From: Desulfosarcina sp. BuS5
Lineage (GTDB): Bacteria > Desulfobacterota > Desulfobacteria > Desulfobacterales > BuS5
NCBI RefSeq assembly: GCF_028752835.1
Contig: NZ_CP087952.1
Location: forward strand, 2,151,041 to 2,215,040
Length of the DNA: 64,000 bases
Reading direction: 5' to 3'
The notes under the pieces are model-generated. The model searched no databases. It saw nothing but the letters and a program-made list of their open reading frames with translations, and had not been told where the DNA came from. How positions within the stretch are numbered: the stretch's first letter is position 1; every line of letters starts with the position of its first letter. This document shows, one piece after another, positions 1-64,000 of the stretch. Made by a program: the position numbers and the translations under genes.

Positions 1-17
1 TCGGTATATTTTGAAAT

Positions 18-2384
18 TTAAACAGGAAATATAACCGTCAATTTTATTCTGCATCCCCCTTTAACGGGTGGGAAAAGCAAGCCTTCAAGATTATTGATAA
101 TGCAACCTTCAAGCCTGCTGTTTCCGAGATCCTTGCTTTCTGTTCGCACCCTGGTAACGCGTCCGCTGGAATCGACCGATAAAATAACTATCGTTTCTTT
201 ATATGCGCCGCTTCTTTTTTTTGAAAACTTGTTATAACATAAATTAATTTTTAAAATCCCCTTTTCCAAAACCTTCAAAGCCGCCTGCTTTACCAATTTT
301 CCTGTGACGGCTACATTCTTAATCCGTATGTCATTCATATCTTCAGAGTCAGATACGAGTTCAGACTCAACAGAGAGATCCCCCTTAGCTTCTTTTCTCC
401 CCACTGCTTTTTGACGTACTAAAAATCCGCCGGAACTTGGTATGGCAGGTTGCGCTGAAAACATTTTATTAGAAAAATTCATTTTCCCCACAGCATAATT
501 CGAAACCCCCCGAGGCAGCGGAAGAGGCTGTTTTACAATGGTTGCTTTTCCATTCTTTAAACGTTTATGGGAATCAACGGCAAGAAATGATGTATATGCT
601 GTCAACAGGTTATATGATAGGCCCAGGCTTGTAACCTCTTTGATCCGCTCATCATTCGGCCTGAGGAGGTTATAATCGGCAAGCAGGGCTATGCGATGCC
701 GGGCCCACAAATATCGAAGCGCTGCGCCGGCCTTGATCGGCTTTATTCCGGATAAAGCAATATTTCTGTTGAACAGCCCCTCACCTGTGACACCTTTTAA
801 TTTGATAATCCCTTTAGGTTTGCCGCGATACTTGCCGAAGATTATAACCGGCCGGTCTGTCAGCAGATCCGTAATACAGGGAGGTTCCACGTCAAATACT
901 TTGAATTTTCCAAAATCGATCTTAATATTAGTCAGTACCGGGGTCATTATCATATTCCTGAACTTTTCCGCTTTTTCAGCCGCTTCTTCCGGTCGGGTTA
1001 TGATAAAAGGCTGTCCCATCCCCACCCTTGCCATTCCTTCGATAAGATGACGGTTCACACTCGATCCTATGCCAAAAGAAAAAAAGTTGGCATCTCCCAG
1101 GCTGTTACGTATAAGATCAAAAGCCTCTTCCTTAACCGTCACATATCCATCCGTAGCTATAATAATGCTGCGTGAAGAGCCTTCGGTTCCAGGCATTGCC
1201 AGGCCCTTTTTCAGCGCCGGCAAAAGATTGGTCCCCCCTCCCCCGCGCTGCCGCTCGATAATATCAATTGCCTTCCTGATATTATCCTGGGTTGCAGGCA
1301 GAGACTTTTCCGACATAACGGATGAACCTCCGGCAAAGAGCAGCAGATTAAATCTATCCTCAGCCCGCAGGCCGCTTATAAGATCTTTAAGAAGTTTTTT
1401 TGATATATCCAGAGGAAATCCATGCATGGAACCGGAGACATCTACAATAAAAATATATTCCCGCGGGGGAATAAGGGAAGCCTGAACTTTTTTGGGGGGC
1501 TGGAGCATTACCAGGAAAAAATTTTCCTTTTCACCTTCATAAAGAAGCATACCGGATTCGATTTTACCCCCTGCAAGCCGATATTTTAAAATAAAATCCC
1601 TGTTTGAAGCATGTTTTTCGGTGGCAGACAGATTGATCGATGCGGAATTTAAACCATTATAGCCTATATCAACCTTATGGGAGTTACAGACTATTTCATC
1701 TATCGGAAGCCCTGCGTTCAGAGTCAGATCTATATTAAACAATTCTGCAGGGGCTTCCCCTTCGCGGAGATAAGGATTTTCCACCCATTGCTCCGAGGGA
1801 CTCATCTCACCTGCCCTTTTATCAGAGTATCGCGGCCCGACTACCGTAGGATAAACAAACTCGTATATCCGGTCAACCGGAATCAGGAGTTCGGTATATC
1901 TGAGTTCAACCTTTATAATATCGGAAGGTAGAATATTGGCCACATTCATCTGGAAAACGTTGGGTCTCTGCTGCTCCAGCAGAGAAGCAGACCGGCCCGA
2001 TTTTTTGGCAGCCTCGTACTTCCGCCTGGCCTCATCCCGTTCACTGATCCTGGCGACAATCGTCCGCTCCCCTATGGTCATCTTCATACCGTATACCGCA
2101 ACCCTTGTAGATGCCGGAAAAACATAAACAGCTTCAATAGGCCGGCGGCCTTCGTTTTTATAAACCTGGGTTACTTTAACGTCGGCTATCACTCCGGAGA
2201 TATTCACATCTACTGATGTGGATTTTAAAGGAAGACGATCTATTCCTGGTTCATCCGTATTAACAAAAAAATATGGGGACAATGTTTTGTCCGCCTCCTC
2301 GGCGGCCATAGCCGCAGGATGGGCCGTAATTATTCCAGGCAGAGCAAAAAAAAGTATCAATGCTATTGTTTTTATTTTCCCCAT
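18..2384 (-). CDS. VIT and von Willebrand A domain protein, exported
   Basis: Predicted exported protein of 788 residues. An N-terminal signal peptide (about residues 1-27, hydrophobic, ending near AMAA) is followed by a VIT domain (about 45-170). A VWA domain follows (about 305-480) with the metal-binding MIDAS motif DVSGSMHG. The last 90 residues (CYNKFSKK to the end) resemble the AgmX/PglI or TonB-like C-terminal module seen in deltaproteobacterial surface proteins. VIT-VWA proteins usually bind proteins at the cell surface or periplasm; the partner here is unknown. The ATG has a strong AGGAGG site 9 bases upstream. It lies beyond the sigma/anti-sigma pair on the same strand, so it could be one of its targets, but that is inference. 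Confidence 0.85.
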   Translation of the reverse strand: MGKIKTIALILFFALPGIITAHPAAMAAEEADKTLSPYFFVNTDEPGIDRLPLKSTSVDVNISGVIADVKVTQVYKNEGRRPIEAVYVFPASTRVAVYGMKMTIGERTIVARISERDEARRKYEAAKKSGRSASLLEQQRPNVFQMNVANILPSDIIKVELRYTELLIPVDRIYEFVYPTVVGPRYSDKRAGEMSPSEQWVENPYLREGEAPAELFNIDLTLNAGLPIDEIVCNSHKVDIGYNGLNSASINLSATEKHASNRDFILKYRLAGGKIESGMLLYEGEKENFFLVMLQPPKKVQASLIPPREYIFIVDVSGSMHGFPLDISKKLLKDLISGLRAEDRFNLLLFAGGSSVMSEKSLPATQDNIRKAIDIIERQRGGGGTNLLPALKKGLAMPGTEGSSRSIIIATDGYVTVKEEAFDLIRNSLGDANFFSFGIGSSVNRHLIEGMARVGMGQPFIITRPEEAAEKAEKFRNMIMTPVLTNIKIDFGKFKVFDVEPPCITDLLTDRPVIIFGKYRGKPKGIIKLKGVTGEGLFNRNIALSGIKPIKAGAALRYLWARHRIALLADYNLLRPNDERIKEVTSLGLSYNLLTAYTSFLAVDSHKRLKNGKATIVKQPLPLPRGVSNYAVGKMNFSNKMFSAQPAIPSSGGFLVRQKAVGRKEAKGDLSVESELVSDSEDMNDIRIKNVAVTGKLVKQAALKVLEKGILKINLCYNKFSKKRSGAYKETIVILSVDSSGRVTRVRTESKDLGNSRLEGCIINNLEGLLFPPVKGGCRIKLTVIFPV

Positions 2385-2476
2385 TTTTAAATCCTCCTGT
2401 TTTGGTTTGTTGTTTGTATAACTAAGATTTTAACTCTTTAGACAAACCAAGAGGAAAAAAGTTCCATTTTTTTGTT

Positions 2477-2521
2477 TTAGGACTCGCTCAAAATGTGAAG
2501 TTATTTTTGAGCGAGTCCTTA
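2477..2521. repeat. Short perfect-arm hairpin flanked by TTA duplication; likely terminator
   Basis: Inverted arms GGACTCGCTCAAAA (2480-2493) and its complement (2504-2518) enclose about 10 bases. The hairpin is flanked on both sides by TTA (2477-2479 and 2519-2521). The right TTA is the complement of the stop codon of the anti-sigma gene. The arm sequence resembles the ends of the 157-bp elements at 48055 and 53885, so this looks like a minimal member of the same insertion family. It could now serve as a transcription terminator. Confidence 0.6.
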
Positions 2522-3427
2522 CTCGGCTTTTTGGACAAATCTGACCTGCACTTGAATAAGCGACGGTTTCTTGGCGGGAATGGAAGGAGGGGGGGAACGG
2601 AACTCACCTAAATTTCGAAGCTCCTTTAAAAAAGAACTATACTCGTTTGCAGGAATTTCAGCCATAAGCAGCTCAGGGCTGTTGTTCCGGCTGCTGTATT
2701 CAATAGCAAGGACCCTTCCCTGAACTCTGTGGACTATTCTATTTATATCTCCGGCAGATATAGCCGAAGTCGGGATACTGTGCAAAGCCGCAGGGGCTGC
2801 CGCATCAGTATCTGAAGAAATGCGTTTGCCGGATTTCAGGTCTTCTTTTCCAGGCTCAGCCTTACGTTCCATAAAAGACTGCAAAACATTACGGGCCGGC
2901 GGGGTCTGTTTATCCAGCAGCAAGGCAAATTCAATAGTTAATGCCGATTTCTCATCCACCGCCTCCGATTCGACAGGTATAGCAGTCTGCCCGGCCACCG
3001 GCCCGTCTTTATCAAATTTATGTTTTACAACAGCAGCTTTTCTTTCGGCATGCATAACAGTCGGAACGGATTCCATTTCGTGCTTTATTGCCGGTGTATG
3101 GACAATGAAAAAAATTAAAACAGCCATTGCGGCGGCTGCTGCAAACTGAAATGGAACCTTAATCATGGGAGGGAGAAACATCTTTCGGATCAGTCGGTTA
3201 AAGCCGGAATCTTTTTTTATGCGGTCGTGCAGCCTGTCGAGAAAATCATCCGGGGCCTTGACACTTTCCATAACCGACAAATCCTGAACAATAATATGCA
3301 GAGAATTAAGGGCCTCTTTGCATTTATTGCAGGACAATAGATGCTGTTCCACTATGTTCATAGTATTCGCATCAAGCTCATTTTCAATATATCCTGACAA
3401 GTTCCGTCTTATTTTTGCACATCCCAT
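2519..3427 (-). CDS. Membrane anti-sigma factor with zinc-finger domain
   Basis: The N-terminal 50 residues hold a zf-HC2 anti-sigma motif (VEQHLLSCNKC, His-x3-Cys-x2-Cys). One transmembrane segment follows (about residues 96-115, AAAAAMAVLIFFIVHT). The rest is a periplasmic or sensor region without a domain I recognise. It directly follows the ECF sigma gene: the ATG at 3427 lies 1 base past the sigma stop, and a GTG at 3439 would overlap it. Such pairs are co-transcribed, and the anti-sigma sequesters the sigma at the membrane until a signal arrives. The signal is not evident. The stop codon lies inside the TTA flank of the hairpin at 2480-2518. Confidence 0.85.
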   Translation of the reverse strand: MGCAKIRRNLSGYIENELDANTMNIVEQHLLSCNKCKEALNSLHIIVQDLSVMESVKAPDDFLDRLHDRIKKDSGFNRLIRKMFLPPMIKVPFQFAAAAAMAVLIFFIVHTPAIKHEMESVPTVMHAERKAAVVKHKFDKDGPVAGQTAIPVESEAVDEKSALTIEFALLLDKQTPPARNVLQSFMERKAEPGKEDLKSGKRISSDTDAAAPAALHSIPTSAISAGDINRIVHRVQGRVLAIEYSSRNNSPELLMAEIPANEYSSFLKELRNLGEFRSPPPSIPAKKPSLIQVQVRFVQKAE

Positions 3428-3428
3428 C

Positions 3429-4049
3429 TTATAATACACTCTTAAGCTTTTTTCTTAAATCCGCCCTTGCTCTTGCCAGTTTTGACTTAACCGTTCCTGG
3501 TTTTAAACCTGTTATTTTAGAAATCTCATCATAAGCAAGCCCTTCAATATCACGAAGAATAACAACTGTCTTTTTCAAGCCGGATAAAGAATCGACTGCC
3601 CTGGCAATCAAGATTGAACGCTCTTTCTTTTCAAGTCTTACTGCCGGCGAAAAAGATTCATCCGAGCAGGATAAGTAAGCATTCCCTGTATTTGAAAAGC
3701 CTGGATTGCCTATATTGTAGGATCGGGATCGCTTAATCATTTTTTTGAACCTGAACTCCAAAGACTTGAGCCTGTTATTACAGGTATTAACAGATATTCG
3801 GTAAATCCATGTATAGAATGAAGATTTAAAACGAAACTTCACCAACGCCTCAAAGGCCTTAATGAAAACATCCTGGGCCGTATCGCAGGCATCCTGATAA
3901 TCACCAAGAAACCTGTAACAGAGGTTGACGATTCTATCCTTATACCTGATTACAAGTTCATCAAAGACATCTTTATCCCCGGCCTGGAATGCTTTTATAA
4001 GCTCAACATCGGAAAGATAGGAACGTCTTGATCTATTAATCTCTATCAT
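3429..4049 (-). CDS. ECF-type RNA polymerase sigma factor (RpoE/SigW-like)
   Basis: A 206-residue sigma-70 family protein. Region 2 lies at about residues 20-90 (LVIRYKDRIVNLCYRFLG, then a run with AQDVFIKAFEAL that binds core polymerase and the -10 element). Region 4 helix-turn-helix lies at about 150-203 (YDEISKITGLKPGTVKSKLARA). There is no region 1 or 3, as is usual for extracytoplasmic-function sigmas. A basic linker (KKMIKRSRS) separates the two. No strong ribosome site precedes the ATG. The downstream zinc-finger membrane protein is its likely anti-sigma factor. Confidence 0.92.
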   Translation of the reverse strand: MIEINRSRRSYLSDVELIKAFQAGDKDVFDELVIRYKDRIVNLCYRFLGDYQDACDTAQDVFIKAFEALVKFRFKSSFYTWIYRISVNTCNNRLKSLEFRFKKMIKRSRSYNIGNPGFSNTGNAYLSCSDESFSPAVRLEKKERSILIARAVDSLSGLKKTVVILRDIEGLAYDEISKITGLKPGTVKSKLARARADLRKKLKSVL

Positions 4050-4105
4050 TTACTTAGACAATACCTGCGCAGAAAAGTTCCTGAAAATTAATTTCAGGAC
4101 TGATT

Positions 4106-4825
4106 TCAAGACTGGTCATGCTTTTCATAATAATGGATAGTAGCGCCGACAGGCGCAAAGGATAGAAAGAGGATATTCAGGCCAGGGATCAAAAAGGGCA
4201 GCCCGAAACCGAAATGAAAGAGAATATTCCTAAATAAAAATCTAAACCGCTCCCTGAAAGAAACCATACGTCTGGCAGGCACTAAATCGGTATTATCCCA
4301 GGCAAGAAATATTACCGCCAGACAAGATGAAAGAATCGCAATTAAAGGCCCCGCCGGAGTCAGCCAGCCCAAAATCATGAGCGCCAAGGAAAGCAGAACC
4401 GGCAAAAATGTTCTAGGAATTTCCTGTTTGATCAGATAGAGCAACAACTGAGCTACCGGCAGCTTTGCCTCTTCGTGTGAATTACCGGTTAATATTTTTT
4501 CCGTTATCCTGGACATATAGTCCATAATGATAACACTGAACAAAATTTGTGCTAAAAGATATGAAAGGACTCCCGACACAACCACCAAAAAGAAGGTAAC
4601 AAGCCAGGATAACAGGTACCAGAGCCAGAGAATCCAATAACTTTCTGGTTGATTCCAGACAAGACCAAGCAATTCTTTATGATACACAAGAATCAGGCTT
4701 GCCGCCAGAATGGTAATAATAATGATTGCCAGAAAGCGGATAATCCCCAGGAACAAAAGCTTCGGTTTCTTTATCCCGAACCATAGACCACGTAAATTAT
4801 ATTTTAAACCCTCTGATAGCCCCAT
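4106..4825 (-). CDS. EI24/CysZ-like integral membrane protein
   Basis: A 239-residue hydrophobic protein with about four to six membrane segments (around 22-48, 66-100, 138-175 and 200-225). The start MGLSEGLKYNLRGLWFGIKKPKLL and the overall plan match the EI24 domain family, which includes the sulfate permease CysZ. Transport activity is uncertain; in many delta-proteobacteria the family is annotated only by domain. A GAGGAG site sits 5 bases before the ATG. It lies 57 bases upstream of the sigma gene on the same strand but need not be part of that unit. Confidence 0.7.
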   Translation of the reverse strand: MGLSEGLKYNLRGLWFGIKKPKLLFLGIIRFLAIIIITILAASLILVYHKELLGLVWNQPESYWILWLWYLLSWLVTFFLVVVSGVLSYLLAQILFSVIIMDYMSRITEKILTGNSHEEAKLPVAQLLLYLIKQEIPRTFLPVLLSLALMILGWLTPAGPLIAILSSCLAVIFLAWDNTDLVPARRMVSFRERFRFLFRNILFHFGFGLPFLIPGLNILFLSFAPVGATIHYYEKHDQS

Positions 4826-4955
4826 TTTAACTCCTCTTTTCTAAGGCAATCCTTTTACCATACAAATGGATGAAGAAACAAGGCCGCCTAAAAGCAACGA
4901 TTGGGTACAAATTCGGAATATGTTTTGTCTTAATCCGTCATTTTCTACGACACAA

Positions 4956-5564
4956 TCATATGGATTCCTTAGCCAGTTTAAAAAAAACTATTCTGCCCCC
5001 CCAGTCCTTTTTAAGCAGGTCGTCAAAATCGATATCTTCATCTGCCAGTCTTGCAGAACTGATCCCGGTGCGAAATTCATCCTGCCTTTTACTCAATAGT
5101 TCCCGCACCTTATCACCACACGTCAGAATACCATATTCAAAAAAAACAGGGCCGAGTTCTTTGAGGACCAGGTTAAAGAGCTTAATAACCACTTCCCCAT
5201 ATTGTCTGGTAATATCGCTCGCTCTCTTTTCCCGGGAAATATTACTTCGCATCGGCGCATATAAGCCGCCCTTTCTTAAGCAGGCACCCATAATACCAGG
5301 CATAGCGGCGGAAAGAGCAAGCACGGCGCCATCATTGACCAATGTAGAATCAACATCATCCACTGCCTTGCCATTGAGAAAAAGTGTCTGGATCCTGTTA
5401 TCAAGGTATTCGCCCTGTAAACCGAGCTGTCCACAAAGGAAATCTCTGATGCTGCACCCCACAAGCACCCTTAGGCTGAATCCCTGCTCGAGTAGGGGAA
5501 AAAATCCTGGGATCAATTCATCCCGAAGAATAAAATAAAGGGTGCGGTCAATCTCTTTGGCCAT
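4956..5564 (-). CDS. Ubiquitin-fold (MoaD/ThiS-like) protein next to aldehyde oxidoreductase
   Basis: A 202-residue protein immediately downstream of the oxidoreductase gene (21-base gap). Residues about 20-100 look like a beta-grasp fold of the MoaD/ThiS type: FLNGKAVDDVDSTLVNDGAV followed by a hydrophobic strand (LALSAAMPGIMGA). It then reads CLRKGG at about residue 97. MoaD proteins end in Gly-Gly; here the GG is internal and about 100 more residues follow, mostly helical. It may take part in tungsto- or molybdopterin delivery or be a structural partner of the oxidoreductase. The fold call is by pattern only, with no catalytic function shown. Confidence 0.5.
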   Translation of the reverse strand: MAKEIDRTLYFILRDELIPGFFPLLEQGFSLRVLVGCSIRDFLCGQLGLQGEYLDNRIQTLFLNGKAVDDVDSTLVNDGAVLALSAAMPGIMGACLRKGGLYAPMRSNISREKRASDITRQYGEVVIKLFNLVLKELGPVFFEYGILTCGDKVRELLSKRQDEFRTGISSARLADEDIDFDDLLKKDWGGRIVFFKLAKESI

Positions 5565-5585
5565 TCTGTCAGTCTCCGACGCCTA

Positions 5586-7322
5586 TTACCAGTTAAAAAC
5601 CTGGTCAAGTTCCTCGTCGGTAACTTCAAATCTTACATCATGGGGAGCAAATTTCTCTTTTCTGAAATAATCGGGCAGCCGGTCATCCTTGGAGGTGAAT
5701 CCCGCCCTTGCATTAAAATCTCTCTCATTATTCAGAATCGATTTGCCCAGGGCTGTAATATCATCTGCTGTCAGCTTTTGTCCTGTAAAACCGTTTATCA
5801 AATCAATAAGAGCCTGGAATGTTTCCGGCTGATCAAGAATTGCAAAAGCAATAAAAAGACACATCCCGGTTGAGTCAATAGCGGCTGTGGCGATTTGAAG
5901 ATTCCTGGAAAGCTCGACCTGTCCTTCCGGCTTTAAGGCATCAACGTTCCCTCCAACGCCAAGAAGATTGGTGGCCACGGCATATCCGGCGGTATGATCA
6001 GCACCCATTGGGCTGGTGGCATATGTTACCCCCTGGCCCTGAACCGCGCGGGGATCATAAGCAGGCATTGACTGGCCTTTTACAACAGGCACCCGCTCCA
6101 CACCGAACACCTTGCCGGTAATTGCAGCACCGTTGCCAAGAATGCGGCCTAAAGGCGTGCCTTTGCCTACCTCTTTAAGAAGATTGATGGCGGCTTCGGC
6201 ATCCCCGAATTTTGCCAACCCTGCTTCCATGGCAACTCCAATTGTGGCACCCATCTCGATCGTATCCAGGCCGAAATCATCATCCAGCCGGTCAAGCATT
6301 GCGATGGCATCCAGATCGTCTATCTCGCAATTCCCGCCGTGGGCCCAGACTGTTTCATATTCCGGTTGTTTGGTAAGAAAGTTGCCGTCTTTATCATTAT
6401 AAACACCTGAACATCGTATTACGCAGCCTTTATGGCAGCCGTGAGTGGCAAGGCCGCCGCGGGCGGTCTCTGTTTCCGCCTGGGTTTCACCGCTGATTCT
6501 GGAGCAGGTTTCAAACCTTCCGGACGTAAAATTACGAGTAGGATAAGCGCCGGCTTCATTAACAACGTTGGTCAAAACATTGGTTCCGTAAGCAGGCAGT
6601 CCTTCGCCTGTAACAGGATGTTTTTTTAATCCCTGCACAAAATTCTTATTGGCTTTTTTGAACTTCTCAGGATCTGCAGGAGTTCTCATACTTGTTCCGG
6701 TATCATCCACGATAATGACCTTGACACCCTTGGACCCCATGACAGCCCCTGCCCCGCCGCGGCCGGCATGCCGGGTGGGTCTCATTTCCATGTCCGTGAA
6801 AGCCACCGAAGCAGCCGCCATTTTCATTTCTCCGGCCGGCCCGATTGAGATACAGGCGACCTTGTCGCCGCATTCTTTTTTGATCTTTGCGACCAGATCA
6901 TAATTGCCCAGCATATTAAGACTGTTATCAGTCACTATATCCGCGCCGTCCTTGTTAATTATAATTTTATATATGGTATCGTCCTTCGGTTTGCCTTCCA
7001 GCACAATCGCGGCATATCCCAGTCTGCCGATCATCTGGGAGGGCTGGCCGCCTGCATTCGACTCTTTTATTCCGCCTGTAAGAGGACTCTTGAAGCCAAC
7101 CGAAATTCGTCCCGACATGGCCGCCACCGAACCGCTTAAAAGTCCCGGAGCAAAAACCAGCTTATTATCTTCCCCTAGGGGATGGCACATGGGCGGCACC
7201 TCTTTGGCGATAATTGCCGATGTCATGGCGCGTCCGCCGATGCCTGCATATTCACCCAGAGGTTTTTCGTGGGCTTTGGGACCCCCCTTGGCGCCCATAT
7301 CTATTCTTAAAATTTTGTCCAT
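5586..7322 (-). CDS. Aldehyde:ferredoxin oxidoreductase family (tungsten pterin enzyme)
   Basis: A 578-residue full-length AOR family protein. The N-terminal domain (GGRAMTSAI, SGRISVGFKSPLTGG) binds the bis-pterin tungsten cofactor. The middle domain carries the 4Fe-4S ligands in CHKGCVIRC (Cys-x3-Cys-x3-Cys, about residues 295-303), with a fourth Cys in DSTGMCLF near residue 488. The family oxidises aldehydes, or reduces acids, with ferredoxin, in the cytoplasm. The closest members in anaerobes also include benzoyl-CoA reductase BamB-like and formaldehyde types, so the substrate cannot be fixed. The ATG is preceded by AAGGAGGCG. It forms a pair with the downstream ubiquitin-fold gene. Confidence 0.93.
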   Translation of the reverse strand: MDKILRIDMGAKGGPKAHEKPLGEYAGIGGRAMTSAIIAKEVPPMCHPLGEDNKLVFAPGLLSGSVAAMSGRISVGFKSPLTGGIKESNAGGQPSQMIGRLGYAAIVLEGKPKDDTIYKIIINKDGADIVTDNSLNMLGNYDLVAKIKKECGDKVACISIGPAGEMKMAAASVAFTDMEMRPTRHAGRGGAGAVMGSKGVKVIIVDDTGTSMRTPADPEKFKKANKNFVQGLKKHPVTGEGLPAYGTNVLTNVVNEAGAYPTRNFTSGRFETCSRISGETQAETETARGGLATHGCHKGCVIRCSGVYNDKDGNFLTKQPEYETVWAHGGNCEIDDLDAIAMLDRLDDDFGLDTIEMGATIGVAMEAGLAKFGDAEAAINLLKEVGKGTPLGRILGNGAAITGKVFGVERVPVVKGQSMPAYDPRAVQGQGVTYATSPMGADHTAGYAVATNLLGVGGNVDALKPEGQVELSRNLQIATAAIDSTGMCLFIAFAILDQPETFQALIDLINGFTGQKLTADDITALGKSILNNERDFNARAGFTSKDDRLPDYFRKEKFAPHDVRFEVTDEELDQVFNW

Positions 7323-7386
7323 AAATCGCCTCCTTGTAATTCAAATTTAGGTTTTAGACATTTTGCTTAAGGTTAATAAATGCAAT

Positions 7387-7980
7387 CTACCCTTCAAATA
7401 TAAAGTCAGCCCAAACACCGCAACGATCTTTATAATCAAAATGTCGTCCGTAATCATTAAACCACCAAAACGGAGTGTGGCAGGCCTTAGCATTTGAAAG
7501 AATAGGGAACACCTGATTTTCAAGGCGTACCGGGGTTCCGTCGAGTCCTCTGGTCATGCTCTGCTGCATCTCTCCATATGGCATTTTAAAATGTATGCTA
7601 TCTTTTTCTTCTTGAATTTCCAAGTTTATATATTTAACGCCGAAGTTCTTCTTCATAAAAACCGACCCTATATTAATAACAGCCAGGGTGTCAAGGATCT
7701 CACGCTGTTGCAGGGTGGCGTTGTCGCTTATATATATTCCCCCCTCTGATCCGTCATCCATTAATTCTTCAAATGTGGAATGTAGAATATCACCCATATA
7801 CAGGATAGTAATACCGGAAAGGTCAACATCATTGACTTTCCCCTCCATAATACGAAAGACCATAAAATATCTGCATCCTCCTTCCTTATCCCTGCCGAAA
7901 TAATAAGGGCAGGGACCTTCCGAGGCGCAGGCCTCATTATAGATTCCTTTTAACTGCCAGCCTGGTTTTAATTCTATCAT
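7387..7980 (-). CDS. DUF1326-like protein of unknown function
   Basis: A 197-residue soluble protein starting MIELKPGWQLKGIYNEACAS. I chose the ATG at 7980 because AAGGAG lies 7 bases upstream; a longer start at 8010 lacks this. The pattern (CASEGPCPYYFGR near the start, GGIYISDNATLQQREIL in the middle) matches DUF1326 proteins. Their function is unknown. It is upstream of the AOR gene on the same strand with a 64-base gap and could be co-transcribed. Two cysteines in CASEGPC could bind metal, which is speculation. Confidence 0.7.
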   Translation of the reverse strand: MIELKPGWQLKGIYNEACASEGPCPYYFGRDKEGGCRYFMVFRIMEGKVNDVDLSGITILYMGDILHSTFEELMDDGSEGGIYISDNATLQQREILDTLAVINIGSVFMKKNFGVKYINLEIQEEKDSIHFKMPYGEMQQSMTRGLDGTPVRLENQVFPILSNAKACHTPFWWFNDYGRHFDYKDRCGVWADFIFEG

Positions 7981-8124
7981 ACTATCACTCCTTGATTGGT
8001 GGTTACACAAAAAAAATTAACACATCGCCCCTGCAACAAACTCGGCGATATCCTTTATGCTGATTTCAACTAATAACCCTTTCACCAATTTTTCGAAATT
8101 TCAAGGCAAAATCCATAAAAAAGC

Positions 8125-8152
8125 TTGACACTTCTGCCTTAATGCGTAATGT
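8125..8152 (+). promoter_or_regulatory. Likely sigma-70-type promoter for catalase
   Basis: TTGACA at 8125-8130 and TAATGT at 8147-8152, with a 16-base spacer, lie 44 bases before the catalase start. The -35 is a perfect consensus. No obvious OxyR or PerR box was recognised by eye. Confidence 0.55.
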
Positions 8153-8195
8153 TCCTATTTAAGAATTAACTCATAATTAATACTGAAGGGTTCGC

Positions 8196-9683
8196 GTGCT
8201 CAACCAATACGATCAAAAACAATCAATACAAAAAAAACTGACCAACAATGCCGGCGCCCCCGTTGCCGACAACCAGAACGTAATGACCGCCGGTCCCCGG
8301 GGCCCGATGCTGCTGCAAAATGCCTGGTTTCTGGAAAAGCTCGCCCACTTCGACAGGGAAGTAATCCCAGAGCGGCGAATGCATGCCAAAGGTTCGGGAG
8401 CATACGGTACTTTTACCGTCACCCATGATATAACCCGCTATACCAAGGCCAAAATTTTCTCGGAAAAGGGAAAGAAGACCGATCTTTTCATCCGGTTGTC
8501 CACCGTGGCCGGCGAACGTGGCGCCGCCGATGCCGAACGCGACATCCGGGGCTTTGCACTCAAATTCTATACCGAAGAGGGAAACTGGGATCTGGTGGGT
8601 AACAACACCCCGGTCTTTTTCCTGCGGGACCCACTGAAGTTTCCCGATCTCAACCATGCCGTCAAGCGGGATCCCCGTACCAACATGCGCAGCGCACTCA
8701 ACAACTGGGACTTCTGGACCTCGCTGCCCGAAGCGCTGCACCAGGTCACCATTGTCATGAGCGACCGGGGTATTCCCGCTTCCTACCGCAATATGCACGG
8801 CTTTGGCAGCCATACCTTCAGCCTCATAAACGCTGACAATGAACGGTACTGGGTCAAATTTCACTTCCGCACCCAGCAGGGTATCCGTAATCTGAGCGAT
8901 GAAGAAGCCGAGGCGATCATTGGTAAATGCCGTGAGAGCCATCAACGCGACCTGTATGAGAGCATCGAACGGGGCGACTTTCCCCGCTGGACCATGTTTA
9001 TCCAGGTGATGCCTGAAAAAGAAGCGGCCACATGTGCCTACAATCCCTTTGATCTGACCAAGGTCTGGTTCCACAAGGATTATCCTTTGATCGAAGTGGG
9101 GGTCCTTGAACTGAACCGTAACCCTGAAAACTATTTCGCCGAGGTCGAACAGTCCGCCTTCAACCCCGCGAATATCGTGCCCGGCATTGGTTTTTCACCC
9201 GATAAGATGCTGCAGGGGCGTCTCTTCTCCTATGGCGATGCCCAGCGTTACCGGCTCGGAGTCAACAATCACCTGATCCCTGTCAATGCCCCCCGCTGCC
9301 CGTTTCACAGCTTCCATCGCGACGGCACCATGCGGGTTGACGGCAACCATGGTTCAACTCTTGGTTACGAGCCGAACAGTTACGGTCAGTGGCAGCAACA
9401 ACCGAAATTTACCGAACCGCCCCTGAGCCTGGAAGGAGCCGCCGACCACTGGAATCATCGCGAGGACGAGGATTACTACTCCCAGCCCGGCCTTCTTTTC
9501 CGCCTGATGAGCAAAAACCAGCAGGCGCTGCTCTTTGCCAACACCGCCCGCGCTATCAGTGATGCAACGAGGGAAATTCAGCTTCGCCACATCGGTAACT
9601 GCCTGAAGGCCGATCCTGATTACGGCAAGGGGGTGGCTGAGGCTCTTGGCATCCCGTTGAGTAAAATACCAAGAGAAGAATAA
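8196..9683 (+). CDS. katA: Monofunctional heme catalase
   Basis: A 495-residue clade-3-type small-subunit catalase that converts hydrogen peroxide to water and oxygen. Key residues are visible: distal His in VTHDITRY (about residue 75), distal Asn in [10 protein letters not shown] (about residue 148) and the proximal heme Tyr in [14 protein letters not shown] (about residue 357). The GTG start at 8196 has GAAGGG just upstream and gives the usual N-terminus with [10 protein letters not shown]. The gene is visibly richer in G and C, with many GCC, CCC and CGC codons, than its AT-rich neighbours, and it is single and divergent. Acquisition by transfer for oxygen defence in an anaerobe is a reasonable inference. 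Confidence 0.97.
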
Positions 9684-9712
9684 AAAGTTACTTGGGAGGA
9701 AAAACATGCAGA

Positions 9713-9766
9713 GGGTGTAAATAAACAGCGTTGGTTATTATTTGCCGGCGGCCTTGATTTACACCC
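9713..9766 (+). terminator. Inverted repeat downstream of catalase, possible terminator
   Basis: GGGTGTAAAT (9713-9722) pairs with ATTTACACCC (9757-9766) across a 34-base loop, 30 bases after the catalase stop. There is no clear T-run after it, so its role as a terminator is uncertain. Confidence 0.35.
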
Positions 9767-9825
9767 CCATGCAGAAATAATATTCATATAAACATTCCGC
9801 CCCCCTATTTCCCACAACGTAATAT

Positions 9826-10239
9826 CTATTTCCAGAGCCTTACCATAAAAAGTTCTTCGTCTTCGATTAAATCCGGCGAGGTGCCATTGTGTCTCTGCAT
9901 CTCTTTAACAATTTTTCGAGGTACTCCCATGCCCATGTGCTCAATATAACCGTAGTCTCTCATGACATCTTTAAGCAGTTGATTCCGGGCTGAACGGCAG
10001 CCCGTTATCATATGTTGTGGAGTGATGCCGTTCGGAAGCCGTCCAGGGGAGATCACCTCTAATCGATCTTTATAAATGGACAACTCCACAGTCGTTCCGG
10101 ACAAAAGGTAGTCCCGATGAACAAGTGCGTTGACAATGGCTTCCCTAATCGCTTCTTCCGGATACAGCCATCGTTCTTCGCGCCTTGCACCATCCGCAAG
10201 GCCGGCAGAAACTTCAGTGTTTCTCCTTGTGAATTCCAG
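9826..10239 (-). pseudogene. C-terminal remnant of RecG-like/ATP-binding helix-turn-helix protein
   Basis: About 138 residues remain, containing EAIREAIVNALVHRDYL and GRLPNGITPQHMI. These are hallmarks of the HATPase_c_4 domain in putative transcriptional regulators of the AlbA_2/RecG-like (COG2865) family. These proteins are normally about 400-500 residues, so the N-terminal two-thirds is gone. The break falls exactly at the scar of an IS1-type element end (10240-10286), whose TIR supplies the first codons of the surviving frame. Non-functional relic; part of a decayed accessory region. Confidence 0.75.
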
Positions 10240-10286
10240 GTAGTCCCTACAAAACAATGCAGGTTCGAAAAATCAGCTACTTACAG
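10240..10286. repeat. Scar: 47-bp end of an IS1-type element
   Basis: The 47 bases starting GGTAGTCCCTACAAAACAAT are identical to the left end of the complete element at 23182-24536, terminal inverted repeat plus about 20 inner bases. Only this end remains, so the element was deleted together with part of the neighbouring gene. Confidence 0.85.
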
Positions 10287-10339
10287 GGAAAAACCCTTGA
10301 ATAGAATCACTTTTTTCGACAGCAAGACTCATGTCGTCC

Positions 10340-10405
10340 AAAACTCCACAAGGATTGTGGAGTTTTTCCTTTGAATCAGATTCTCCACAAGCTTTATGGA
10401 GAATC
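10340..10405. repeat. Two adjacent hairpins with related arms
   Basis: First hairpin: AAAACTCCACAA, loop GGA, complementary arm (10340-10366). Second hairpin: GATTCTCCA with its complement TGGAGAATC (10379-10405). Both share the core CTCCACAA. They replace the natural end of the DUF1016 fragment, so they are probably the scar of, or a landing point for, small palindromic elements. Confidence 0.6.
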
Positions 10406-10658
10406 TCGGGCTTCCGATTGGAATAAACCAGATAAAACTGCCTGAAATAGCATAGATTTGTTGTTGAAAACCCTTTGCCGTAACTTTTTTCAACCTGGCT
10501 GATAAATCTTTGATGATCTGCTTCCCGTATTTAGCCCGCTTTTCACCGCCCTGGATCGCTTTTACAATTTCCCGCCCTATCAGCCAATAAGCAATGATCA
10601 TTTCGCTGTTAACCGCTTGAACAACCCTTGACCTTGCCTGTTCCAGTATGGACACCAC
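10406..10658 (-). pseudogene. N-terminal remnant of DUF1016 (YhcG-like) nuclease-family protein
   Basis: The frame reads ILEQARSRVVQAVNSEMIIAYWLIGREIVKAIQ..., the conserved N-terminal domain of DUF1016/YhcG proteins. Complete proteins are about 340-370 residues and carry a C-terminal PD-(D/E)XK nuclease domain, absent here. The frame ends by running into the hairpins at 10340-10405. The remaining 80 residues have no intact active site, so this is a relic. DUF1016 genes are often found beside restriction-modification genes, which fits the accessory character of this region. Confidence 0.75.
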
Positions 10659-10813
10659 CCGGTTAAACAGTCCGTCGCTAATTGTCGCCTGAATTTTCAG
10701 TTTTCTATGTCCTTTTTATTCATCTTTCATCCCCTTTGGAATGATGAATTATGAAGGATGAATGCGGAATGTATTAGCATCAATCATCATTGAGCGCTCA
10801 TAATCCTTAATTG

Positions 10814-11284
10814 CTAATTCAGCACTTCTGGAATTTTACCTTCTCCGTTTCCTACAAATTCTATAATCTTGTGGTCAACTGTAATTATTGGACATTCTAA
10901 TGTAATAGCTGAAGCCACAACGATTTTATCGTGCAGATCATGTTTTGCAAGACACCCGCCAACAGTAAGCAAATTTTCCAATACTTCTTGGTCTATTGCA
11001 CGAATTTCAACATTTGGAGACTGCTTTAGCTGTATAAAAACTTCATAGAAAAATTTGCGAAAAAACTCTCCTGATCGGAGCCATTTTTCATATATCTCAA
11101 TAAATACAGTTGATGGCACACTCAATAATACACCACCTTCATACGGAGACACTGCCAGTTCAATAGCACTTCTTGTTCTTTGTGATATGGCCGGTGCCCC
11201 ATCGAACTCAGGCGCATCTTCAAATACTCTCGAAAAAAACGAGATGAGTCCGTTTGTATCAATCACGTAACGTTTCTTGTCCAT
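10814..11284 (-). CDS. PIN-domain nuclease, last gene of a five-gene accessory operon
   Basis: A 156-residue PIN-like ribonuclease fold. Acidic active-site positions are visible: YVIDTNGLI at the N-terminus, a Glu in FIEIYEKW, Asp in HDKIVVASA, and Asp in ITVDHKI near the C-terminus. I chose the ATG at 11284; a TTG at 11311 is less likely. The gene overlaps the preceding gene by 26 bases, so translation is probably coupled. PIN proteins are usually RNases in toxin-antitoxin or defence systems. Here there is no small classic antitoxin; instead it ends an operon with a P-loop ATPase, which suggests an effector role (inference). Confidence 0.75.
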   Translation of the reverse strand: MDKKRYVIDTNGLISFFSRVFEDAPEFDGAPAISQRTRSAIELAVSPYEGGVLLSVPSTVFIEIYEKWLRSGEFFRKFFYEVFIQLKQSPNVEIRAIDQEVLENLLTVGGCLAKHDLHDKIVVASAITLECPIITVDHKIIEFVGNGEGKIPEVLN

Positions 11285-11648
11285 AGCAATATTCCGATAA
11301 TTTCCTTGCAACCGTCAGAAGCGATATTTCCAAATCAATCTCACCGGAATGTTCATGCCGTAGCATATAATCCACAAAATCTTCACCGCATTCTTGTATG
11401 TCGATAAACATCTTGTCCGGCATGGAAAACAGTTCTGATATCATTTTTTTTGTCGATGCCGTTGAACTATGCCGTCTTTCAAGAATTCTCGCAAAGGAAA
11501 AGGTCAGACATAGAAGTTTATCTTGCCATTGAACGGCATTATCAAGAAGTGAATTAAGAGTTACATCTTCAATAGCCTTATCTTCCAAATGTAACAGTAA
11601 GAGATTTTCTAATTCAGTGCTATTCAAACAATAACTCATACTTATCAC
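11259..11648 (-). CDS. Small protein of unknown function in the ATPase/PIN operon
   Basis: A 129-residue, acidic, predicted helical protein that I do not recognise. Its start overlaps the stop of the ATPase gene by 4 bases (GTGA), and an ATG 9 bases further in is an alternative start. Its end overlaps the PIN gene. Its position between ATPase and nuclease suggests an adaptor or an inhibitor of the nuclease, by analogy with toxin partners. That is inference only. Confidence 0.65.
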   Translation of the reverse strand: MISMSYCLNSTELENLLLLHLEDKAIEDVTLNSLLDNAVQWQDKLLCLTFSFARILERRHSSTASTKKMISELFSMPDKMFIDIQECGEDFVDYMLRHEHSGEIDLEISLLTVARKLSEYCYGQETLRD

Positions 11649-13033
11649 CCGTCGGTCGCTTTTTTCAAGAGGTCTGTTGCATTTGAATCATCCAAGGATG
11701 GTTCTTTCCCCGGCACCACACCTTCACGTTTTTCAATTTCAGAACGAACAAAATCCTCGTCTATATCCTTTCTATCATCAGCTAAAGACTTCTCGATTAG
11801 CGCAGAACAAGTTCTAAGAATTATTGCTGCATTATACTCACTTGACTCGGCAATGATATTTATTGCACCCAACGTAAACGGAGCCAGATTGTCGCCTACA
11901 AACGAGTCACTCCTGTACTCAGCAAGATATTTATTTATCAGCAGGCTAACATGCTCTCGATTAAGTTTTTCAAAAGGAATAAGGTGAGGTGATGCAACTT
12001 TTGGAGATAATGGATATCGCTGGTCCAATCCGGAACTTGACCAAGCTTCCGAAATAAGCGCCGGCACACCGGCATGCAAGACAAGAAACATATTGAAAAA
12101 TCCATATCGAGCGTTCTCATATGGGCCATCCAGTAACACAGATCTAAGCTCCGCCGAAAAATCCCGTCTTTGACGTGCGCTTTGAAAATCCGGTACTCTT
12201 TCAAAATCATCGACAAAAATGTATGCACCATTAAAACCTGATGCCATGAACATCTGAACAAGATGGGAAAAAACGAAATCAAGTTTTTCCCGTCCTTTCT
12301 TCAAATTTTGATAAGTCTCCCGGAAAGACTCTTTTGAAATGAATGAATCAAAAAATCCATGGCGAAATGAAAGTAGCGGAAATTCGTTGGGGAGCTTCTG
12401 TAAAAACTTATTTTTTAAGATAACTTCCATCAGTTTCCGAGATTCAACACCTTGTTTTTTGAGCCATTCTTCTGAGTTTAGAGATTCAATCAGCTTTTGC
12501 TCGTCATCTTCATCTATCTTTAAATCCGGATAAACCTCGGCAATCGCATCGAGTCTCATGCTTGCAAGGGATGAGGCGATAATGCCGGAAGAATAAATTG
12601 CTCCAAATATTAGATCAACGAAACTATCAAATGTTTTTGTCCTCCCCCCTAGCTCAGGCGCCACATACAATGCAAAACATTTGTTGAGTTCATCGGAAAT
12701 GTCCAGGCAGTATTCCTGGTTCATCCTATTGATAAGGTTTACAAGAAATGCCGATTTACCATTTCCTCGTCCAATATATGAGGTATCTACAATATATCCA
12801 AGGCGAAGATGTGAAGGATCTGTCTGGGCTTTTTTTAGAAAATCTGTTTCAATTTTCTCATATTCCTTAGTTCTGATATCCGCCTCATATATCGTTCCAT
12901 TTATACGACGGTCTGTTGAATCCTTATTTACAGGACTCGTTGGAAACGGGTTCTCCATTAATTCAAAGCGTTTATATTTGGCTTCCAGGTCAACACTCTG
13001 TTGCTGCCTGGGTTTTCGTTGTAATTTGCTCAC
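11645..13033 (-). CDS. P-loop ATPase of unknown family in accessory operon
   Basis: A 462-residue predicted AAA/STAND-like NTPase. The Walker A loop GRGNGKSAF is at about residue 88; it lacks the usual GxxGxGKS spacing but keeps GKS. Walker B YIFVDDFERV is near residue 272, with a possible arginine-rich sensor segment QSARQRRDF soon after. A helical C-terminal region follows. The start is GTG, overlapping the preceding stop as GTGA, with GGAGG 9 bases upstream. The basic N-terminus (KLQRKPRQQQ) and the NPFPTSP motif resemble ATPases found beside phage-defence genes, but I cannot assign it to a named system. Confidence 0.75.
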   Translation of the reverse strand: MSKLQRKPRQQQSVDLEAKYKRFELMENPFPTSPVNKDSTDRRINGTIYEADIRTKEYEKIETDFLKKAQTDPSHLRLGYIVDTSYIGRGNGKSAFLVNLINRMNQEYCLDISDELNKCFALYVAPELGGRTKTFDSFVDLIFGAIYSSGIIASSLASMRLDAIAEVYPDLKIDEDDEQKLIESLNSEEWLKKQGVESRKLMEVILKNKFLQKLPNEFPLLSFRHGFFDSFISKESFRETYQNLKKGREKLDFVFSHLVQMFMASGFNGAYIFVDDFERVPDFQSARQRRDFSAELRSVLLDGPYENARYGFFNMFLVLHAGVPALISEAWSSSGLDQRYPLSPKVASPHLIPFEKLNREHVSLLINKYLAEYRSDSFVGDNLAPFTLGAINIIAESSEYNAAIILRTCSALIEKSLADDRKDIDEDFVRSEIEKREGVVPGKEPSLDDSNATDLLKKATDG

Positions 13034-14334
13034 TGCTCTATGCCTCCTTTAGTAACGTCAATGGCAATAATATTCCGATAACTGCCATCCACCATAACTG
13101 GTTCACGTTTCATATACATCGCACTTGTTTCTTCCGGTAGTTTATCTACCTCAAGCGAAATGTGAATATTAAGCTGTCCGGAAATATTCAAACGATATAT
13201 CTCATTAAGTGTTTCTTCAAATGTTTGCATGGATACTTTTAACCTGAAGCAAACAATTTCCCGTAATGATACCAAGTTGACAAAATTGTATCTTACTTGA
13301 CGCTTCAAATCAAAATAACCTTCAACAAGGGTAGCAACGAACTTATTTTTATTGGGGCTTTTTTCATCATCTGCAAGGATTGGCTTATGAACGAAAAGAC
13401 GTTTACCATCCGAATAATGGTATATCTCTGAGAAATCATCCGAATGGACAGCATCAAGAACCACAGATGTTGGATAAACCAACTTCCCGTTGATAAATGG
13501 ATAAGATTCCGTTACCTGGATTATGCCGATCTGTCTGGCCCGATATCCCCACATATCGAAGGAGGTCATAGAATAAGGGCATTTATAAAGTTCCTGGAGA
13601 AAATAGGTAAGCCAAAAGTCACGGATACGTTTTGTTATCTTGTTGTAATCTTTGGGGTCAAATCGTCCAGATGAACTTTTAGGCAAAAGACCATCGTGAG
13701 TAATTTTTTTTAAAATTTCCTGATTTTTTTGGGTCAAATCGACATTGCGTTTCAGGTATCGTTCAATGTCTCCCTGGAGTTTTTTTACAAGGGACTCAGT
13801 GTAACGAGTCATATCTTTTGTTGTTTGGATATTTCCCCTGTCAAAATGCAATTCCAGTGGGGAATAATGTGGAAACACCAGCACTCCAGAACCTTTTGAA
13901 TTCGCTTCGTATAAAAATTCAACAAGTGCTCTAAATGCGTTATGCGCACCTTCCATCAGTCTGAAGAGAGAGAGATTAAATGCGTGAGCACCTTCTGTAC
14001 GATGTTGAAGCAAGAGTTTTTTGCCCTTTTCTGTTAGATGAGTTGTATTATCCTCCTTCTCGATAAGGAGGCCATACTCCTTACACTCGTCCATTACCTT
14101 ATTAAACGTATAGCGATAACGCCGTTGTTGATGCAAAGTAGGATTCTCAACCTCTTCCAGTTTCTTATATTTTGACTCACCAAGTCGGTATTCTTGCTTA
14201 AGAATTTTAAAAGCATTAAATACGTCGTCCTGGATTATGTTTTTTTCAACGCTGCTAAGAAAAATAAAGAAATAGTCCAGAAAATAGAACTTTCTGGATG
14301 GCAAAAAGGATGTTTTTACAGCGGCTTTGGTCAT
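13030..14334 (-). CDS. Winged-helix-like protein of unknown function in accessory operon
   Basis: A 434-residue soluble protein. Residues about 40-110 look like a winged-helix region (FNKVMDECKEYGLLIEKEDNTTHLTEKGKKLLLQH), a pattern typical of DNA-binding or subunit-docking domains. A helical centre contains a possible coiled coil (SLVKKLQGDIERYLKRN, about 185-215). The last 120 residues (QTFEETLNEIYRLNISGQLNI) suggest a second small helix-turn-helix. GGAGGGAGG precedes the ATG. Its stop overlaps the ATPase start by 4 bases, so the two are likely made together and may form a complex. I do not recognise the family. Confidence 0.65.
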   Translation of the reverse strand: MTKAAVKTSFLPSRKFYFLDYFFIFLSSVEKNIIQDDVFNAFKILKQEYRLGESKYKKLEEVENPTLHQQRRYRYTFNKVMDECKEYGLLIEKEDNTTHLTEKGKKLLLQHRTEGAHAFNLSLFRLMEGAHNAFRALVEFLYEANSKGSGVLVFPHYSPLELHFDRGNIQTTKDMTRYTESLVKKLQGDIERYLKRNVDLTQKNQEILKKITHDGLLPKSSSGRFDPKDYNKITKRIRDFWLTYFLQELYKCPYSMTSFDMWGYRARQIGIIQVTESYPFINGKLVYPTSVVLDAVHSDDFSEIYHYSDGKRLFVHKPILADDEKSPNKNKFVATLVEGYFDLKRQVRYNFVNLVSLREIVCFRLKVSMQTFEETLNEIYRLNISGQLNIHISLEVDKLPEETSAMYMKREPVMVDGSYRNIIAIDVTKGGIEQ

Positions 14335-14378
14335 GAATGCCCTCCCTCCGCATAGTTTCCTTCAATAATGTGTCCATG

Positions 14379-15329
14379 TTAATTCACTCCGCACTGCGGA
14401 ATCTTTTTGACGGCTCCGGATTCAAGACGCATTGCGTCTCGATTCGCTGAAGCTGAGAAATAGAGGGGCAAATTTGGTGTAGCGGCGGCCTCCTCTACCA
14501 AAAGGTGATTAAATATCTCAAACCAGACCAAATTTTGATATGAGCCCGCGCCTTTGTAATGACACCACTCAAGAGTACCCTGATTCTCAAAAAAAATATC
14601 ATGTTCCGCGATCATCAAACCTGTTGGCGTAAGAATCTGGCCACCAGCCTGAATCAAACCCATGGAGGCCCCTATGCTGATTAAACTTGCTACCTGTCCA
14701 TCCGGGAGGCCGGAATTTTTAATAAGGAGATGCCTACTTATCCTTTTTTCTCTCCTATTGTCATAGAGAAAGCTAAGGATGCGTGCAAAGTGATTAAATT
14801 CTAAAACATGACTCCGACTAACCTGAAATTTACGTCGTATACTTTTTCCGGCTGTGGTTTTTTTATTTGAAGTTCGTGCTGAATCTAATGGTATTATAGA
14901 GCCATCTGCCATGTTTGGAGTCTTGGAAACACTATCTCCCGTTATCGATGCATCATCCGTGATTTGTTCATCCGGCAGGTTCTCAAACAATTTCTGTTGA
15001 GTAGCTTCCGGCGCCACTTTTGAGCGTAAAGGCATTGTTTCAATAGACCTGTTTTCGACTCGAATGAACTCAACCAGCTTAAGCAGGGCGATTGACGATT
15101 GCCCTATGCCTTTCACCTTGCCCAGGTCATCTTTTGTAGCGGAAAATACTTGGGAGAGATTGCCAAAAATCCGAATAAGCTCTTCAGCGAGCGGCTTGAC
15201 ATCCTTGCGTCCGATAGCAAAGGAGAGAAGCAGTTCCAGCAACACTTCGTCAGAACGCGACTCTGTATCGCCCGCCAGGAAGCGGTCTCTGAGTCTTTGT
15301 CTGTGCCCTGTTTTTATCTTATCCGCCAT
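14379..15329 (-). CDS. RadC-N helix-hairpin-helix / DUF4007-like fusion protein
   Basis: A 316-residue protein, first gene of the accessory operon. Residues 1-85 match the N-terminal helix-hairpin-helix part of RadC (GHRQRLRDRFL, then GKVKGIGQSSIALL), but the RadC JAB/MPN metalloprotease-like domain is absent. A linker (about 90-170) leads into a C-terminal domain (SRSHVLEFNHFARIL ... LTPTGLMIAEHDIFF ... GTLEWCHYK) that resembles DUF4007, a domain associated with DNA phosphorothioation (Dnd-type) loci. The start at 15329 (MADKIKTGHRQ) is preferred because the longer frame overlaps the transporter gene. The gap to the next gene is 44 bases. DNA-structure recognition is a plausible role. Confidence 0.65.
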   Translation of the reverse strand: MADKIKTGHRQRLRDRFLAGDTESRSDEVLLELLLSFAIGRKDVKPLAEELIRIFGNLSQVFSATKDDLGKVKGIGQSSIALLKLVEFIRVENRSIETMPLRSKVAPEATQQKLFENLPDEQITDDASITGDSVSKTPNMADGSIIPLDSARTSNKKTTAGKSIRRKFQVSRSHVLEFNHFARILSFLYDNRREKRISRHLLIKNSGLPDGQVASLISIGASMGLIQAGGQILTPTGLMIAEHDIFFENQGTLEWCHYKGAGSYQNLVWFEIFNHLLVEEAAATPNLPLYFSASANRDAMRLESGAVKKIPQCGVN

Positions 15330-15351
15330 ATTGCTGTTTACTATTCCTGCC

Positions 15352-16605
15352 CTACGTGTCAGCCCCTTTTTCAGGCAGCGAAATAACGATTTCATGAATC
15401 GACCTTGAACTCGATTTTGCGACAGTAAATCTTATACCCTGGTGCATAAAGGTTTCTCCTCTTTGCGGTATCCGGCCCATCTGTTTCAGCAAAAAGCCGC
15501 CTGCTGTTTCATACCCTTCTTTCGGAAGATCAAGGCCAAGCCGCTCATTGAGCTCCTCTATTTCAATGCGCGCATTAACAAGGAACCTGTTTTTAGAAAG
15601 CCTGACCCACTGCTTTACTTCATGATCATACTCGTCACTAATTTCCCCGACCACCTCTTCAAGGATGTCTTCTATTGTAATAATCCCTGTTGATCCGCCA
15701 TATTCATCAACAACAATGACAATCGAATTCCCGGTTTTCTGCATAAAAAGCATAAGTTCATCAGCTCTCTTCGACTCCGGCACAAAAGGCACCTTTCTTA
15801 TAAACCGACTGATAATGGCCGGGTCATCCGTTGCATCCAGCAAATCAAAAGCATATACAATACCGATTAGATTATCGATTCTATCTTTAAAAACAGGGAT
15901 TCTGGAATAACCTGTGCGTCTTACTGTTTTTACCACATCCTTAATCGACCCGGTTTCCGAAACAGCGGTCACATGGACAAGGGGAATCATCACATCGGAG
16001 ACCTTCGACTTTGCAAGATGAAAAACCCTTTTTATAAGCTTCTGTTCCTTTTTTTTAAGGTCGCTTCCATGCCCTGGAGTAACCAGCATATGTTCGAGTT
16101 CTTCTCTTGTAATGGAATCTTCCCTATTAAGTGATTCCTTGCCGAGGCTTGTGTAAAAAAGCCTGCTGATCTGAAAAACCAGCAGTGTAACAGGTGATAT
16201 TATTCGTGAAGCTATCCAAAGGGGATATGCGATCCGCGGAGCAAATTCCGTTGCTTTCTGCTGAAAGATGGTTCTGGGAATTATTTCCCCAAACATTAAA
16301 AGAACCGGGGAAATAATAATAACAGTTAAAAGCTCACCGTATGTTTTGAAAAAAGACTCAAACCATACTGCTGCTACAACCGATGATATAATAACGAACA
16401 TATTGGTGCCGGTGCTGGTGGTGGAAAGGAACCAGCGTGGATTGTTTATCATTTCAAGGGCCAGCACGGCCCCTTTAGAACCTTGGGCAACCCCTCTCCT
16501 GAGCCTCAACTTATTGGAAGAGAGCAACACCATTTCAGAGCCGGAAAAAAATCCCTGGATTATGACACAACAGCATATTATCAATATGTTAAGCCAGGAA
16601 CTCAT
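15352..16605 (-). CDS. CNNM/CorC-type transporter-associated protein (DUF21-CBS)
   Basis: A 417-residue membrane protein. A DUF21/CNNM transmembrane domain (about 1-190, beginning FFSGSEMVLLSSNKLRLRRG) is followed by two CBS domains (about 205-320) and a C-terminal CorC_HlyC domain (about 335-415). These proteins take part in magnesium/cobalt or sodium-coupled divalent cation efflux. It overlaps the preceding paralogue by 4 bases (ATGA). The pair probably acts as a heteromeric unit, as often seen for tandem HlyC/CorC genes. Confidence 0.9.
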   Translation of the reverse strand: MSSWLNILIICCCVIIQGFFSGSEMVLLSSNKLRLRRGVAQGSKGAVLALEMINNPRWFLSTTSTGTNMFVIISSVVAAVWFESFFKTYGELLTVIIISPVLLMFGEIIPRTIFQQKATEFAPRIAYPLWIASRIISPVTLLVFQISRLFYTSLGKESLNREDSITREELEHMLVTPGHGSDLKKKEQKLIKRVFHLAKSKVSDVMIPLVHVTAVSETGSIKDVVKTVRRTGYSRIPVFKDRIDNLIGIVYAFDLLDATDDPAIISRFIRKVPFVPESKRADELMLFMQKTGNSIVIVVDEYGGSTGIITIEDILEEVVGEISDEYDHEVKQWVRLSKNRFLVNARIEIEELNERLGLDLPKEGYETAGGFLLKQMGRIPQRGETFMHQGIRFTVAKSSSRSIHEIVISLPEKGADT

Positions 16606-17618
16606 AACTCGACCTTGTCATATTCATCATAAATTTCACCAAACAGCTCTTCCAGCAGATCCTCCATGGTAACCAGCCCGGAAATATGCCCATGTTCATT
16701 AAGACAGATCGCCATATGTTTACGCCTATTCTTTAATGTATGGAAGAGTTCATCAACCTTTTGTGTCTCCTGCACAAAAAGGGGGCGCCTGCTTATCTTC
16801 TGCAAAATGTTGCGCCTACCCTTTATTTTTTTCAGATCAAACCTTAAAAGGTCCTTGACATAGAGTACCCCTGTAATGTTGTCGATACTATGCTCATAAA
16901 CCGGAATGCGTGAAAAAGGATTGTTCTTCACGCATCTTATTATTATATCACCTTCGGTATCATGGGAAAGAGAGAGTATCTTATCCAAAGGAGTCATGAC
17001 CTCAAACACATGGGCATCACTGAACTCAAATACATTATGAATAAGATCTCTTTCCACCCCCTTAAGTTCACCACCTTCGTGACTAAGGTTGACCATATCA
17101 AGAAAATCATCTTCCATAATGGCCGAACTGCGGCCTGCTCCTGCGGATCCTGTTAATATTATAAAAATTTGCGCCATACTGTCAAAAGCCCACCTCAAAG
17201 GCGCAATAACAGCCGCAAAAGAGTATATAATTCCGGACATAAAGGGAACCAGGCGCTCATTATTATTTATGGAAACTGTTTTAGGAATAACTTCGGCAAA
17301 TACAAGTGTAAGGGGCGTCATGGCAGCCATGGCAACCCATTTGCCATGGCTGCCGAAAAGGGATACACAGAGATATGCAGCCACAACCGAAGCGGCAATA
17401 TTAACCATATCATTGCCGATCAGAATTGTTACTATAAGCCTTCTTGGATTCTTTAGAAGCTTTTCTATGATAATCGCTCGTTTACCGCCGCCTTTTTTGA
17501 TACGCCCACGTTGAATTGTGGTAAGAGAGAAAAGAGCCGCTTCCGAACCTGAAAAAAACCCCGAAAAGATCAGGAGAAAAATTATTATAGCTATATTAGT
17601 ATATAGTGAAATTTCCAA
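16602..17618 (-). CDS. CNNM/HlyC-type membrane protein (DUF21-CBS), tandem paralogue
   Basis: A 338-residue paralogue of the next gene. It has a DUF21 membrane domain (SGFFSGSEAALFSLTTIQRGRI at the start, four segments up to about 150) and paired CBS domains (about 190-335, FEVMTPLDKILSLS and GLVTMEDLLEELFGE). It lacks the C-terminal CorC_HlyC domain its partner has, so the pair may share functions. It lies 20 bases after the ClC channel gene, suggesting an ion-homeostasis operon. Confidence 0.88.
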   Translation of the reverse strand: MEISLYTNIAIIIFLLIFSGFFSGSEAALFSLTTIQRGRIKKGGGKRAIIIEKLLKNPRRLIVTILIGNDMVNIAASVVAAYLCVSLFGSHGKWVAMAAMTPLTLVFAEVIPKTVSINNNERLVPFMSGIIYSFAAVIAPLRWAFDSMAQIFIILTGSAGAGRSSAIMEDDFLDMVNLSHEGGELKGVERDLIHNVFEFSDAHVFEVMTPLDKILSLSHDTEGDIIIRCVKNNPFSRIPVYEHSIDNITGVLYVKDLLRFDLKKIKGRRNILQKISRRPLFVQETQKVDELFHTLKNRRKHMAICLNEHGHISGLVTMEDLLEELFGEIYDEYDKVEL

Positions 17619-17638
17619 AATTTGCCTTTAATATTTTT

Positions 17639-19447
17639 TTATTTGCCCGCCCTGTTCTTCATTTTTTCTATTCTCTGGTTGTAAAAGGCAATAACCTCCC
17701 TCCTGTTAAGCATTCCTAACAGGATTCCGTGGTCATCTTCCTGAACAACCGGCAGGCTGTTGATATTCTTGGTTGTAAATTTACGGAGGGCTGAATTCAG
17801 GTCATCCTGCGGGGTAGTAAAGATTATTTCGGAAACAGCAATATCCTTCATCACAACAAGGTGTTCAATGTCGGGTGAAAAGAGCACGCCCCTGATATCC
17901 GTGCTGGAAAATATTCCTATTAGTCTTTTATCATTATCCATTATGGGAAAATAGTGCTGCTTTGTATTTGAAAAGTATTTCTTAAATTCCAGGAAAGGCA
18001 TATCCTGGGGGATAAGGCTTACTTTTGGCACGAGATGCATAAGGTCTTTAATCTTTATGGTCTGCAACACATCCACAAAAAATTCACCTGTATGGGCCGG
18101 AGAATCAATCTTGTTCTTAACCTGTTTTTCGTAAATCGTCCATTTTTTAGAAATCAAATAGGCTACGGAACATACCAGCATGCTGGGCAAGAGCAGATGA
18201 TAAGAATTTGTCATTTCACTTACAAATATAATGGTTGAAATGGGAGTATTGGAAACAGAAGTAAAAAAACCGGCCATCCCAACAACCACAAAGGCTCCGG
18301 GATGGGTCACGACTCCGGGCATAATTTGATGAAAAAGCTTGCCGACCACCCCGCCCATGGCTCCGCCTATCACTATCGAAGGGCCGAACACGCCCCCGCT
18401 GCCTCCTGATCCTATGGAAAATGAAGTTGTAAAAATTTTGCCGATTGCCAAACATAAAAGGAAGCCGACTGCAAGTTCATTATAAAGGGTTTTTTGTGCA
18501 AAACCATAGCCGAATGCAAGGGTCTGGGGCAAAAAATAACCGATTATACCGGTACAGAGTCCGCCGATGGCAGGTTTGATATGATTAGGAATTTTAAAGG
18601 CTTTAAAAATTTTTGTAATACCATAAAAAATTTTAATGTAAAATAAGCCTGTAATGGCAAGCACAAAGGCTAAAACCACATAAGGTCCAAGTTCGAGAGG
18701 GTTGCGGAATACAAAATCAGGGGAATCAAAAAGAGAACCCCAGCCGAACTGGAGGCAAAAAACACAATACGCAACGACCGATGACATACCTGCCGGTATT
18801 ATTACTTCTGATTCGAATTCCGGATCCCGGTAAAGGACTTCAGCGGCAAAGAGGGCACCTGCCAGCGGAGCTCGGAATATACTGCCGACACCAGCGCCGA
18901 TCCCGGCGGCCATCATAATCCGGCGCTGTCGGTCGGACAACTTCAGGGTCGTGGCCAGGAAAGAACCGAACCCGGCGCCGATCTGTGCAATCGGCCCTTC
19001 TCTTCCCCCTGAACCTCCGCTTGTCAAGGTAATGGCCGATGCCAGGGTTTTAATAAACGGCACCCTTCCCCGGATAAAGCCCGCGCGCCTGTGATAAGCG
19101 TCGATGGCCGCATCAGTTCCATGCCCTTCCGCTTCCGGAGCAAAAGTATAAACAAGCCATCCACTTAATATCCCGCCGAAAGCAGGGAGTAAAAGAAGAA
19201 TTATTCGATTAAAGCTCGCGCCTGAGGGCTGGAAAAGATGATGTTCACCGGCCGGAGCAGGGGGCTGATATCCTGCCATCATATCCATACAAAAATGGAT
19301 ACCTATCTGGCAGAGATAATGAAAGGCAATAGCCCCCAGGCCCGCTATAAGACCGATAAGTATAAAATAAAACGACCATTTCCCGGCCAGGGCAAGATCC
19401 AACCACTTACCTTTGCCGGCCGCTGAATTATACCATTTTTTAATCAT
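17639..19447 (-). CDS. ClC-family chloride channel/antiporter with CBS domains
   Basis: A 602-residue ClC protein with about 10-12 membrane segments (residues 20-440) and two C-terminal CBS domains (about 465-590). Conserved filter motifs are present: GSGGREGP (about residues 145-152, containing the gating Glu) and GSGGSGGVFGPS (about 345). The first motif is GHGTDA rather than the GSGIP of E. coli ClcA, as in many CBS-carrying bacterial relatives. It moves chloride, or exchanges chloride for protons, across the inner membrane. First gene of a tight minus-strand run with the two CNNM genes. Confidence 0.93.
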   Translation of the reverse strand: MIKKWYNSAAGKGKWLDLALAGKWSFYFILIGLIAGLGAIAFHYLCQIGIHFCMDMMAGYQPPAPAGEHHLFQPSGASFNRIILLLLPAFGGILSGWLVYTFAPEAEGHGTDAAIDAYHRRAGFIRGRVPFIKTLASAITLTSGGSGGREGPIAQIGAGFGSFLATTLKLSDRQRRIMMAAGIGAGVGSIFRAPLAGALFAAEVLYRDPEFESEVIIPAGMSSVVAYCVFCLQFGWGSLFDSPDFVFRNPLELGPYVVLAFVLAITGLFYIKIFYGITKIFKAFKIPNHIKPAIGGLCTGIIGYFLPQTLAFGYGFAQKTLYNELAVGFLLCLAIGKIFTTSFSIGSGGSGGVFGPSIVIGGAMGGVVGKLFHQIMPGVVTHPGAFVVVGMAGFFTSVSNTPISTIIFVSEMTNSYHLLLPSMLVCSVAYLISKKWTIYEKQVKNKIDSPAHTGEFFVDVLQTIKIKDLMHLVPKVSLIPQDMPFLEFKKYFSNTKQHYFPIMDNDKRLIGIFSSTDIRGVLFSPDIEHLVVMKDIAVSEIIFTTPQDDLNSALRKFTTKNINSLPVVQEDDHGILLGMLNRREVIAFYNQRIEKMKNRAGK

Positions 19448-19516
19448 TTTTTTTTATAATCAGTTATAATCGGATATAATCGGATATGATCATAAAAATT
19501 TTTCAAATTTCTAATT

Positions 19517-20827
19517 TCAAGTTTCAAGGTCTTCCACTCCCTTAAGAACAGTATCAAACAATTCTTCTATGTCCTTCTCTTCAAGGCATGAAAAAGCAAC
19601 CCTGAGATTACTGGGACCCATCGAGATAAGTCCGACTCCGTATTTATCGAGGATATGAACTCTTAGAGCCTCAGCATCAGTTGATTTAAGCCTTATACAC
19701 ATAAAATATCCCGAATTAAAAGGATAAACGTCCCATGCCTCCTGATATTTAGGAAACCCAAGTACCTCTTTTACGCGTATGGCTCTCCTGCAAAGTATAT
19801 CAAACTTCTCCTGTTTTTCCGCAGGATAGTCTTTATCTCTCATTGATCTCAATACAACAGACTGGCCCAGATGCGACGCATTGGAAATTGAACCTCTTAC
19901 TGTGCCTCCCGTCTTCCTGACCAGGGCATCATAAACCGATTCGGCATTATTTTCTATCTTACCCCCGTATGTAATAAAGCCGATCCTTAAGCCCCATACA
20001 AAATTTTCCTTTGTGGCTCCGTCCAGCTTAACAGCCAGCAGCCTTGGATGTATGTCTGCGAGATGAGCAAAAATCGATTCTTTTAGAATATTCTCCTCAT
20101 AAAAAAGACCGAAATAGGCATCATCCGCTACGGCAATCACGTTGGTTCCGTTTTGCGCGGTCTTTACAAGAATTTTGACTATACCGTCACACTCTTGTTC
20201 GGTAATGGTATACCCTGTGGGATTGTTTGGAAAATTCAGCATAACAATAATTTTGCTGTTTTTTTCAGCCTCTTCATTAACCTTTTTTTCAAAACCTTTT
20301 AGATTAAATCCGCCATTATCATCAAACATGACATATTTTGATATTCTGGCTCCTTTTCTTGTACTTAATATAAGATTATAGTTACCCCACATCATATCAG
20401 GAAAAATAATTGCATCGCCGGGATCGACCCAAAGATCTGCAAAAACACTGATTGCATGGGTTATACCGCATGTGACAACCGGGAGACTGAGCATCTTGCC
20501 TGCCAGGGAAGGATTCTTGTTAAACTGGGACATCCGCCACTCTTCCCTTAATTCGGAAATCCCCAAGGATGGCGCATAGGTTAATGATTCTCTTGGACGG
20601 AAACTTTTAATATTATGCATAATTGAATGGAAATGCATAGTGCTGCCCTCTTCCGTGGCGATTCCTATGGTAGCATTTAATTTATGCGCTTTTTCTTTAG
20701 CCTCGGCGCTCTGCAGTAAAATACCTTTAGGGAAAAAAAGATTTTTTCCGATTTCAGACAGCATCTCCATCAAAAAGGGATTTCCGTTTTGAATGACCTG
20801 ATTTAACTCTTTTGCAATAGGATTCAT
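19517..20827 (-). CDS. PLP-dependent class I/II aminotransferase
   Basis: A 436-residue fold-type I aminotransferase. Motifs: NFPNNPTG (about residue 195, substrate/PLP contact), VADDAYFGLFYEE (Asp that pairs with the PLP ring nitrogen) and KLDGATKENFVWGLRIGF, where the Lys of ATKE is the probable Schiff-base lysine. The C-terminal Arg in NLRVAFSC would bind the substrate carboxylate. The amino-group donor and product cannot be told. I chose the ATG at 20827 (MNPIAKEL), with GAGGAG 10 bases upstream, over an upstream TTG. Confidence 0.88.
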   Translation of the reverse strand: MNPIAKELNQVIQNGNPFLMEMLSEIGKNLFFPKGILLQSAEAKEKAHKLNATIGIATEEGSTMHFHSIMHNIKSFRPRESLTYAPSLGISELREEWRMSQFNKNPSLAGKMLSLPVVTCGITHAISVFADLWVDPGDAIIFPDMMWGNYNLILSTRKGARISKYVMFDDNGGFNLKGFEKKVNEEAEKNSKIIVMLNFPNNPTGYTITEQECDGIVKILVKTAQNGTNVIAVADDAYFGLFYEENILKESIFAHLADIHPRLLAVKLDGATKENFVWGLRIGFITYGGKIENNAESVYDALVRKTGGTVRGSISNASHLGQSVVLRSMRDKDYPAEKQEKFDILCRRAIRVKEVLGFPKYQEAWDVYPFNSGYFMCIRLKSTDAEALRVHILDKYGVGLISMGPSNLRVAFSCLEEKDIEELFDTVLKGVEDLET

Positions 20828-20858
20828 TAATATAATACTCCTCAAGACTATTTCAATC

Positions 20859-21044
20859 TATATAAGTTGTCGTCAGTGAATGGACATTATAGATTGCCAC
20901 ATAAATAATTTCACTGCGTTATCGGTCGTCGGAGTAGGGGTTCAAGATTTTGAACCCCTACTTCCTCCGGCCTTGTGCCCAATTTTAAAATCGGGTAATT
21001 ATCTGACGATCTATATATAAGTTGTCGTCCGTAAATGGACATTA
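20859..21044. repeat. Family A palindromic repeat (128 bp) inside 31-bp direct repeats
   Basis: The core element (20888-21015) begins TATAGATTGCCACATAA and ends with the near-complement TTATCTGACGATCTATA. Its centre is a hairpin with arms GTAGGGGTTCAA and TTGAACCCCTAC-like. It is bracketed by two 31-base direct repeats (20859-20889 and 21014-21044, 29 matches, starting TATATAAGTTGTCGTC). It occupies most of the 370-base region between the divergent aminotransferase and murJ genes; apart from this repeat, nothing else was seen there. Other copies are at 24568, 38413, 41139 and 46046. Confidence 0.8.
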
Positions 21045-21196
21045 GTTAATAAATTATAATAACGCGATTTCTTAATGTTTTCAATTGAAAAAAGTCAAGG
21101 AGAAATTTGAGTGCTTGACTTAAGGCCGCATAAAAAATAAACATTTCAAAATTATAGATTTATAGGATTAATTGCTGTATAGGCAGATATAGATTC

Positions 21197-22795
21197 ATGC
21201 AAAAAACAGATTTTTCATTGCAGCCTGTTTCTGAAAACAGGAGAGTTGCCAAAGCAGCCGGTGTTGTGGGTGCCGCTACACTTTTAAGCCGAATTTTCGG
21301 CTTTGCCAGAGACGTTGTGATAGCATATTTTTTTGGCGCAGGACTCAGTTCAGATGCTTTTTTTGTGGCTTTCAGGATACCGAATCTCCTCAGAAGACTT
21401 TTCGCCGAAGGGTCATTAAGTATAGCCTTTATCCCTGTATTCAGTGAGTATCTTGCCAAACGGGGCAGCGAGGAAGCCTTTAAAATGGCAAGATCAGCCA
21501 TGCGGCTCCTTTCTGTTATACTTGTTCTCGTCGCCATGACCGGGATATTACTCTCTCCCATAATCATACGTCTCATAGCGCCCGGATTTATCGATTCTCC
21601 TGAAAAACTCTCCCTTACCATCCTGCTTACACGGATAATGTTTCCCTATATTTTCTTTATCGGTCTGGTTGCTCTTGCAATGGGCATACTCAATGTGCTT
21701 GATCACTTCGCGGCCCCGGCACTGGCCCCTGTTTTTTTAAATTTTGCAATGATATGCTCTGTTTTTATACTTTCACCCCATCTTGAAAATCCGGTAGTCG
21801 GACTTGCCATAGGGGTAATCGCAGGTGGAATTCTACAGCTCTCTCTCCAGATTCCGTTTCTTATTAAAAAAAAATTCTATTTCTGGAAAAAAACTACCTT
21901 TTTTCATCCCGGGCTTAAAAAAATCGGTCTGCTCATGCTGCCTGCCATCTTCGGTGCGGCAGTTTACCAGATTAACATTCTTATTGGAACTCTTCTTGCA
22001 TCACTGCTTCCCGAAGGGAGTGTATCTTATCTCTATTATGCCGACCGTCTGGTACAGTTTCCCCTTGGAATTTTTGCAATCGCCACCGCCACCGCCGTAC
22101 TGCCCAGTCTCTCCCGGCAGGCTGCTGCAAATGATATGAAGGACTTTAAAAAAACATTTACCTTTGCCATGAAACTGGTACTTTTTATAACGATTCCGTC
22201 TATGATCGGTCTTATTGTTTTAAGAGAGCCAATAGTAGCGCTGCTTTTTAAAAGAGGGGCTTTCAGTCCGGAGGCGGTTCGATTAACCGCCTTCGCTCTT
22301 TTATGTTATTCCACCGGATTATGGGCCTTTTCTTCGGTAAGAATTGTTGTTTCCACATTTTATGCTCTGCAGGATACTAAAACTCCTGCAAAAATGGCTG
22401 TTTATTCGATTATTGCAAATCTTGTTTTAGGAATCATTCTTATGGGACCTCTTGCCCATGGAGGACTGGCTCTGGCCACAGCTCTATCATCAATGCTGAA
22501 TCTCGGTCTGCTCTTGCTAATATTAAAAAGAAAACTCGGTTCATTGGGTTGGCGCAGCATTTCTGTTTCAGCCTGCAAAACAACTCTATCTTCCATAATA
22601 ATGGGAGCTATTGTATGGTATGTTTCTATCCATCTTATATCAGCCCAAGACAGTACCTTGACAGAACTTCTGTCTGGAATTGCGGTATCCGTGACAATGG
22701 GCGCTATTGTCTTTGGATTATCAGCCTTTTTTCTTAAAAGCCGGGAACTTGCTTCCGTATTCGAAATAGTAAAACAAAGGTATGGAAAAAATTGA
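21197..22795 (+). CDS. murJ: Lipid II flippase MurJ (MviN)
   Basis: A 532-residue polytopic membrane protein of the MOP superfamily with 14 predicted segments. The N-terminal signature ATLLSRIFGFARDVVIAYFF and FRIPNLLRRLFAEGS are diagnostic for MurJ, which flips lipid II across the inner membrane for peptidoglycan synthesis. Functionally important arginines near the start (SRIFGFARD, RIPNLLRR) are conserved. Length is standard. Its stop overlaps the next gene by 4 bases. Confidence 0.95.
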   Translation: MQKTDFSLQPVSENRRVAKAAGVVGAATLLSRIFGFARDVVIAYFFGAGLSSDAFFVAFRIPNLLRRLFAEGSLSIAFIPVFSEYLAKRGSEEAFKMARSAMRLLSVILVLVAMTGILLSPIIIRLIAPGFIDSPEKLSLTILLTRIMFPYIFFIGLVALAMGILNVLDHFAAPALAPVFLNFAMICSVFILSPHLENPVVGLAIGVIAGGILQLSLQIPFLIKKKFYFWKKTTFFHPGLKKIGLLMLPAIFGAAVYQINILIGTLLASLLPEGSVSYLYYADRLVQFPLGIFAIATATAVLPSLSRQAAANDMKDFKKTFTFAMKLVLFITIPSMIGLIVLREPIVALLFKRGAFSPEAVRLTAFALLCYSTGLWAFSSVRIVVSTFYALQDTKTPAKMAVYSIIANLVLGIILMGPLAHGGLALATALSSMLNLGLLLLILKRKLGSLGWRSISVSACKTTLSSIIMGAIVWYVSIHLISAQDSTLTELLSGIAVSVTMGAIVFGLSAFFLKSRELASVFEIVKQRYGKN

Positions 22796-23073
22796 ACGGA
22801 ACAAAAAAAATCTTTTTACCTTTAATAATATGTTTTCTCCTTGTATTGATGCTGGCCGCCATATTTGGAAGTAACGGACTGCTTGAGCTAAACCTGCTTA
22901 AACAAGAGCGGGACACGATTATTAAAAAAAATAATATAATTCAAAACCGGAACCTGGCCCTTTACCGCGAAATTGAACGCTTAAAGTATGACAAGGATTA
23001 TATTGAATCTGTGGCCAGACACGAATTGGGCCTGATAGGAAAAGATGATATCATATTAAAAGTAAAACCTTAA
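22792..23073 (+). CDS. FtsB/DivIC-like septum formation initiator
   Basis: A 93-residue bitopic protein. A TTG start overlaps the murJ stop (TTGA); no better ATG precedes the membrane segment. One transmembrane helix (about residues 8-27, LPLIICFLLVLMLAAIF) is followed by a coiled coil (LLKQERDTIIKKNNIIQNRN to about 70). It ends with the conserved VARHELGLIGKDDIIL segment of the FtsB/DivIC family. It links the FtsL/FtsQ divisome complex in the inner membrane. Coupling to murJ fits a cell-wall operon. Confidence 0.85.
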   Translation: MNGTKKIFLPLIICFLLVLMLAAIFGSNGLLELNLLKQERDTIIKKNNIIQNRNLALYREIERLKYDKDYIESVARHELGLIGKDDIILKVKP

Positions 23074-23092
23074 AAAAACCGTCATTAACTTA

Positions 23093-23181
23093 GGATCGGA
23101 GATTAAATAAATTGGACAAAGATTATGAAGGATTTTGGTTCATCTGCAAGGCGCATTAAAGGTTGAATACTCGAAGTATTC
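23093..23181. repeat. Family B MITE, left half, cut by IS1-type element
   Basis: The 89 bases from GGATCGGAGATTAAATAA match the complete element at 44111-44270 (in reverse orientation there) with few differences, and are preceded by TTA as in that copy. The match stops within the central palindrome (TTGAATACTCGAAGTATTC), where the IS1-type element begins. The other half is missing from the right flank of the IS, so a deletion accompanied or followed insertion. Confidence 0.8.
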
Positions 23182-23219
23182 GGTAGTCCCTACAAAACAA
23201 TGCAGGTTCGAAAAATCAG

Positions 23220-24254
23220 CTACTTACAAGGTATTGGGACTGTAATGAGATATCTCCAGTTTAGTGGAGAATTCGTAAGTCCCATCTGCATTGCCGGTGT
23301 ATTATGGTTATACTTTTTTATAAATTTCTCGTTTTCATTGTTAATTCGTATTCGTAAGCTCTTATGAAATTGTATGTAATTATAGTTGAATAAGTTAATC
23401 CACATTACATTACTAAAATTCAGCTTGTTCTTGCAATACCCCAGGGTTTTTCTCTGAAGATAGGAGATATGTTGCCTCAGGGTAAGGTTCAGTCTCTCAA
23501 TAAATGAGGTGTTTTGGCTTTTTCCAGGGAAATCTTTTACAGTACCTTTTACAAAATATTTTTTAACTGTTACAAGCCGACGCTTTATTCGGCGCTTAAC
23601 AATTTGCAGGTAAGCATAAGGAATTTCAGACATAATGTTTTCGAGCGCATTTTTGTAAGCCGCTAATTTATCTGTAGCGACCTTTAATATATTATCTTTT
23701 CCCCATTTGCCCAACTTTTTAATGCCCTTTACTAAACGGTTTGCAGTGTAAGTTGTTCTTGAACCCAACTCGAAACCGATCCAGAATTTTGTTGTGGATT
23801 CAAGAGCGATAAAAACCCATAATTGTTGACTTTTATTTTTAAGGTAAGACCATAGTTCATCCATCTGGAGAAATACAATGGTAAGTCCGATAGTAAAACA
23901 AAGAAATAGGTGAAATTGCTGGCCTTTTTGCCCAATAGCTTTTTGCCGTTGTTCAATTGTCCTTCGATCTTTTTGAAGTACATCGGCAATTGCATCAGTG
24001 CCAAGGCCGTAAGAGTTTAGCTTTGCCGTTTGCTCATATTCTTTAAAACTGCCATGCTTTCCAAAAAGATCGGAATATCCTGTTTCTGAGAATCTATGTT
24101 TGCCACCATTGCAGTAAAACATTTGTCTTGGCTCAAAATCGGATTTTGTTATGTAAACTCCATCCTTGGTGATTTTGTTCTCGGTTGATTGATAACATTT
24201 GCAGCTTTTCCTGGGACAAAAAAGTGTTAGGGCTGTATTTGCTGTATTTTGCAT
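23220..24254 (-). CDS. IS1-family transposase, single-frame
   Basis: A 344-residue DDE transposase. The N-terminal part has Cys pairs (CPRKSCKC) and a helix-turn-helix (LGTDAIADVLQKDRRTIEQ). The catalytic domain shows QMDELWSYL (first Asp), ATDKLAAY (second Asp) and FIERLNLTLRQHISYLQRKT (Glu), closely parallel to InsB of IS1 (EMDEQWGY, RIERHNLNLRQH). Unlike IS1 there is no frameshift between two frames. AAAGGA precedes the ATG. It looks intact. Confidence 0.85.
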   Translation of the reverse strand: MQNTANTALTLFCPRKSCKCYQSTENKITKDGVYITKSDFEPRQMFYCNGGKHRFSETGYSDLFGKHGSFKEYEQTAKLNSYGLGTDAIADVLQKDRRTIEQRQKAIGQKGQQFHLFLCFTIGLTIVFLQMDELWSYLKNKSQQLWVFIALESTTKFWIGFELGSRTTYTANRLVKGIKKLGKWGKDNILKVATDKLAAYKNALENIMSEIPYAYLQIVKRRIKRRLVTVKKYFVKGTVKDFPGKSQNTSFIERLNLTLRQHISYLQRKTLGYCKNKLNFSNVMWINLFNYNYIQFHKSLRIRINNENEKFIKKYNHNTPAMQMGLTNSPLNWRYLITVPIPCK

Positions 24255-24312
24255 GGTTGCGATCCTTTGAATAGAGTTTTAACCGTGCTCTACAAAATAT
24301 ATTGCTTTTAAA

Positions 24313-24436
24313 GGGTGTTGCAAAATAAAAAAACTTTGATAATAAAATCAATTAGTTAACCCAGAAAAACCCCATTTTTCCATTATGGCGTAACTATTTG
24401 TTTTAACTACCGATAATAGCAATCTTTGCAACACCC
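24313..24436. repeat. 124-bp inverted-repeat insert inside the IS
   Basis: A perfect 15-base inverted repeat, AAAGGGTGTTGCAAA (24310-24324) and its complement (24425-24439), encloses AT-rich non-coding DNA upstream of the transposase gene. It looks like a MITE that inserted in the IS. No clear target duplication was found. Confidence 0.6.
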
Positions 24437-24567
24437 TTTTTTAGTCTATAGCAATCTTAATTTTTAGTAAAAATCTTTTTTATTCATGTTTTCAGAGACA
24501 CTTTTTAATCACCTGCATTGTTTTGTAGGGACTACCCATTTTTTTAGACAAAAGGATCAATAAATTC

Positions 24568-24640
24568 ATAGATTGTCACATAAATAATTTCACTGCCTTA
24601 TCGGTCGTCGGGGTAGAGACGCAAAATTTTGCGTCTCTAC
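24568..24640. repeat. Family A repeat, left part and central hairpin
   Basis: Starts ATAGATTGTCACATAAATAA, like the copies at 20888 and 38413. It ends after the hairpin arms GTAGAGACGCAAAA and TTTTGCGTCTCTAC (24613-24640). The right third of the family is absent because a RAYT gene fragment follows directly. Confidence 0.8.
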
Positions 24641-24850
24641 AGCGTTTCCATCATTATCCAATTTATCAATTATTATTATCCCATGAACATGATTGGGCAT
24701 AATGATAAATTTACCCAATTGAACAAACGGAAAATGATTAGGGATTTCTGCCCAATATTTACCGGCAATATGACCGATTTCGGAAATTATCATATTTCCA
24801 TTTTCTATTGCACCGAAATAACATTCCCTACTGGTTTTTGAATTTTTTCA
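24590..24850 (-). pseudogene. RAYT (REP-associated tyrosine transposase) fragment
   Basis: The frame from about 24850 downward reads SRECYFGAIENGN, GHIAGKYWAEIPNHFPFV and IIMPNHVHGIIII; the last is the conserved HUH-type metal site of IS200/RAYT Y1 transposases. It then runs through the family A hairpin, which it reads in frame as VETQNFASLP. The start and the tyrosine-bearing C-terminal part are missing, so it is a relic. Finding such a gene beside the palindromic repeats supports RAYTs as the source of family A. Confidence 0.75.
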
Positions 24851-24938
24851 TCATTAAACCCACCATAGAGACGCGATTAATCGCGATCATACCATTTCAA
24901 TTGTCTGCATAGTGTATAGCTAATGCTATTATCCATTA

Positions 24939-25120
24939 TCAATCCTCCAGAACGGTTTTTTTCAGTACCAGAAAACTCTCTTCCAGTGCCAGAATATCAG
25001 CCTTGATTTCCGCCAGCGAGCGCAGGGGCTTGAACTCATAAAAATATTTGGTGAAATTGATTTCATAACCGGTTTTGGTTTTATTCTCGTCAATCCATGC
25101 TTTGGGCAGATGGGTAATTC
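24939..25120 (-). pseudogene. C-terminal fragment of type I restriction methylase subunit (hsdM)
   Basis: The 60 codons before the stop at 24939 read LPKAWIDENKTKTGYEINF, then TKYFYEFKPLRSLAEIKADI. This matches the end of HsdM proteins, where the methylase subunit contacts HsdS. Nothing of the catalytic NPPF domain or of hsdS/hsdR remains nearby. A possible short frame at about 25180-25290 (MINHIDISSAMLIQLEEIF) could be another scrap. A relic of a lost type I system. Confidence 0.65.
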
Positions 25121-25417
25121 ATGAAGGCACAGTTGATCAAGTGGTAAGAGTTTCATCGCAAAGATGAGCCTCCTTTTCAAAACGGCAATAACAAAGATAT
25201 TGAAAATTCAGGGAGATCAGGCAGTTTATTGAAAATTTCTTCCAGTTGAATTAACATTGCGCTTGATATATCAATATGATTAATCATTTTTCAACCTTCA
25301 AAATTGTTGACATAAAGGAATATAATTAAGTTTAATCAATTTATCATATGCTGGATTTAACTGCAAATTTAACTTGTTTTAATATGATTGATCGACAAAT
25401 AATATGACGGCGGGGAT

Positions 25418-26947
25418 ATGAAAAAAAAATTTATAGGTTTGGAAGGGATGTCATTACAAGAACTCGCATCCATCGCGAGGGACCAGGTTAAGGTAAAACT
25501 GACTGAAGGTTCAAAAAAACGGATTCTTGCATCCCGCAACCTGGTGGAACAATGGTTAAAAGAAGAAAAGGCGGTATACGGAATTACCACCGGATTCGGT
25601 GCCCTGAGTGATGTGAGGATATCACGTCTGGATACCCGCAAGCTCCAAAAAAATATTCTTATGAGCCATGCATGCGGTGTAGGGAATCCGTTTGATGAAG
25701 AGATTGTCCGGGCTGTGCTGGCACTTCGTATCAAAGACCTGGCCCGGGGGAATTCAGGCATCCGGCTTGAAACCGTCAATTTTCTGGTTGAGATTCTGAA
25801 CCGCGGTGTTTGCCCTTTGATTCCTGAAAAAGGGTCAGTGGGCGCCAGCGGCGACCTTGCGCCCCTGGCACATCTCGGACTTGTATTGATCGGCCTGGGA
25901 GAAGCAAGATACAAAAACTGCAGTATGTCGGGGAAAGAAGCCCTCCGGTTATGCGGCCTGTCGCCGTTAAGTCTTGAAGCAGGCGAAGGCCTTGCACTTC
26001 TAAACGGAACTCAAGTCATGACCGGGATTGGGGGCCTGACTGTATACGACTCCCTGAGACTGGCAAAGATTATAGATATTGCTGCGGCCATGAGCCTGGA
26101 AGTACTCCTGGGCAGCAGAACGGAATTCGACGCCAGAATACATAAGCTCAGGCCCCATCCCGGGCAGATTACGGCTGCCGGCAATATGGATCGAATTATT
26201 CATGATAGTGAAATAATCAGCTCGCACAAAGACTGCGGGCGTATCCAGGATGCATATACATTACGATGCTCGCCACAAGTGCATGGCGCCAGCCGGGATG
26301 CGATTGAATATGCGATGAAAACAATTGAGACAGAAATAAATTCTTCCACAAACAATCCCCTTATCTTTCCTGAATCCGGCGATTTTCTGCTGGGCGGAAA
26401 TTTCCACGGTCAGCCGGTAGCCCTTGCAATGGATTTTCTCGGTATCGCCGTTTCCGAACTGGCGAATATATCAGAGCGGCGGATAGAACGTCTTGTAAAC
26501 CCCAAGCTGAGCGGCCTGCCGGCGTTTCTTGTAAATGACGGAGGACTTAATTCCGGTTTTATGATCGCTCAATATACCGCTGCAGCGCTTGTTTCCGAAA
26601 ACAAGGTGTTGTCGCATCCTGCAAGTGTGGATTCCATTCCAACCTCTGCCAATAAGGAAGATCATGTTTCCATGGGAACCATTGCAGCCAGAAAATGCAG
26701 GGAAATAGTTAAGAATGCTGAGCATGTCGTTGCTATTGAATTGCTGTGCGGCGCTCAGGCGATGGACCTTTTTACAAATATAAAACCAGGTAAAGGCACT
26801 ATGGCCGCATACAGAGCAATCAGGAGTACGGTAAAACATCTGGATAACGATCGTATTCTATACAAGGATATTGAAGCATTAAAACAGCTTATACAGAATG
26901 AAAAGATTCTGGAAGCTGTGGAAGCAGAGGTGGGGGCAATTGCTTAG
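25418..26947 (+). CDS. hutH: Histidine ammonia-lyase (MIO enzyme)
   Basis: A 509-residue member of the aromatic amino acid lyase family. The Ala-Ser-Gly triad that cyclises to the MIO prosthetic group is in GSVGASGDLAPLAH (about residues 143-145). The catalytic Tyr is in VYGITTGFG, and RIQDAYTLRCSPQVHGA is the histidase-type pattern. It converts L-histidine to urocanate plus ammonia; no hutU, hutI or hutG is in the window. Phe/Tyr specificity or an aminomutase cannot be fully excluded. GGGGAT precedes the ATG. The stop codon TAG is formed at the junction with the repeat end at 26947. Confidence 0.88.
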   Translation: MKKKFIGLEGMSLQELASIARDQVKVKLTEGSKKRILASRNLVEQWLKEEKAVYGITTGFGALSDVRISRLDTRKLQKNILMSHACGVGNPFDEEIVRAVLALRIKDLARGNSGIRLETVNFLVEILNRGVCPLIPEKGSVGASGDLAPLAHLGLVLIGLGEARYKNCSMSGKEALRLCGLSPLSLEAGEGLALLNGTQVMTGIGGLTVYDSLRLAKIIDIAAAMSLEVLLGSRTEFDARIHKLRPHPGQITAAGNMDRIIHDSEIISSHKDCGRIQDAYTLRCSPQVHGASRDAIEYAMKTIETEINSSTNNPLIFPESGDFLLGGNFHGQPVALAMDFLGIAVSELANISERRIERLVNPKLSGLPAFLVNDGGLNSGFMIAQYTAAALVSENKVLSHPASVDSIPTSANKEDHVSMGTIAARKCREIVKNAEHVVAIELLCGAQAMDLFTNIKPGKGTMAAYRAIRSTVKHLDNDRILYKDIEALKQLIQNEKILEAVEAEVGAIA

Positions 26948-26966
26948 GGTTCGCTCAAAAAAGGCT
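26944..26966. repeat. Partial end of family C element against the hutH stop
   Basis: TTA then GGGTTCGCTCAAAAAAGG matches the terminal sequence of the 157-bp elements (right-end complement GGGTTCGCACAAAAATAA) with the same TTA flank. The opposite end was not found nearby. The hutH stop TAG is made of TA from the flank and G from the element. The remaining sequence to 27230 shows no gene that I trust. Confidence 0.45.
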
Positions 26967-27230
26967 GAGGTGCGGTCTGAAAGCACTTTAGGAGATCGCA
27001 TTTTCCGCCTTTACCTCCAGCCGATCAATGTTGGAAAGCCCAAACGCAGATCCTATACCGAGGGAAAAGATAAACAGCAGTAGGAATATGGATTGGAAAA
27101 CCAGTCATATACTTTCAGGCACTACTTATTGATATATACTTGTTATTTATAGTTTTATTTTGTCGTTAATTCATAAATCGGAGGCCAATAACGTTCTTTG
27201 TATATTGTTGATAAGTTGTTATGATTTATA

Positions 27231-27681
27231 ATGGACCCCAAAATTTGAACCAGTTGCTAAGCTACAAAACAAGTGGTAAAGGCAGGTTCAATTTGACACC
27301 AGAAAAGGAGGTCCATGAGAAAAAATTACAGTGGAAAATTTAAAACCAAAGTTGTCGTTGATGTTATGAAAGAACAGGAGACAGTAGCAGAATTATCATC
27401 TAAGTATGAGATTCATCGCTCACTGCTCACAAGATGGAAAAAGGAGGCCATAGAAAGATTACCAGGAATCCTTTCGACAACAAAGAAGAAGGGAAATGAT
27501 GATCAAAAATTGATAGAAGTCCTATACCAAAAGATCAGTCAACTCGAAGTAGAGAATGACTGGCTAAAAAAAGGTTGAAACAATCCGTTCCTGACCATAG
27601 ACACCTGATAGATATGGGTCACCCCGATATCAGTATCAACAAGCAATGTGAGTTGTTGCAGGTGTCTAAGGGACAAGTATA
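27231..27681 (+). mobile_element. IS3-family element, 5' part only
   Basis: The region starts near TGGACCCCAAAATTTGAACC, includes the intact orfA and the first 33 codons of orfB (LKQSVPDHRHLIDMGHPDIS... to about 27680), and is cut by the RAYT element that starts at 27682. The rest of orfB is absent. A remnant, unable to move by itself. Confidence 0.75.
27315..27578 (+). CDS. IS3-family transposase OrfA (helix-turn-helix protein)
   Basis: An 87-residue InsE/IS911-OrfA-type protein. The helix-turn-helix TVAELSSKYEIHRSLLTRWKK is followed by a leucine-zipper-like C-terminus (LIEVLYQKISQLEVENDWLKK) at which IS3 elements usually frameshift into orfB. GGAGG precedes the ATG. Only the first part of orfB follows, so it is a leftover. 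A related orfA is at 59467-59757. Confidence 0.85.
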   Translation: MRKNYSGKFKTKVVVDVMKEQETVAELSSKYEIHRSLLTRWKKEAIERLPGILSTTKKKGNDDQKLIEVLYQKISQLEVENDWLKKG

Positions 27682-28767
27682 GGGACGTCTATGATATTAT
27701 GCTTTACTTAGAAATAATTATATGATACATCTTAAACATGGCACGAAAAGCGAGAATAGATGCACCTGGAGCACTGCATCATATAATTGTCAGGGGGATA
27801 GAACGTAAGAAAATTTTCAGATCAGATTATGATCGGAGAAACTTTTTAAATCGGCTCAATAATTTGATTCCTGAAACACAAACCGAGTGTTTTGCATGGG
27901 TATTGATTCCAAACCACGTCCACTTATTATTAAAAACCGGATTGATTCCGGTTTCTGTGTTAATGAGTCGTTTGCTCACCGGATACGCGGTATGGTTCAA
28001 TAAGAAATACCGTCGCCACGGTCAACTTTTTCAAAACAGGTACAAGTCGATTTTATGCCAGGAAGATATATATCTAAAGGAATTGGTGCGTTATATCCAC
28101 TTAAACCCGTTGAGGGCGGGTCTTGTGGAAGATATGAAAAGCCTGGATAAATATAAGTGGTGCGGTCACAGTGTTCTGATGAATAAAGCCAGTGAGGAAT
28201 GGCAGAATATCGATTATGTTTATAAACTGTTTTCCGGCAAAAAAAGATTGGCAATAAAAGGGTATCGAGCGTTTGTGGAAAAAGGTATAAGCGCAGGTAA
28301 ACGGCAGGATCTTACCGGTGGTGGATTATTAAGGAGTATAGGCGGCTGGTCGGTTCTCAAAGATTTTCGCAAAGCAGGCATACGTGTTAAGGGAGATGAA
28401 CGCATTTTAGGTGACAGTGATTTTGTTGAAAATGTTTTAAAGGCCGCCGAAGAAGAATTTGAGCAGAAATATGAATTAAGAGCCAAAGGTTATGATTTCA
28501 ATCGGGTAATACAGCGGGTTGCCGAAGTGATGGGCATGGAGATTGAGCAGGTAACGGCTTTCGGGAAATCACCGCCAACAGTTAAAGCGCGAAGTCTTTT
28601 ATGTTTTTGGGCTCATCGAAAGCTCGGCATGACAACCATTGAAATTGGAAAAAAGCTGAATATATGCCAATCAGCGGTAAGTCGTTCATCCATAAGGGGT
28701 GAAAAAATTGAAAGAGAAAACAGATTTGAGTTGATAGGGTAAAAACACATAATATCATAGACGTCCC
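27682..28767 (+). mobile_element. RAYT transposase gene bounded by perfect 20-bp inverted repeats
   Basis: GGGACGTCTATGATATTATG (27682-27701) and its exact complement (28748-28767) frame the transposase gene. The left repeat cuts the IS3 orfB. The outer bases continue to match imperfectly (TATA versus TATG), so the unit is about 1.09 kb. Most RAYT genes are fixed in genomes and flanked by REP hairpins; here the bounding repeats suggest the whole gene moved as a unit. Confidence 0.8.
27738..28742 (+). CDS. RAYT/IS200-like HUH transposase with DnaA-type C-terminal helix-turn-helix
   Basis: A 334-residue Y1-type transposase. Residues 1-150 carry the single-strand DNA transposase fold with WVLIPNHVHLLLKTG (HUH motif) and the tyrosine region in YKSILCQEDIYLKELVRYIH. 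The C-terminal 80 residues (GYDFNRVIQRVAEVMGMEIEQV and ATTIEIGKKLN-type ending TTIEIGKKLNICQSAVSRS) resemble the DnaA domain IV helix-turn-helix often fused to these proteins. It cuts and rejoins single-stranded DNA at hairpins. It appears intact. Confidence 0.88.
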   Translation: MARKARIDAPGALHHIIVRGIERKKIFRSDYDRRNFLNRLNNLIPETQTECFAWVLIPNHVHLLLKTGLIPVSVLMSRLLTGYAVWFNKKYRRHGQLFQNRYKSILCQEDIYLKELVRYIHLNPLRAGLVEDMKSLDKYKWCGHSVLMNKASEEWQNIDYVYKLFSGKKRLAIKGYRAFVEKGISAGKRQDLTGGGLLRSIGGWSVLKDFRKAGIRVKGDERILGDSDFVENVLKAAEEEFEQKYELRAKGYDFNRVIQRVAEVMGMEIEQVTAFGKSPPTVKARSLLCFWAHRKLGMTTIEIGKKLNICQSAVSRSSIRGEKIERENRFELIG

Positions 28768-28841
28768 CATACCTGCCCTTTTCCCAGTCCCTCTCTATGC
28801 CTTGGTTCGGTTATTTTATTTTATCAATTACTTTTATATCA

Positions 28842-29066
28842 TTAAGCAGATAGTGCCTGATAAATAATCGGGCGATATTTAGGTTGTGGAATTGACTTAC
28901 CCTTTGATTTGGCAGCCTCAAGCCATAGCGATTTGGCCTTTTGGACTTCACATAGTGCCTCATCAGGTGTATCTCCGAATGCTGAACATGCTTCAAGATC
29001 AGGGATGTCAGCAATATAACCACCGTCATCATCAGAATAGAAAATGTTGATATGATAGTCACGCAT
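28842..29066 (-). CDS. hicB: HicB-type antitoxin
   Basis: A 74-residue HicB fold protein. The start MRDYHINIFYSDDDGGYIADIPDLEACSA-type pattern (strand, acidic turn, GGYIADIPDLE) and TPDEALCEVQKAKSLWLE are typical. It lacks a C-terminal DNA-binding domain beyond a short tail (QPKYRPIIYQALSA). Start overlaps the hicA stop by 1 base. The order hicA then hicB is standard; HicB blocks HicA activity and represses the operon. Confidence 0.85.
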   Translation of the reverse strand: MRDYHINIFYSDDDGGYIADIPDLEACSAFGDTPDEALCEVQKAKSLWLEAAKSKGKSIPQPKYRPIIYQALSA

Positions 29067-29320
29067 TATTCATTCTCCTTCAATTTCAGATTATGCTTTT
29101 CGATAAGTTTCAAAAATTGACGAATTTGATATGGTTTTGCCTGACCTTTTAAATTTTGAAGATTAATAAGCTCCGGGATGCCTGGTCGAACGAAAATGTG
29201 GTGGCTTCCATCAGTTCTTGAAAGATTGAAGCCAAAACCTTTAACAAGATTTACCATATCAGAAAATTTTATGTTTTTCGATCCAGAAAGTATTTTTTGA
29301 AGTATTTTTTTCCTGTTCAT
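29066..29320 (-). CDS. hicA: HicA-type mRNA interferase toxin
   Basis: An 84-residue double-stranded RNA-binding-like toxin. The catalytic His is in GSHHIFVRPG (about residue 40), after the KGFGFNLSRTDGSHH pattern. It cleaves mRNA independently of ribosomes when freed from HicB. Its orientation (away from the integron-type integrase at 29749) is that expected of an integron cassette, but no attC could be recognised after hicB. Confidence 0.85.
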   Translation of the reverse strand: MNRKKILQKILSGSKNIKFSDMVNLVKGFGFNLSRTDGSHHIFVRPGIPELINLQNLKGQAKPYQIRQFLKLIEKHNLKLKENE

Positions 29321-29419
29321 TTATTTTGAACTTTTCCAAACCGAACTATTGTAATATGCAGAAAAAAATCTGTATATTAACACTTCAACTTTCTGGTTTG
29401 CGGTTAATTCGGTAGTCAA

Positions 29420-29464
29420 AACCCTGAAGGGGTTAAATATACCAGCCCAGGGCAACGCCCTGGG
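29420..29464. repeat. Tandem short hairpins of a common dispersed-repeat type
   Basis: AACCC-tgaag-GGGTT (29420-29434) followed by CCCAGGGC-aac-GCCCTGGG (29446-29464). This double-hairpin layout occurs as a dispersed intergenic repeat in many bacteria. Function unknown. Confidence 0.5.
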
Positions 29465-29507
29465 AAATATTATATTGTGCCCTTTCAAGGCTAAAAAGCT
29501 TTTATAA

Positions 29508-29681
29508 ACTCAACTTTCGGGGTTAAAATGTGCTTCAATAATTTCAATATGTTAGATATCTAAAATCGCAAATTTTATAGCATTAAAAAGAGTTTTTATA
29601 AACTATATTTTAGAGATATTTCTACATAACATCTTGAAGTTATATAAAATTATATATCTGCATCAAGTCCGAAAGTTGAGT
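29508..29681. repeat. Family E MITE, 174 bp, TAA target duplication
   Basis: The termini ACTCAACTTTCGG (29508-29520) and its perfect complement (29669-29681) are flanked on both sides by TAA (29505-29507 and 29682-29684). The interior is itself an imperfect palindrome (AATTTCAATATGTTA pairs with TAACATCTTGAAGTT; GATATCTAAAAT with ATTTTAGAGATATT). It lies between hicA and the integrase. Outer ends share ACTC(G/A)ACT with the 190-bp element at 58549. Confidence 0.75.
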
Positions 29682-29748
29682 TAACACTATATATTCTCTT
29701 TATAATGTGATATATTGTTGATTAATACAGATTTAACAGGAATATATT

Positions 29749-30759
29749 ATGGCATATAAGAAAGAACATGTAAAGGAGAGGTTTCGCCCAAAACCAGGTA
29801 AGCTTTTAGATCAAGTGCGTGAGGTAATGCACTATCATCATTACGCAATCCGGACAGAAAAAACGTATATAAAATGGATATTGGATTATATCCGTTTTAA
29901 TGGGACCCGGCACCCTCGGGAAATGGGTAAACCGGAGATCGAGCGGTTTTTAAGTCATCTTGCTGTTAACAGAAAGCTGGCGCCTTCAACACAGAATCAG
30001 GCGCTTCATGCAATTATTTTTCTTTACAAATATGTTTTGGACATGCCGCTTAACGATTACATCGACGCGACCCGTTCGAAAAAGCAGAAAAGACTGCCGA
30101 GGGTGTTGAGTCAGTCGGAGATCAGTGAATTTTTTAAACACATCAGCGGAACCAAGGAATTGATGGCAAAGCTCTTGTACGGTTCAGGCTTGCGCCTGAT
30201 GGAATGTATACGGCTTCGAGTAAAGGATGTAGATTTTGAAAATCATCAGATTATTGCGCGGGACGGAAAGGGAGGAAAAGACAGGGCAACCGTTTTGCCA
30301 AAGCCTATCCGGGAAGACTTGCGGTTGCATCTAAAAGGGGTCCGAAAGCTTTTTGAGCAAGACCTGGCGGAGGGACGGGCGGATGTATATATGCCGCATG
30401 CATTGGCAAAGAAATATTCGGGGGCTGGAAAGTCGTGGCTGTGGCAATGGGTTTTCCCCGCGAAGAATTATTCAAAAGATCCAAGGACTAAAAAAATTCG
30501 TCGACACCATGCCCATGAAACCGGTTTACAGAAAGCGGTTGCAAATGCCGCGAAAAAGGCAGGCATTAATAAGCGGGTGGGCCCGCATGTTCTCCGTCAT
30601 TCGTTTGCAACCCATATGCTGGAAGCTGGCAAGGATATTCGGCGAGTGCAGGAACTCTTAGGGCACGCGGACGTGCGGACAACCATGATCTATACCAATG
30701 TGATGATTACAAATTTCGAAACCCTGGGAAGTCCGCTGGATAATCTGGATAACGATTGA
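29749..30759 (+). CDS. Integron-type tyrosine integrase (IntI family)
   Basis: A 336-residue tyrosine recombinase. Catalytic residues are visible: Arg in YGSGLRLMECIRLR, His-x-x-Arg in HVLRHSFATH, His/Trp position in LLGHADVR and Tyr in TTMIYTNV. The additional segment before the HxxR box (ALAKKYSGAGKSWLWQWVFP, then RRHHAHETGLQKAV) is the insert that separates IntI from XerC/D. IntI recombines attI and attC sites to capture gene cassettes. No clear attI or attC was found, so it could be an orphan. The hicBA genes on its upstream side run in cassette orientation. Confidence 0.85.
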   Translation: MAYKKEHVKERFRPKPGKLLDQVREVMHYHHYAIRTEKTYIKWILDYIRFNGTRHPREMGKPEIERFLSHLAVNRKLAPSTQNQALHAIIFLYKYVLDMPLNDYIDATRSKKQKRLPRVLSQSEISEFFKHISGTKELMAKLLYGSGLRLMECIRLRVKDVDFENHQIIARDGKGGKDRATVLPKPIREDLRLHLKGVRKLFEQDLAEGRADVYMPHALAKKYSGAGKSWLWQWVFPAKNYSKDPRTKKIRRHHAHETGLQKAVANAAKKAGINKRVGPHVLRHSFATHMLEAGKDIRRVQELLGHADVRTTMIYTNVMITNFETLGSPLDNLDND

Positions 30760-30877
30760 ACCGAGTATATAGATTTCCACAGAGCAGTGCCCGAACGAAA
30801 ACCAGGTTCAGGCACTATTTATCTAAAAATTGATAAATATCAGCATTGCAGTACGAAGGGCAATTGAATAAAGCAAA

Positions 30878-32425
30878 ATGAAAAATAACTCGCTTAACAG
30901 CTTTTTTTTAGATAATTTCTCCAAGCACGGAAACAAAACCGCCCTGACTTTTTTCAGGGGCAATTCTGTTGAGACCGTAATTTCCTATAAGGAATTAATT
31001 CAGGATTCAAGCAGTATGGCCGGCGCTTTGATTAACCTGGGGATTGAAAAAGGGGACCGGGTCATCATTTATCTTGATAAATCAATAGTTTTCGTTGTTG
31101 CGCATCTTGCGCTCCAAAGGCTTGGAGCCGTTACGGTGCCCCTTAATCCGGGTTTTAAAAAAAATGAACTCTATTATTTTATTAAAGATACAGAGACCAA
31201 ACTGATTCTGTGCGGTATCAGGCATGAAAAAATGATCAAGGAGATAGATCATGAAATAAAAACCCTGCTCCTAAACACTGCCATTCCTTACCAGGATCTG
31301 GATCTGTTCCGGCCGGCATCCATAATGCTTACAGATCCGAAACCTGAACCAGGGCCGGATGATCACGGGCTTATAATCTATACTTCGGGAACAACCGGCA
31401 AACCCAAGGGGGCCCTGCTCACCCAGCGCAACCTTATTCATGATGCCTGCAATATCATCAAAAAATGGGAAATATCCGAAACCGATGTTCTTTGTCATGC
31501 CCTGCCCCTTTTTCATGTGCATGGTCTCTGTTTCGCGCTTCATACCGCACTGGTCGCAGGCTCACATGTGCTGATTCCGGACGAATTCTCTCCCGACAAT
31601 GTCATTAATCTGCTCTCCAAAAAAGAGGGCCGGCATGTTTGCTCGATTTTTATGGCCGTTCCTTCCATGTACGTGAAAATGATGGACTTTATAAGAAACA
31701 AGAGATACGATTTCAGCCATATGCGATTATGGACATCAGGTTCAGCGCCGCTGCCGGCAAAAGATTTTGAGAGGATAAAAGCTTTGTTCGGTCAGGAGCC
31801 GGTTGAGCGTGAGGGTATGTCTGAAACCGGCATGAATTTTTCCAATCCCCTGCACGGTACCAGGAAGCCTGGATCTATAGGGTTGCCCATGCCGGGGCTT
31901 GAAGTAAGGATTGTAAATCTTGAAACATTTAAAGATGTTTCACCTGGTGAAGAGGGCGAAATCTGGCTTAAGGGTCCTTCAATCACCCCTGGTTACTGGC
32001 GCAAACCCGACGAAACAGCACAAGCATTTGAAAAAGGCTGGTTCAGAACAGGTGATTTGGGTAGAATTGATAAAAACGGGTACTATTATCTAACAGATCG
32101 ATGCAAACATATTATCATATCCGGAGGGGAAAATATCTCTCCCAAAGAGATAGAAGGAATTATAAACCTGCTGGAGGATGTCCTGGAGTCCTCGGTAATC
32201 GGCATGCCGGATGAAAAATGGGGTGAAAGAGTAATGGCTGCGGTTGTCGTAAAATCCGACACAAGCCTTGATGCCGGAACGATTCAGCAATTTTGCAGGA
32301 AACATTTCCATGACTGGAAATGCCCCAAGGAGATATTTTTTTTAAAAGAACTGCCTAAAAATGCCATGGGAAAAATTATGAAAGAAGAAATAAAAAAAAT
32401 ATACGCAAGGAGTAAAAAAATATGA
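30878..32425 (+). CDS. AMP-forming acyl-CoA ligase, first gene of biotin operon
   Basis: A 515-residue member of the ANL superfamily. Motifs: IIYTSGTTGKPKG (P-loop, about residue 166), GMSETGMN (A5), GWFRTGDLG (A8 hinge) and the catalytic Lys in KNAMGKIMK near the C-terminus. The overall pattern resembles malonyl-CoA synthetase and other small-acid ligases. It overlaps the next gene by 4 bases and heads an operon with bioB-A-F-D. A role as a pimeloyl-CoA supplier (in place of BioW or BioC/BioH, neither of which is visible) is attractive but inferred. The substrate is not shown by sequence. Confidence 0.85.
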   Translation: MKNNSLNSFFLDNFSKHGNKTALTFFRGNSVETVISYKELIQDSSSMAGALINLGIEKGDRVIIYLDKSIVFVVAHLALQRLGAVTVPLNPGFKKNELYYFIKDTETKLILCGIRHEKMIKEIDHEIKTLLLNTAIPYQDLDLFRPASIMLTDPKPEPGPDDHGLIIYTSGTTGKPKGALLTQRNLIHDACNIIKKWEISETDVLCHALPLFHVHGLCFALHTALVAGSHVLIPDEFSPDNVINLLSKKEGRHVCSIFMAVPSMYVKMMDFIRNKRYDFSHMRLWTSGSAPLPAKDFERIKALFGQEPVEREGMSETGMNFSNPLHGTRKPGSIGLPMPGLEVRIVNLETFKDVSPGEEGEIWLKGPSITPGYWRKPDETAQAFEKGWFRTGDLGRIDKNGYYYLTDRCKHIIISGGENISPKEIEGIINLLEDVLESSVIGMPDEKWGERVMAAVVVKSDTSLDAGTIQQFCRKHFHDWKCPKEIFFLKELPKNAMGKIMKEEIKKIYARSKKI

Positions 32426-33204
32426 AAATTATAATTTGCGGCAAAGGCGGAAGCGGCAAAAGCACAATAACAGCTTTGCTTGCACAGGCGCTTCAGGAGA
32501 GAAAGTTTAACGTTGTTCTGATTGATGCAGATGAATCAAATCTTGGTTTGCACCGGCTGATGGGCATTTCTGCGCCCGTTAACATTATGGACAATCTTGG
32601 AGGGAAAAAAGAGTTTAAAAAGAAGATGAACAGCCCGCTTTCAGGGGGTATTGGTGAATTATTCAGGGATAACATGAAAATAGACGAAATTCCCGCTGAT
32701 TGCGTTACACAAAGGAGTGACATCAGCGGCGGCATCAAACTGCTCTCCATAGGGAAAATTCACACTTCAGGCGAAGGATGTGCGTGTCCCATGGGGGTGT
32801 TGTCCAAAATGATTCTTTCCAAACTTGCCCTTGGCGATCATGATATAATTCTCATTGATACGGGTGCAGGGGTCGAGCATTTCGGCCGGGGTATAGATTT
32901 AAAGTGCGATTTAATTCTAAGTATTGTTGACCCTTCCTTTGAATCATTCATGCTGGCAAAAAAGATGGGGGATATGGCGGATCAGGCAGAGATAGATTTA
33001 TTTTTTATTTTGAATAAAGTGGATGATAATGTAATTGAAGCCATGACTGCGGGTATTGACCAGGAGAGGGTGATTACAAAAATACCCCAAAACAAATCCA
33101 TTTTTCTGAAAAGTCTTGAAGGCCGGGAACTTACCGAACATATCCCGGAAATCGATCCGGTATGCAGTTTGATCGAAAAAAGAAGGGTTGAAACTCACGG
33201 TTAA
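32422..33204 (+). CDS. CooC/MinD-type P-loop ATPase
   Basis: A 260-residue SIMIBI-class ATPase with the deviant Walker A GKGGSGKST at the N-terminus, DADESNLGLHRLMG (switch I area) and a CxC motif in GEGCACPMG as in CooC nickel-insertion ATPases. IILIDTGAGVEHFGRG is the Walker B region. CooC proteins mature carbon monoxide dehydrogenase. Here it lies between an acyl-CoA ligase and a Mut7-C protein in a biotin operon with no CODH, so its target is unknown. ATGA-type 4-base overlap with the upstream gene. Confidence 0.85.
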   Translation: MKIIICGKGGSGKSTITALLAQALQERKFNVVLIDADESNLGLHRLMGISAPVNIMDNLGGKKEFKKKMNSPLSGGIGELFRDNMKIDEIPADCVTQRSDISGGIKLLSIGKIHTSGEGCACPMGVLSKMILSKLALGDHDIILIDTGAGVEHFGRGIDLKCDLILSIVDPSFESFMLAKKMGDMADQAEIDLFFILNKVDDNVIEAMTAGIDQERVITKIPQNKSIFLKSLEGRELTEHIPEIDPVCSLIEKRRVETHG

Positions 33205-33228
33205 CGGTTGATCAAAGCAGAAGGCAAT

Positions 33229-34008
33229 ATGCCGTTTATTTCAATAAACCTCTCTGAAGCTTTTTTCTGTTTCCTGTCACCCGGAAACCGTAACAGGAGT
33301 ATAGATTATCCTGGAGACAGGAATGCTTCCATCAAAGATATAATAGAATCCCTCGGAGTCCCCCACACGGAAATAGGCCGTATATCCGTTCAAGATAAAG
33401 AGGTGGATTTCACTTTTATCCCAAAAAGCCGTGATGCAGTTAAAGTATATCCTGTAGATGTGCCGTTTGATGTAACCATCTCTTCCCTGCTCCGGCCTGA
33501 ACCATTGAGCAGGGTTTCTTTTTTTGTGGATCTTAATGTGGGCAAGCTTGCTCTTTTATTGAGAATTCTGGGCCTTGACACGGAGTCCGCCCCTGATCTT
33601 GACGATAAGGAGATTGCTTTAAAGGTTGAGAAAGAAAAGAGAATCCTTCTGAGCAAGGACATAGGGCTCCTTAAAAGAAAGAATATTATATTCGGCAGGC
33701 ATGTCAGGGCGATCTTTCCTGATGACCAGTTAAAAGAAGTTCTTGATCATTTTGGTCTGAAAGGGCCTTTTGACCTCTTTTCATTATGCCTGCTCTGCAA
33801 CAGGAAAACATTAATAGTAAATAAAGAAGATATTATTGACCGACTGGAGCCTCTTACTATTAAATATTTCGATCATTTTAAAATATGTCCTCGCTGTGAG
33901 CGTATTTACTGGCAGGGAACTCATCATGAAGAAATGAAAAAAAGACTCTCCCGCATTGGTATTTCAACAACCCCTTCATTGGTCAACCATACAATTGATA
34001 ATGGTTGA
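33229..34008 (+). CDS. Mut7-C domain protein with ubiquitin-like N-terminus
   Basis: About 259 residues. The N-terminal 90 residues form a ubiquitin-fold (Mut7-C ubiquitin) region. A PIN-like Mut7-C RNase domain (FVDLNVGKLALLLRILGLDTE, RILLSKDIGLLKRKN) follows, with a zinc ribbon (CLLCNRKT and CPRCERIYWQG). These are predicted RNases of unknown substrate. The ATG at 33229 is preferred (GAAGG just before it) over a TTG at 33208. A link to biotin synthesis is not known. Confidence 0.8.
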   Translation: MPFISINLSEAFFCFLSPGNRNRSIDYPGDRNASIKDIIESLGVPHTEIGRISVQDKEVDFTFIPKSRDAVKVYPVDVPFDVTISSLLRPEPLSRVSFFVDLNVGKLALLLRILGLDTESAPDLDDKEIALKVEKEKRILLSKDIGLLKRKNIIFGRHVRAIFPDDQLKEVLDHFGLKGPFDLFSLCLLCNRKTLIVNKEDIIDRLEPLTIKYFDHFKICPRCERIYWQGTHHEEMKKRLSRIGISTTPSLVNHTIDNG

Positions 34009-34064
34009 CATTTATCTGCAAAAGTTATAGGCTCCCGCCAAAAATATTGGAGGTTTTTTTTAAC

Positions 34065-35045
34065 GTGTTAAAATTTTTCGAAGAATTAACGGACAGGGTT
34101 CTCAGGGGCGGTGAGATAACTTGTGAGGAAGCCTCACGCCTGATGGAGACTGATAAACAGCGCGATATTATCCATTTAACCGGTTTTGCCAACAGCATCC
34201 GGGATAAGTTTAAGGGATCGCTTATTAATGTTTGCGCGATTATAAATGCAAAATCCGGCCGATGCAGTGAAGATTGCAGGTTTTGTTCCCAATCCTCCCT
34301 TTACAGCACGACAATCGATAAATATCCTTTGCTCGAAAAAGATGAAATTATCGCCGGGGCAAGGCGGGCGGATGAATACGGTATCAACAGATTCAGCATC
34401 GTAGTCAGCGGAAGGGATGTCAAAAATTCCGCTGAATGGGAATCTATCTGTGGAACCATTGATGAAATGCGCTCCATTGCAGGGGTGGATATCTGCGCTT
34501 CTCTCGGTACACTTACCAAGGAATCCGCAGGAGATTTAAAAAAGGCAGGTCTCAAAAGGTATCATCATAATCTTGAAACTTCAGAAAGCTTCTTTCCATC
34601 TATATGTACAACCCATTCTTACGAAGTCAGGGCAGAAACAGTAAAGGCGGCCAAAGAAGCCGGTATGTCCGTATGCTGCGGCGGTATTTTCGGCCTTGGC
34701 GAGACAAGAGCCCATAGGATCGAATTGGCTTTTACCTTAAAAGAGCTGGACGTCGATTCCATTCCTCTGAATTTCCTGAATCCAATTCCCGGCACCCCCC
34801 TTGAGAAGGCCAAGCCTCTCCATCCCATGGAAATATTAAAAATAATAGCCCTGTTCCGTTTTGTTAACCCCACCAAAGGAATCCGCGTATGCGGCGGAAG
34901 AGATAAAAACCTGAGGAGCGTCCAGTCTTTAATATTTGCTGCCGGCGCAAGCGGGCTCATGACCGGCAACTACCTCACAACTGCAGGAAGTAATGTTAAT
35001 GATGATATGCAGATGATCGAAGACCTTATGCTGGAGAGGATTTAA
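34065..35045 (+). CDS. bioB: Biotin synthase
   Basis: A 326-residue radical SAM enzyme. The CxxxCxxC motif CSEDCRFCSQ (about residues 60-69) holds the SAM-cleaving 4Fe-4S cluster. Other cluster ligands (Cys in VDICASLG and CCGGIFGLGE) and the Arg region FVNPTKGIRVCGGRDKNLR are present. It inserts sulfur into dethiobiotin. GGAGG lies 11 bases before the GTG at 34065; an earlier ATG at 34005 overlaps the previous gene and gives an untypical extension. Its TAA overlaps the bioA ATG. Confidence 0.95.
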   Translation: MLKFFEELTDRVLRGGEITCEEASRLMETDKQRDIIHLTGFANSIRDKFKGSLINVCAIINAKSGRCSEDCRFCSQSSLYSTTIDKYPLLEKDEIIAGARRADEYGINRFSIVVSGRDVKNSAEWESICGTIDEMRSIAGVDICASLGTLTKESAGDLKKAGLKRYHHNLETSESFFPSICTTHSYEVRAETVKAAKEAGMSVCCGGIFGLGETRAHRIELAFTLKELDVDSIPLNFLNPIPGTPLEKAKPLHPMEILKIIALFRFVNPTKGIRVCGGRDKNLRSVQSLIFAAGASGLMTGNYLTTAGSNVNDDMQMIEDLMLERI

Positions 35046-36406
35046 TGGATACCAATAAAAATCTACAATTTGAACATGATGATAAAAAATATATCTGGCA
35101 CCCTTTTACCCAGATGATGAACTATGAAAAAGAAAAGCCCCTTATCATAGAAAAGGGTAAGGGCTCATATCTGTGGGATATTTATGGAAATAAATATATA
35201 GACGGCATATCATCTTTATGGGTTACTACTCACGGGCACGGCCGGAAAGAAATAGACGACGCGATTGCCGCCCAGGCGGCCATGGTATCACATTCCACAC
35301 TGCTTGGTCTGTCACACCCAAAAGCAATTGAACTGGCAAAAAGGCTGGTGGAAATAACACCCGGGGGACTCAATAAGGTCTTTTACTCGGAAAGCGGCTC
35401 AACGGCAGTAGAAATTGCTTTAAAAATAGCATTTCAATACTGGCAGCAGTCTATTGACAATACCTCGAAGCAAAAATTTATTTCTCTCAGCAATGCTTAT
35501 CATGGCGACACAATAGGAAGTGTGAGTGTAGGCGGCATTGACCTCTTCCATAAAATATATCACCCCTTACTTTTTGACACGTACAAGGTTGCAGCGGTTG
35601 ATTGTTACAGGTGCAGTGATGGCAAAGCCTGGCCCGGCTGTGGCCTTGAATGTCTTGAGCAACTGGAAGATACTGTCAAAAAACGCCACCATAAGACTGC
35701 CGCGCTGATTATTGAACCTCTTGTTCAGGGAGCAGCCGGCATGCTTATCTCTCCGCCCGGTTATTTAAAAAGGGTCAGGGAGCTATGCACTGAATATAAT
35801 ATTCTAATGATCGCCGATGAAGTGGCGGTGGGCTTTGGCAGAACCGGCAAAATGTTCGCCTGTGAACATGAAAATGTCCAACCGGATATTATCACCCTGG
35901 GAAAAGGACTTACAGGAGGCTACCTCCCACTGGCGGTTACAATGACCACTGATAAAATATATAATGCTTTTTTAGGGCAATTTGATGAATTCAAGGCCTT
36001 TTTTCATGGTCATACCTATACAGGAAACCCCCTTGCATGCTCGGCCGCCCTGGCAAACCTCGATATTTTTGAAAAAGACGAAACCCTGGATAATCTCCAG
36101 GAAAAAATCGCTGTCTTAAAAGCAGGATTAAAACGGTTTTCAAAACTGTCCCATGTGGGAGATATAAGGCAATTCGGATTTATGGCCGGAATAGAGCTGG
36201 TGGCCGACAAAAAGAGAAAAGCGCCCTTCCCTGCCGGAGCCAGGACAGGTGTCAGGGTAATCCGGGAAGCCAGAAAACGCGGCTTGATCATAAGACCTTT
36301 GGGAGATGTTATCGTCCTGATGCCGATCCTGGCCATAAGTCCGGCAGAGCTGAATGAATTACTGGAAATAACCTTTGAATCGATCAGAAATGTAACCGGA
36401 GAGTAA
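35045..36406 (+). CDS. bioA: 7,8-diaminopelargonate (DAPA) aminotransferase
   Basis: A 453-residue class III aminotransferase. WHPFTQM and SLWVTTHGHGRKE at the N-terminus, YHGDTIGSVSVGG, the Asp in MIADEVAVGFGRTG and the PLP Lys in ITLGKGLTGGYLPLAV (about residue 290) are standard for BioA. It converts KAPA to DAPA with S-adenosylmethionine (Lys-using variants exist) as donor. Translation is coupled to bioB (TAATG). Confidence 0.95.
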   Translation: MDTNKNLQFEHDDKKYIWHPFTQMMNYEKEKPLIIEKGKGSYLWDIYGNKYIDGISSLWVTTHGHGRKEIDDAIAAQAAMVSHSTLLGLSHPKAIELAKRLVEITPGGLNKVFYSESGSTAVEIALKIAFQYWQQSIDNTSKQKFISLSNAYHGDTIGSVSVGGIDLFHKIYHPLLFDTYKVAAVDCYRCSDGKAWPGCGLECLEQLEDTVKKRHHKTAALIIEPLVQGAAGMLISPPGYLKRVRELCTEYNILMIADEVAVGFGRTGKMFACEHENVQPDIITLGKGLTGGYLPLAVTMTTDKIYNAFLGQFDEFKAFFHGHTYTGNPLACSAALANLDIFEKDETLDNLQEKIAVLKAGLKRFSKLSHVGDIRQFGFMAGIELVADKKRKAPFPAGARTGVRVIREARKRGLIIRPLGDVIVLMPILAISPAELNELLEITFESIRNVTGE

Positions 36407-36416
36407 GCGCCTGATT

Positions 36417-37607
36417 ATGTTAGCACACTTTCAAAATGAACTGAACCGATTAAAAGAGAAAGGGCTCTACCGAACCCTAAAAAAAGTAACCAGCCCGGTT
36501 GATACCACCGTAACTATAAACGGCCGGGAAGTAATTCTTTTTTCTTCAAATAATTATCTCGGGCTGGCAAATCATCCTGCTTTAAAAAAAGCGGCTGTTT
36601 CTGTTTTACAAAATTATGGTTCCGGCGCCGGCGCTTCCAGGCTGATTTCCGGTAATCTGGAAATCCATGAGGAACTGGAGCAAAGGATCGCAGCTTTTAA
36701 AAAATGCAGCGCTGCCATTATCTTTTCCACAGGCTATATGGCAAATATAGGAGCCATTACTTCTCTGGCAGGTAAGAATGATCTTATCCTGAGCGATCAG
36801 CTCAACCATGCCAGTATTATCGACGGATGCAGGTTGAGTACGGCGGAAACAAAAATATATCCCCACAAGGATCTTGCAGCGCTTGAAAAAATCCTGAGGC
36901 AGGCCCTTAGCCGTCATGAGAAGGGCGGGTATAATAACATTTTTTTTATTACCGACGGTATTTTCAGTATGGACGGTGATATCACGCCCCTGCCTGACCT
37001 GTTGAAAATCGCAGACCGGTACAATGCCTTTGTAATCCTTGATGATGCCCATGCCACCGGTGTAATCGGGAAAAATGGAGGCGGAACAGCCGAATATTTC
37101 GATCTTGCCGACAATGAACATTTAATCCAGATCGGCACTTTCAGCAAGGCCATGGGAAGCCTGGGCGGCTATGTGGCCGGCCATGAATTAATTATAGAGT
37201 TCCTCAGGAACAGGGCCAGAAGTTTTATATACTCAACCGCTCTGCCTCCCAGCGTATCAGCTTCCTCAATTGCCGCCATAAATATTCTGGAAAAAGACAA
37301 AGCGCTGCTGCAATCCCTGCAACATAACATCGACAGATTCAAAAAAGGAATAACAGAGATTGGATACGGTTCCGTGGAAATAGAGACTCCGATCATACCG
37401 ATTATAATCGGAGATGCGGATCTGACCATGGAATTTGCGGATACATTATTAAAAAAAGGGATCTATGCTCCCGGTATAAGGCCGCCTACTGTTCCTGAAA
37501 ATCAAAGCAGAATCAGGGTAAGCCTGATGTCATCACACACGGGAGACCAGATCGACACAGCGCTTTCTGTTTTTGAGGAGGAAGGTAAGCGGTTGGAAAT
37601 AATTTAG
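36417..37607 (+). CDS. bioF: 8-amino-7-oxononanoate synthase
   Basis: A 396-residue alpha-oxoamine synthase. SSNNYLGLANHP at the N-terminus, DDAHATGVIGKNGGGT and the Schiff-base Lys in IGTFSKAMGSLGGYV (about residue 243) identify the family. The biotin cluster selects BioF over KBL (2-amino-3-ketobutyrate ligase). It condenses pimeloyl-CoA or -ACP with alanine. GGAGAG lies 12 bases upstream of the ATG, overlapping the end of bioA. Confidence 0.93.
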   Translation: MLAHFQNELNRLKEKGLYRTLKKVTSPVDTTVTINGREVILFSSNNYLGLANHPALKKAAVSVLQNYGSGAGASRLISGNLEIHEELEQRIAAFKKCSAAIIFSTGYMANIGAITSLAGKNDLILSDQLNHASIIDGCRLSTAETKIYPHKDLAALEKILRQALSRHEKGGYNNIFFITDGIFSMDGDITPLPDLLKIADRYNAFVILDDAHATGVIGKNGGGTAEYFDLADNEHLIQIGTFSKAMGSLGGYVAGHELIIEFLRNRARSFIYSTALPPSVSASSIAAINILEKDKALLQSLQHNIDRFKKGITEIGYGSVEIETPIIPIIIGDADLTMEFADTLLKKGIYAPGIRPPTVPENQSRIRVSLMSSHTGDQIDTALSVFEEEGKRLEII

Positions 37608-38324
<717 letters not shown>

Positions 38325-38412
38325 CGAAAATCATGATTTTTGACTTTTATTCCTTTTTTTTCCTCCTCGTTCCTCCTTTTATGCTTGATAAACTTCAAGT
38401 ACTTTCGTAATT

Positions 38413-38539
38413 TATAAATTGTCACATAAATAATTTCACTGCATTATCGGTCGTCGGAGTAGGGGTTCAAAATTTTGAACCCCTACTCCGACGATCTTGT
38501 GCCAAATTTTAAAATAGGGTTATTATATGACAATCTGCA
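38413..38539. repeat. Family A palindromic repeat between bioD and acyl-CoA dehydrogenase
   Basis: It starts TATAAATTGTCACATAAATA and carries a hairpin with arms GTAGGGGTTCAAAA and TTTTGAACCCCTAC (38459-38486). It ends near TGACAATCTGCA. The arms differ from those at 24613 and 46096 by paired substitutions, so pairing is conserved. Confidence 0.8.
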
Positions 38540-38652
38540 GCAATAAACTATATAAAGGATGTATGGGCTAAATCTTGCGGCTTCTATATTCTGTCATTTG
38601 AGTGTTCCAATCCGCTGATCATGACTGTCAACCCAAAAAAAGGAGAAGTTTT

Positions 38653-39804
38653 ATGGATTTTAAGCTTACAACGGAACAGAAGATGCTGCGTAAAGCGGTG
38701 CGTGATTTTGCTGAAACCGCTATCAAACCGCTTGTTCAAGAGCTTGACGAAAAAGAGGAGTTCTCCTATGAAACAATGAAAATGATGGCCGAACTGGGAT
38801 TGTTCGGTATGTTTGTTTCTCCGGGATACGGCGGACAGGGTATTGATTATATTTCATATATAATCGCATGTGAAGAGTTGGCCAGGGTGGATGCTTCCCA
38901 TGCAGCTACGGTTGTTGCCGGAAACTCCCTGGGCATCGGCCCGCTCTATTATTTTGCCAATGATGAACAGAAAAAAAAGTACCTGCCCAAACTTTGCAGT
39001 GGAGAAGCTCTCTGGGGTTTCGGTTTAACCGAACCCAACGCCGGATCTGATGCAGGGAATACCGAAACAACGGCTGTCCTGGATGGAAATGAATGGGTAA
39101 TAAATGGAAACAAGATTTTCATTACCAATGCCGGAACGGATATTACCTTGGGTTCTACGATATTATGCCGCACCGGGACCCGTGATGATGGCAAGCCCGA
39201 GCTTTCCTGCATAATTGTCGAGAACGGCACACCAGGATTTACTACAAAGATTATGCATGGAAAGATGATGTGGCGCTCTTCCAATACTAATGAATTATAT
39301 TTTGATGACTGCCGGGTTCCCAAAGATAATCTGGTCGGACCCATCGGCAACGGGTTTCACCAGATGATGCAGACTCTGGACGGCGGCCGTTTATCAATCG
39401 GCGCAATGGGCCTGGGCGGCGCCCAGGGATGCTTTGACATGGCCCTTAAATACAGTAATAAAAGAAAACAGTTCGGCAAGCCGATATCCAAATTCCAGGT
39501 CAACTCATTTAAACTGGCCGATATGGCAATGGAGATTGAATGCGCCCGTCTCCTTCTTTACAAAGCCTGCTGGCTGAGACAAAACAATGAGCCATTTTCC
39601 AAAATAGCGGCAATGGCCAAGCTATACTCTTCCGAGGTCATGAGCCGATGCGCGGATCATGCTGTTCAGTTGTTCGGCGGTTATGGGTTGATGAAGGAAT
39701 ATGACATAGAGAGATTCTATAGAGACCAGAAACTTCTCGAAATCGGCGAAGGCACGTCGGAGGTGCAGCGTATTGTTATCTCCAGATTGATAGGCGCAGC
39801 CTGA
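38653..39804 (+). CDS. Acyl-CoA dehydrogenase
   Basis: A 383-residue flavoenzyme of the acyl-CoA dehydrogenase family. It has N-terminal helices to about 120, the FAD/substrate loop GFGLTEPNAGSDAGN, ALKYSNKRKQFGKPI and the C-terminal IGEGTSEVQR. The Glu in GEGT is the usual catalytic base; typical isovaleryl-CoA dehydrogenases have Ala or Gly there, so a short- or branched-chain substrate other than isovaleryl-CoA is possible. AAAGGAG precedes the ATG at 38653; an upstream start gives a non-family extension. It begins an acyl-CoA degradation cluster. Confidence 0.93.
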   Translation: MDFKLTTEQKMLRKAVRDFAETAIKPLVQELDEKEEFSYETMKMMAELGLFGMFVSPGYGGQGIDYISYIIACEELARVDASHAATVVAGNSLGIGPLYYFANDEQKKKYLPKLCSGEALWGFGLTEPNAGSDAGNTETTAVLDGNEWVINGNKIFITNAGTDITLGSTILCRTGTRDDGKPELSCIIVENGTPGFTTKIMHGKMMWRSSNTNELYFDDCRVPKDNLVGPIGNGFHQMMQTLDGGRLSIGAMGLGGAQGCFDMALKYSNKRKQFGKPISKFQVNSFKLADMAMEIECARLLLYKACWLRQNNEPFSKIAAMAKLYSSEVMSRCADHAVQLFGGYGLMKEYDIERFYRDQKLLEIGEGTSEVQRIVISRLIGAA

Positions 39805-39929
39805 TATTCAATTCCATAGGATTGCACTGGCCATCTTCAAGATGCCTGATAAAAATCTAAACTGAAAATTCCGAACAAGCTGTCAAACGTCATAAAAAAC
39901 CCTTTGGCAGTTCAAAAAGGAGGTTCTTG

Positions 39930-41093
39930 ATGACTGAATATGATTATTGGGAAATTTTTCCGAGAATGCCAAAAAAGATTAACATCGGAGACATAACCAT
40001 AAGAGACGGTTTTCAGCATGAAGAAAAATTTATCTCGACTGCTGCGAAAATCTTTTACCTTGAAGAGCTTATTCTCGCCGGCGCCCGTGAAATCGAGGTA
40101 ACCAATCTTGGGAACCCATATCTAATGCCGCAGTTCAGAGATGCTGAAGAACTGCTTGCTCATTTAAGGGGTGATCGTTTTAAAAATCGTTGCGAAAAAA
40201 AAGGTGTTAATTATGATGATTTATGTCTGACTGCAATTACTATCCGTGAACCTGCTGTGGATCGCGCTATCCGCTTAAAAAAAAAAGGAATCGGCCCTGA
40301 TCGGATACTGATGATGGTATCAACCGAGGAGGAACATCATTTTGCAAATTCAGGAACAACCCTTCCGGATTACTGGAGCGAGATCGAGAGATGTATCAAG
40401 AAGTGTAATGATGCCGGGATGAAGATGTGCGGAACAGTAAGTACAATCTGGGGCAGCCCGATCGGCGGGGCCACAGACATGAAGGATGCTGTGGAATTTA
40501 CAAAGCGGTTTCTCGAACTAGGCGCCCACGATATAGAGCATGCAGATCACGATGGCAGCGCATCCGCTGCCGATGTTTACAGGTACTTTTCTATGGTTCT
40601 GGATGAAATTCCCAACGTAGAGCTCCATTTAGCACATTTCCATGAAACCAAACGGGTTGCGTCGGCATCCGTTCTTGCAGCCCTGCAGGCTGGAATTACC
40701 CGTTTTGAGGCGACCCTTGGCGGTCTTGGAGGCCAGCCCGCGAACTTCCTTGATGACACCCCGGTTAAAGGAACCGGAGAGTATTATTATCCGGATCCCA
40801 GGTATGTGGGGCTGATAACCCTTGAGGATACCCTGGTTCAGATAGACGAGATGGGTATTGAACATGGTTATGATGTTGACAGGATTCTCTGGCTCGGAAA
40901 ACAGATGGAAAAGACAATCGGAAGGAGATTACGCTCCGAGGCAATTATTAACGGACGAACCATTAAAGAGGGGCATATGGAATTTGCACGCCCGGGCCTG
41001 GCTGAACGTAAGGCAAAATTAGGGGAAGCCCCCGGCCAGTCACTGCCTTCAGACTGGGCAAAGAAAGCTGCCCTGCCTGAAAGCTGCTTTTGA
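39930..41093 (+). CDS. HMG-CoA lyase-like DRE-TIM metallolyase
   Basis: A 387-residue TIM-barrel protein of the HMGL/isopropylmalate synthase superfamily. DITIRDGFQHEE gives the metal/substrate motif (Arg-Asp-x-x-Gln), and HLAHFHET the metal histidines. The loop that normally carries the catalytic Cys of HMG-CoA lyase (GLGGCP) reads GLGGQP here, so that Cys is missing. It is also longer than typical lyases (about 300). It may still be a lyase or a synthase of a related acyl-CoA. AAAGGAGG precedes the ATG at 39930. Confidence 0.75.
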   Translation: MTEYDYWEIFPRMPKKINIGDITIRDGFQHEEKFISTAAKIFYLEELILAGAREIEVTNLGNPYLMPQFRDAEELLAHLRGDRFKNRCEKKGVNYDDLCLTAITIREPAVDRAIRLKKKGIGPDRILMMVSTEEEHHFANSGTTLPDYWSEIERCIKKCNDAGMKMCGTVSTIWGSPIGGATDMKDAVEFTKRFLELGAHDIEHADHDGSASAADVYRYFSMVLDEIPNVELHLAHFHETKRVASASVLAALQAGITRFEATLGGLGGQPANFLDDTPVKGTGEYYYPDPRYVGLITLEDTLVQIDEMGIEHGYDVDRILWLGKQMEKTIGRRLRSEAIINGRTIKEGHMEFARPGLAERKAKLGEAPGQSLPSDWAKKAALPESCF

Positions 41094-41112
41094 TAAAAAA
41101 TCAAATTAGGAT

Positions 41113-41243
41113 TATAGAGACAAGGCATGCCTTGTCTCTATAGACCGTCACATAAATAATTTCACTGTGTTATCGGTCGTTGGAGTATTACAATACGCCT
41201 TCCTCCCTCTGGCCTTGTGAAATTTATTATCTGACGGTCTATA
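41113..41243. repeat. 30-bp perfect palindrome fused to a family A repeat
   Basis: 41113-41142 is a perfect palindrome (TATAGAGACAAGGCA and its complement). A family A copy (41139-41243) begins at its last bases with TATAGACCGTCACATAA and ends TTATCTGACGGTCTATA. The central hairpin of this copy is degenerate (GTATT-ac-AATAC). The block lies between two convergent genes and probably terminates both. Confidence 0.75.
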
Positions 41244-41278
41244 CGTTACCGCCGTTGTAACCGTTACATAAATATGCG

Positions 41279-43228
41279 CTAATCCTGAAGTTCGGGTAAA
41301 TTCCGGTAATAATCAAGAGCTTCCGGATTAATAAGAGCGTCTTTATTTAATACAGCTTCATTCTGTATTACCTTTTTAACAGCCAGTTCCACCTTCTTCA
41401 TGTTAATCGTATAAGGAATATCTGCTACGGGAATTATTTTGGCAGGCACATGCCTTGGGGTTGCGCTTGTTCTGATAAGACTGTTCAGCCTCTTTTTCAG
41501 TTCATCTGTAAGATCACTTCCTTCCGCCATCTTTACAAAGAGGATAACCCTTACGTCATTTTTCCAATCCTGACCAACTACCACGCTGTCGGCTATCTCA
41601 TCAATATTGTCGATAATCCTGTATATGTCTGCCGTGCCTATGCGGACGCCTCCGGGGTTCAGGGTTGCATCGGAACGGCCCAAAAAGACAACTCCTCCTG
41701 TTTCAGTTATCTTGATAAAATCACCATGTCTCCATATTCCGGGATAAACATCGAAATAGGCGTTATGATATTTCCGTCCGTCCGGATCATCCCAAAAATA
41801 GATCGGCATGGAAGGAAATGGTAAGGTGCATACCAGTTCGCCCTGCTGGTTTACAACAGGTTTGCCGTTTGAGTCAAATGCCTGCACATTCAAGCCCAGG
41901 CCCCGACACTGAAGTTCACCGGCATATACCGGTCCCATGGGATTGCCTCCGGCAAAACAACCGTTAATATCGGTTCCGCCGGAGATGGAGGAAAGCTGGA
42001 GATCTTTTTTTACTTCATCATAAACAAATTCAAAATTTTCTATGGAAAGGGGCGAACCGGTTGAGAGTACGGCTCTCAAGGCGGAAAGATCGTATTCTTT
42101 TCCGGGTTTTAAGCCTGAATCTTTAACTCCCCCGATATAAGCGGCACTTGTTCCAAAGACAGTCATTTGGGCATCCTGGGCCAGTTTCCAAAGAACGCCT
42201 GCATCAGGATAAAAGGGCTGTCCGTCAAATAGGATGACTGTAGCCCCCACCGCCAGTGAGCTTGTAAGCCAGTTCCACATCATCCAGCCGCAGGTCGTGA
42301 AATAAAATATCTTGTCTTCCCGCTTGAGATCAGTATGCAGTATCATTTCTTTAAGTTGATTGATCAATATGCCTCCGGCTCCCTGCACTATGCATTTGGG
42401 AAGATCAGTGGTGCCGGATGAATACATAATATAGACCGGATGATCAAAGGGGAGCTGCTCGAACTCAAGGGAACAATTACTGTCATGGGAAATAAAATCT
42501 TTGTAATGAACAGCATGGGTGATATCGGCAATATCAGCTTCCTGTTCCGTATAGGGCACGACAACGACTTTTTCAATGGAATCTATCTGGTCAAGAATGC
42601 TCCTGATACGTTCCAGAGAATCTATGCTCTTACCTTTGTATGAATATCCGTTGGCAGTAAACAGAATTTTTGGCTTTATCTGACCAAATCGGTCCATGAC
42701 TCCCTTTATGCCGAAATCAGGGGAGCATGATGACCAGGTTGCTCCCAGACTGGTTGCAGCCAGCATGGCAATGATAGACTGGGGCATATTGGGCATGAAC
42801 CCTACCACCCTGTCACCAACGGTAACTCCGGCCGCTTTGAGAGATTTAGCCAGACGCGCAACCTCGTCATACAGCTCTGCATAAGTTATGGTGACCGGAT
42901 CCAGGATCTCGCCTTTGAAGATTATGGCCGGATGATCATCTCTGTATCGCAGAAGATTCTCGGCAAAATTTAACCTGGCGCCCTGAAACCATTTGGCTCC
43001 GGGCATTTTTAGCTCATCTATTACTTCAGTATATGGCTCAGAAAATTTAATATCGACAAATTCCCACATGGTTGCCCAGAAATCTGCAATATTATCCACT
43101 GACCATTGGTGCAGAGGTTCATATTCGGTTAAATTTTTACCGAATTTTGAATTTACCGTCTGCATAAAACGATAAATATTAGTCTTTTTTTTTCGTTCTT
43201 CCGTGGGGCTCCACAACAATTTGCTCAT
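41279..43228 (-). CDS. Acetoacetyl-CoA synthetase
   Basis: A 649-residue ANL ligase of acetoacetate-CoA ligase type. It has the N-terminal LWSPTEERKK motif, MYSSGTTDLPKCIVQG (P-loop), SGGTDINGCFAGG and GRSDATLNPGGVRIG in the hinge region. The catalytic Lys is likely in YTINMKKVELAVKK near the end. It activates acetoacetate, the product expected from HMG-CoA cleavage. It is convergent with the lyase-like gene and starts an apparent minus-strand set with enoyl-CoA hydratase and carboxyltransferase. Confidence 0.92.
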   Translation of the reverse strand: MSKLLWSPTEERKKKTNIYRFMQTVNSKFGKNLTEYEPLHQWSVDNIADFWATMWEFVDIKFSEPYTEVIDELKMPGAKWFQGARLNFAENLLRYRDDHPAIIFKGEILDPVTITYAELYDEVARLAKSLKAAGVTVGDRVVGFMPNMPQSIIAMLAATSLGATWSSCSPDFGIKGVMDRFGQIKPKILFTANGYSYKGKSIDSLERIRSILDQIDSIEKVVVVPYTEQEADIADITHAVHYKDFISHDSNCSLEFEQLPFDHPVYIMYSSGTTDLPKCIVQGAGGILINQLKEMILHTDLKREDKIFYFTTCGWMMWNWLTSSLAVGATVILFDGQPFYPDAGVLWKLAQDAQMTVFGTSAAYIGGVKDSGLKPGKEYDLSALRAVLSTGSPLSIENFEFVYDEVKKDLQLSSISGGTDINGCFAGGNPMGPVYAGELQCRGLGLNVQAFDSNGKPVVNQQGELVCTLPFPSMPIYFWDDPDGRKYHNAYFDVYPGIWRHGDFIKITETGGVVFLGRSDATLNPGGVRIGTADIYRIIDNIDEIADSVVVGQDWKNDVRVILFVKMAEGSDLTDELKKRLNSLIRTSATPRHVPAKIIPVADIPYTINMKKVELAVKKVIQNEAVLNKDALINPEALDYYRNLPELQD

Positions 43229-43287
43229 AAAACATTTTCCCCTTTCTTGTTAAACGCTAAAAAATTTTATATCCTTCAACCTTCAGC

Positions 43288-44085
43288 CTATTTACCCTTA
43301 AAGACAGGTTTACGTTTTTCCGCAAAAGCCGCCAGGGCCTCAAGGCGATCCTCTGTTGGTATGGTAATTTCATAGGCCTTCGATTCCAGGGGCAGAGCCA
43401 CGCCAAGGCTGCATTCAAAACCGTTATTAAGCACAAATTTAGCCTGTTGAACGGCAATCGGCCCGTTTTTAGCTATCTCGCACGCAAGCTCCATGGCAGC
43501 ATCCATTAACTGATCCGGTTCCACAACCTTGCTTACCAAACCGATTTCAAGGGCTGTATCAGCATCGAATCTTCTGGCGGTATAGATAAGTTCCTTTGCT
43601 TTTGCCAAACCGACGATTCTTGGCAGCCGCTGAGTTCCTCCGCCTCCCGGAATTATTCCCAGGCTGGTTTCTGTTAAGCCCATAAGAGCATTTTTAGATG
43701 CTACGCGTAAATCGCTGGCAAGGGCCAGTTCCGTTCCGCCGCCGAAAGCAAACCCGTTAATAGCCGCTATTACAGGAACTCTTGCTTTTTCAACCGTAGT
43801 CATAGTATCCCTGACTATAGAGATAAAACGCCTGACCTGATCATCGCTCAGGGTCCTTCTTTCTATAAGATCGGCTCCTGCTGAAAATGAGGCTTTTTTC
43901 CCTTCCGGCGGTGGAGCGCCGGTTATGATAATAACCCTGACCGACAAATCAAAGTCCGATTCCCGCACTATTTCCTGTAATGTTTCGATAAGATCGAAAT
44001 TCATGCAGTTCATCGCTTCGGGCCTGTTAAGTGTGAGTATCAATATACCATCATCTGTTTTTTTCTGCAGAATTACATCAGGCAT
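43288..44085 (-). CDS. Enoyl-CoA hydratase family (possible methylglutaconyl-CoA hydratase)
   Basis: A 265-residue crotonase. It has the oxyanion-hole segment FSAGADLIERR, the second hole AINGFAFGGGTELALASDLR and the catalytic Glu in GLTETSLGIIPGGGGTQRLPR. In the context of a carboxyltransferase and an HMG-CoA lyase-like gene, methylglutaconyl-CoA hydration is the likely role. A general short-chain enoyl-CoA hydratase is equally possible from sequence alone. Confidence 0.85.
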   Translation of the reverse strand: MPDVILQKKTDDGILILTLNRPEAMNCMNFDLIETLQEIVRESDFDLSVRVIIITGAPPPEGKKASFSAGADLIERRTLSDDQVRRFISIVRDTMTTVEKARVPVIAAINGFAFGGGTELALASDLRVASKNALMGLTETSLGIIPGGGGTQRLPRIVGLAKAKELIYTARRFDADTALEIGLVSKVVEPDQLMDAAMELACEIAKNGPIAVQQAKFVLNNGFECSLGVALPLESKAYEITIPTEDRLEALAAFAEKRKPVFKGK

Positions 44086-44110
44086 AATATATTCCCTTCA
44101 AGCATGATTA

Positions 44111-44270
44111 GGATCGAAAATGAAATAACTTGAACGATATTATTTGTCTTTTGGCCCATCTGCTGTGTTGCATCAAAGGCCGAATACTTCGAGTATTCAA
44201 CCTTTAATGCGCCTTGCAGATGAACAAAAATTCTTCATAATCTTTGTCCAATTTATTTAATTTCCGATCC
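44111..44270. repeat. Family B MITE, complete 160 bp, TTA duplication
   Basis: Termini GGATCGAAAATGAAATAA and the near-complement TTATTTAATTTCCGATCC are flanked by TTA on both sides (44108-44110 and 44271-44273). The centre is a palindrome around GAATACTTCGAGTATTC. A truncated copy is at 23093-23181. It ends only 3 bases past the carboxyltransferase stop codon. Confidence 0.8.
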
Positions 44271-44273
44271 TTA

Positions 44274-45920
44274 TTAAAATTTAAAATTTCCGAATCTCGA
44301 TTCCTGAACCGGTTTTAAAAGCGCAATTTCAAATGCATCGCCGAGAATGTTGCGGGAATCCTTGAATGGTATGGTGCCGTCGTGAAATAGTCTTGCCTCA
44401 AGATAAAAAGGGTGGGCCTGCTTATTATACTTCTCAACCATCATCTGTTCAAATTTATTGGCGGCTTCCTCGTCCATCTCCCGGCCTCGTTTTTTTAAGT
44501 TGGCCCGCTCAAGAGTAGTTAAAATTGAACCGGCGGTCTGCCCTGCCATAACCGAGGTTCTGCCGCGCATGGTATTGAAAATAAAATGCGGATCATAGGC
44601 TCTGCCGCACATCCCATAATTGGCGGCTCCATGATCAGGCCCGATTACCCACTGTATCATGGGCACATTGGAACAGGCGCAAGCCCTTACCATGCCTGAG
44701 CCGTATTTCCCTATACCGGCATACTCCTCCTCGGTACCAACCATGTAGCCGGGAGAATTCTGGATGTAGAGGATCGGGATTTTCTGGGAAGAGCATCTAA
44801 CAACCCATTCTATGGCTTTCCTGGCAGAATCAACAAAGATTACACCGATACCGTTTCCAGCTATAATGCCCACCGGCAAGCCCTTGAGGTGGATTTTGCC
44901 GCATACAATATTATCGCCGCGGCCTGGATTGTAATTTTTTTTATATTCACTAAAAGCGCTTCCGTCTGCAATCGACTTAATTACTTCCCGAACATTAATC
45001 CCTTTATACGGATCGCTTGGAAGAACCTTGTACAGATGGTCCTCCGGAACTGTCGGCTCAATGGTTTCCCGACGTTCTATCTGCACTTTCTGTTTAGGAT
45101 CATAGGAGAGCAAGCTTCTCAGTTTTTCTATCCCTTCATCCTGTGACATAACCAAATGATCAGCACCCCCTGATATTGAGGTGTGAACTCTGGCGCCCCC
45201 CAGATCTTCCATTGTCACTTCTTCGCCTATGGCGGCTCTGACCATGGGAGGGCCGCCAAGAAATGAATAGGAGATCTTGTTTATCATGATCGATTCACAG
45301 GCCAGATAAACAGTATATGCACCTCCGGCAGTATTTCCGCCTGTGCTGAGAGTATACTGTTTTAAACCTTTGGCCGACATCCTGCACATATTGTAAAAAA
45401 AGCGTCCGAACTGACCCCTTCCGGGAAAGACCCTGTCCTGCATAGGAAGAAAGGCTCCTGCTGAATCGCCTATATAGACACAAGGCACACCGCACTGATC
45501 CGCCATTTCCTGGGCCCGGAGATGTTTTTTACAGTTAATGGGATAATAAGCGCCTGCTTTGACACGACTGTCATTTGCAATAATCATGGCCCAGTTGCCA
45601 TGGATTTTGCCTAAACCTGTGGCCAGACCAGCGCTAGGAACATCTTCCGCAAGCTCATAGTTGATTCCGAAACCGGCTCCCCGGCTAAGTTCAAGAAAAT
45701 CCGTATCAGGATCGATAAGTTGCTTGATAAGCTTACGCACAGGTTTTTTGCCCTGTTTGGCCAGACGGTCGAGCTGGCTTTGACCGCCTGCATTATAAGC
45801 TTTTTCCCAAAGCTCATAAAGTTTTTCTTCTTCCGCTTCCCAGTGCTTCAGGTTTTTCTGCTGCTCACGCTCTTTTTTTTTTTTACGCGATTCTCTACTT
45901 TTTTTTTCTGCCATGGCCAT
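44274..45920 (-). CDS. Biotin-dependent acyl-CoA carboxylase, carboxyltransferase subunit
   Basis: A 548-residue crotonase-fold carboxyltransferase. A lysine-rich N-terminal segment (first 40 residues) precedes the N domain (RGAGFGINYELAED, GIGVIFVDSARKA in the C domain) and the GGNTAGGAYTVYLACE and GMCGRAYDP motifs. The overall pattern is nearest methylcrotonyl-CoA carboxylase beta; glutaconyl-CoA or geranyl-CoA types cannot be excluded. It needs a biotin-carrying alpha subunit, not in the window. The adjacent biotin operon fits. AAAAAGG precedes the ATG. Confidence 0.85.
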   Translation of the reverse strand: MAMAEKKSRESRKKKKEREQQKNLKHWEAEEEKLYELWEKAYNAGGQSQLDRLAKQGKKPVRKLIKQLIDPDTDFLELSRGAGFGINYELAEDVPSAGLATGLGKIHGNWAMIIANDSRVKAGAYYPINCKKHLRAQEMADQCGVPCVYIGDSAGAFLPMQDRVFPGRGQFGRFFYNMCRMSAKGLKQYTLSTGGNTAGGAYTVYLACESIMINKISYSFLGGPPMVRAAIGEEVTMEDLGGARVHTSISGGADHLVMSQDEGIEKLRSLLSYDPKQKVQIERRETIEPTVPEDHLYKVLPSDPYKGINVREVIKSIADGSAFSEYKKNYNPGRGDNIVCGKIHLKGLPVGIIAGNGIGVIFVDSARKAIEWVVRCSSQKIPILYIQNSPGYMVGTEEEYAGIGKYGSGMVRACACSNVPMIQWVIGPDHGAANYGMCGRAYDPHFIFNTMRGRTSVMAGQTAGSILTTLERANLKKRGREMDEEAANKFEQMMVEKYNKQAHPFYLEARLFHDGTIPFKDSRNILGDAFEIALLKPVQESRFGNFKF

Positions 45921-46045
45921 TTTTCCTTTTTACTTTAAAATTATCGATTTCAGATCTCATAATACTCCTTTAAAAAGGACAGCTTTTTTTTGAAGCATTA
46001 TGGGCCAAATAAAATATCGATATTTAGCAAATACGATAACGGAAT

Positions 46046-46169
46046 TATAGATTGTCAGATAGTTATCCGATTTTAAAATTTGGTGCAAGGGCAGAGTAGA
46101 GACGCAAAATTTTGCGTCTCTACTCCGACGACCGATAACGCAGTGAAATTATTTATGTGATAATCTATA
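46046..46169. repeat. Family A palindromic repeat (reverse orientation)
   Basis: It starts TATAGATTGTCAGATAG and ends TTATTTATGTGATAATCTATA-like, i.e. the reverse of the copy at 20888. Hairpin arms GTAGAGACGCAAAA and TTTTGCGTCTCTAC lie at 46096-46123. It sits in the 514-base gap between divergent genes; the rest of the gap is AT-rich, contains their promoters, and shows no further gene. Confidence 0.8.
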
Positions 46170-46434
46170 GTACAATAAAAATATAATATATTGTTTTAAT
46201 AATGTATACTATAACATGCATTTTTTACAGGCTGTTTTAATAACAAATCTTTATTTCAAATTATTACACTAAAGGGCATAACTTGCTAATATTAAATAAT
46301 TCACTAATATTAAATAATTTTTTATGGCGATGACAATTAACTGTAACCAGTTATAAATATTGTTTCAAAAATATAAACGAAGATATATATAAAATTCAAT
46401 CTATATAAATCCATAAGCTGAAAGGAATAGTTTA

Positions 46435-47910
46435 ATGAAGCGTGATCAATGGAAAAGCCAAACGGGTTTTCTCTTTGCAGCCATAGGGTCAGCCATAGGG
46501 CTGGGCAATATCTGGCGTTTCAGCTATATGGCTTACAATCATGGAGGCGGCGCTTTTATAGCTCCTTATCTTATTGCGCTTGTAACGGCAGGCATACCTC
46601 TTTTAATACTCGAATTTTCAGTGGGACATGAATTAAGAGGTTCTGCCCCTTTGGCCTATGCAAAAATCAACAAAAAGATGGAATGGCTCGGATGGTGGGC
46701 TGTTACTTTCGTGATGTTCGGCATAGTACTCTACTATTCAGTAATAGTAGCATGGTGTATAATTTTTTTTGTTCTGTCATTTAACCTGGGATGGGGTAGT
46801 GATCCCAACACTTTCTTCTTCCAAAAATTCCTTTCCGTAAGCGACGCTCCTTTTAATATAGGTCAAATAAGAACTCCAATATTTGCAGGCCTTATTCTGG
46901 TCTGGTTTATCAACTGGGCTATTGTTTACAGGGGTGTTCAGCGTGGCATAGAAGCCGCCAACAAAATTTTTATGCCGGTCCTCTTTCTGTTGACTGCCCT
47001 GCTTGTTTTCTGGTCGCTCACTCTGGATGGAGCAATAAACGGCCTTAAAGCTTATTTAACACCCGATTTTTCAAAACTATCTGATCCAAAAGTCTGGATC
47101 GATGCCTACAGCCAGATATTTTTTACTTTGAGTCTAGGATTCGGGATTATGATAGCATATGCCAGCTATCTTCCCAGGAAAACGGATATAACAAAAAACG
47201 CTTTAATTACAGCAGTGATCAACAGCGCCTATTCCCTCTTTGCAGGGCTTGGTGTTTTCTCTGTTTTAGGCTTCATGGCCGGCTCACAGGGCAAAACAAT
47301 CGCAGAGGTGGTATCGCAAAGCATCGGCCTGGCTTTTGTAGCGTATCCAAAGGCTGTAAGCCTTATGCCGGCCGGCAATCTATTCGGAGCCGTTTTTTTT
47401 CTTTGCCTGGTAGTTGCCGGTTTTTCTTCATCCATATCGATCATTGAAGCCTTTGTTTCAGCGTTGATAGACAAGTTTAGAGTTCAAAGGGGCATGCTTG
47501 TCACTATAATTTCGATCACCGGGTTTACCGTTTCAATTATATTTGCCACCCAGGCAGGACTTCTGTGGCTCGATATTGTAGATCATTTTTTGACCCATTA
47601 CGGGCTTATAGTTGTCGGCATTGCGGAAGCGGTTTTAGTTGGCTGGTTTTTCCACATTAAGGTCCTGAGGCATCATATCAATAAAATATCTTCAATTAAA
47701 ATAGGTAAATGGTGGGATATCCTGATTAAATACTTCGTTCCGTTTGTTTTAGGAGTTATTCTTATCGGCGATTTATATAATGAGGTACAAAAACCTTATG
47801 GTGGATATTCCTGGACGTCAATAATCCTGATAGGAAGGGACTGGGTGCTTGTAACCTTGATTATTGCATTTGTTTTTTCTTCAAAAGCCTGGAAATCCGG
47901 GGACAGTTAA
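46435..47910 (+). CDS. Sodium-dependent neurotransmitter:sodium symporter family transporter
   Basis: A 491-residue NSS (SNF/LeuT-type) protein with about 12 membrane segments. The first segment has the sodium-binding signature SAIGLGNIWRF (about residues 18-28), with unwound-helix Gly residues. ADL-like ASYLPRKTDITKNALITA and the segment SFLFAGLGVFSVLG-like (YSLFAGLGVFSVLG) are typical. It imports amino acids or related substrates with sodium; the substrate is unknown. AAAGGAA lies 6 bases before the ATG. Confidence 0.93.
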   Translation: MKRDQWKSQTGFLFAAIGSAIGLGNIWRFSYMAYNHGGGAFIAPYLIALVTAGIPLLILEFSVGHELRGSAPLAYAKINKKMEWLGWWAVTFVMFGIVLYYSVIVAWCIIFFVLSFNLGWGSDPNTFFFQKFLSVSDAPFNIGQIRTPIFAGLILVWFINWAIVYRGVQRGIEAANKIFMPVLFLLTALLVFWSLTLDGAINGLKAYLTPDFSKLSDPKVWIDAYSQIFFTLSLGFGIMIAYASYLPRKTDITKNALITAVINSAYSLFAGLGVFSVLGFMAGSQGKTIAEVVSQSIGLAFVAYPKAVSLMPAGNLFGAVFFLCLVVAGFSSSISIIEAFVSALIDKFRVQRGMLVTIISITGFTVSIIFATQAGLLWLDIVDHFLTHYGLIVVGIAEAVLVGWFFHIKVLRHHINKISSIKIGKWWDILIKYFVPFVLGVILIGDLYNEVQKPYGGYSWTSIILIGRDWVLVTLIIAFVFSSKAWKSGDS

Positions 47911-48051
47911 CTGTTCCCTTTGGTTCTGGTGAAATTGAAAGTGCATACCGTTACGTGATCCAAGCAAGATTGAAACTTACTGGCGCTTGGCGGGATAAAG
48001 ACACCGCCGACACCATGTTAGCACTGAGAACAATAAGAGCTATCTCTATCC
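47909..48051 (+). pseudogene. C-terminal scrap of an ISKra4/ISLre2-type transposase
   Basis: Just past the transporter stop, one frame reads VPFGSGEIESAYRYVIQARL then KLTGAWRDKDTADTMLALRT, the conserved end of ISKra4/ISLre2-like transposases (GSGxxESxHRxxxQxRxKxxGAWW). About 47 codons remain, closed on the right by the family C element at 48055. A non-functional remnant. Confidence 0.7.
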
Positions 48052-48054
48052 TTA

Positions 48055-48211
48055 GGGCTCGCGCAAAAATAACTTTACATTTTAAGCGTCGATACATCCT
48101 GCCTGGCTACGTTACGAAAGCTTAGAAATATCTTGATATTCCTACGCTTTCGCGCCTTGCCAGCCAGGCGCCTCAACACTTAAAATTGCTAACTTATTTT
48201 TGTGCAAACCC
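48055..48211. repeat. Family C MITE, 157 bp, TTA duplication
   Basis: Ends GGGCTCGCGCAAAAATAA and the near-complement TTATTTTTGTGCAAACCC are flanked by TTA (48052-48054, 48212-48214). A strong interior hairpin pairs CGTTACGAAAGC with GCTTTCGCGCC-type sequence around ATATCTTGATAT. Almost identical in sequence and exactly equal in length to the copy at 53885-54041. Confidence 0.85.
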
Positions 48212-48215
48212 TTAG

Positions 48216-50310
48216 CCCATCTTTTTGAGTTTTATGGGCAAATGCTCAAAATAAGCCTCATTTTAGAATTTTCAAAAATTTAATTTGAATGATTTTAATA
48301 GGTTAAAAATAATTTGCTCTGGCTTTACCAGTGTAGTGCCATAAAATAAAAAATAACTTGACTTTTTATTGATATCCGCCTATATTGGGCAACATGTATA
48401 TTAGAAAAACCACAATAAAAAGTCGAAAAGATGGCAAACAATATTACACCTATAGATTGGTTCAATCCGAACGAACTGCAAAGGGAGTCAGCCAGCACAC
48501 ATTAATTAATCTCGGTACGGCTTTTTCTCTGCCACGGGATCAATGGCCAGAATTATCTTCACGCATTCAGGAGATTATCAGTGGCCAGCAGAGTTTTTTC
48601 AAAATTTCTGAAGAAATAGAGGAGCTTGCTCAAAATTATGCAGCCCGGATTATTCACGCGCAACACAAAAATAAAGCTGAAAATAATAAGCCGGATTATC
48701 GCGAGGTAGATGTAGACAGCCTGGAAATGTTCAGGCCACGCAGTGTAAGCTGTGAACATGTGGCGCTGGAAGCGTTTGTTTTTTTAAAACTTGGTGAAGA
48801 ACTAAAAGCCCTGGGATTCAATGGCCCTCAGCTCGCAGCAGCAACCGGTACAATAATAGGTCGTATGTGTCAACCAGGTAGTGAACTGGCAACTCATTAC
48901 TGGCTCCAGAATGTTTCAGGCTTGGGTGAATTAATTGATTATGATTTCAACAAAATTAATCTATACAAAATGTATAAAATCTCTGATCAGCTTCTCAATA
49001 ATAAGGAAGCCATAGAAAATCATCTATACTTACAAGAAAAGAATTTATTTGAATTTCAAGAGACAATAACCCTTTATGATCTTACCAACACTTATTTTGA
49101 AGGCAGCAGTAAAGCAAACAAGCTGGGGAAACGCGGACATTCCAAAGAGAAACGTTCTGATTGTCCACTGGTAACTTTGGCTTTGGTGCTGGACAGCAGT
49201 GGCTTTCCCAAGCGCAGCAAAGTATTTGAGGGTAATGTAAGTGAACCGTCAACATTAAAAAAAATGATTGTTGGTTTGGAAAGAAAGAATTTATCCCAAG
49301 AGCTGTTTAAGCCCTCAAAAGCGACTATAGTAATGGATGCCGGAATTGCCACTGAAGATAATATTAAATGGCTCAGGGAAAACAGTTATCCATATATTGT
49401 AGTTAGCCGAAAACATCATCGCGAATTTAATGAAGATGAAGCAGTTGTGGTAAAACAAGACAATGACTGCACAGTAAAAGTGCAAAAAATTATTGACTCA
49501 GAAAATGATGAGGTTTTGTTGTATTGTCACTCTACAAAGCGGGAAAAAAAAGAACAGGCTATTAATGATCGCTTTACCATTCGCTTTGAAAAGGCTGTCA
49601 GCAAACTTGAGTCAGGCTTGCATAAAAAAGGATGTCTAAAAAAATACGATAAAGTCCTGGAAAAAATAGGTCGTCTGAAACAGCAATATTCCAAGGCTGC
49701 AAAGCATTATAAAATAGAAGTATCTAAAAACGAAAAAAATGGCAACGCTGTTAAGATCCTTTGGACACGCCAAACGCTTGCGGACACAAAAGATAGTTTG
49801 CCGGGAGTATATTGTCTCAGAACAACCCATATGGAATTTGATGAAGCTACGCTATGGCGTACATATACAATGTTAACGGATTTGGAGGCTGTTTTTCGTT
49901 CACTGAAATCCGAGCTTGGGATGCGGCCGGTTTTTCACCAAATCACAAAACGGGTGACAGGTCATATTTTTATCAGTGTCATCGCTTACCATTTGATACA
50001 TAGTATTCGTTACCGATTGAAAAAGACGGGGATAAACAGTAGCTGGTCTGATTTGAGAAAACAACTGGCAGGCCAAAATCGAGTAACAGTTTCCATGCAG
50101 TGCCGAAATGATAATGTTGTACATGTAAGAAAAAGCACACGACCGGAATCACGACAACAGAAAATATATTCTGCTTTAGGGTTAAGCTCTCTCCCTGGCA
50201 GAACGATGAAAACAACTATCAAAAAAAATAAAAGTAGTGCCATAACTAAGATTTTAAAAAAGTAACCTACTGTAATTATAGTGTTTATTTTTTTTATTCA
50301 AAAAGATGGG
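48216..50310 (+). mobile_element. IS1634-family insertion sequence
   Basis: The inverted ends CCCATCTTTTTGA (48216-48228) and its complement (50298-50310) enclose one transposase gene. It starts 1 base past the TTA that follows the family C element at 48055, so two elements are packed end to end. Target duplication not evident. Confidence 0.7.
48394..50265 (+). CDS. IS1634-family transposase
   Basis: A 623-residue DDE transposase (IS4 superfamily). It begins MYIRKTTIKSRKDGKQYYTYRLV, typical of IS1634. Catalytic residues are probable in TLYDLTNTYFEG (Asp), TIVMDAGIATEDN (Asp) and VFRSLKSELGMRPVFH (Glu, in the YREK-like signature). The ATG at 48394 is preferred over the TTG 9 bases earlier. 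The frame looks complete. Confidence 0.88.
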   Translation: MYIRKTTIKSRKDGKQYYTYRLVQSERTAKGVSQHTLINLGTAFSLPRDQWPELSSRIQEIISGQQSFFKISEEIEELAQNYAARIIHAQHKNKAENNKPDYREVDVDSLEMFRPRSVSCEHVALEAFVFLKLGEELKALGFNGPQLAAATGTIIGRMCQPGSELATHYWLQNVSGLGELIDYDFNKINLYKMYKISDQLLNNKEAIENHLYLQEKNLFEFQETITLYDLTNTYFEGSSKANKLGKRGHSKEKRSDCPLVTLALVLDSSGFPKRSKVFEGNVSEPSTLKKMIVGLERKNLSQELFKPSKATIVMDAGIATEDNIKWLRENSYPYIVVSRKHHREFNEDEAVVVKQDNDCTVKVQKIIDSENDEVLLYCHSTKREKKEQAINDRFTIRFEKAVSKLESGLHKKGCLKKYDKVLEKIGRLKQQYSKAAKHYKIEVSKNEKNGNAVKILWTRQTLADTKDSLPGVYCLRTTHMEFDEATLWRTYTMLTDLEAVFRSLKSELGMRPVFHQITKRVTGHIFISVIAYHLIHSIRYRLKKTGINSSWSDLRKQLAGQNRVTVSMQCRNDNVVHVRKSTRPESRQQKIYSALGLSSLPGRTMKTTIKKNKSSAITKILKK

Positions 50311-50359
50311 TTGAGTGATTATAATCTGTTTCTAATTATTTCAGGACAAATAAATTAAC

Positions 50360-52018
50360 ATGGCGTACATAACTCGTAAACAAATTAAAGGTGTCACCTA
50401 TTATTATGCTGAAGAGAGTGAACGACTTGACGGAAAAACTCGAAGGAAATGGCAAAAATATTTAGGCCCTTTGCACAAAATAATGTCTGCATTGGACGGG
50501 CTTCCCTCAAAACCCCAATATGCAGAAATATTTGAACTTGGATCTCCAGCAGCATATTTGAAGATTGTCCAGGATTTCAAAATAATTCAAACCTTGGACA
50601 GCACCCTTCATAAACGCAGTCAGGGCTTGACAACTGGTTTTTATCTGGGGTTAGCCGCAATCAACAGAGGAATTGAATCTGTCAGTAAACGTTCCATGTG
50701 GAATTGGTATAAAAATACAATTTTGTTAAGAGCCTTTCCAGAAGTAGATCAAAAATCATTAAGTTCTCAGCGTTTTTGGGACAACATGTCAACCATCAAT
50801 GAGTATAAGATCAAGCCAGCCTGGATGAATCTTATTAATTCAGTTCTGGAACATGAAAAAATTGATATATCCAAAGTTTCGTATGATGGTACTAATTTTT
50901 ACTCTTTTATACACTTTTTCAATAGCCATTGTTCCTTAGCTCAAAGAGGGAAAAACAAGCAGGGTCGAGGAGATCTAAAACAAATTAATTATGCCTTGTT
51001 TTGTACTCGCCAAGACCATTTTCCGCTTTACTTTGATGTATACGAAGGAAACCGCCATGATTCCAAAGCATTTGAAAACGTAATTGATAATTTCTTTGAG
51101 GCTTTTCTAAGCAAGGTTCACAATGAAAAAGGGATGACAATTGTATTTGATAAAGGAAATAATTCGGACGCAAATTTTAAAAAATTCATAACAGATTCAG
51201 AATTTCATTTTGTCGGCTCAGTCAAACCGGATGATCATAAAGAACTGGCTATGATATCCAATAATGATGAGTCCCTGAAACCAGTATCCCATCCTCGTTT
51301 AGATCAGGTAAAAGCGTTTCGGACACAAAAAAATATATACGGTAAAAACCTTACCGTCATTGTTACTTTCAATAATACCCTATACACATCTCAGCTTCAA
51401 TCAATTAATAATGAAATTAACAAATGCATTGGTAAATTAAGTCTGCTATCGTCTAAATTAGAAAATCGTATTGCCAAAATAATTACAAAAGGAAAAAAGC
51501 CGACAAAAGAGTCGATTCAAAGACAGGCCGCATCAATTCGTTCAGGCCAGCATATGAAAAAACTAATTTCTGTGAGGGTTACTGACTGCAATGGTATCCC
51601 AAGGCTCAATTATCATTTGAATAATACTGCTTTTGCCGAACTATGTGATACATATCTTGGAAAAAACATTATAATTACTGACAATGCTCATTGGACAACG
51701 GAAGAAATTATTGTATCATATCGTAGTCAATACATCATTGAAGATGTTTTTAAACAGATGAAAGATCGAAAAACAGGAAGCTGGTGGCCAATGTTTCACT
51801 GGACAGATCAGATGATAAGAGTTCATGCTTTGTATTGTTCAATAACCTTGCTGATTCGGGCTTTAATGATGAAAAAAATTCAAAAAGCCGGAATATCAAT
51901 TTCTATTAACAGAGCTCAGGAAAAATTATCAAAGATTCGAGAAGTCTTAAATGTATTTCCTCCCAAAAGAAAAAAAAAGGTCTCTCAATCAACAATTTCG
52001 AAAATGGATGAAACTTAA
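50360..52018 (+). CDS. IS1634-like transposase, second element
   Basis: A 552-residue transposase of the same broad IS1634/IS4 group but clearly different from the previous gene. It starts MAYITRKQIKGVTYYYAEES; DGTNFYSFI (Asp), MTIVFDKGNNSDANFK (Asp) and SQYIIEDVFKQMKD (Glu) mark the catalytic core. No inverted ends were found by eye. It lies 50 bases beyond the right end of the first IS, so elements have piled up here. Confidence 0.85.
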   Translation: MAYITRKQIKGVTYYYAEESERLDGKTRRKWQKYLGPLHKIMSALDGLPSKPQYAEIFELGSPAAYLKIVQDFKIIQTLDSTLHKRSQGLTTGFYLGLAAINRGIESVSKRSMWNWYKNTILLRAFPEVDQKSLSSQRFWDNMSTINEYKIKPAWMNLINSVLEHEKIDISKVSYDGTNFYSFIHFFNSHCSLAQRGKNKQGRGDLKQINYALFCTRQDHFPLYFDVYEGNRHDSKAFENVIDNFFEAFLSKVHNEKGMTIVFDKGNNSDANFKKFITDSEFHFVGSVKPDDHKELAMISNNDESLKPVSHPRLDQVKAFRTQKNIYGKNLTVIVTFNNTLYTSQLQSINNEINKCIGKLSLLSSKLENRIAKIITKGKKPTKESIQRQAASIRSGQHMKKLISVRVTDCNGIPRLNYHLNNTAFAELCDTYLGKNIIITDNAHWTTEEIIVSYRSQYIIEDVFKQMKDRKTGSWWPMFHWTDQMIRVHALYCSITLLIRALMMKKIQKAGISISINRAQEKLSKIREVLNVFPPKRKKKVSQSTISKMDET

Positions 52019-52144
52019 CAACGCTTATTTGAAATCTTTGAAATGGAGACTTTTTTATGAAGTTAGGGAGGACGCATACCATACAATTTTTTTTGTTAAA
52101 TCAAATAGTTGATGGTCAACTTTCTGCTAACTCGTAAACTCGGG

Positions 52145-52418
52145 CTAAAACTCCGATATAAGGATTTTTAAATAAAAAGGTAGCTTTCAACGCCTACGTT
52201 ACGAGGGGTTTTAAAGCGCGTACAGGCGCGTAATTGCATTTATCGAGTTTGATCTCGAAACAATGATGGAGGAGTTTTAAAGCGCGTACAGGCGCGTAAT
52301 TGCATAAATAGAGGTGTTTGTATGACTGTGTGGCTATCAAGTTTACTTGATTAACCTATTGATATAATTAATATTTCATACTATTATCTTTGCTTAAATC
52401 CTTATATCGGAGTTTTAG
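52145..52418. repeat. 274-bp element with 23-bp perfect inverted ends and two internal 32-bp direct repeats
   Basis: CTAAAACTCCGATATAAGGA (first 20 of 23 bases, 52145-52167) is perfectly complementary to 52396-52418. Within it, a 32-base sequence starting GTTTTAAAGCGCGTACAGGC occurs twice without mismatch (52208-52239 and 52274-52305), 34 bases apart. No open frame inside. A 2-base TA duplication at the borders is possible. It truncates the following P460-like gene. Confidence 0.8.
52208..52305. repeat. Two 32-bp direct repeats with a 34-bp spacer
   Basis: Repeat copies at 52208-52239 and 52274-52305 are identical. The unit and spacer sizes are CRISPR-like, but only two units exist, no cas gene is near, and they lie inside an inverted-repeat element. 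Binding sites for a transposase or a regulator are as likely. Confidence 0.75.
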
Positions 52419-52688
52419 TATGTAAATAACCTGGCTTTACATTCTTTAAAACCACCTGTCCAATATGGTTCCATTGAGGTAAAGGAAAATTACGGTAAGG
52501 ACAAAGAGCTCAAAGCAATTACGGTGATGTACAAAGTCGCTGGTTATAATTCGGATGACGGGGACTGGTTTTGGGCCAAATACTCACCCGACGGTAAAGC
52601 AGATAAGTTTGGAAAACCCAAGGGTTCTGTCGGTTGTCATGGCACTCGGGCAGCTAATGACTTCATTCTTGTTCATGAATTCAAGTAG
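52419..52688 (+). pseudogene. Cytochrome P460-like remnant with broken heme motif
   Basis: The open frame to the stop at 52686 reads LHSLKPPVQYGSIEVKENYG, then ITVMYKVAGYNSDDGDWFWAKY, then KGSVGCHGTRAANDFILVHEFK. This is the C-terminal pattern of cytochrome P460-like c-type heme proteins. The heme motif should be CxxCH, but reads SVGCH, so the first Cys is lost. The N-terminus and signal peptide are missing at the element boundary (52418). A decayed relic. Confidence 0.65.
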
Positions 52689-52821
52689 AAGAAGCAATGC
52701 CTATTCGATTACGGAACAAAACGCGCCTCTGTGCCGGTGATGCCTGGCCTTTGCTCCAAGATTTGCAATCTCGGCTTATTAAAACGTCTAAAATTCCTAC
52801 ATCCTGTGTAAAATTGTTTAA

Positions 52822-53016
52822 GAACCGGATAGGCATGTAAGAGACTACAATGTCGAAAGTCTGTTTGCCTTCGGTTTCGGTTTTTATATGGACAAAAATA
52901 AACGAAAGGCCCTCTCACTTATTCACGCGATATGCAATATAGTGATGTTGTTTCTTGCTTTATCACAGATTTATACCGGTATTGGCGTTTACCGGACATA
53001 CGTACTGGGGCTTTAG
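52822..53016 (+). pseudogene. C-terminal remnant of a small membrane protein
   Basis: The frame between stops reads RDYNVESLFAFGFGFYMDKN, then one hydrophobic helix (LIHAICNIVMLFLALSQIYTGIGVY), then RTYVLGL. It resembles the end of DUF4405/cytochrome b-type membrane proteins found beside P460-like genes, but I cannot name it firmly. A short ATG-started peptide (42 residues from the Met before DKN) is possible. No ribosome site is visible. Confidence 0.4.
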
Positions 53017-53110
53017 TTCGCTGAAATAGAGTTTAACGGTACAACCTTAATACCATGTCTATTTACTTGAAAGGGTTGAGAATAAAATTTTTAGAAAAGG
53101 AGAAGCTACC

Positions 53111-53776
53111 ATGTCAATAAAACAAATTTCATATGACGAAGCCAGGGAAGATATGAAGCCCGGAGATGTAATCGCCTTTGGAGGGAAAGGCCATTTTTCC
53201 GAAATAATTAAATTTGCCACTTTTTCTAATGTTTCCCATGTTGGAGTTATTATTAAAACAAAAATACCAGAAGATGATACCGGTAGGTTTTTTAATCAAA
53301 TTATAGAGTCAACCTCATTAAACGGATTTAATGGCGTCAATATTTCCAGGTTCAGTGACAGGCTAAATACCTATGAAGGTGAACTTTGGTGGCTTCCACT
53401 AAAGGATGAGATCCGCGAAAAATTATTTGATCAGAAAAAATTTTTTAATTTTCTCTTCAATCAGGCAAAAGAGAGAAAGCCTTATGACATGCCGCAAGCC
53501 ATCAAATCGGCAATTGATGTTCTGGATAACCTGCCATTCGGGATGCATGGTCCTGGCTATAATCGAGAAGATTTTAGTAAATTCTTCTGTTCAGAGCTTG
53601 TATCGGCAGGTTTAGAGGTTGCTGGTGCTGTTGGCAGTGTAAATACTGCTGAAGTAACACCTATAGACTTGTGTAGGTGGAATATTTATAAAAAGAACTA
53701 TTACCAGTTAAAGGGTGATACTAACAAGAAAATTTCGCGCTTTAATACTGCTTCACCCGCAGATTGGAACGTGTAA
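53111..53776 (+). CDS. Permuted papain-like amidase/peptidase (YiiX/NlpC-P60-like)
   Basis: A 221-residue protein without signal peptide. It begins with the circularly permuted layout: His in KPGDVIAFGGKGHFSEIIKF and SNVSHVGVII, and the catalytic Cys late, in FFCSELVSAGLEVAG (about residue 165). This is the YiiX/YaeF type of NlpC/P60 fold; substrates may be lipid or peptide amide bonds. AAAAGGAG lies 8 bases before the ATG. A good hairpin follows at 53853. It stands alone among mobile DNA. Confidence 0.8.
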   Translation: MSIKQISYDEAREDMKPGDVIAFGGKGHFSEIIKFATFSNVSHVGVIIKTKIPEDDTGRFFNQIIESTSLNGFNGVNISRFSDRLNTYEGELWWLPLKDEIREKLFDQKKFFNFLFNQAKERKPYDMPQAIKSAIDVLDNLPFGMHGPGYNREDFSKFFCSELVSAGLEVAGAVGSVNTAEVTPIDLCRWNIYKKNYYQLKGDTNKKISRFNTASPADWNV

Positions 53777-53852
53777 ATAAGTGGTGCCATTTCGGCAAGT
53801 CTGAGCAAACGAAAAAAAATATATTTTTATGTATTTTTTTGGAGGAGGGAGT

Positions 53853-53879
53853 ATGCCATACGCATTCTGCGTATGGCAT
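53853..53879 (+). terminator. Hairpin terminator after the papain-like amidase gene
   Basis: ATGCCATACGCA, loop TTC, complementary arm TGCGTATGGCAT: a perfect 12-base stem 76 bases after the stop. It has no T-run after it but borders the family C element 5 bases on. Confidence 0.5.
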
Positions 53880-53884
53880 GCTAA

Positions 53885-54041
53885 GGGCTCGCGCAAAAAT
53901 AACTTTACATTTTAAGCGTCGATACATCCTGCCTGGCTGCGTTACGAAAGCGTAGAAATATCTTGATATTCCTACGCTTTCGCGCCTTGCCAGCCAAGCG
54001 CCTCAACACTTAAAATTGCTAACTTATTTTTGTGCGAACCC
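53885..54041. repeat. Family C MITE, 157 bp, TAA duplication
   Basis: Nearly identical to 48055-48211 and of the same length; flanked by TAA (53882-53884, 54042-54044). Ends GGGCTCGCGCAAAAATAA and complement of GGGTTCGCACAAAAATAA. The central hairpin uses CGTAGAAATATC and GATATTCCTACG. Confidence 0.88.
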
Positions 54042-54256
54042 TAAGTTCAAGATGTATTATTGCTTGGGAGAGGACGCCCCGGCTTCTGGTGTCAGATGCA
54101 CTGACAGGTTGGCGTCTTAGAATGTAAAGGTAAGGTACTCCCCATTGTCAAGACAAAAAACAAGGTTTTTTAAGGTGCGCTTTTGAGCTATAAATAATCC
54201 TGAAAATTAAAAAAATAATAGTAAATAAAAAAAATATGTTTCTGTTTATCATAAAA

Positions 54257-54404
54257 ATGTTCATAAACAACTTAACTAATTGATTTAATAAATAATAATA
54301 CCATTCTAAAATGTTCATAACTTATTGATAAAATGTTTATAACTTTTTTGTATCTCATTAACATACTGTTAAAATTCAATATTAATATGTTTATAACTTA
54401 TGCC
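54257..54404. repeat. Four spaced copies of an ATGTT(C/T)ATAA motif in AT-rich DNA
   Basis: Copies start at about 54257, 54311, 54333 and 54387; the last three read ATGTTYATAACTT. The surrounding gap (54047-54508) has no gene. The layout suggests iterated binding sites, perhaps for the small protein encoded at 54509-54706, or an origin-like cluster. Evidence is limited to the repeats. Confidence 0.45.
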
Positions 54405-54508
54405 GCACGTTGAATAGGGCATTCACCAAAATATATTATTTTTACAACCTCACATTGATCACCATTGCTGATAAATCTTGCCTGTTACTTCCTTTAATTT
54501 GTCCGATC

Positions 54509-54706
54509 TTAACTATCAATTTCGTAATCATCCGGCAAATTCAAAAAATCTTTTTTCGCCAATTGACTCTCAATTAAATAACCAATTTGACCATTCCTCT
54601 TGAGCTGTGAAATCATCCACTGTGGTAATCTAATTGTCACAAGCTCTCGTTTCAAATGGTCTGGTTTCTTTTTTCGACCAGCCCCTGCACGTTTTCCTCC
54701 TCTCAT
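54509..54706 (-). CDS. Small basic protein, possible ribbon-helix-helix DNA-binding protein
   Basis: A 65-residue protein: a basic N-terminus (MRGGKRAGAGRKKKPDHLKR) followed by ELVTIRLPQWMISQLKRNGQ, the strand-helix pattern of a ribbon-helix-helix fold, and a second helix (IGYLIESQLAKKDF). GGAGG lies before the ATG in a good position. Such proteins are antitoxins, plasmid regulators or autoregulators. No partner gene is adjacent; the repeated motifs downstream at 54257-54404 could be its targets (inference). Confidence 0.6.
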   Translation of the reverse strand: MRGGKRAGAGRKKKPDHLKRELVTIRLPQWMISQLKRNGQIGYLIESQLAKKDFLNLPDDYEIDS

Positions 54707-54940
54707 TTTTTTACCTCCAAAACATATAGCATGTTGAATTAAGTGTAACGCTATTCAAAAAATCATCCTAAAAATACGCTATATATTTGATTAGCGTTAT
54801 GCAATATTCAAATAAACTCTACTACCAACTGATTATGTGTTGGATAGTACGCTTTTATCTTGTTTGCAGCAGGAAACATTTTTTATAATATCAATACGAC
54901 TTAATGGTATTCTAATTAATTATACAAAGTGGTTCTGAAA

Positions 54941-55400
54941 TTACCCTGGAAAAGTTTTAAAATATATCTCTGCCGGGGTCTGGTAATCCAAAGATTGATG
55001 GAGTCGTTCATTATTGTAAAAGCCAAAATATTCTCCAATGTTTTGAATAGCCTCCCTGACGGTCTCATAATTGTGAAGATAAACACGTTCATATTTCACG
55101 GTACGCCAAAGGCGCTCTACGAAAATGTTATCCAGAGCACGGCCCCGGCCGTCCATGCTGATCTTCACATCGGCTTTTTTTAAAACGCCGGTAAAGGCAT
55201 CACTGGTAAACTGACTGCCTTGATCCGTGTTAAAAATCTTAGGTTTTGCAATTTTTAAGGCACCCTGTAAGGCTTTTATACAAAAATCCTTATCCAATGT
55301 GGTTGAAAATTCGTAGCTCAGGACATACCGACTAAACCAGTCTATCACTGCTACAAGATAGATAAAACCTGAATTCAAACGGATATAGGTAATATCCGTT
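54941..55400 (-). pseudogene. IS3 transposase OrfB, C-terminal part (disrupted gene)
   Basis: Integrase-core fragment with FIYLVAVIDWFSRYVLSYEF, FNTDQGSQFTSDAF (second Asp) and the Glu in DNIFVERLWRTVKYE, ending LDYQTPAEIYF. The upstream part, with the first Asp in WSTDITYI, is split by the inserted trio element. An ATG-start product of 145 residues would lack the first catalytic Asp. Confidence 0.88.
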
Positions 55401-55582
55401 TAATCCCGATGTCGGGATTAAACGAATTATTCCGATGATAAAGTTATTCCGATTCTTCACTGAAAAGCAGCATAAATCAACTGCTTCTGGTTATAAAAAT
55501 CGGAATAACCATTGTCAACAGTTGAGTTTTTCCCTTATTCTTATTCTATAAATAATTTCAGAATAAGAAAGGGGGCAAACCA

Positions 55583-56821
55583 ATGCAATCTAAAACAATA
55601 GCAGAAGGAATTACTGCAATCATTGAATACTGCCGTGGAATCAGAGCTAATGATACTATAAGGGGGTATGAAAAAGCATGTAATCTTATTCGAGCCTACT
55701 ATGAGAAGTCTGGACAGACGTATTATAATGTAGGTATCAACAATGAAATTCGAGACCATTTTTGTGGTGAACTAAAAAGCAATGCAGCTATAGGGTATCA
55801 AAACTATCGTTATTTGTTCCGTACATTAGGTATGTTGGATGACTATTATGATGGTCATCCATTTCGTGACAAATATCCTTTTATAAGCAGATACAAACAT
55901 CAGCTTCAACCGGTTTATCAGGAACTTGCAGAGGAATTTAAAGAAAACCTTACTGTAAGAAAGACTACTGTTCCGGTCATATATTCCATTGCAAGAGATT
56001 TCTTTTATTATGTTCAGCAGTTGGAACTCTCTGACATGAATAGCATTTGTAATGAAACGCTTTATGAGTTCATGATGCAGGAATATCAGGATCACAAAGG
56101 ATGTATGAACAACGTCATATATGTCCTGCGATTGATATGTGTATTTCTTAAGGGAAAAGGATTCCAGAAGGTGCCAGAAGATTTATTGTCATTTTCACTT
56201 CCTACATCAAGAAAAAAGGTATATCCAGCTTTTAATACCGATGATATGGGAAATATACTTTCCCAACCAGACAAAAGTACTCCATCTGGTAAGCGGGATT
56301 ATGCTGTGTTGATTCTTGCCTCCCTTACAGGGATGCGGGCTATTGATATAGCAAATCTAAAGCTTGCGGATTTACACTGGAAAGAAATAACAATTCATTT
56401 TATTCAACATAAAACTGGAAATGGCCTATCGCTTCCACTTGAATCTAAAGCTGCTCTCGCAGTATCTGATTACATATTAAACGGACGTCCAGAATCAGGC
56501 AGTCCATATGTTTTCCTGACAGAAGCGAAGTCTTTTCGCAAACTGAATGATAAGTCCAGCGTTGCAAACATTCTTAACAAGCATGCAAAGCGAGCTGGCA
56601 TTGAGAAATCTCCACATGATGGGAAGTCTTTTCATACGTTCCGCAGGAACATGGGCATATGGTTACTTGAGACTTCATCCAATCCAGAGTTAATATCTCA
56701 AATACTTGGACATCAAAGCCAGGATGTCCTCAAACGGTATCTCCCTCTTTCGGTCTCCAAACTCAGTATGTGCGCACTGGATTTTGATGGCATTGAAGTG
56801 CAAACGAAGGTGTACCGATGA
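55583..56821 (+). CDS. Tyrosine recombinase, first of RIT trio
   Basis: A 412-residue phage integrase-type protein. The N-terminal SAM-like core-binding region reaches about 215; the catalytic domain has Arg in LTGMRAIDIANLKLADL, a Lys region HKTGNGLSLPL, HTFRRNMGIWLLE (HxxR), LGHQSQDVLKRYLPL with the Tyr. It overlaps the second recombinase by 4 bases (ATGA). AGAAAGGGG precedes the ATG. It looks intact. Confidence 0.88.
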   Translation: MQSKTIAEGITAIIEYCRGIRANDTIRGYEKACNLIRAYYEKSGQTYYNVGINNEIRDHFCGELKSNAAIGYQNYRYLFRTLGMLDDYYDGHPFRDKYPFISRYKHQLQPVYQELAEEFKENLTVRKTTVPVIYSIARDFFYYVQQLELSDMNSICNETLYEFMMQEYQDHKGCMNNVIYVLRLICVFLKGKGFQKVPEDLLSFSLPTSRKKVYPAFNTDDMGNILSQPDKSTPSGKRDYAVLILASLTGMRAIDIANLKLADLHWKEITIHFIQHKTGNGLSLPLESKAALAVSDYILNGRPESGSPYVFLTEAKSFRKLNDKSSVANILNKHAKRAGIEKSPHDGKSFHTFRRNMGIWLLETSSNPELISQILGHQSQDVLKRYLPLSVSKLSMCALDFDGIEVQTKVYR

Positions 56822-57776
56822 AATATCTGTTTAAAAGCCTGTTTGCACAAGACATATTGGCATATATCGACTTAAGGTGCTCACTCGGTAATAAAGAGGA
56901 TACTTTTGGCCGAAGGCTTCATTCCTTTGATGAGTTTTGTATGGAGCATTATCCAGATACCTTGCTTCTCACACAGGAACTTGCTGAATCATGGTGCACC
57001 TTACGACCGGATGAAAAAGAAAACACTCTTAAGTTGCGAACTAACATTCTGCGGGGATTCGCAAAGTATCTTAACAGCATTGGAAAGTCTGCTTACATAA
57101 TCCCGGAAGGCTTTGCCGGTAAAAGTGTTCCTTATATGCCGTATCTATATACAGCTACAGAACTGAAAAGTTTTTTCTATGGTGCAGATCATTTACCGCC
57201 GCACTCACTTTCACCATACAGGGAATATATTATTCCTGTATTATTTCGGACTCTGTATTGCTGTGGATTGCGTCCGCAGGAAGGGCGGCTGTTAAAACAG
57301 CAGGATGTCAATCTGGATATCGGAACATTTTACATTGTTGATTCCAAAAAAACAAAGACCGCATTGTGGCAATGTCCGAGGATTTACATAACTTATGTCG
57401 AAAATACGACATCATCATGCAAACAAAACAGCCGGGGCGTGAATTCTTTTTTCAAAATCCGAATGGTGGACCATTTATTGCTGCTTGGATTCAGAAACAA
57501 TTTTTCAAATGCTGGAAAATTGCAAACATTACATTTACTTCAAATCATAAGCCGAGAGTTTACGACTGGCGCCATAACTTTTCGACAAAAGTAATAACGA
57601 AGTGGATGAATGAGGGAAAGGATGTATCCAAACTTCTTCCATATCTTAGTACATATATGAGTCACTCTTCTCTGGATTATACAGCATACTATATACATCT
57701 TGTTCCGGAATATCTTCATTCATCAGAACTGACAGACTGGAACTGCAGCCGGGAGGTGCCGGATTATGAAGATTAA
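56818..57776 (+). pseudogene. Tyrosine recombinase, second of RIT trio, frameshifted
   Basis: The first frame (from 56818) carries the core-binding domain and the catalytic Arg region (YCCGLRPQEGRLLKQQDV). The reading then continues in another frame from about 57353: DRIVAMSEDLHNL, HKPRVYDWRHNFSTKV (HxxR-like, YDWRHNF), MSHSSLDYTAYYIHL. The switch coincides with seven A residues at 57346-57352. A -1 slip there joins the two parts into one protein of about 319 residues that ends overlapping the third gene. Either an inactivating deletion or programmed frameshifting. Confidence 0.75.
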
Positions 57777-58999
57777 GGATAAAAGGCTTTTTGAACTGTT
57801 GAAAGGGTATCTTACAGTATATCTGCCGCTTCAGCGTGTTGTAAGTCCCCATACGGTTAAATCATATAGAGAAACTTTAAATTTATACCTTGTTTCCCTT
57901 TGCATCCATAAACACCTGCATCTAAAGGATATCTCTTTTTCGGACATCACTGAGGAATCTATCAATGCTTTTCTCAAATGGCTGGAAATGAGCCGTAATT
58001 GTGGACTTGCTACGCAGAATCATCATCTTTCTGTCATACGGGCTTTCTTGAAGTATGCAGGTATGAAAGAACCAGTGTATAATGATTATTACCTTTCATC
58101 AGGTCAGGTGGCACGCCGCAAAGCAAAAAAAAAGCTGACTGTCAACCATTTCAGCGAGGAAGCCCTTAACGCCATGCTTTCTCAGCCCGATTCAAAGATT
58201 CGGAATGAGCACCGTGACCTGTTTTTCATGATTTTACTGTATGATACTGCTGCAAGAAATAGTGAAATCCTAAATCTTATGCCAGAAGATATTGTTACCG
58301 ATACAAAATCACCATACATCATTATCCGTGGTAAGGGGAAGAAAATCCGTATAGTACCAATCATGAAGGAAACGGTGCAGCATTATAAAAGTTACATGAA
58401 CCGTTTTCACAAAGAACCGGAAATTGATATTTCTCTGTTTTATACAGTGATTCATGCAGTGAAACAACATATGTCAGATGACAATGTCGCGCGTTTTATA
58501 CACAAATATGCCACCATGGCCAAAAAGGAATGTGATGCTGTTCCTGACACTCGACTATCAAGTTTTTTTCAGTTGACTGAATTTATTGGATATTTTTAAA
58601 CTGCGATTTTAACCCCCTATCAATAAATTCAACAAGTTACCTTTTGGAGGTGTAAAAACAAAATATTTGCATCAAGTTTTTAACTCTTTGAAAATATTGT
58701 ATTTATAGAGTCAAGTTTTAAAAACTTGATAGTCGAGTGACAATGTAACACCGCACATGTTTCGCCATAGTAGAGCGCTTAGTCTTTATAGAAAAGGTGT
58801 GCCCTTGCCGCTCATTTCCGAATGGCTTGGTCATTCAAACCTTGAAACAACTTTGATTTATGCCTATGCGGACACCGAAATGAAAAGATTAGCAATTGAA
58901 AAAGCAACTTCTGCTTATCATCCTCTTCGTACTACTGAAGTATTTGATGGAGCAAAGCTTGATGATGATACGCTTAAGCGGCTTTATGGATTAATATAA
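57766..58999 (+). pseudogene. Tyrosine recombinase, third of RIT trio, split by a 190-bp MITE
   Basis: The first part (57766-58548) has the core-binding domain and the catalytic Arg in YDTAARNSEILNLMPEDI and ends at AVPD. The second part (58739-58999) continues NVTPHMFRHSRALSLYRKG (HxxR), WLGHSNLETTLIYAYAD (Tyr). Excising 58549-58738 plus one GAC gives a continuous frame AVPDNVTPHMFRH. The inserted DNA brings a stop (TAA at about 58597), so the gene is inactivated. Confidence 0.85.
58549..58738. repeat. 190-bp MITE with GAC target duplication inside a recombinase gene
   Basis: Perfect terminal repeats ACTCGACTATCAAGTTTTT and complement, flanked by GAC on both sides (58546-58548 and 58739-58741). 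AT-rich, no open frame. Ends similar to family E (ACTCAACTTTCGG) at 29508. Confidence 0.88.
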
Positions 59000-59097
59000 C
59001 GTCAAAAAAGTTATTCCGACTTTTTTGATGAAATGGATGTGTTTCTCCTGCTTTTCAGTGAAGAATCGGAATAACTTTATCATCGGAATAATCCGTT

Positions 59098-59432
59098 GAC
59101 CATACCTGGTCAACTTGCTCAATGGAAACGCCTCGCAGCAAGTATGGATAAATTTTATGCTCTTTTGATGCTTTGCTCAAATTTGGTTTTGGATATATAG
59201 CTTCAAGTCCCATAAGCCGCATCAAACGTCTTATTCGTTTAGGATTAACAGTGTGCCCTTGTCGCTTTAATACGGCCGTCATTTTTTCAACACCGTAGAA
59301 CGGATATCGGGTATATTCTTCGTCTATCAATCGCATGAGAGCCAGGTTATAGCTCTCATCTTTGCAGGATTGATAGTAATAGGTTGATCTGTTTATTCCC
59401 AAAAGATCACACTGGCGCATTACCGGTATCAA
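59098..59432 (-). pseudogene. IS3 transposase OrfB, N-terminal part (disrupted gene)
   Basis: The HTH_21 region MRQCDLLGINRSTYYYQSCK, then RYPFYGVEKMTAVLKRQGH and LMRLMGLEAIYPKPNLSK are typical for the start of IS3/IS150-type OrfB. The frame breaks at QVWSTD at the RIT border; the rest is at 54941-55400. Confidence 0.88.
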
Positions 59433-59466
59433 AGAATGATTCGGCTCAATGTATTGACGCTTTATA

Positions 59467-59757
59467 TCAATTGAGAAGGTTAGATTTTTTTTTTAGCCAG
59501 TCCAATTCGACCTTTAATTGGCCGATTTGCTGGTAAAGCTCCGCCTGGAATTCTTCAGCGTCTTTTTCTTTTTTTTGACGCTTTTTTGAAAATATATCGG
59601 GCAATTCTTCTAATAGACGCTTTCGCCATTGATTTATTTGATTTGAATGAACTCCATATTCACTAGATAGTTGAGAAATCGTCTTTTCCTTTTTAACCGT
59701 TTCAAGCGCTACTTTAGCTTTGAATGATGCACTGTAATTTTTTCGAATTTTACCCAT
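59467..59757 (-). CDS. IS3-family transposase OrfA
   Basis: A 96-residue helix-turn-helix protein (MGKIRKNYSASFKAKVALET, TISQLSSEYGVHSNQINQWRKR) with a C-terminal leucine zipper (AELYQQIGQLKVELDWLKKK). It ends in an A-rich stretch at which -1 frameshifting to orfB would occur. GGAGG precedes the ATG. Intact, but its orfB is split by the RIT element. Related to the orfA at 27315. Confidence 0.88.
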   Translation of the reverse strand: MGKIRKNYSASFKAKVALETVKKEKTISQLSSEYGVHSNQINQWRKRLLEELPDIFSKKRQKKEKDAEEFQAELYQQIGQLKVELDWLKKKSNLLN

Positions 59758-59829
59758 TGATGAGCCTCCTTTTTGTTGATCAGGATATACTCATTTTACA
59801 CCTTAAACAACTGTCCAGTTTTTGGGGAG

Positions 59830-60470
59830 TATTATATGTTTATCTCAGGTTCGTTCGCTCTTCGCTATCCTCCCCTGATACCTTGTATCGCCCATCTTTT
59901 AATGTTTGTGTTTCTGCCAATGGCAGACTCGTTGCAAGGCGGGACATTCCTATGCAACGCCGGGATTTCGCTTGCGCTGGATTTCCTGTTACCGTTCTTT
60001 TTACCCAAGGAAACATCCGGGTCTCCCAAGTTCCCGAGCTACCCCTTTGAGTACATGCCCTGGTCTAAGACCCCGGTGGTGTCCTGAATACTTGCCTTAG
60101 CATATTCAGGACTGCTGCCTTCCGCTGTCTCCAAAGCGTCGGCTTTTTCCTGCAAGCAGGATTATCACAATGACCACAACCATACATTTTTCGGGGCTCA
60201 ATACAGAGCCTGCAATCTTGCTCCGTCCAGCTCCAGACTCCCGTTACCGGGTTTACCTGTGGACTTCGCTACTGACCTGCTGGTTAGTCTTTAGTCAGGT
60301 GGGACTATCTTAACATCAATGCCAGAGCAAGCCCTGCAGAGATGAAGGAAACAAACCGTTTCCCGAGCACCCACTTGGTAACAATATCGAGTTTCAAAGA
60401 CCTTGTGTCTTATCCCAACGATTCGGATTTATCTTGGCACGAGGAGCGTTTTGTTCTGTCATAAATAAAT
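59830..60470. other. GC-richer non-coding block of unknown origin
   Basis: About 640 bases, visibly richer in G and C than both flanks, without a frame I trust on either strand (the longest, about 104 codons at 59773-60087, lacks a ribosome site and a recognisable domain). Short inverted segments occur (TCCTGAATACTTGCC ... GCATATTCAGGA at about 60079-60110). It could be a structured RNA, a degraded element or a group II intron relic; I cannot decide. Confidence 0.35.
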
Positions 60471-60705
60471 ATTTACGATAAAGAGAGCTGTCAATAAATA
60501 ATTTCAATATAGAGGCAACTCATATTTTTCTAAAAAATTAAACAAAGCAAATTATCCAAAATGAGAAGATTTTCATTTGGGATAAATCGGTTAAAACTGC
60601 AAATCATTCTAAAAAATAATTCCATTCTTTTAAACTGAAATTGCCAAAAAACGAAAAGACAGCTTCAGTTTTTAAAAAAAGACAGAAATTCAAGTCAAAT
60701 AAAAA

Positions 60706-60754
60706 TTCCGATAGATTTAACGGAACAAGCCTTTGCCTACATAAAAGACAGAAC
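60706..60754. repeat. 49-bp direct repeat, copy 1, beside toxin-antitoxin pair
   Basis: Starts TTCCGATAGATTTAACGGAA and runs to AAAAGACAGAAC. It matches 61521-61568 with few differences. Both begin with a small hairpin (TTCCG/CGGAA here, TTCGATA/TATCGAA there), the arms changing together. Confidence 0.7.
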
Positions 60755-60802
60755 GCTATTAATCAGTGGGTGCTACTTTTTGTATTCGCTGAATTTGCAA
60801 TG

Positions 60803-60979
60803 TTAGGCAGCTTTTTCCTTCAATTTCGGCTTGCGTGCTGAAAATGCTACCCGCTTTTGCTTTGAGACTTCTTGACGTTTCAGAATATCTTCAAAAATTG
60901 CATCTGCGTCATGTTTGAACTTGGATGCGTATAATGCTCTTAATTCTCGCGTTTTTTTAACTATTGGATCTTGCCACAT
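60803..60979 (-). CDS. Small protein, likely antitoxin partner of the PIN gene
   Basis: A 58-residue protein, MWQDPIVKKTRELRALYASK with HDADAIFEDILKRQE, ending in a basic tail (KRVAFSARKPKLKEKAA). This pattern recurs beside PIN-domain genes and is annotated as an antitoxin-like protein. It lies 4 bases after the PIN gene stop. Its stop codon lies inside GCCTAAC, which matches the R'' core (RYYYAAC) of an integron attC site. Confidence 0.65.
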   Translation of the reverse strand: MWQDPIVKKTRELRALYASKFKHDADAIFEDILKRQEVSKQKRVAFSARKPKLKEKAA

Positions 60980-60983
60980 AGTA

Positions 60984-61457
60984 TTAATACTCCATTAGTT
61001 CTATCGGTGTGCATATTATTGGTGGTTTAAAACCAAGATCGCGGCAAACAGCCTCAACATGTGGACGCATTATCGCATTAGCAATGTGCTTACAATTCCA
61101 TGTGAGAAGATAATCCATTCCATTTACTGCTGCAACAGATATATGGTACGCATCAATCTCAGCACCTTTTGGAATAGGGCCGTCAGCAACTAATGCCCTG
61201 CCCAATTGTCGTACTTTTTCCGTAACATCCAATTCTGGAATTTTTTCAATTGCTGTCAATCGACGTGTTGCCGCTTCTGGATGACCTTGTGATGCTTCGG
61301 CAACAACGAATTCAGAAATGTAAATTTCAAATTTTGGCCTACAACTTTCCTACCACTCAATTATTGTATTTTGGTTGGCCATAGCACGAAGATCGTTGCT
61401 CGGTCTCGCAGTCAAATAACTTGGAATTGAAGTTTCAATATAAACTTTTGGCCTCAT
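60984..61457 (-). pseudogene. PIN-domain toxin gene with an in-frame amber stop
   Basis: The frame from the ATG at 61457 reads MRPKVYIETSIPSYLTARPS (first PIN Glu/Asp strand), then meets TAG at 61350-61352 (codon 36). It continues without shift: FEIYISEFVVAEASQGHPEA, GAEIDAYHISVAAVNGMDYL, LLTWNCKHIANAIMRP to the end. The family normally has Trp-Trp at the stop site, so TGG to TAG is the likely mutation. A 91-residue C-terminal product from the ATG at 61259 would lack the first acidic residue. Probably inactive. Confidence 0.8.
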
Positions 61458-61489
61458 GTCATTATTTCCACATCTCTTCTTATACTTAT

Positions 61490-61496
61490 ATCTAAC
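61490..61496 (-). other. Integron core-site-like GTTAGAT upstream of the PIN gene
   Basis: On the minus strand GTTAGATATAAG precedes the PIN start by about 33 bases; GTTAGAT fits the GTTRRRY recombination site. With GCCTAAC at the far end of the pair (60802-60808), the two genes have the boundaries of a cassette. Seven-base matches can arise by chance. Confidence 0.3.
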
Positions 61497-61520
61497 GTCG
61501 CCCCAAAGTTAAAGCAAAAT

Positions 61521-61568
61521 TTCGATAGATTTATCGAACAAGCCTTTGCCCACATAAAAAAACAGAAC
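61521..61568. repeat. 48-bp direct repeat, copy 2
   Basis: Starts TTCGATAGATTTATCGAA and runs to ACAGAAC; matches 60706-60754. The pair brackets the PIN/antitoxin genes. Confidence 0.7.
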
Positions 61569-61685
61569 ATAGATTAGACGGACAAATAGACGTATAGTTA
61601 ATTACGGCTATTCCCGCTACAAAGTTAAAAAATATAAACAATACAACGTATTAACATTCAGCTTTGTTTCATATTGAAATGTGAA

Positions 61686-61734
61686 ATACGTCAAAACAGC
61701 CGCCTATTTCTGATACGCGGCTATTTTGACGTAT
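61686..61734. repeat. Long-stem hairpin in the 450-base gap before pfaD
   Basis: ATACGTCAAAACAGCCGC (61686-61703) pairs with GCGGCTATTTTGACGTAT (61717-61734) with one mismatch across a 13-base loop. It could be a terminator for pfaD transcripts or a palindromic element. No gene was seen in 61569-61907. Confidence 0.6.
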
Positions 61735-61907
61735 AGTACTTTTTTTGTAAATTATCCAACATAATGATATTACATTAAATACAATACGACCAAGGTGTAT
61801 ATTGAGATTGGAAATGCGTATAAAAGCATAAAAAAGTGTCGTTTTACAATTACTGTAACTTTAGCGTGTTGGCTGATAAAAAGATTTAAACCGACCGCTT
61901 ATATTTT

Positions 61908-63590
61908 TCAAGTTTCGTGAATATTTTCTTCCAGCAAACTGCCTATCTGTGATAATTCCAAAGGAGTATATTTTCCAAGCCCCGGCGGCAGGGAAACTCC
62001 CTGTACCGTAAGCCAGTTTATACGTGTTAAAATAGCTGCCCCCAATAAAAGATTCATTGCAACAGTAACAGTCTTTCTGTTTTCAGGCTTTTCAAGAAAC
62101 GACCCTTTAGCCCATTCATTAAAAGCTCCTATGGCCGGGCCGCACCATATCTGAAAATCTATTTTACGCGATTGATCACCCCGTATCGACCAGGCCGAAC
62201 TCCGGCCCAGGTAAGAACGAAAAACAAGGGCCATTTTATGTTTAGGATCGTTTTCCGCCCGGGCAATCTGTTTTGGGTCATAATTAGCAAAAAAACCTTT
62301 TGTCTGCTCCCATTCCTCATCAAGACTACATCTGAAAAAATCTCTTTCCAGGATCTTTTGCTGCATTTCAGGCAGATCGTCCAGTCCGCCATACCTGTTA
62401 TACAGATTGTATAGTTTAGCGCTCTTTAAAGGAAACATGGTGCCCCGTTTCAGCACCTGAACCTTGACGCCCAGTTCAAACATGTCCGCTGCCGGAGACA
62501 TGGTTACGTCAGCCTGCCTGGCATCTGCCAGCATTGCCTTCACAGCATCAGATGTGCCTGCTTCAATGCAGGCCTGGTTAATCGAGCCGGTCAACACATA
62601 AGCGGCTCCCATGGCAAAGGCGGCGGCGGTCGACTCCGGGGTGGCTATACCGCCGCCCAGGCCGACGAAAACCGGTCTGGCTAATTTATACTTTGCGGCA
62701 ACCCTGTCCCTGAGAGAAAGCATGGTAGGCAGCGTTGTAAAAGCAGGCCTGTTATCGGTATGCCCTCCGGAATCGGCTTCCGCTGTAAGAGCGTCCGCCA
62801 TAGACACGGCACTTGACAGCTCAGCCTCTTCAGCCGTTATCATTCCCTTGTCAAGGAGTTGTTTAATGAATTTATCGGGCGGTGGAGAGAAAAATTTCTC
62901 CGCGACCTCAACCCTGGAAACCTTGGCGACAATTCTGTTAGGGCATACTATCTCACCCATTGAGTCACGATGGATACCCTTTACCCTGAAATAAACAAGG
63001 GGCAAAGACAAATCCATAAATGCCGAAGCGCTTATGAGGTTTATACCTCTTTTTAAATAGAGTTTTATAGTAGCATCTTCAAGCTCGAAATTATTGGGGC
63101 TGTGTATTAAATTAAAACCAAAAGTAAAATCATTTAATCTGTTTTTAAGTCTGAATATGGCCTCATCAATCTTATCCAGCCCCAGCCCGGCAGCGCCGTA
63201 AAAACCCATCATACCTGAACGGCCGGCTTTTTCAACCATTTCAACGGATGTAATTCCATTGGCCATGGCCCCGGCGACATAAGCGTAACGTAAATTGAAT
63301 ATTTTTTTAAAATAAGGATCGCCCAAAGCGTCAGGATGCAATGGAGGGACATAAGCCGCCAGGGGATATGTTCCGGGATTGTCGGATTTTTCACCCGGGC
63401 ATACGCCCTGACTATTTTGCAAAGTGATTGTGCCTCCGCGCCCCAATAGAAGGCGTCCTTTTTTTCTGATAAGCACAACAGGCCGGATAACATCGAAAAT
63501 CGCCTTACGCAGGGCACTCTCCTCAAACAGGGGTTCCTCCTCACCCTGACTCCACCATCCTGCAAAAGTTCTGTTTTCAAATCTATTCAT
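61908..63590 (-). CDS. pfaD: PfaD-type enoylreductase (PUFA synthase / trans-acting polyketide ER)
   Basis: A 560-residue FMN enoylreductase of the PfaD family. A short N-terminal region (FAGWWSQGEEEP) precedes a TIM barrel with AYVAGAMANGITSVEMVEKA, MMGFYGAAGLGLDKI, FGFNLIHSP and VFVGLGGGIATPESTAA; a C-terminal helical domain (PIG.. AFNEWAKGSFLE, MNLLLGAAILTRI) completes it. The enzyme reduces enoyl-ACP in omega-3/omega-6 polyunsaturated fatty acid synthases or acts in trans in polyketide synthesis. No PfaA, B or C is in the window. The ATG lacks a strong ribosome site. Possibly the end of an operon outside the window, or a stand-alone gene. Confidence 0.9.
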   Translation of the reverse strand: MNRFENRTFAGWWSQGEEEPLFEESALRKAIFDVIRPVVLIRKKGRLLLGRGGTITLQNSQGVCPGEKSDNPGTYPLAAYVPPLHPDALGDPYFKKIFNLRYAYVAGAMANGITSVEMVEKAGRSGMMGFYGAAGLGLDKIDEAIFRLKNRLNDFTFGFNLIHSPNNFELEDATIKLYLKRGINLISASAFMDLSLPLVYFRVKGIHRDSMGEIVCPNRIVAKVSRVEVAEKFFSPPPDKFIKQLLDKGMITAEEAELSSAVSMADALTAEADSGGHTDNRPAFTTLPTMLSLRDRVAAKYKLARPVFVGLGGGIATPESTAAAFAMGAAYVLTGSINQACIEAGTSDAVKAMLADARQADVTMSPAADMFELGVKVQVLKRGTMFPLKSAKLYNLYNRYGGLDDLPEMQQKILERDFFRCSLDEEWEQTKGFFANYDPKQIARAENDPKHKMALVFRSYLGRSSAWSIRGDQSRKIDFQIWCGPAIGAFNEWAKGSFLEKPENRKTVTVAMNLLLGAAILTRINWLTVQGVSLPPGLGKYTPLELSQIGSLLEENIHET

Positions 63591-63676
63591 ACTTCACTTT
63601 ATCACTGTAAAATTTCAATATACGCGGCTTTTTATAAGAGAAGAGACTATGTGTCAAGACAAGCAAATCGGGCAGC

Positions 63677-64000
63677 TCAGCCTCTGGGGTGATACTTTTT
63701 ATGCATTTTTACCAGATGCTCCCGGGCAACATGGGTATATATCTGTGTGGTTGAAATATCAACATGCCCAAGCATAACCTGGACGGTCCGAAGATCAGCG
63801 CCGCCTTCCAGCAGATGGCTTGCAAAAGAATGTCTTACGCTATGAGGTGTCACTTTTTTCACAATTCCCGCTTCAAGGGCATACTTTCGCAACAGCTTCC
63901 AGAAGCCCTGCCTTGTCATGGGGTTACCGGCCCTTGCAACGAAAAGATATCTGCTTAGATTTGTTTTTAAAAGTTTGGTACGCGCAGTCTTGATATAAAA
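63677..64000 (-). CDS. Tyrosine recombinase XerD-like, C-terminal part (runs off the window)
   Basis: The frame is open to the window edge: [40 protein letters not shown] (HxxR), [20 protein letters not shown] (His and catalytic Tyr), ending KYHPRG. This is characteristic of XerC/XerD, with MTRQGFW and HPR-end favouring XerD, the dimer-resolution recombinase acting at dif. The N-terminal part lies beyond the window. Confidence 0.85.

Follow-up and report, generated by a model that had tools for sequence, protein, structure and literature searches.

A cysteine-less branch of the HMG-CoA lyase group, encoded among probable isovaleryl-CoA pathway genes of Desulfosarcina sp. BuS5

Results

Genes and features at the locus

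The window analysed here, a stretch of 64,000 nucleotides from the genome of Desulfosarcina sp. BuS5 (contig NZ_CP087952.1, positions 2,151,041 to 2,215,040), carries a gene for an HMG-CoA-lyase-like protein without the signature cysteine, which we call HMGL-Q (Table 1). The gene starts with ATG, has the sequence AAGGAGG at 39917–39923, and comprises 387 codons followed by TGA. PF00682 is the sole Pfam match in the protein at E 0.001, PF03328 being absent from it; and the features of PF00682, the HMGL-like superfamily (DRE-TIM metallolyases), are present as R-D-x-x-Q and H-x-H (R25, D26, Q29, H236 and H238). The NCBIfam HMG-CoA lyase model NF004283 gives HMGL-Q a score of 133–137 bits, under its cut-off of 246 bits.

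Table 1. Positions of HMGL-Q, its sequence features and its neighbours in the window, and of the HMGL-X copies at other loci
Feature	Position	Strand	Basis or remark
Acyl-CoA dehydrogenase (ACAD; isovaleryl-CoA to 3-methylcrotonyl-CoA, inferred)	38650..39804	+	Pfam Acyl-CoA_dh; upstream of HMGL-Q, same direction
HMGL-Q (Cys-less HMG-CoA-lyase-like gene)	39930..41093	+	ORF with ribosome-binding site; PF00682 74 bits, above cut-off
Codons 203–208, EHADHD	40536..40553	+	Asp206 retained; His207 replaces Thr
Signature GLGGQP, residues 265–270	40722..40739	+	Gln269 in Cys column of solved HMG-CoA lyases
Insert, residues 271–287 (ANF...GTGEYYY)	40740..40790	+	Gap in 19/19 Cys-type sequences
Leu295, column of the metal-ligand Asn (human Asn275)	40812..40814	+	Leu in 120/120 of the family, Asn in 19/19 Cys-type
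Acetoacetyl-CoA synthetase (AACS; uses the expected product acetoacetate)	41279..43228	-	TIGR01217 919 bits, above cut-off
Enoyl-CoA hydratase (3-methylglutaconyl-CoA hydration, inferred)	43288..44085	-	PF00378
Carboxyltransferase (CT), methylcrotonyl-CoA carboxylase (MCC) beta type	44274..45920	-	PDB chain matches
HMGL-X, other loci	L145 8533-9540; L146 8803-9756; L028 204-1148; L031 2303-3277		

The start of the acyl-CoA dehydrogenase gene was set at an ATG by choice, its ORF opening at 38602. Against PDB chains, the hydratase scores 211 bits with 1hzd, which is named methylglutaconyl-CoA hydratase and stands in the third tier behind 3kqf (245 bits). The carboxyltransferase scores 354–428 bits with MCC beta chains, compared with 121–137 bits for glutaconyl-CoA decarboxylase and at most 186 bits for most propionyl-CoA carboxylases; its single top match is 9tps, named propionyl-CoA carboxylase beta (432 bits), and AccD1, a probable acetyl-/propionyl-CoA carboxylase, reaches 416 bits. 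Judged by these assignments, HMGL-Q and its neighbours in the window would make a complete pathway from isovaleryl-CoA to acetyl-CoA and acetoacetyl-CoA.

Several further features surround these genes. Just upstream there is a biotin operon (bioB, bioA, bioF, bioD). The sole biotin carboxylase C-terminal domain detected in the genome (G000, C1:2605722-2608519) adjoins another carboxyltransferase, and the MCC-beta-type subunit of the window, which has no biotin carboxylase nearby, may share that one. A sodium-dependent transporter gene (46435–47910; NF037979), divergent from the carboxyltransferase group, is possibly an amino-acid importer for the pathway, and a pair of adjacent IS1634-family transposase genes lies at 48385–52018. 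Between the convergent genes, at 41130–41250, is a palindromic repeat of about 105 bases, and the stretch 41085–41275 folds at z −5.8. Because the repeat matches at least 39 other places in the genome (about 84–112 bases, 89–96% identity, with 40 of 258 first-look candidates scored), it is likely a MITE- or REP-like element.

Signature, insert and fold

The preliminary description of this ORF had reported GLGGQP in place of GLGGCP, and it was correct: a phmmer comparison with PDB chains (best match 6nds, 2.8e-24) sets Gln269, encoded by CAG at 40734–40736, opposite the GLGGCP Cys of HMG-CoA lyases with known structures. It had also ascribed the length of 387 residues to an inserted segment; the insert at residues 271–287 is real, but smaller insertions and a C-terminal tail contribute to the surplus length as well. 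It missed the loss of the fourth metal ligand (Asn to Leu295) and the accompanying His207.

An AlphaFold2 model of HMGL-Q, made from an alignment of 77/84 relatives, has a mean pLDDT of 94.5. When the model is compared with PDB structures, HMG-CoA lyases come at the top with Z of 37.6–41.5 (6nds: Z 41.5, 2.2 Å over 305 residues) and homocitrate synthase comes next at 30.1, a ranking with which Foldseek agrees. As modelled, the fold of HMGL-Q is the HMG-CoA lyase barrel.

Conservation and coupled changes at the active site

We examined conservation in 147 distinct HMGL-like sequences, excluding duplicates and aligned spans below 220 residues: 120 family sequences with at least 50% identity to the window protein, 19 Cys-type sequences and 8 others. 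Whether Gln is fixed in homologues, a check proposed in the preliminary description, is answered by the family, where Gln269 and Leu295 are each found in 120/120 sequences; the Gln also rules out a sequencing or frame artefact. Within the insert, G281, T282, G283, Y285 and Y286 are each present in 120/120 and Asn272 in 119/120, and, given a Gln in 120/120 together with GTGxYYY insert positions at 119–120/120, Gln269 is not there by chance. The 19 Cys-type rows were chosen by the motif GG[CG]P at below 35% identity, so that Cys in 19/19 is partly by construction, and Asn in 19/19 is not.

In human HMG-CoA lyase, Arg41, Glu72, Tyr167 and Cys266 are critical, and Asp42, Asn275, His233 and His235 are metal ligands (available text of PMC6941031). 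The equivalents R25, E56, D26, H236 and H238 are retained in HMGL-Q and, like Asp206, are invariant in 120/120 family sequences. Two of the listed residues, the equivalents of Cys266 and Asn275, are missing altogether from the branch. The column of Tyr167 (human alignment, numbering inferred) is Thr169 in HMGL-Q, and it holds Tyr in just 4/19 Cys-type sequences.

A wider set, from which hits no longer than 700 bases and hits containing stops were removed, kept 175 sequences, 161 of them distinct, with classes assigned by best-matching reference and not by motif. At residues 269/295/207, the 161 distinct sequences divide into Gln/Leu/His (117), Trp/Leu/His (1), Gln/Asn/Thr (16), Cys/Asn/Thr (22) and Cys/Asn/Leu (5). 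His207 is present in 118/118 sequences with Leu295 and in 0/43 with Asn295, a pattern that suggests that His may have taken over as the Asn ligand disappeared; the linkage is one event on the tree and is therefore not independent evidence. Further positions are near-fixed in the branch and missing from Cys-type sequences: Thr104-Ile105-Arg106, Glu203-His204, Asp208 and the Tyr cluster of the insert. Branch-specific stretches besides the signature and metal residues include 104–106, 125–132 and 203–208.

Origin of the branch

In a maximum-likelihood tree of 49 rows (47 of the 175 HMGL-like sequences, at below 78% identity, and 2 outgroup rows), all 25 Cys-less rows form a single clade with support of 99/96, or 98/92 with the signature and insert columns removed. 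The Cys-less branch to which HMGL-Q belongs within the HMG-CoA lyase group is real and conserved. Proteins with Gln and Asn lie at the base of this clade, and two Gln/Asn rows, L206 and L207, are the first branch of the clade that contains the Gln/Leu/His proteins. Read most simply, the tree would imply two steps: Cys was lost once, and first, to Gln; and Asn was replaced by Leu, with the gain of His207, later.

The genes of L206 (at 7268) and L207 (at 8287) represent a further Gln branch that has the insert and retains Asn and Thr207 (GSGGGQPSF/GQPAF); a biotin-carboxylase-like gene lies about 1 and 5 kb from them. In a contig scan, the best 80 of 213 confirmed HMGL-Q loci were on contigs titled Desulfobacterota/Deltaproteobacteria, or merely Proteobacteria.

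Gene context in other genomes

Neighbours of HMGL-Q were counted within 6 kb at 116 unique loci, whose flank lengths vary and are in many cases cut by contig ends; numbers in brackets refer to the 77 loci flanked on either side by 4 kb or more. A hydratase (at least 50% identity) is near HMGL-Q at 87 loci (69 of the 77), an acyl-CoA dehydrogenase (at least 60%) at 60 (44), an MCC-beta-type carboxyltransferase (at least 50%) at 41 (33), an HTH regulator at 45 (25), acetoacetyl-CoA synthetase at 20 (11), a Cys-type HMGL at 15 (13), a glutaconyl-CoA-decarboxylase-type carboxyltransferase at 6 (3), and a divergent paralogue, HMGL-X, at 4 (2). In many operons the carboxyltransferase gene stands between the hydratase gene and HMGL-Q.

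Co-occurrence was tallied by hand across 297 genomes of the phylum. HMGL-Q (at least 45%) is found in 70 of them, two of which (G011, G041) hold a partial gene only, and the MCC-beta-type carboxyltransferase (at least 53%) in 35; both are found in 33 (Fisher p 6e-22), less than 5 kb apart in 29 of these, and 37 of the 70 HMGL-Q genomes gave no MCC-beta-type carboxyltransferase at 53% identity. Acetoacetyl-CoA synthetase is present in 104/297 genomes, together with HMGL-Q in 54.

At six loci (L145, L146, L116, L213, L214 and L215), a glutaconyl-CoA-decarboxylase-type carboxyltransferase lies beside HMGL-Q and no MCC-beta type is near. The one copy checked, that of L116, scores 743 bits with 3gf3, glutaconyl-CoA decarboxylase subunit A. 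These carboxyltransferases are possibly Na+-linked enzymes that handle 3-methylglutaconyl-CoA.

Other candidate lyases and paralogues

In the window genome (97.27% complete), a search with the HMG-CoA lyase model gave no match above 51 bits besides HMGL-Q, and a Cys-type query at E 1e-10 found HMGL-Q only and no Cys-type HMGL. A PF03328 search of the same genome gave no match, and we therefore reject a lyase of this family, to which the (R)-HMG-CoA lyase Rv2498c belongs (available text of PMC6689899), as the enzyme of the HMG-CoA step there.

Among the 70 HMGL-Q genomes, 54 also have an HMGL-family match above the NF004283 cut-off, as read by hand and with the Cys not verified individually. 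Of the 16 without such a match, a Cys-type query was run against 13, G011, G073 and G176 being left out; the matches of G073 and G176 lie just below the cut-off, at 232 and 225 bits. Eight of the 13 (G000, which is the window genome, G072, G210, G083, G135, G159, G167 and G003; completeness 84–100%) hold HMGL-Q alone, and the other five hold HMGL-Q and HMGL-X. The latter has R-E for R-D, H-P-H-H and GG[TS]GGC[VI]TGAPGN, and it lies next to HMGL-Q where no conventional HMGL scores above the cut-off.

At L137, L139 and L141–L143, and more distantly at L118, a Cys-bearing paralogue and HMGL-Q flank one enoyl-CoA hydratase; at L121, L208 and L209, a Cys-type and a Gln/Asn-type HMGL do so. It is odd that an operon should encode two lyases for a single step, and simple redundancy explains such pairs poorly. 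It is possible that the paired lyases differ in stereospecificity or in metal, or that one of them takes a different substrate.

The orthologue of Desulfococcus multivorans

The D. multivorans genome has an HMGL-Q that shares 85% identity with the window protein, with both Gln and insert, at 3.210 Mb, where the gene order is ACAD-hydratase-CT-HMGLQ-regulator-hydrolase-AACS; it scores 132 of 246 bits with NF004283. Two Cys-type HMGLs were detected in the same genome, at 0.12 and 1.31 Mb. According to the available text of PMC5109826, an isovalerate cluster lies at 3.20 Mbp, and HmgL, Mcc, EchA2 and AcsA6 were formed exclusively in cells adapted to 3-methylbutanoate. From the position, we infer that this HmgL is the 85%-identical HMGL-Q protein; the word cysteine is absent from the main text of that paper. 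The proteome reports protein formation, which is separate from activity.

Discussion

Our results suggest, with a probability of about 0.7, that HMGL-Q serves the isovaleryl-CoA (leucine/isovalerate) pathway as an HMG-CoA lyase without the signature Cys, performing the same reaction by a modified mechanism. Its place in this pathway is supported by the neighbouring genes, by co-occurrence and by the available account of the D. multivorans proteome (PMC5109826). The preliminary description had proposed that this branch has either a different reaction or a mechanism of its own: the residues and the tree bear out that the branch is distinct and its active site rebuilt, but a different reaction is disfavoured by the gene context, by the lack of another candidate lyase in the searches of the window genome and by the isovalerate-specific D. 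multivorans proteome. In the organism of the window, HMGL-Q most likely acts as the functional lyase when isovalerate/leucine is oxidised anaerobically, and the purified protein would probably show HMG-CoA lyase activity. Several findings speak against this reading: the score of HMGL-Q below the NF004283 cut-off, the further above-cut-off match in 54/70 HMGL-Q genomes and the Cys-type HMGL within 6 kb at 15/116 loci, and the 37/70 HMGL-Q genomes that gave no MCC-beta-type carboxyltransferase at 53% identity, although at 6 loci a decarboxylase-type one lies beside HMGL-Q.

In this reaction, HMGL-Q would cleave 3-hydroxy-3-methylglutaryl-CoA to acetyl-CoA and acetoacetate, and the latter would be activated by the neighbouring acetoacetyl-CoA synthetase. 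A divalent metal would be held by Asp26, His236 and His238, with His207, whose metal role is putative, or a residue of the insert replacing the Asn; C-C cleavage would proceed as before, as a metal-assisted retro-aldol reaction with Arg25/Asp26. A proton step in HMG-CoA lyase is attributed to the signature Cys, and in HMGL-Q this step could pass to His207, to a water held by Gln269, or to a Tyr of the insert.

A tentative extension, which we consider unlikely, would make the Cys-less branch the stereochemical opposite of the classical enzyme, cleaving (R)-HMG-CoA at a His-rich site (Asp26, His207, His236, His238) whose metal is perhaps Fe(II) or Mn(II). It is raised because the stereoselectivity of Rv2498c is ascribed to metal coordination (available text of PMC6689899) and exactly a metal ligand is changed in HMGL-Q. 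If it is true, operons with a Cys-type and a Cys-less HMGL round one hydratase would clear both HMG-CoA enantiomers.

It is improbable, in our judgement, that HMGL-Q cleaves another 3-hydroxyacyl-CoA of the same pathway family, such as 3-hydroxyisovaleryl-CoA, which would yield acetone and acetyl-CoA, or one of its longer homologues, with the Cys-type enzyme taking HMG-CoA where both exist. The change of metal and signature residues alongside many branch-specific positions would fit such a switch, as would the HMGL-family match above cut-off in most HMGL-Q genomes and the lack of an MCC-beta-type carboxyltransferase (50%) within 6 kb at 75/116 loci, 44/77 among those well flanked. Against it stand the placement of a carboxyltransferase gene between hydratase and HMGL-Q in many operons, the decarboxylase-type carboxyltransferase at some loci without MCC-beta, the acetoacetyl-CoA synthetase neighbouring HMGL-Q at 20/116 loci, and the searches of the window genome, which found no other HMG-CoA lyase. 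The loci without MCC-beta could be taken as proof of a carboxylation-free acetone route; the decarboxylase-type carboxyltransferase beside HMGL-Q weakens that proof, and we retain the route as a rival.

A condensing, biosynthetic role, in which acetoacetate and acetyl-CoA yield HMG-CoA that feeds isovaleryl-CoA synthesis, is very improbable. In principle the steps can run in reverse, and condensing enzymes (homocitrate, citramalate and isopropylmalate synthases) share the fold, with Z of about 27–30 against the HMGL-Q model; but the sequence and fold of HMGL-Q are closest to lyases, not synthases, and, if the identification by position holds, the protein is formed exclusively in isovalerate-adapted D. 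multivorans (available text of PMC5109826). Least probable is a catalytically dead HMGL-Q whose part is to regulate a Cys-type HMGL or to support it structurally, which the recurrent Cys-bearing paralogue nearby (Cys-type 15/116, HMGL-X 4/116 loci) would suit, but which sits poorly with Arg-Asp, Glu, Asp and His-x-His retained in 117/117 Gln/Leu/His sequences and with 8/13 searched genomes, the window's included, in which neither a Cys-type nor an X-type partner was found.

HMG-CoA lyase has a place in the textbooks and in medicine, and its Cys and Asn are listed as critical. A large natural branch that lacks both in the same pathway slot would make the Cys one solution and not a requirement, and the textbook mechanism may not be the sole one. 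The natural variants Cys/Asn, Gln/Asn and Gln/Leu/His are a ready set for dissecting the mechanism. Recognition of the branch would also aid annotation of isovalerate/leucine oxidation in sulfate reducers and their relatives, as such proteins score below the curated cut-off.

No paper describing an HMG-CoA lyase without the Cys came up in a literature search in which subscription journals were thinly covered. The available text of PMC7382037 mentions that isovalerate is degraded through carboxylation and a lyase, and also a Syntrophales family, and gives no residue detail there. Rv2498c of M. tuberculosis likewise performs a non-standard HMG-CoA cleavage in leucine breakdown, but it belongs to another family, PF03328 (available text of PMC6689899). 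The carboxyltransferase domains of pyruvate carboxylase and transcarboxylase 5S share the superfamily fold with HMGL-Q at Z of about 22–24. These domains have Gln-Pro at the matching loop, and PF00682 enzymes of the transcarboxylase type have a carbamylated Lys preceding the Asp of strand 6. The Lys has no counterpart in HMGL-Q, where position 205 is Ala in 120/120, and a transcarboxylase-like role read from the Gln-Pro loop is rejected on this ground.

HmgL of D. multivorans (PMC5109826), matched by position, shares its gene set with the window, but its genes are unidirectional and include a regulator gene, whereas the window has two convergent groups. The Gln/Asn grade (for example, L120, L121, L122, L123 and L130) has Gln in the Cys position as HMGL-Q does, and the operon setting of L120 and L130, with ACAD, AACS, hydratase and regulator, resembles that of HMGL-Q; in contrast to HMGL-Q, proteins of this grade retain the Asn ligand and Thr207, have a shorter insert, and are 29–34% identical to the window protein, scoring 235–264 bits with NF004283 (2/5 above cut-off). 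With the established HMG-CoA lyases (HMGCL, LiuE, YngG; EC 4.1.3.4; 2cw6, 1ydo, 2ftp, 6nds), HMGL-Q shares the barrel over residues 5–351 at 24–27% identity, the equivalents of Arg41, Asp42, Glu72, His233 and His235, and the pathway position; it differs in Cys266 to Gln, Asn275 to Leu, the new His207, the 17-residue insert after the signature, and the C-terminal tail. Going by these residues, the HMGL-Q branch is most likely a variant of the known HMG-CoA lyase group with a rebuilt metal and acid-base site.
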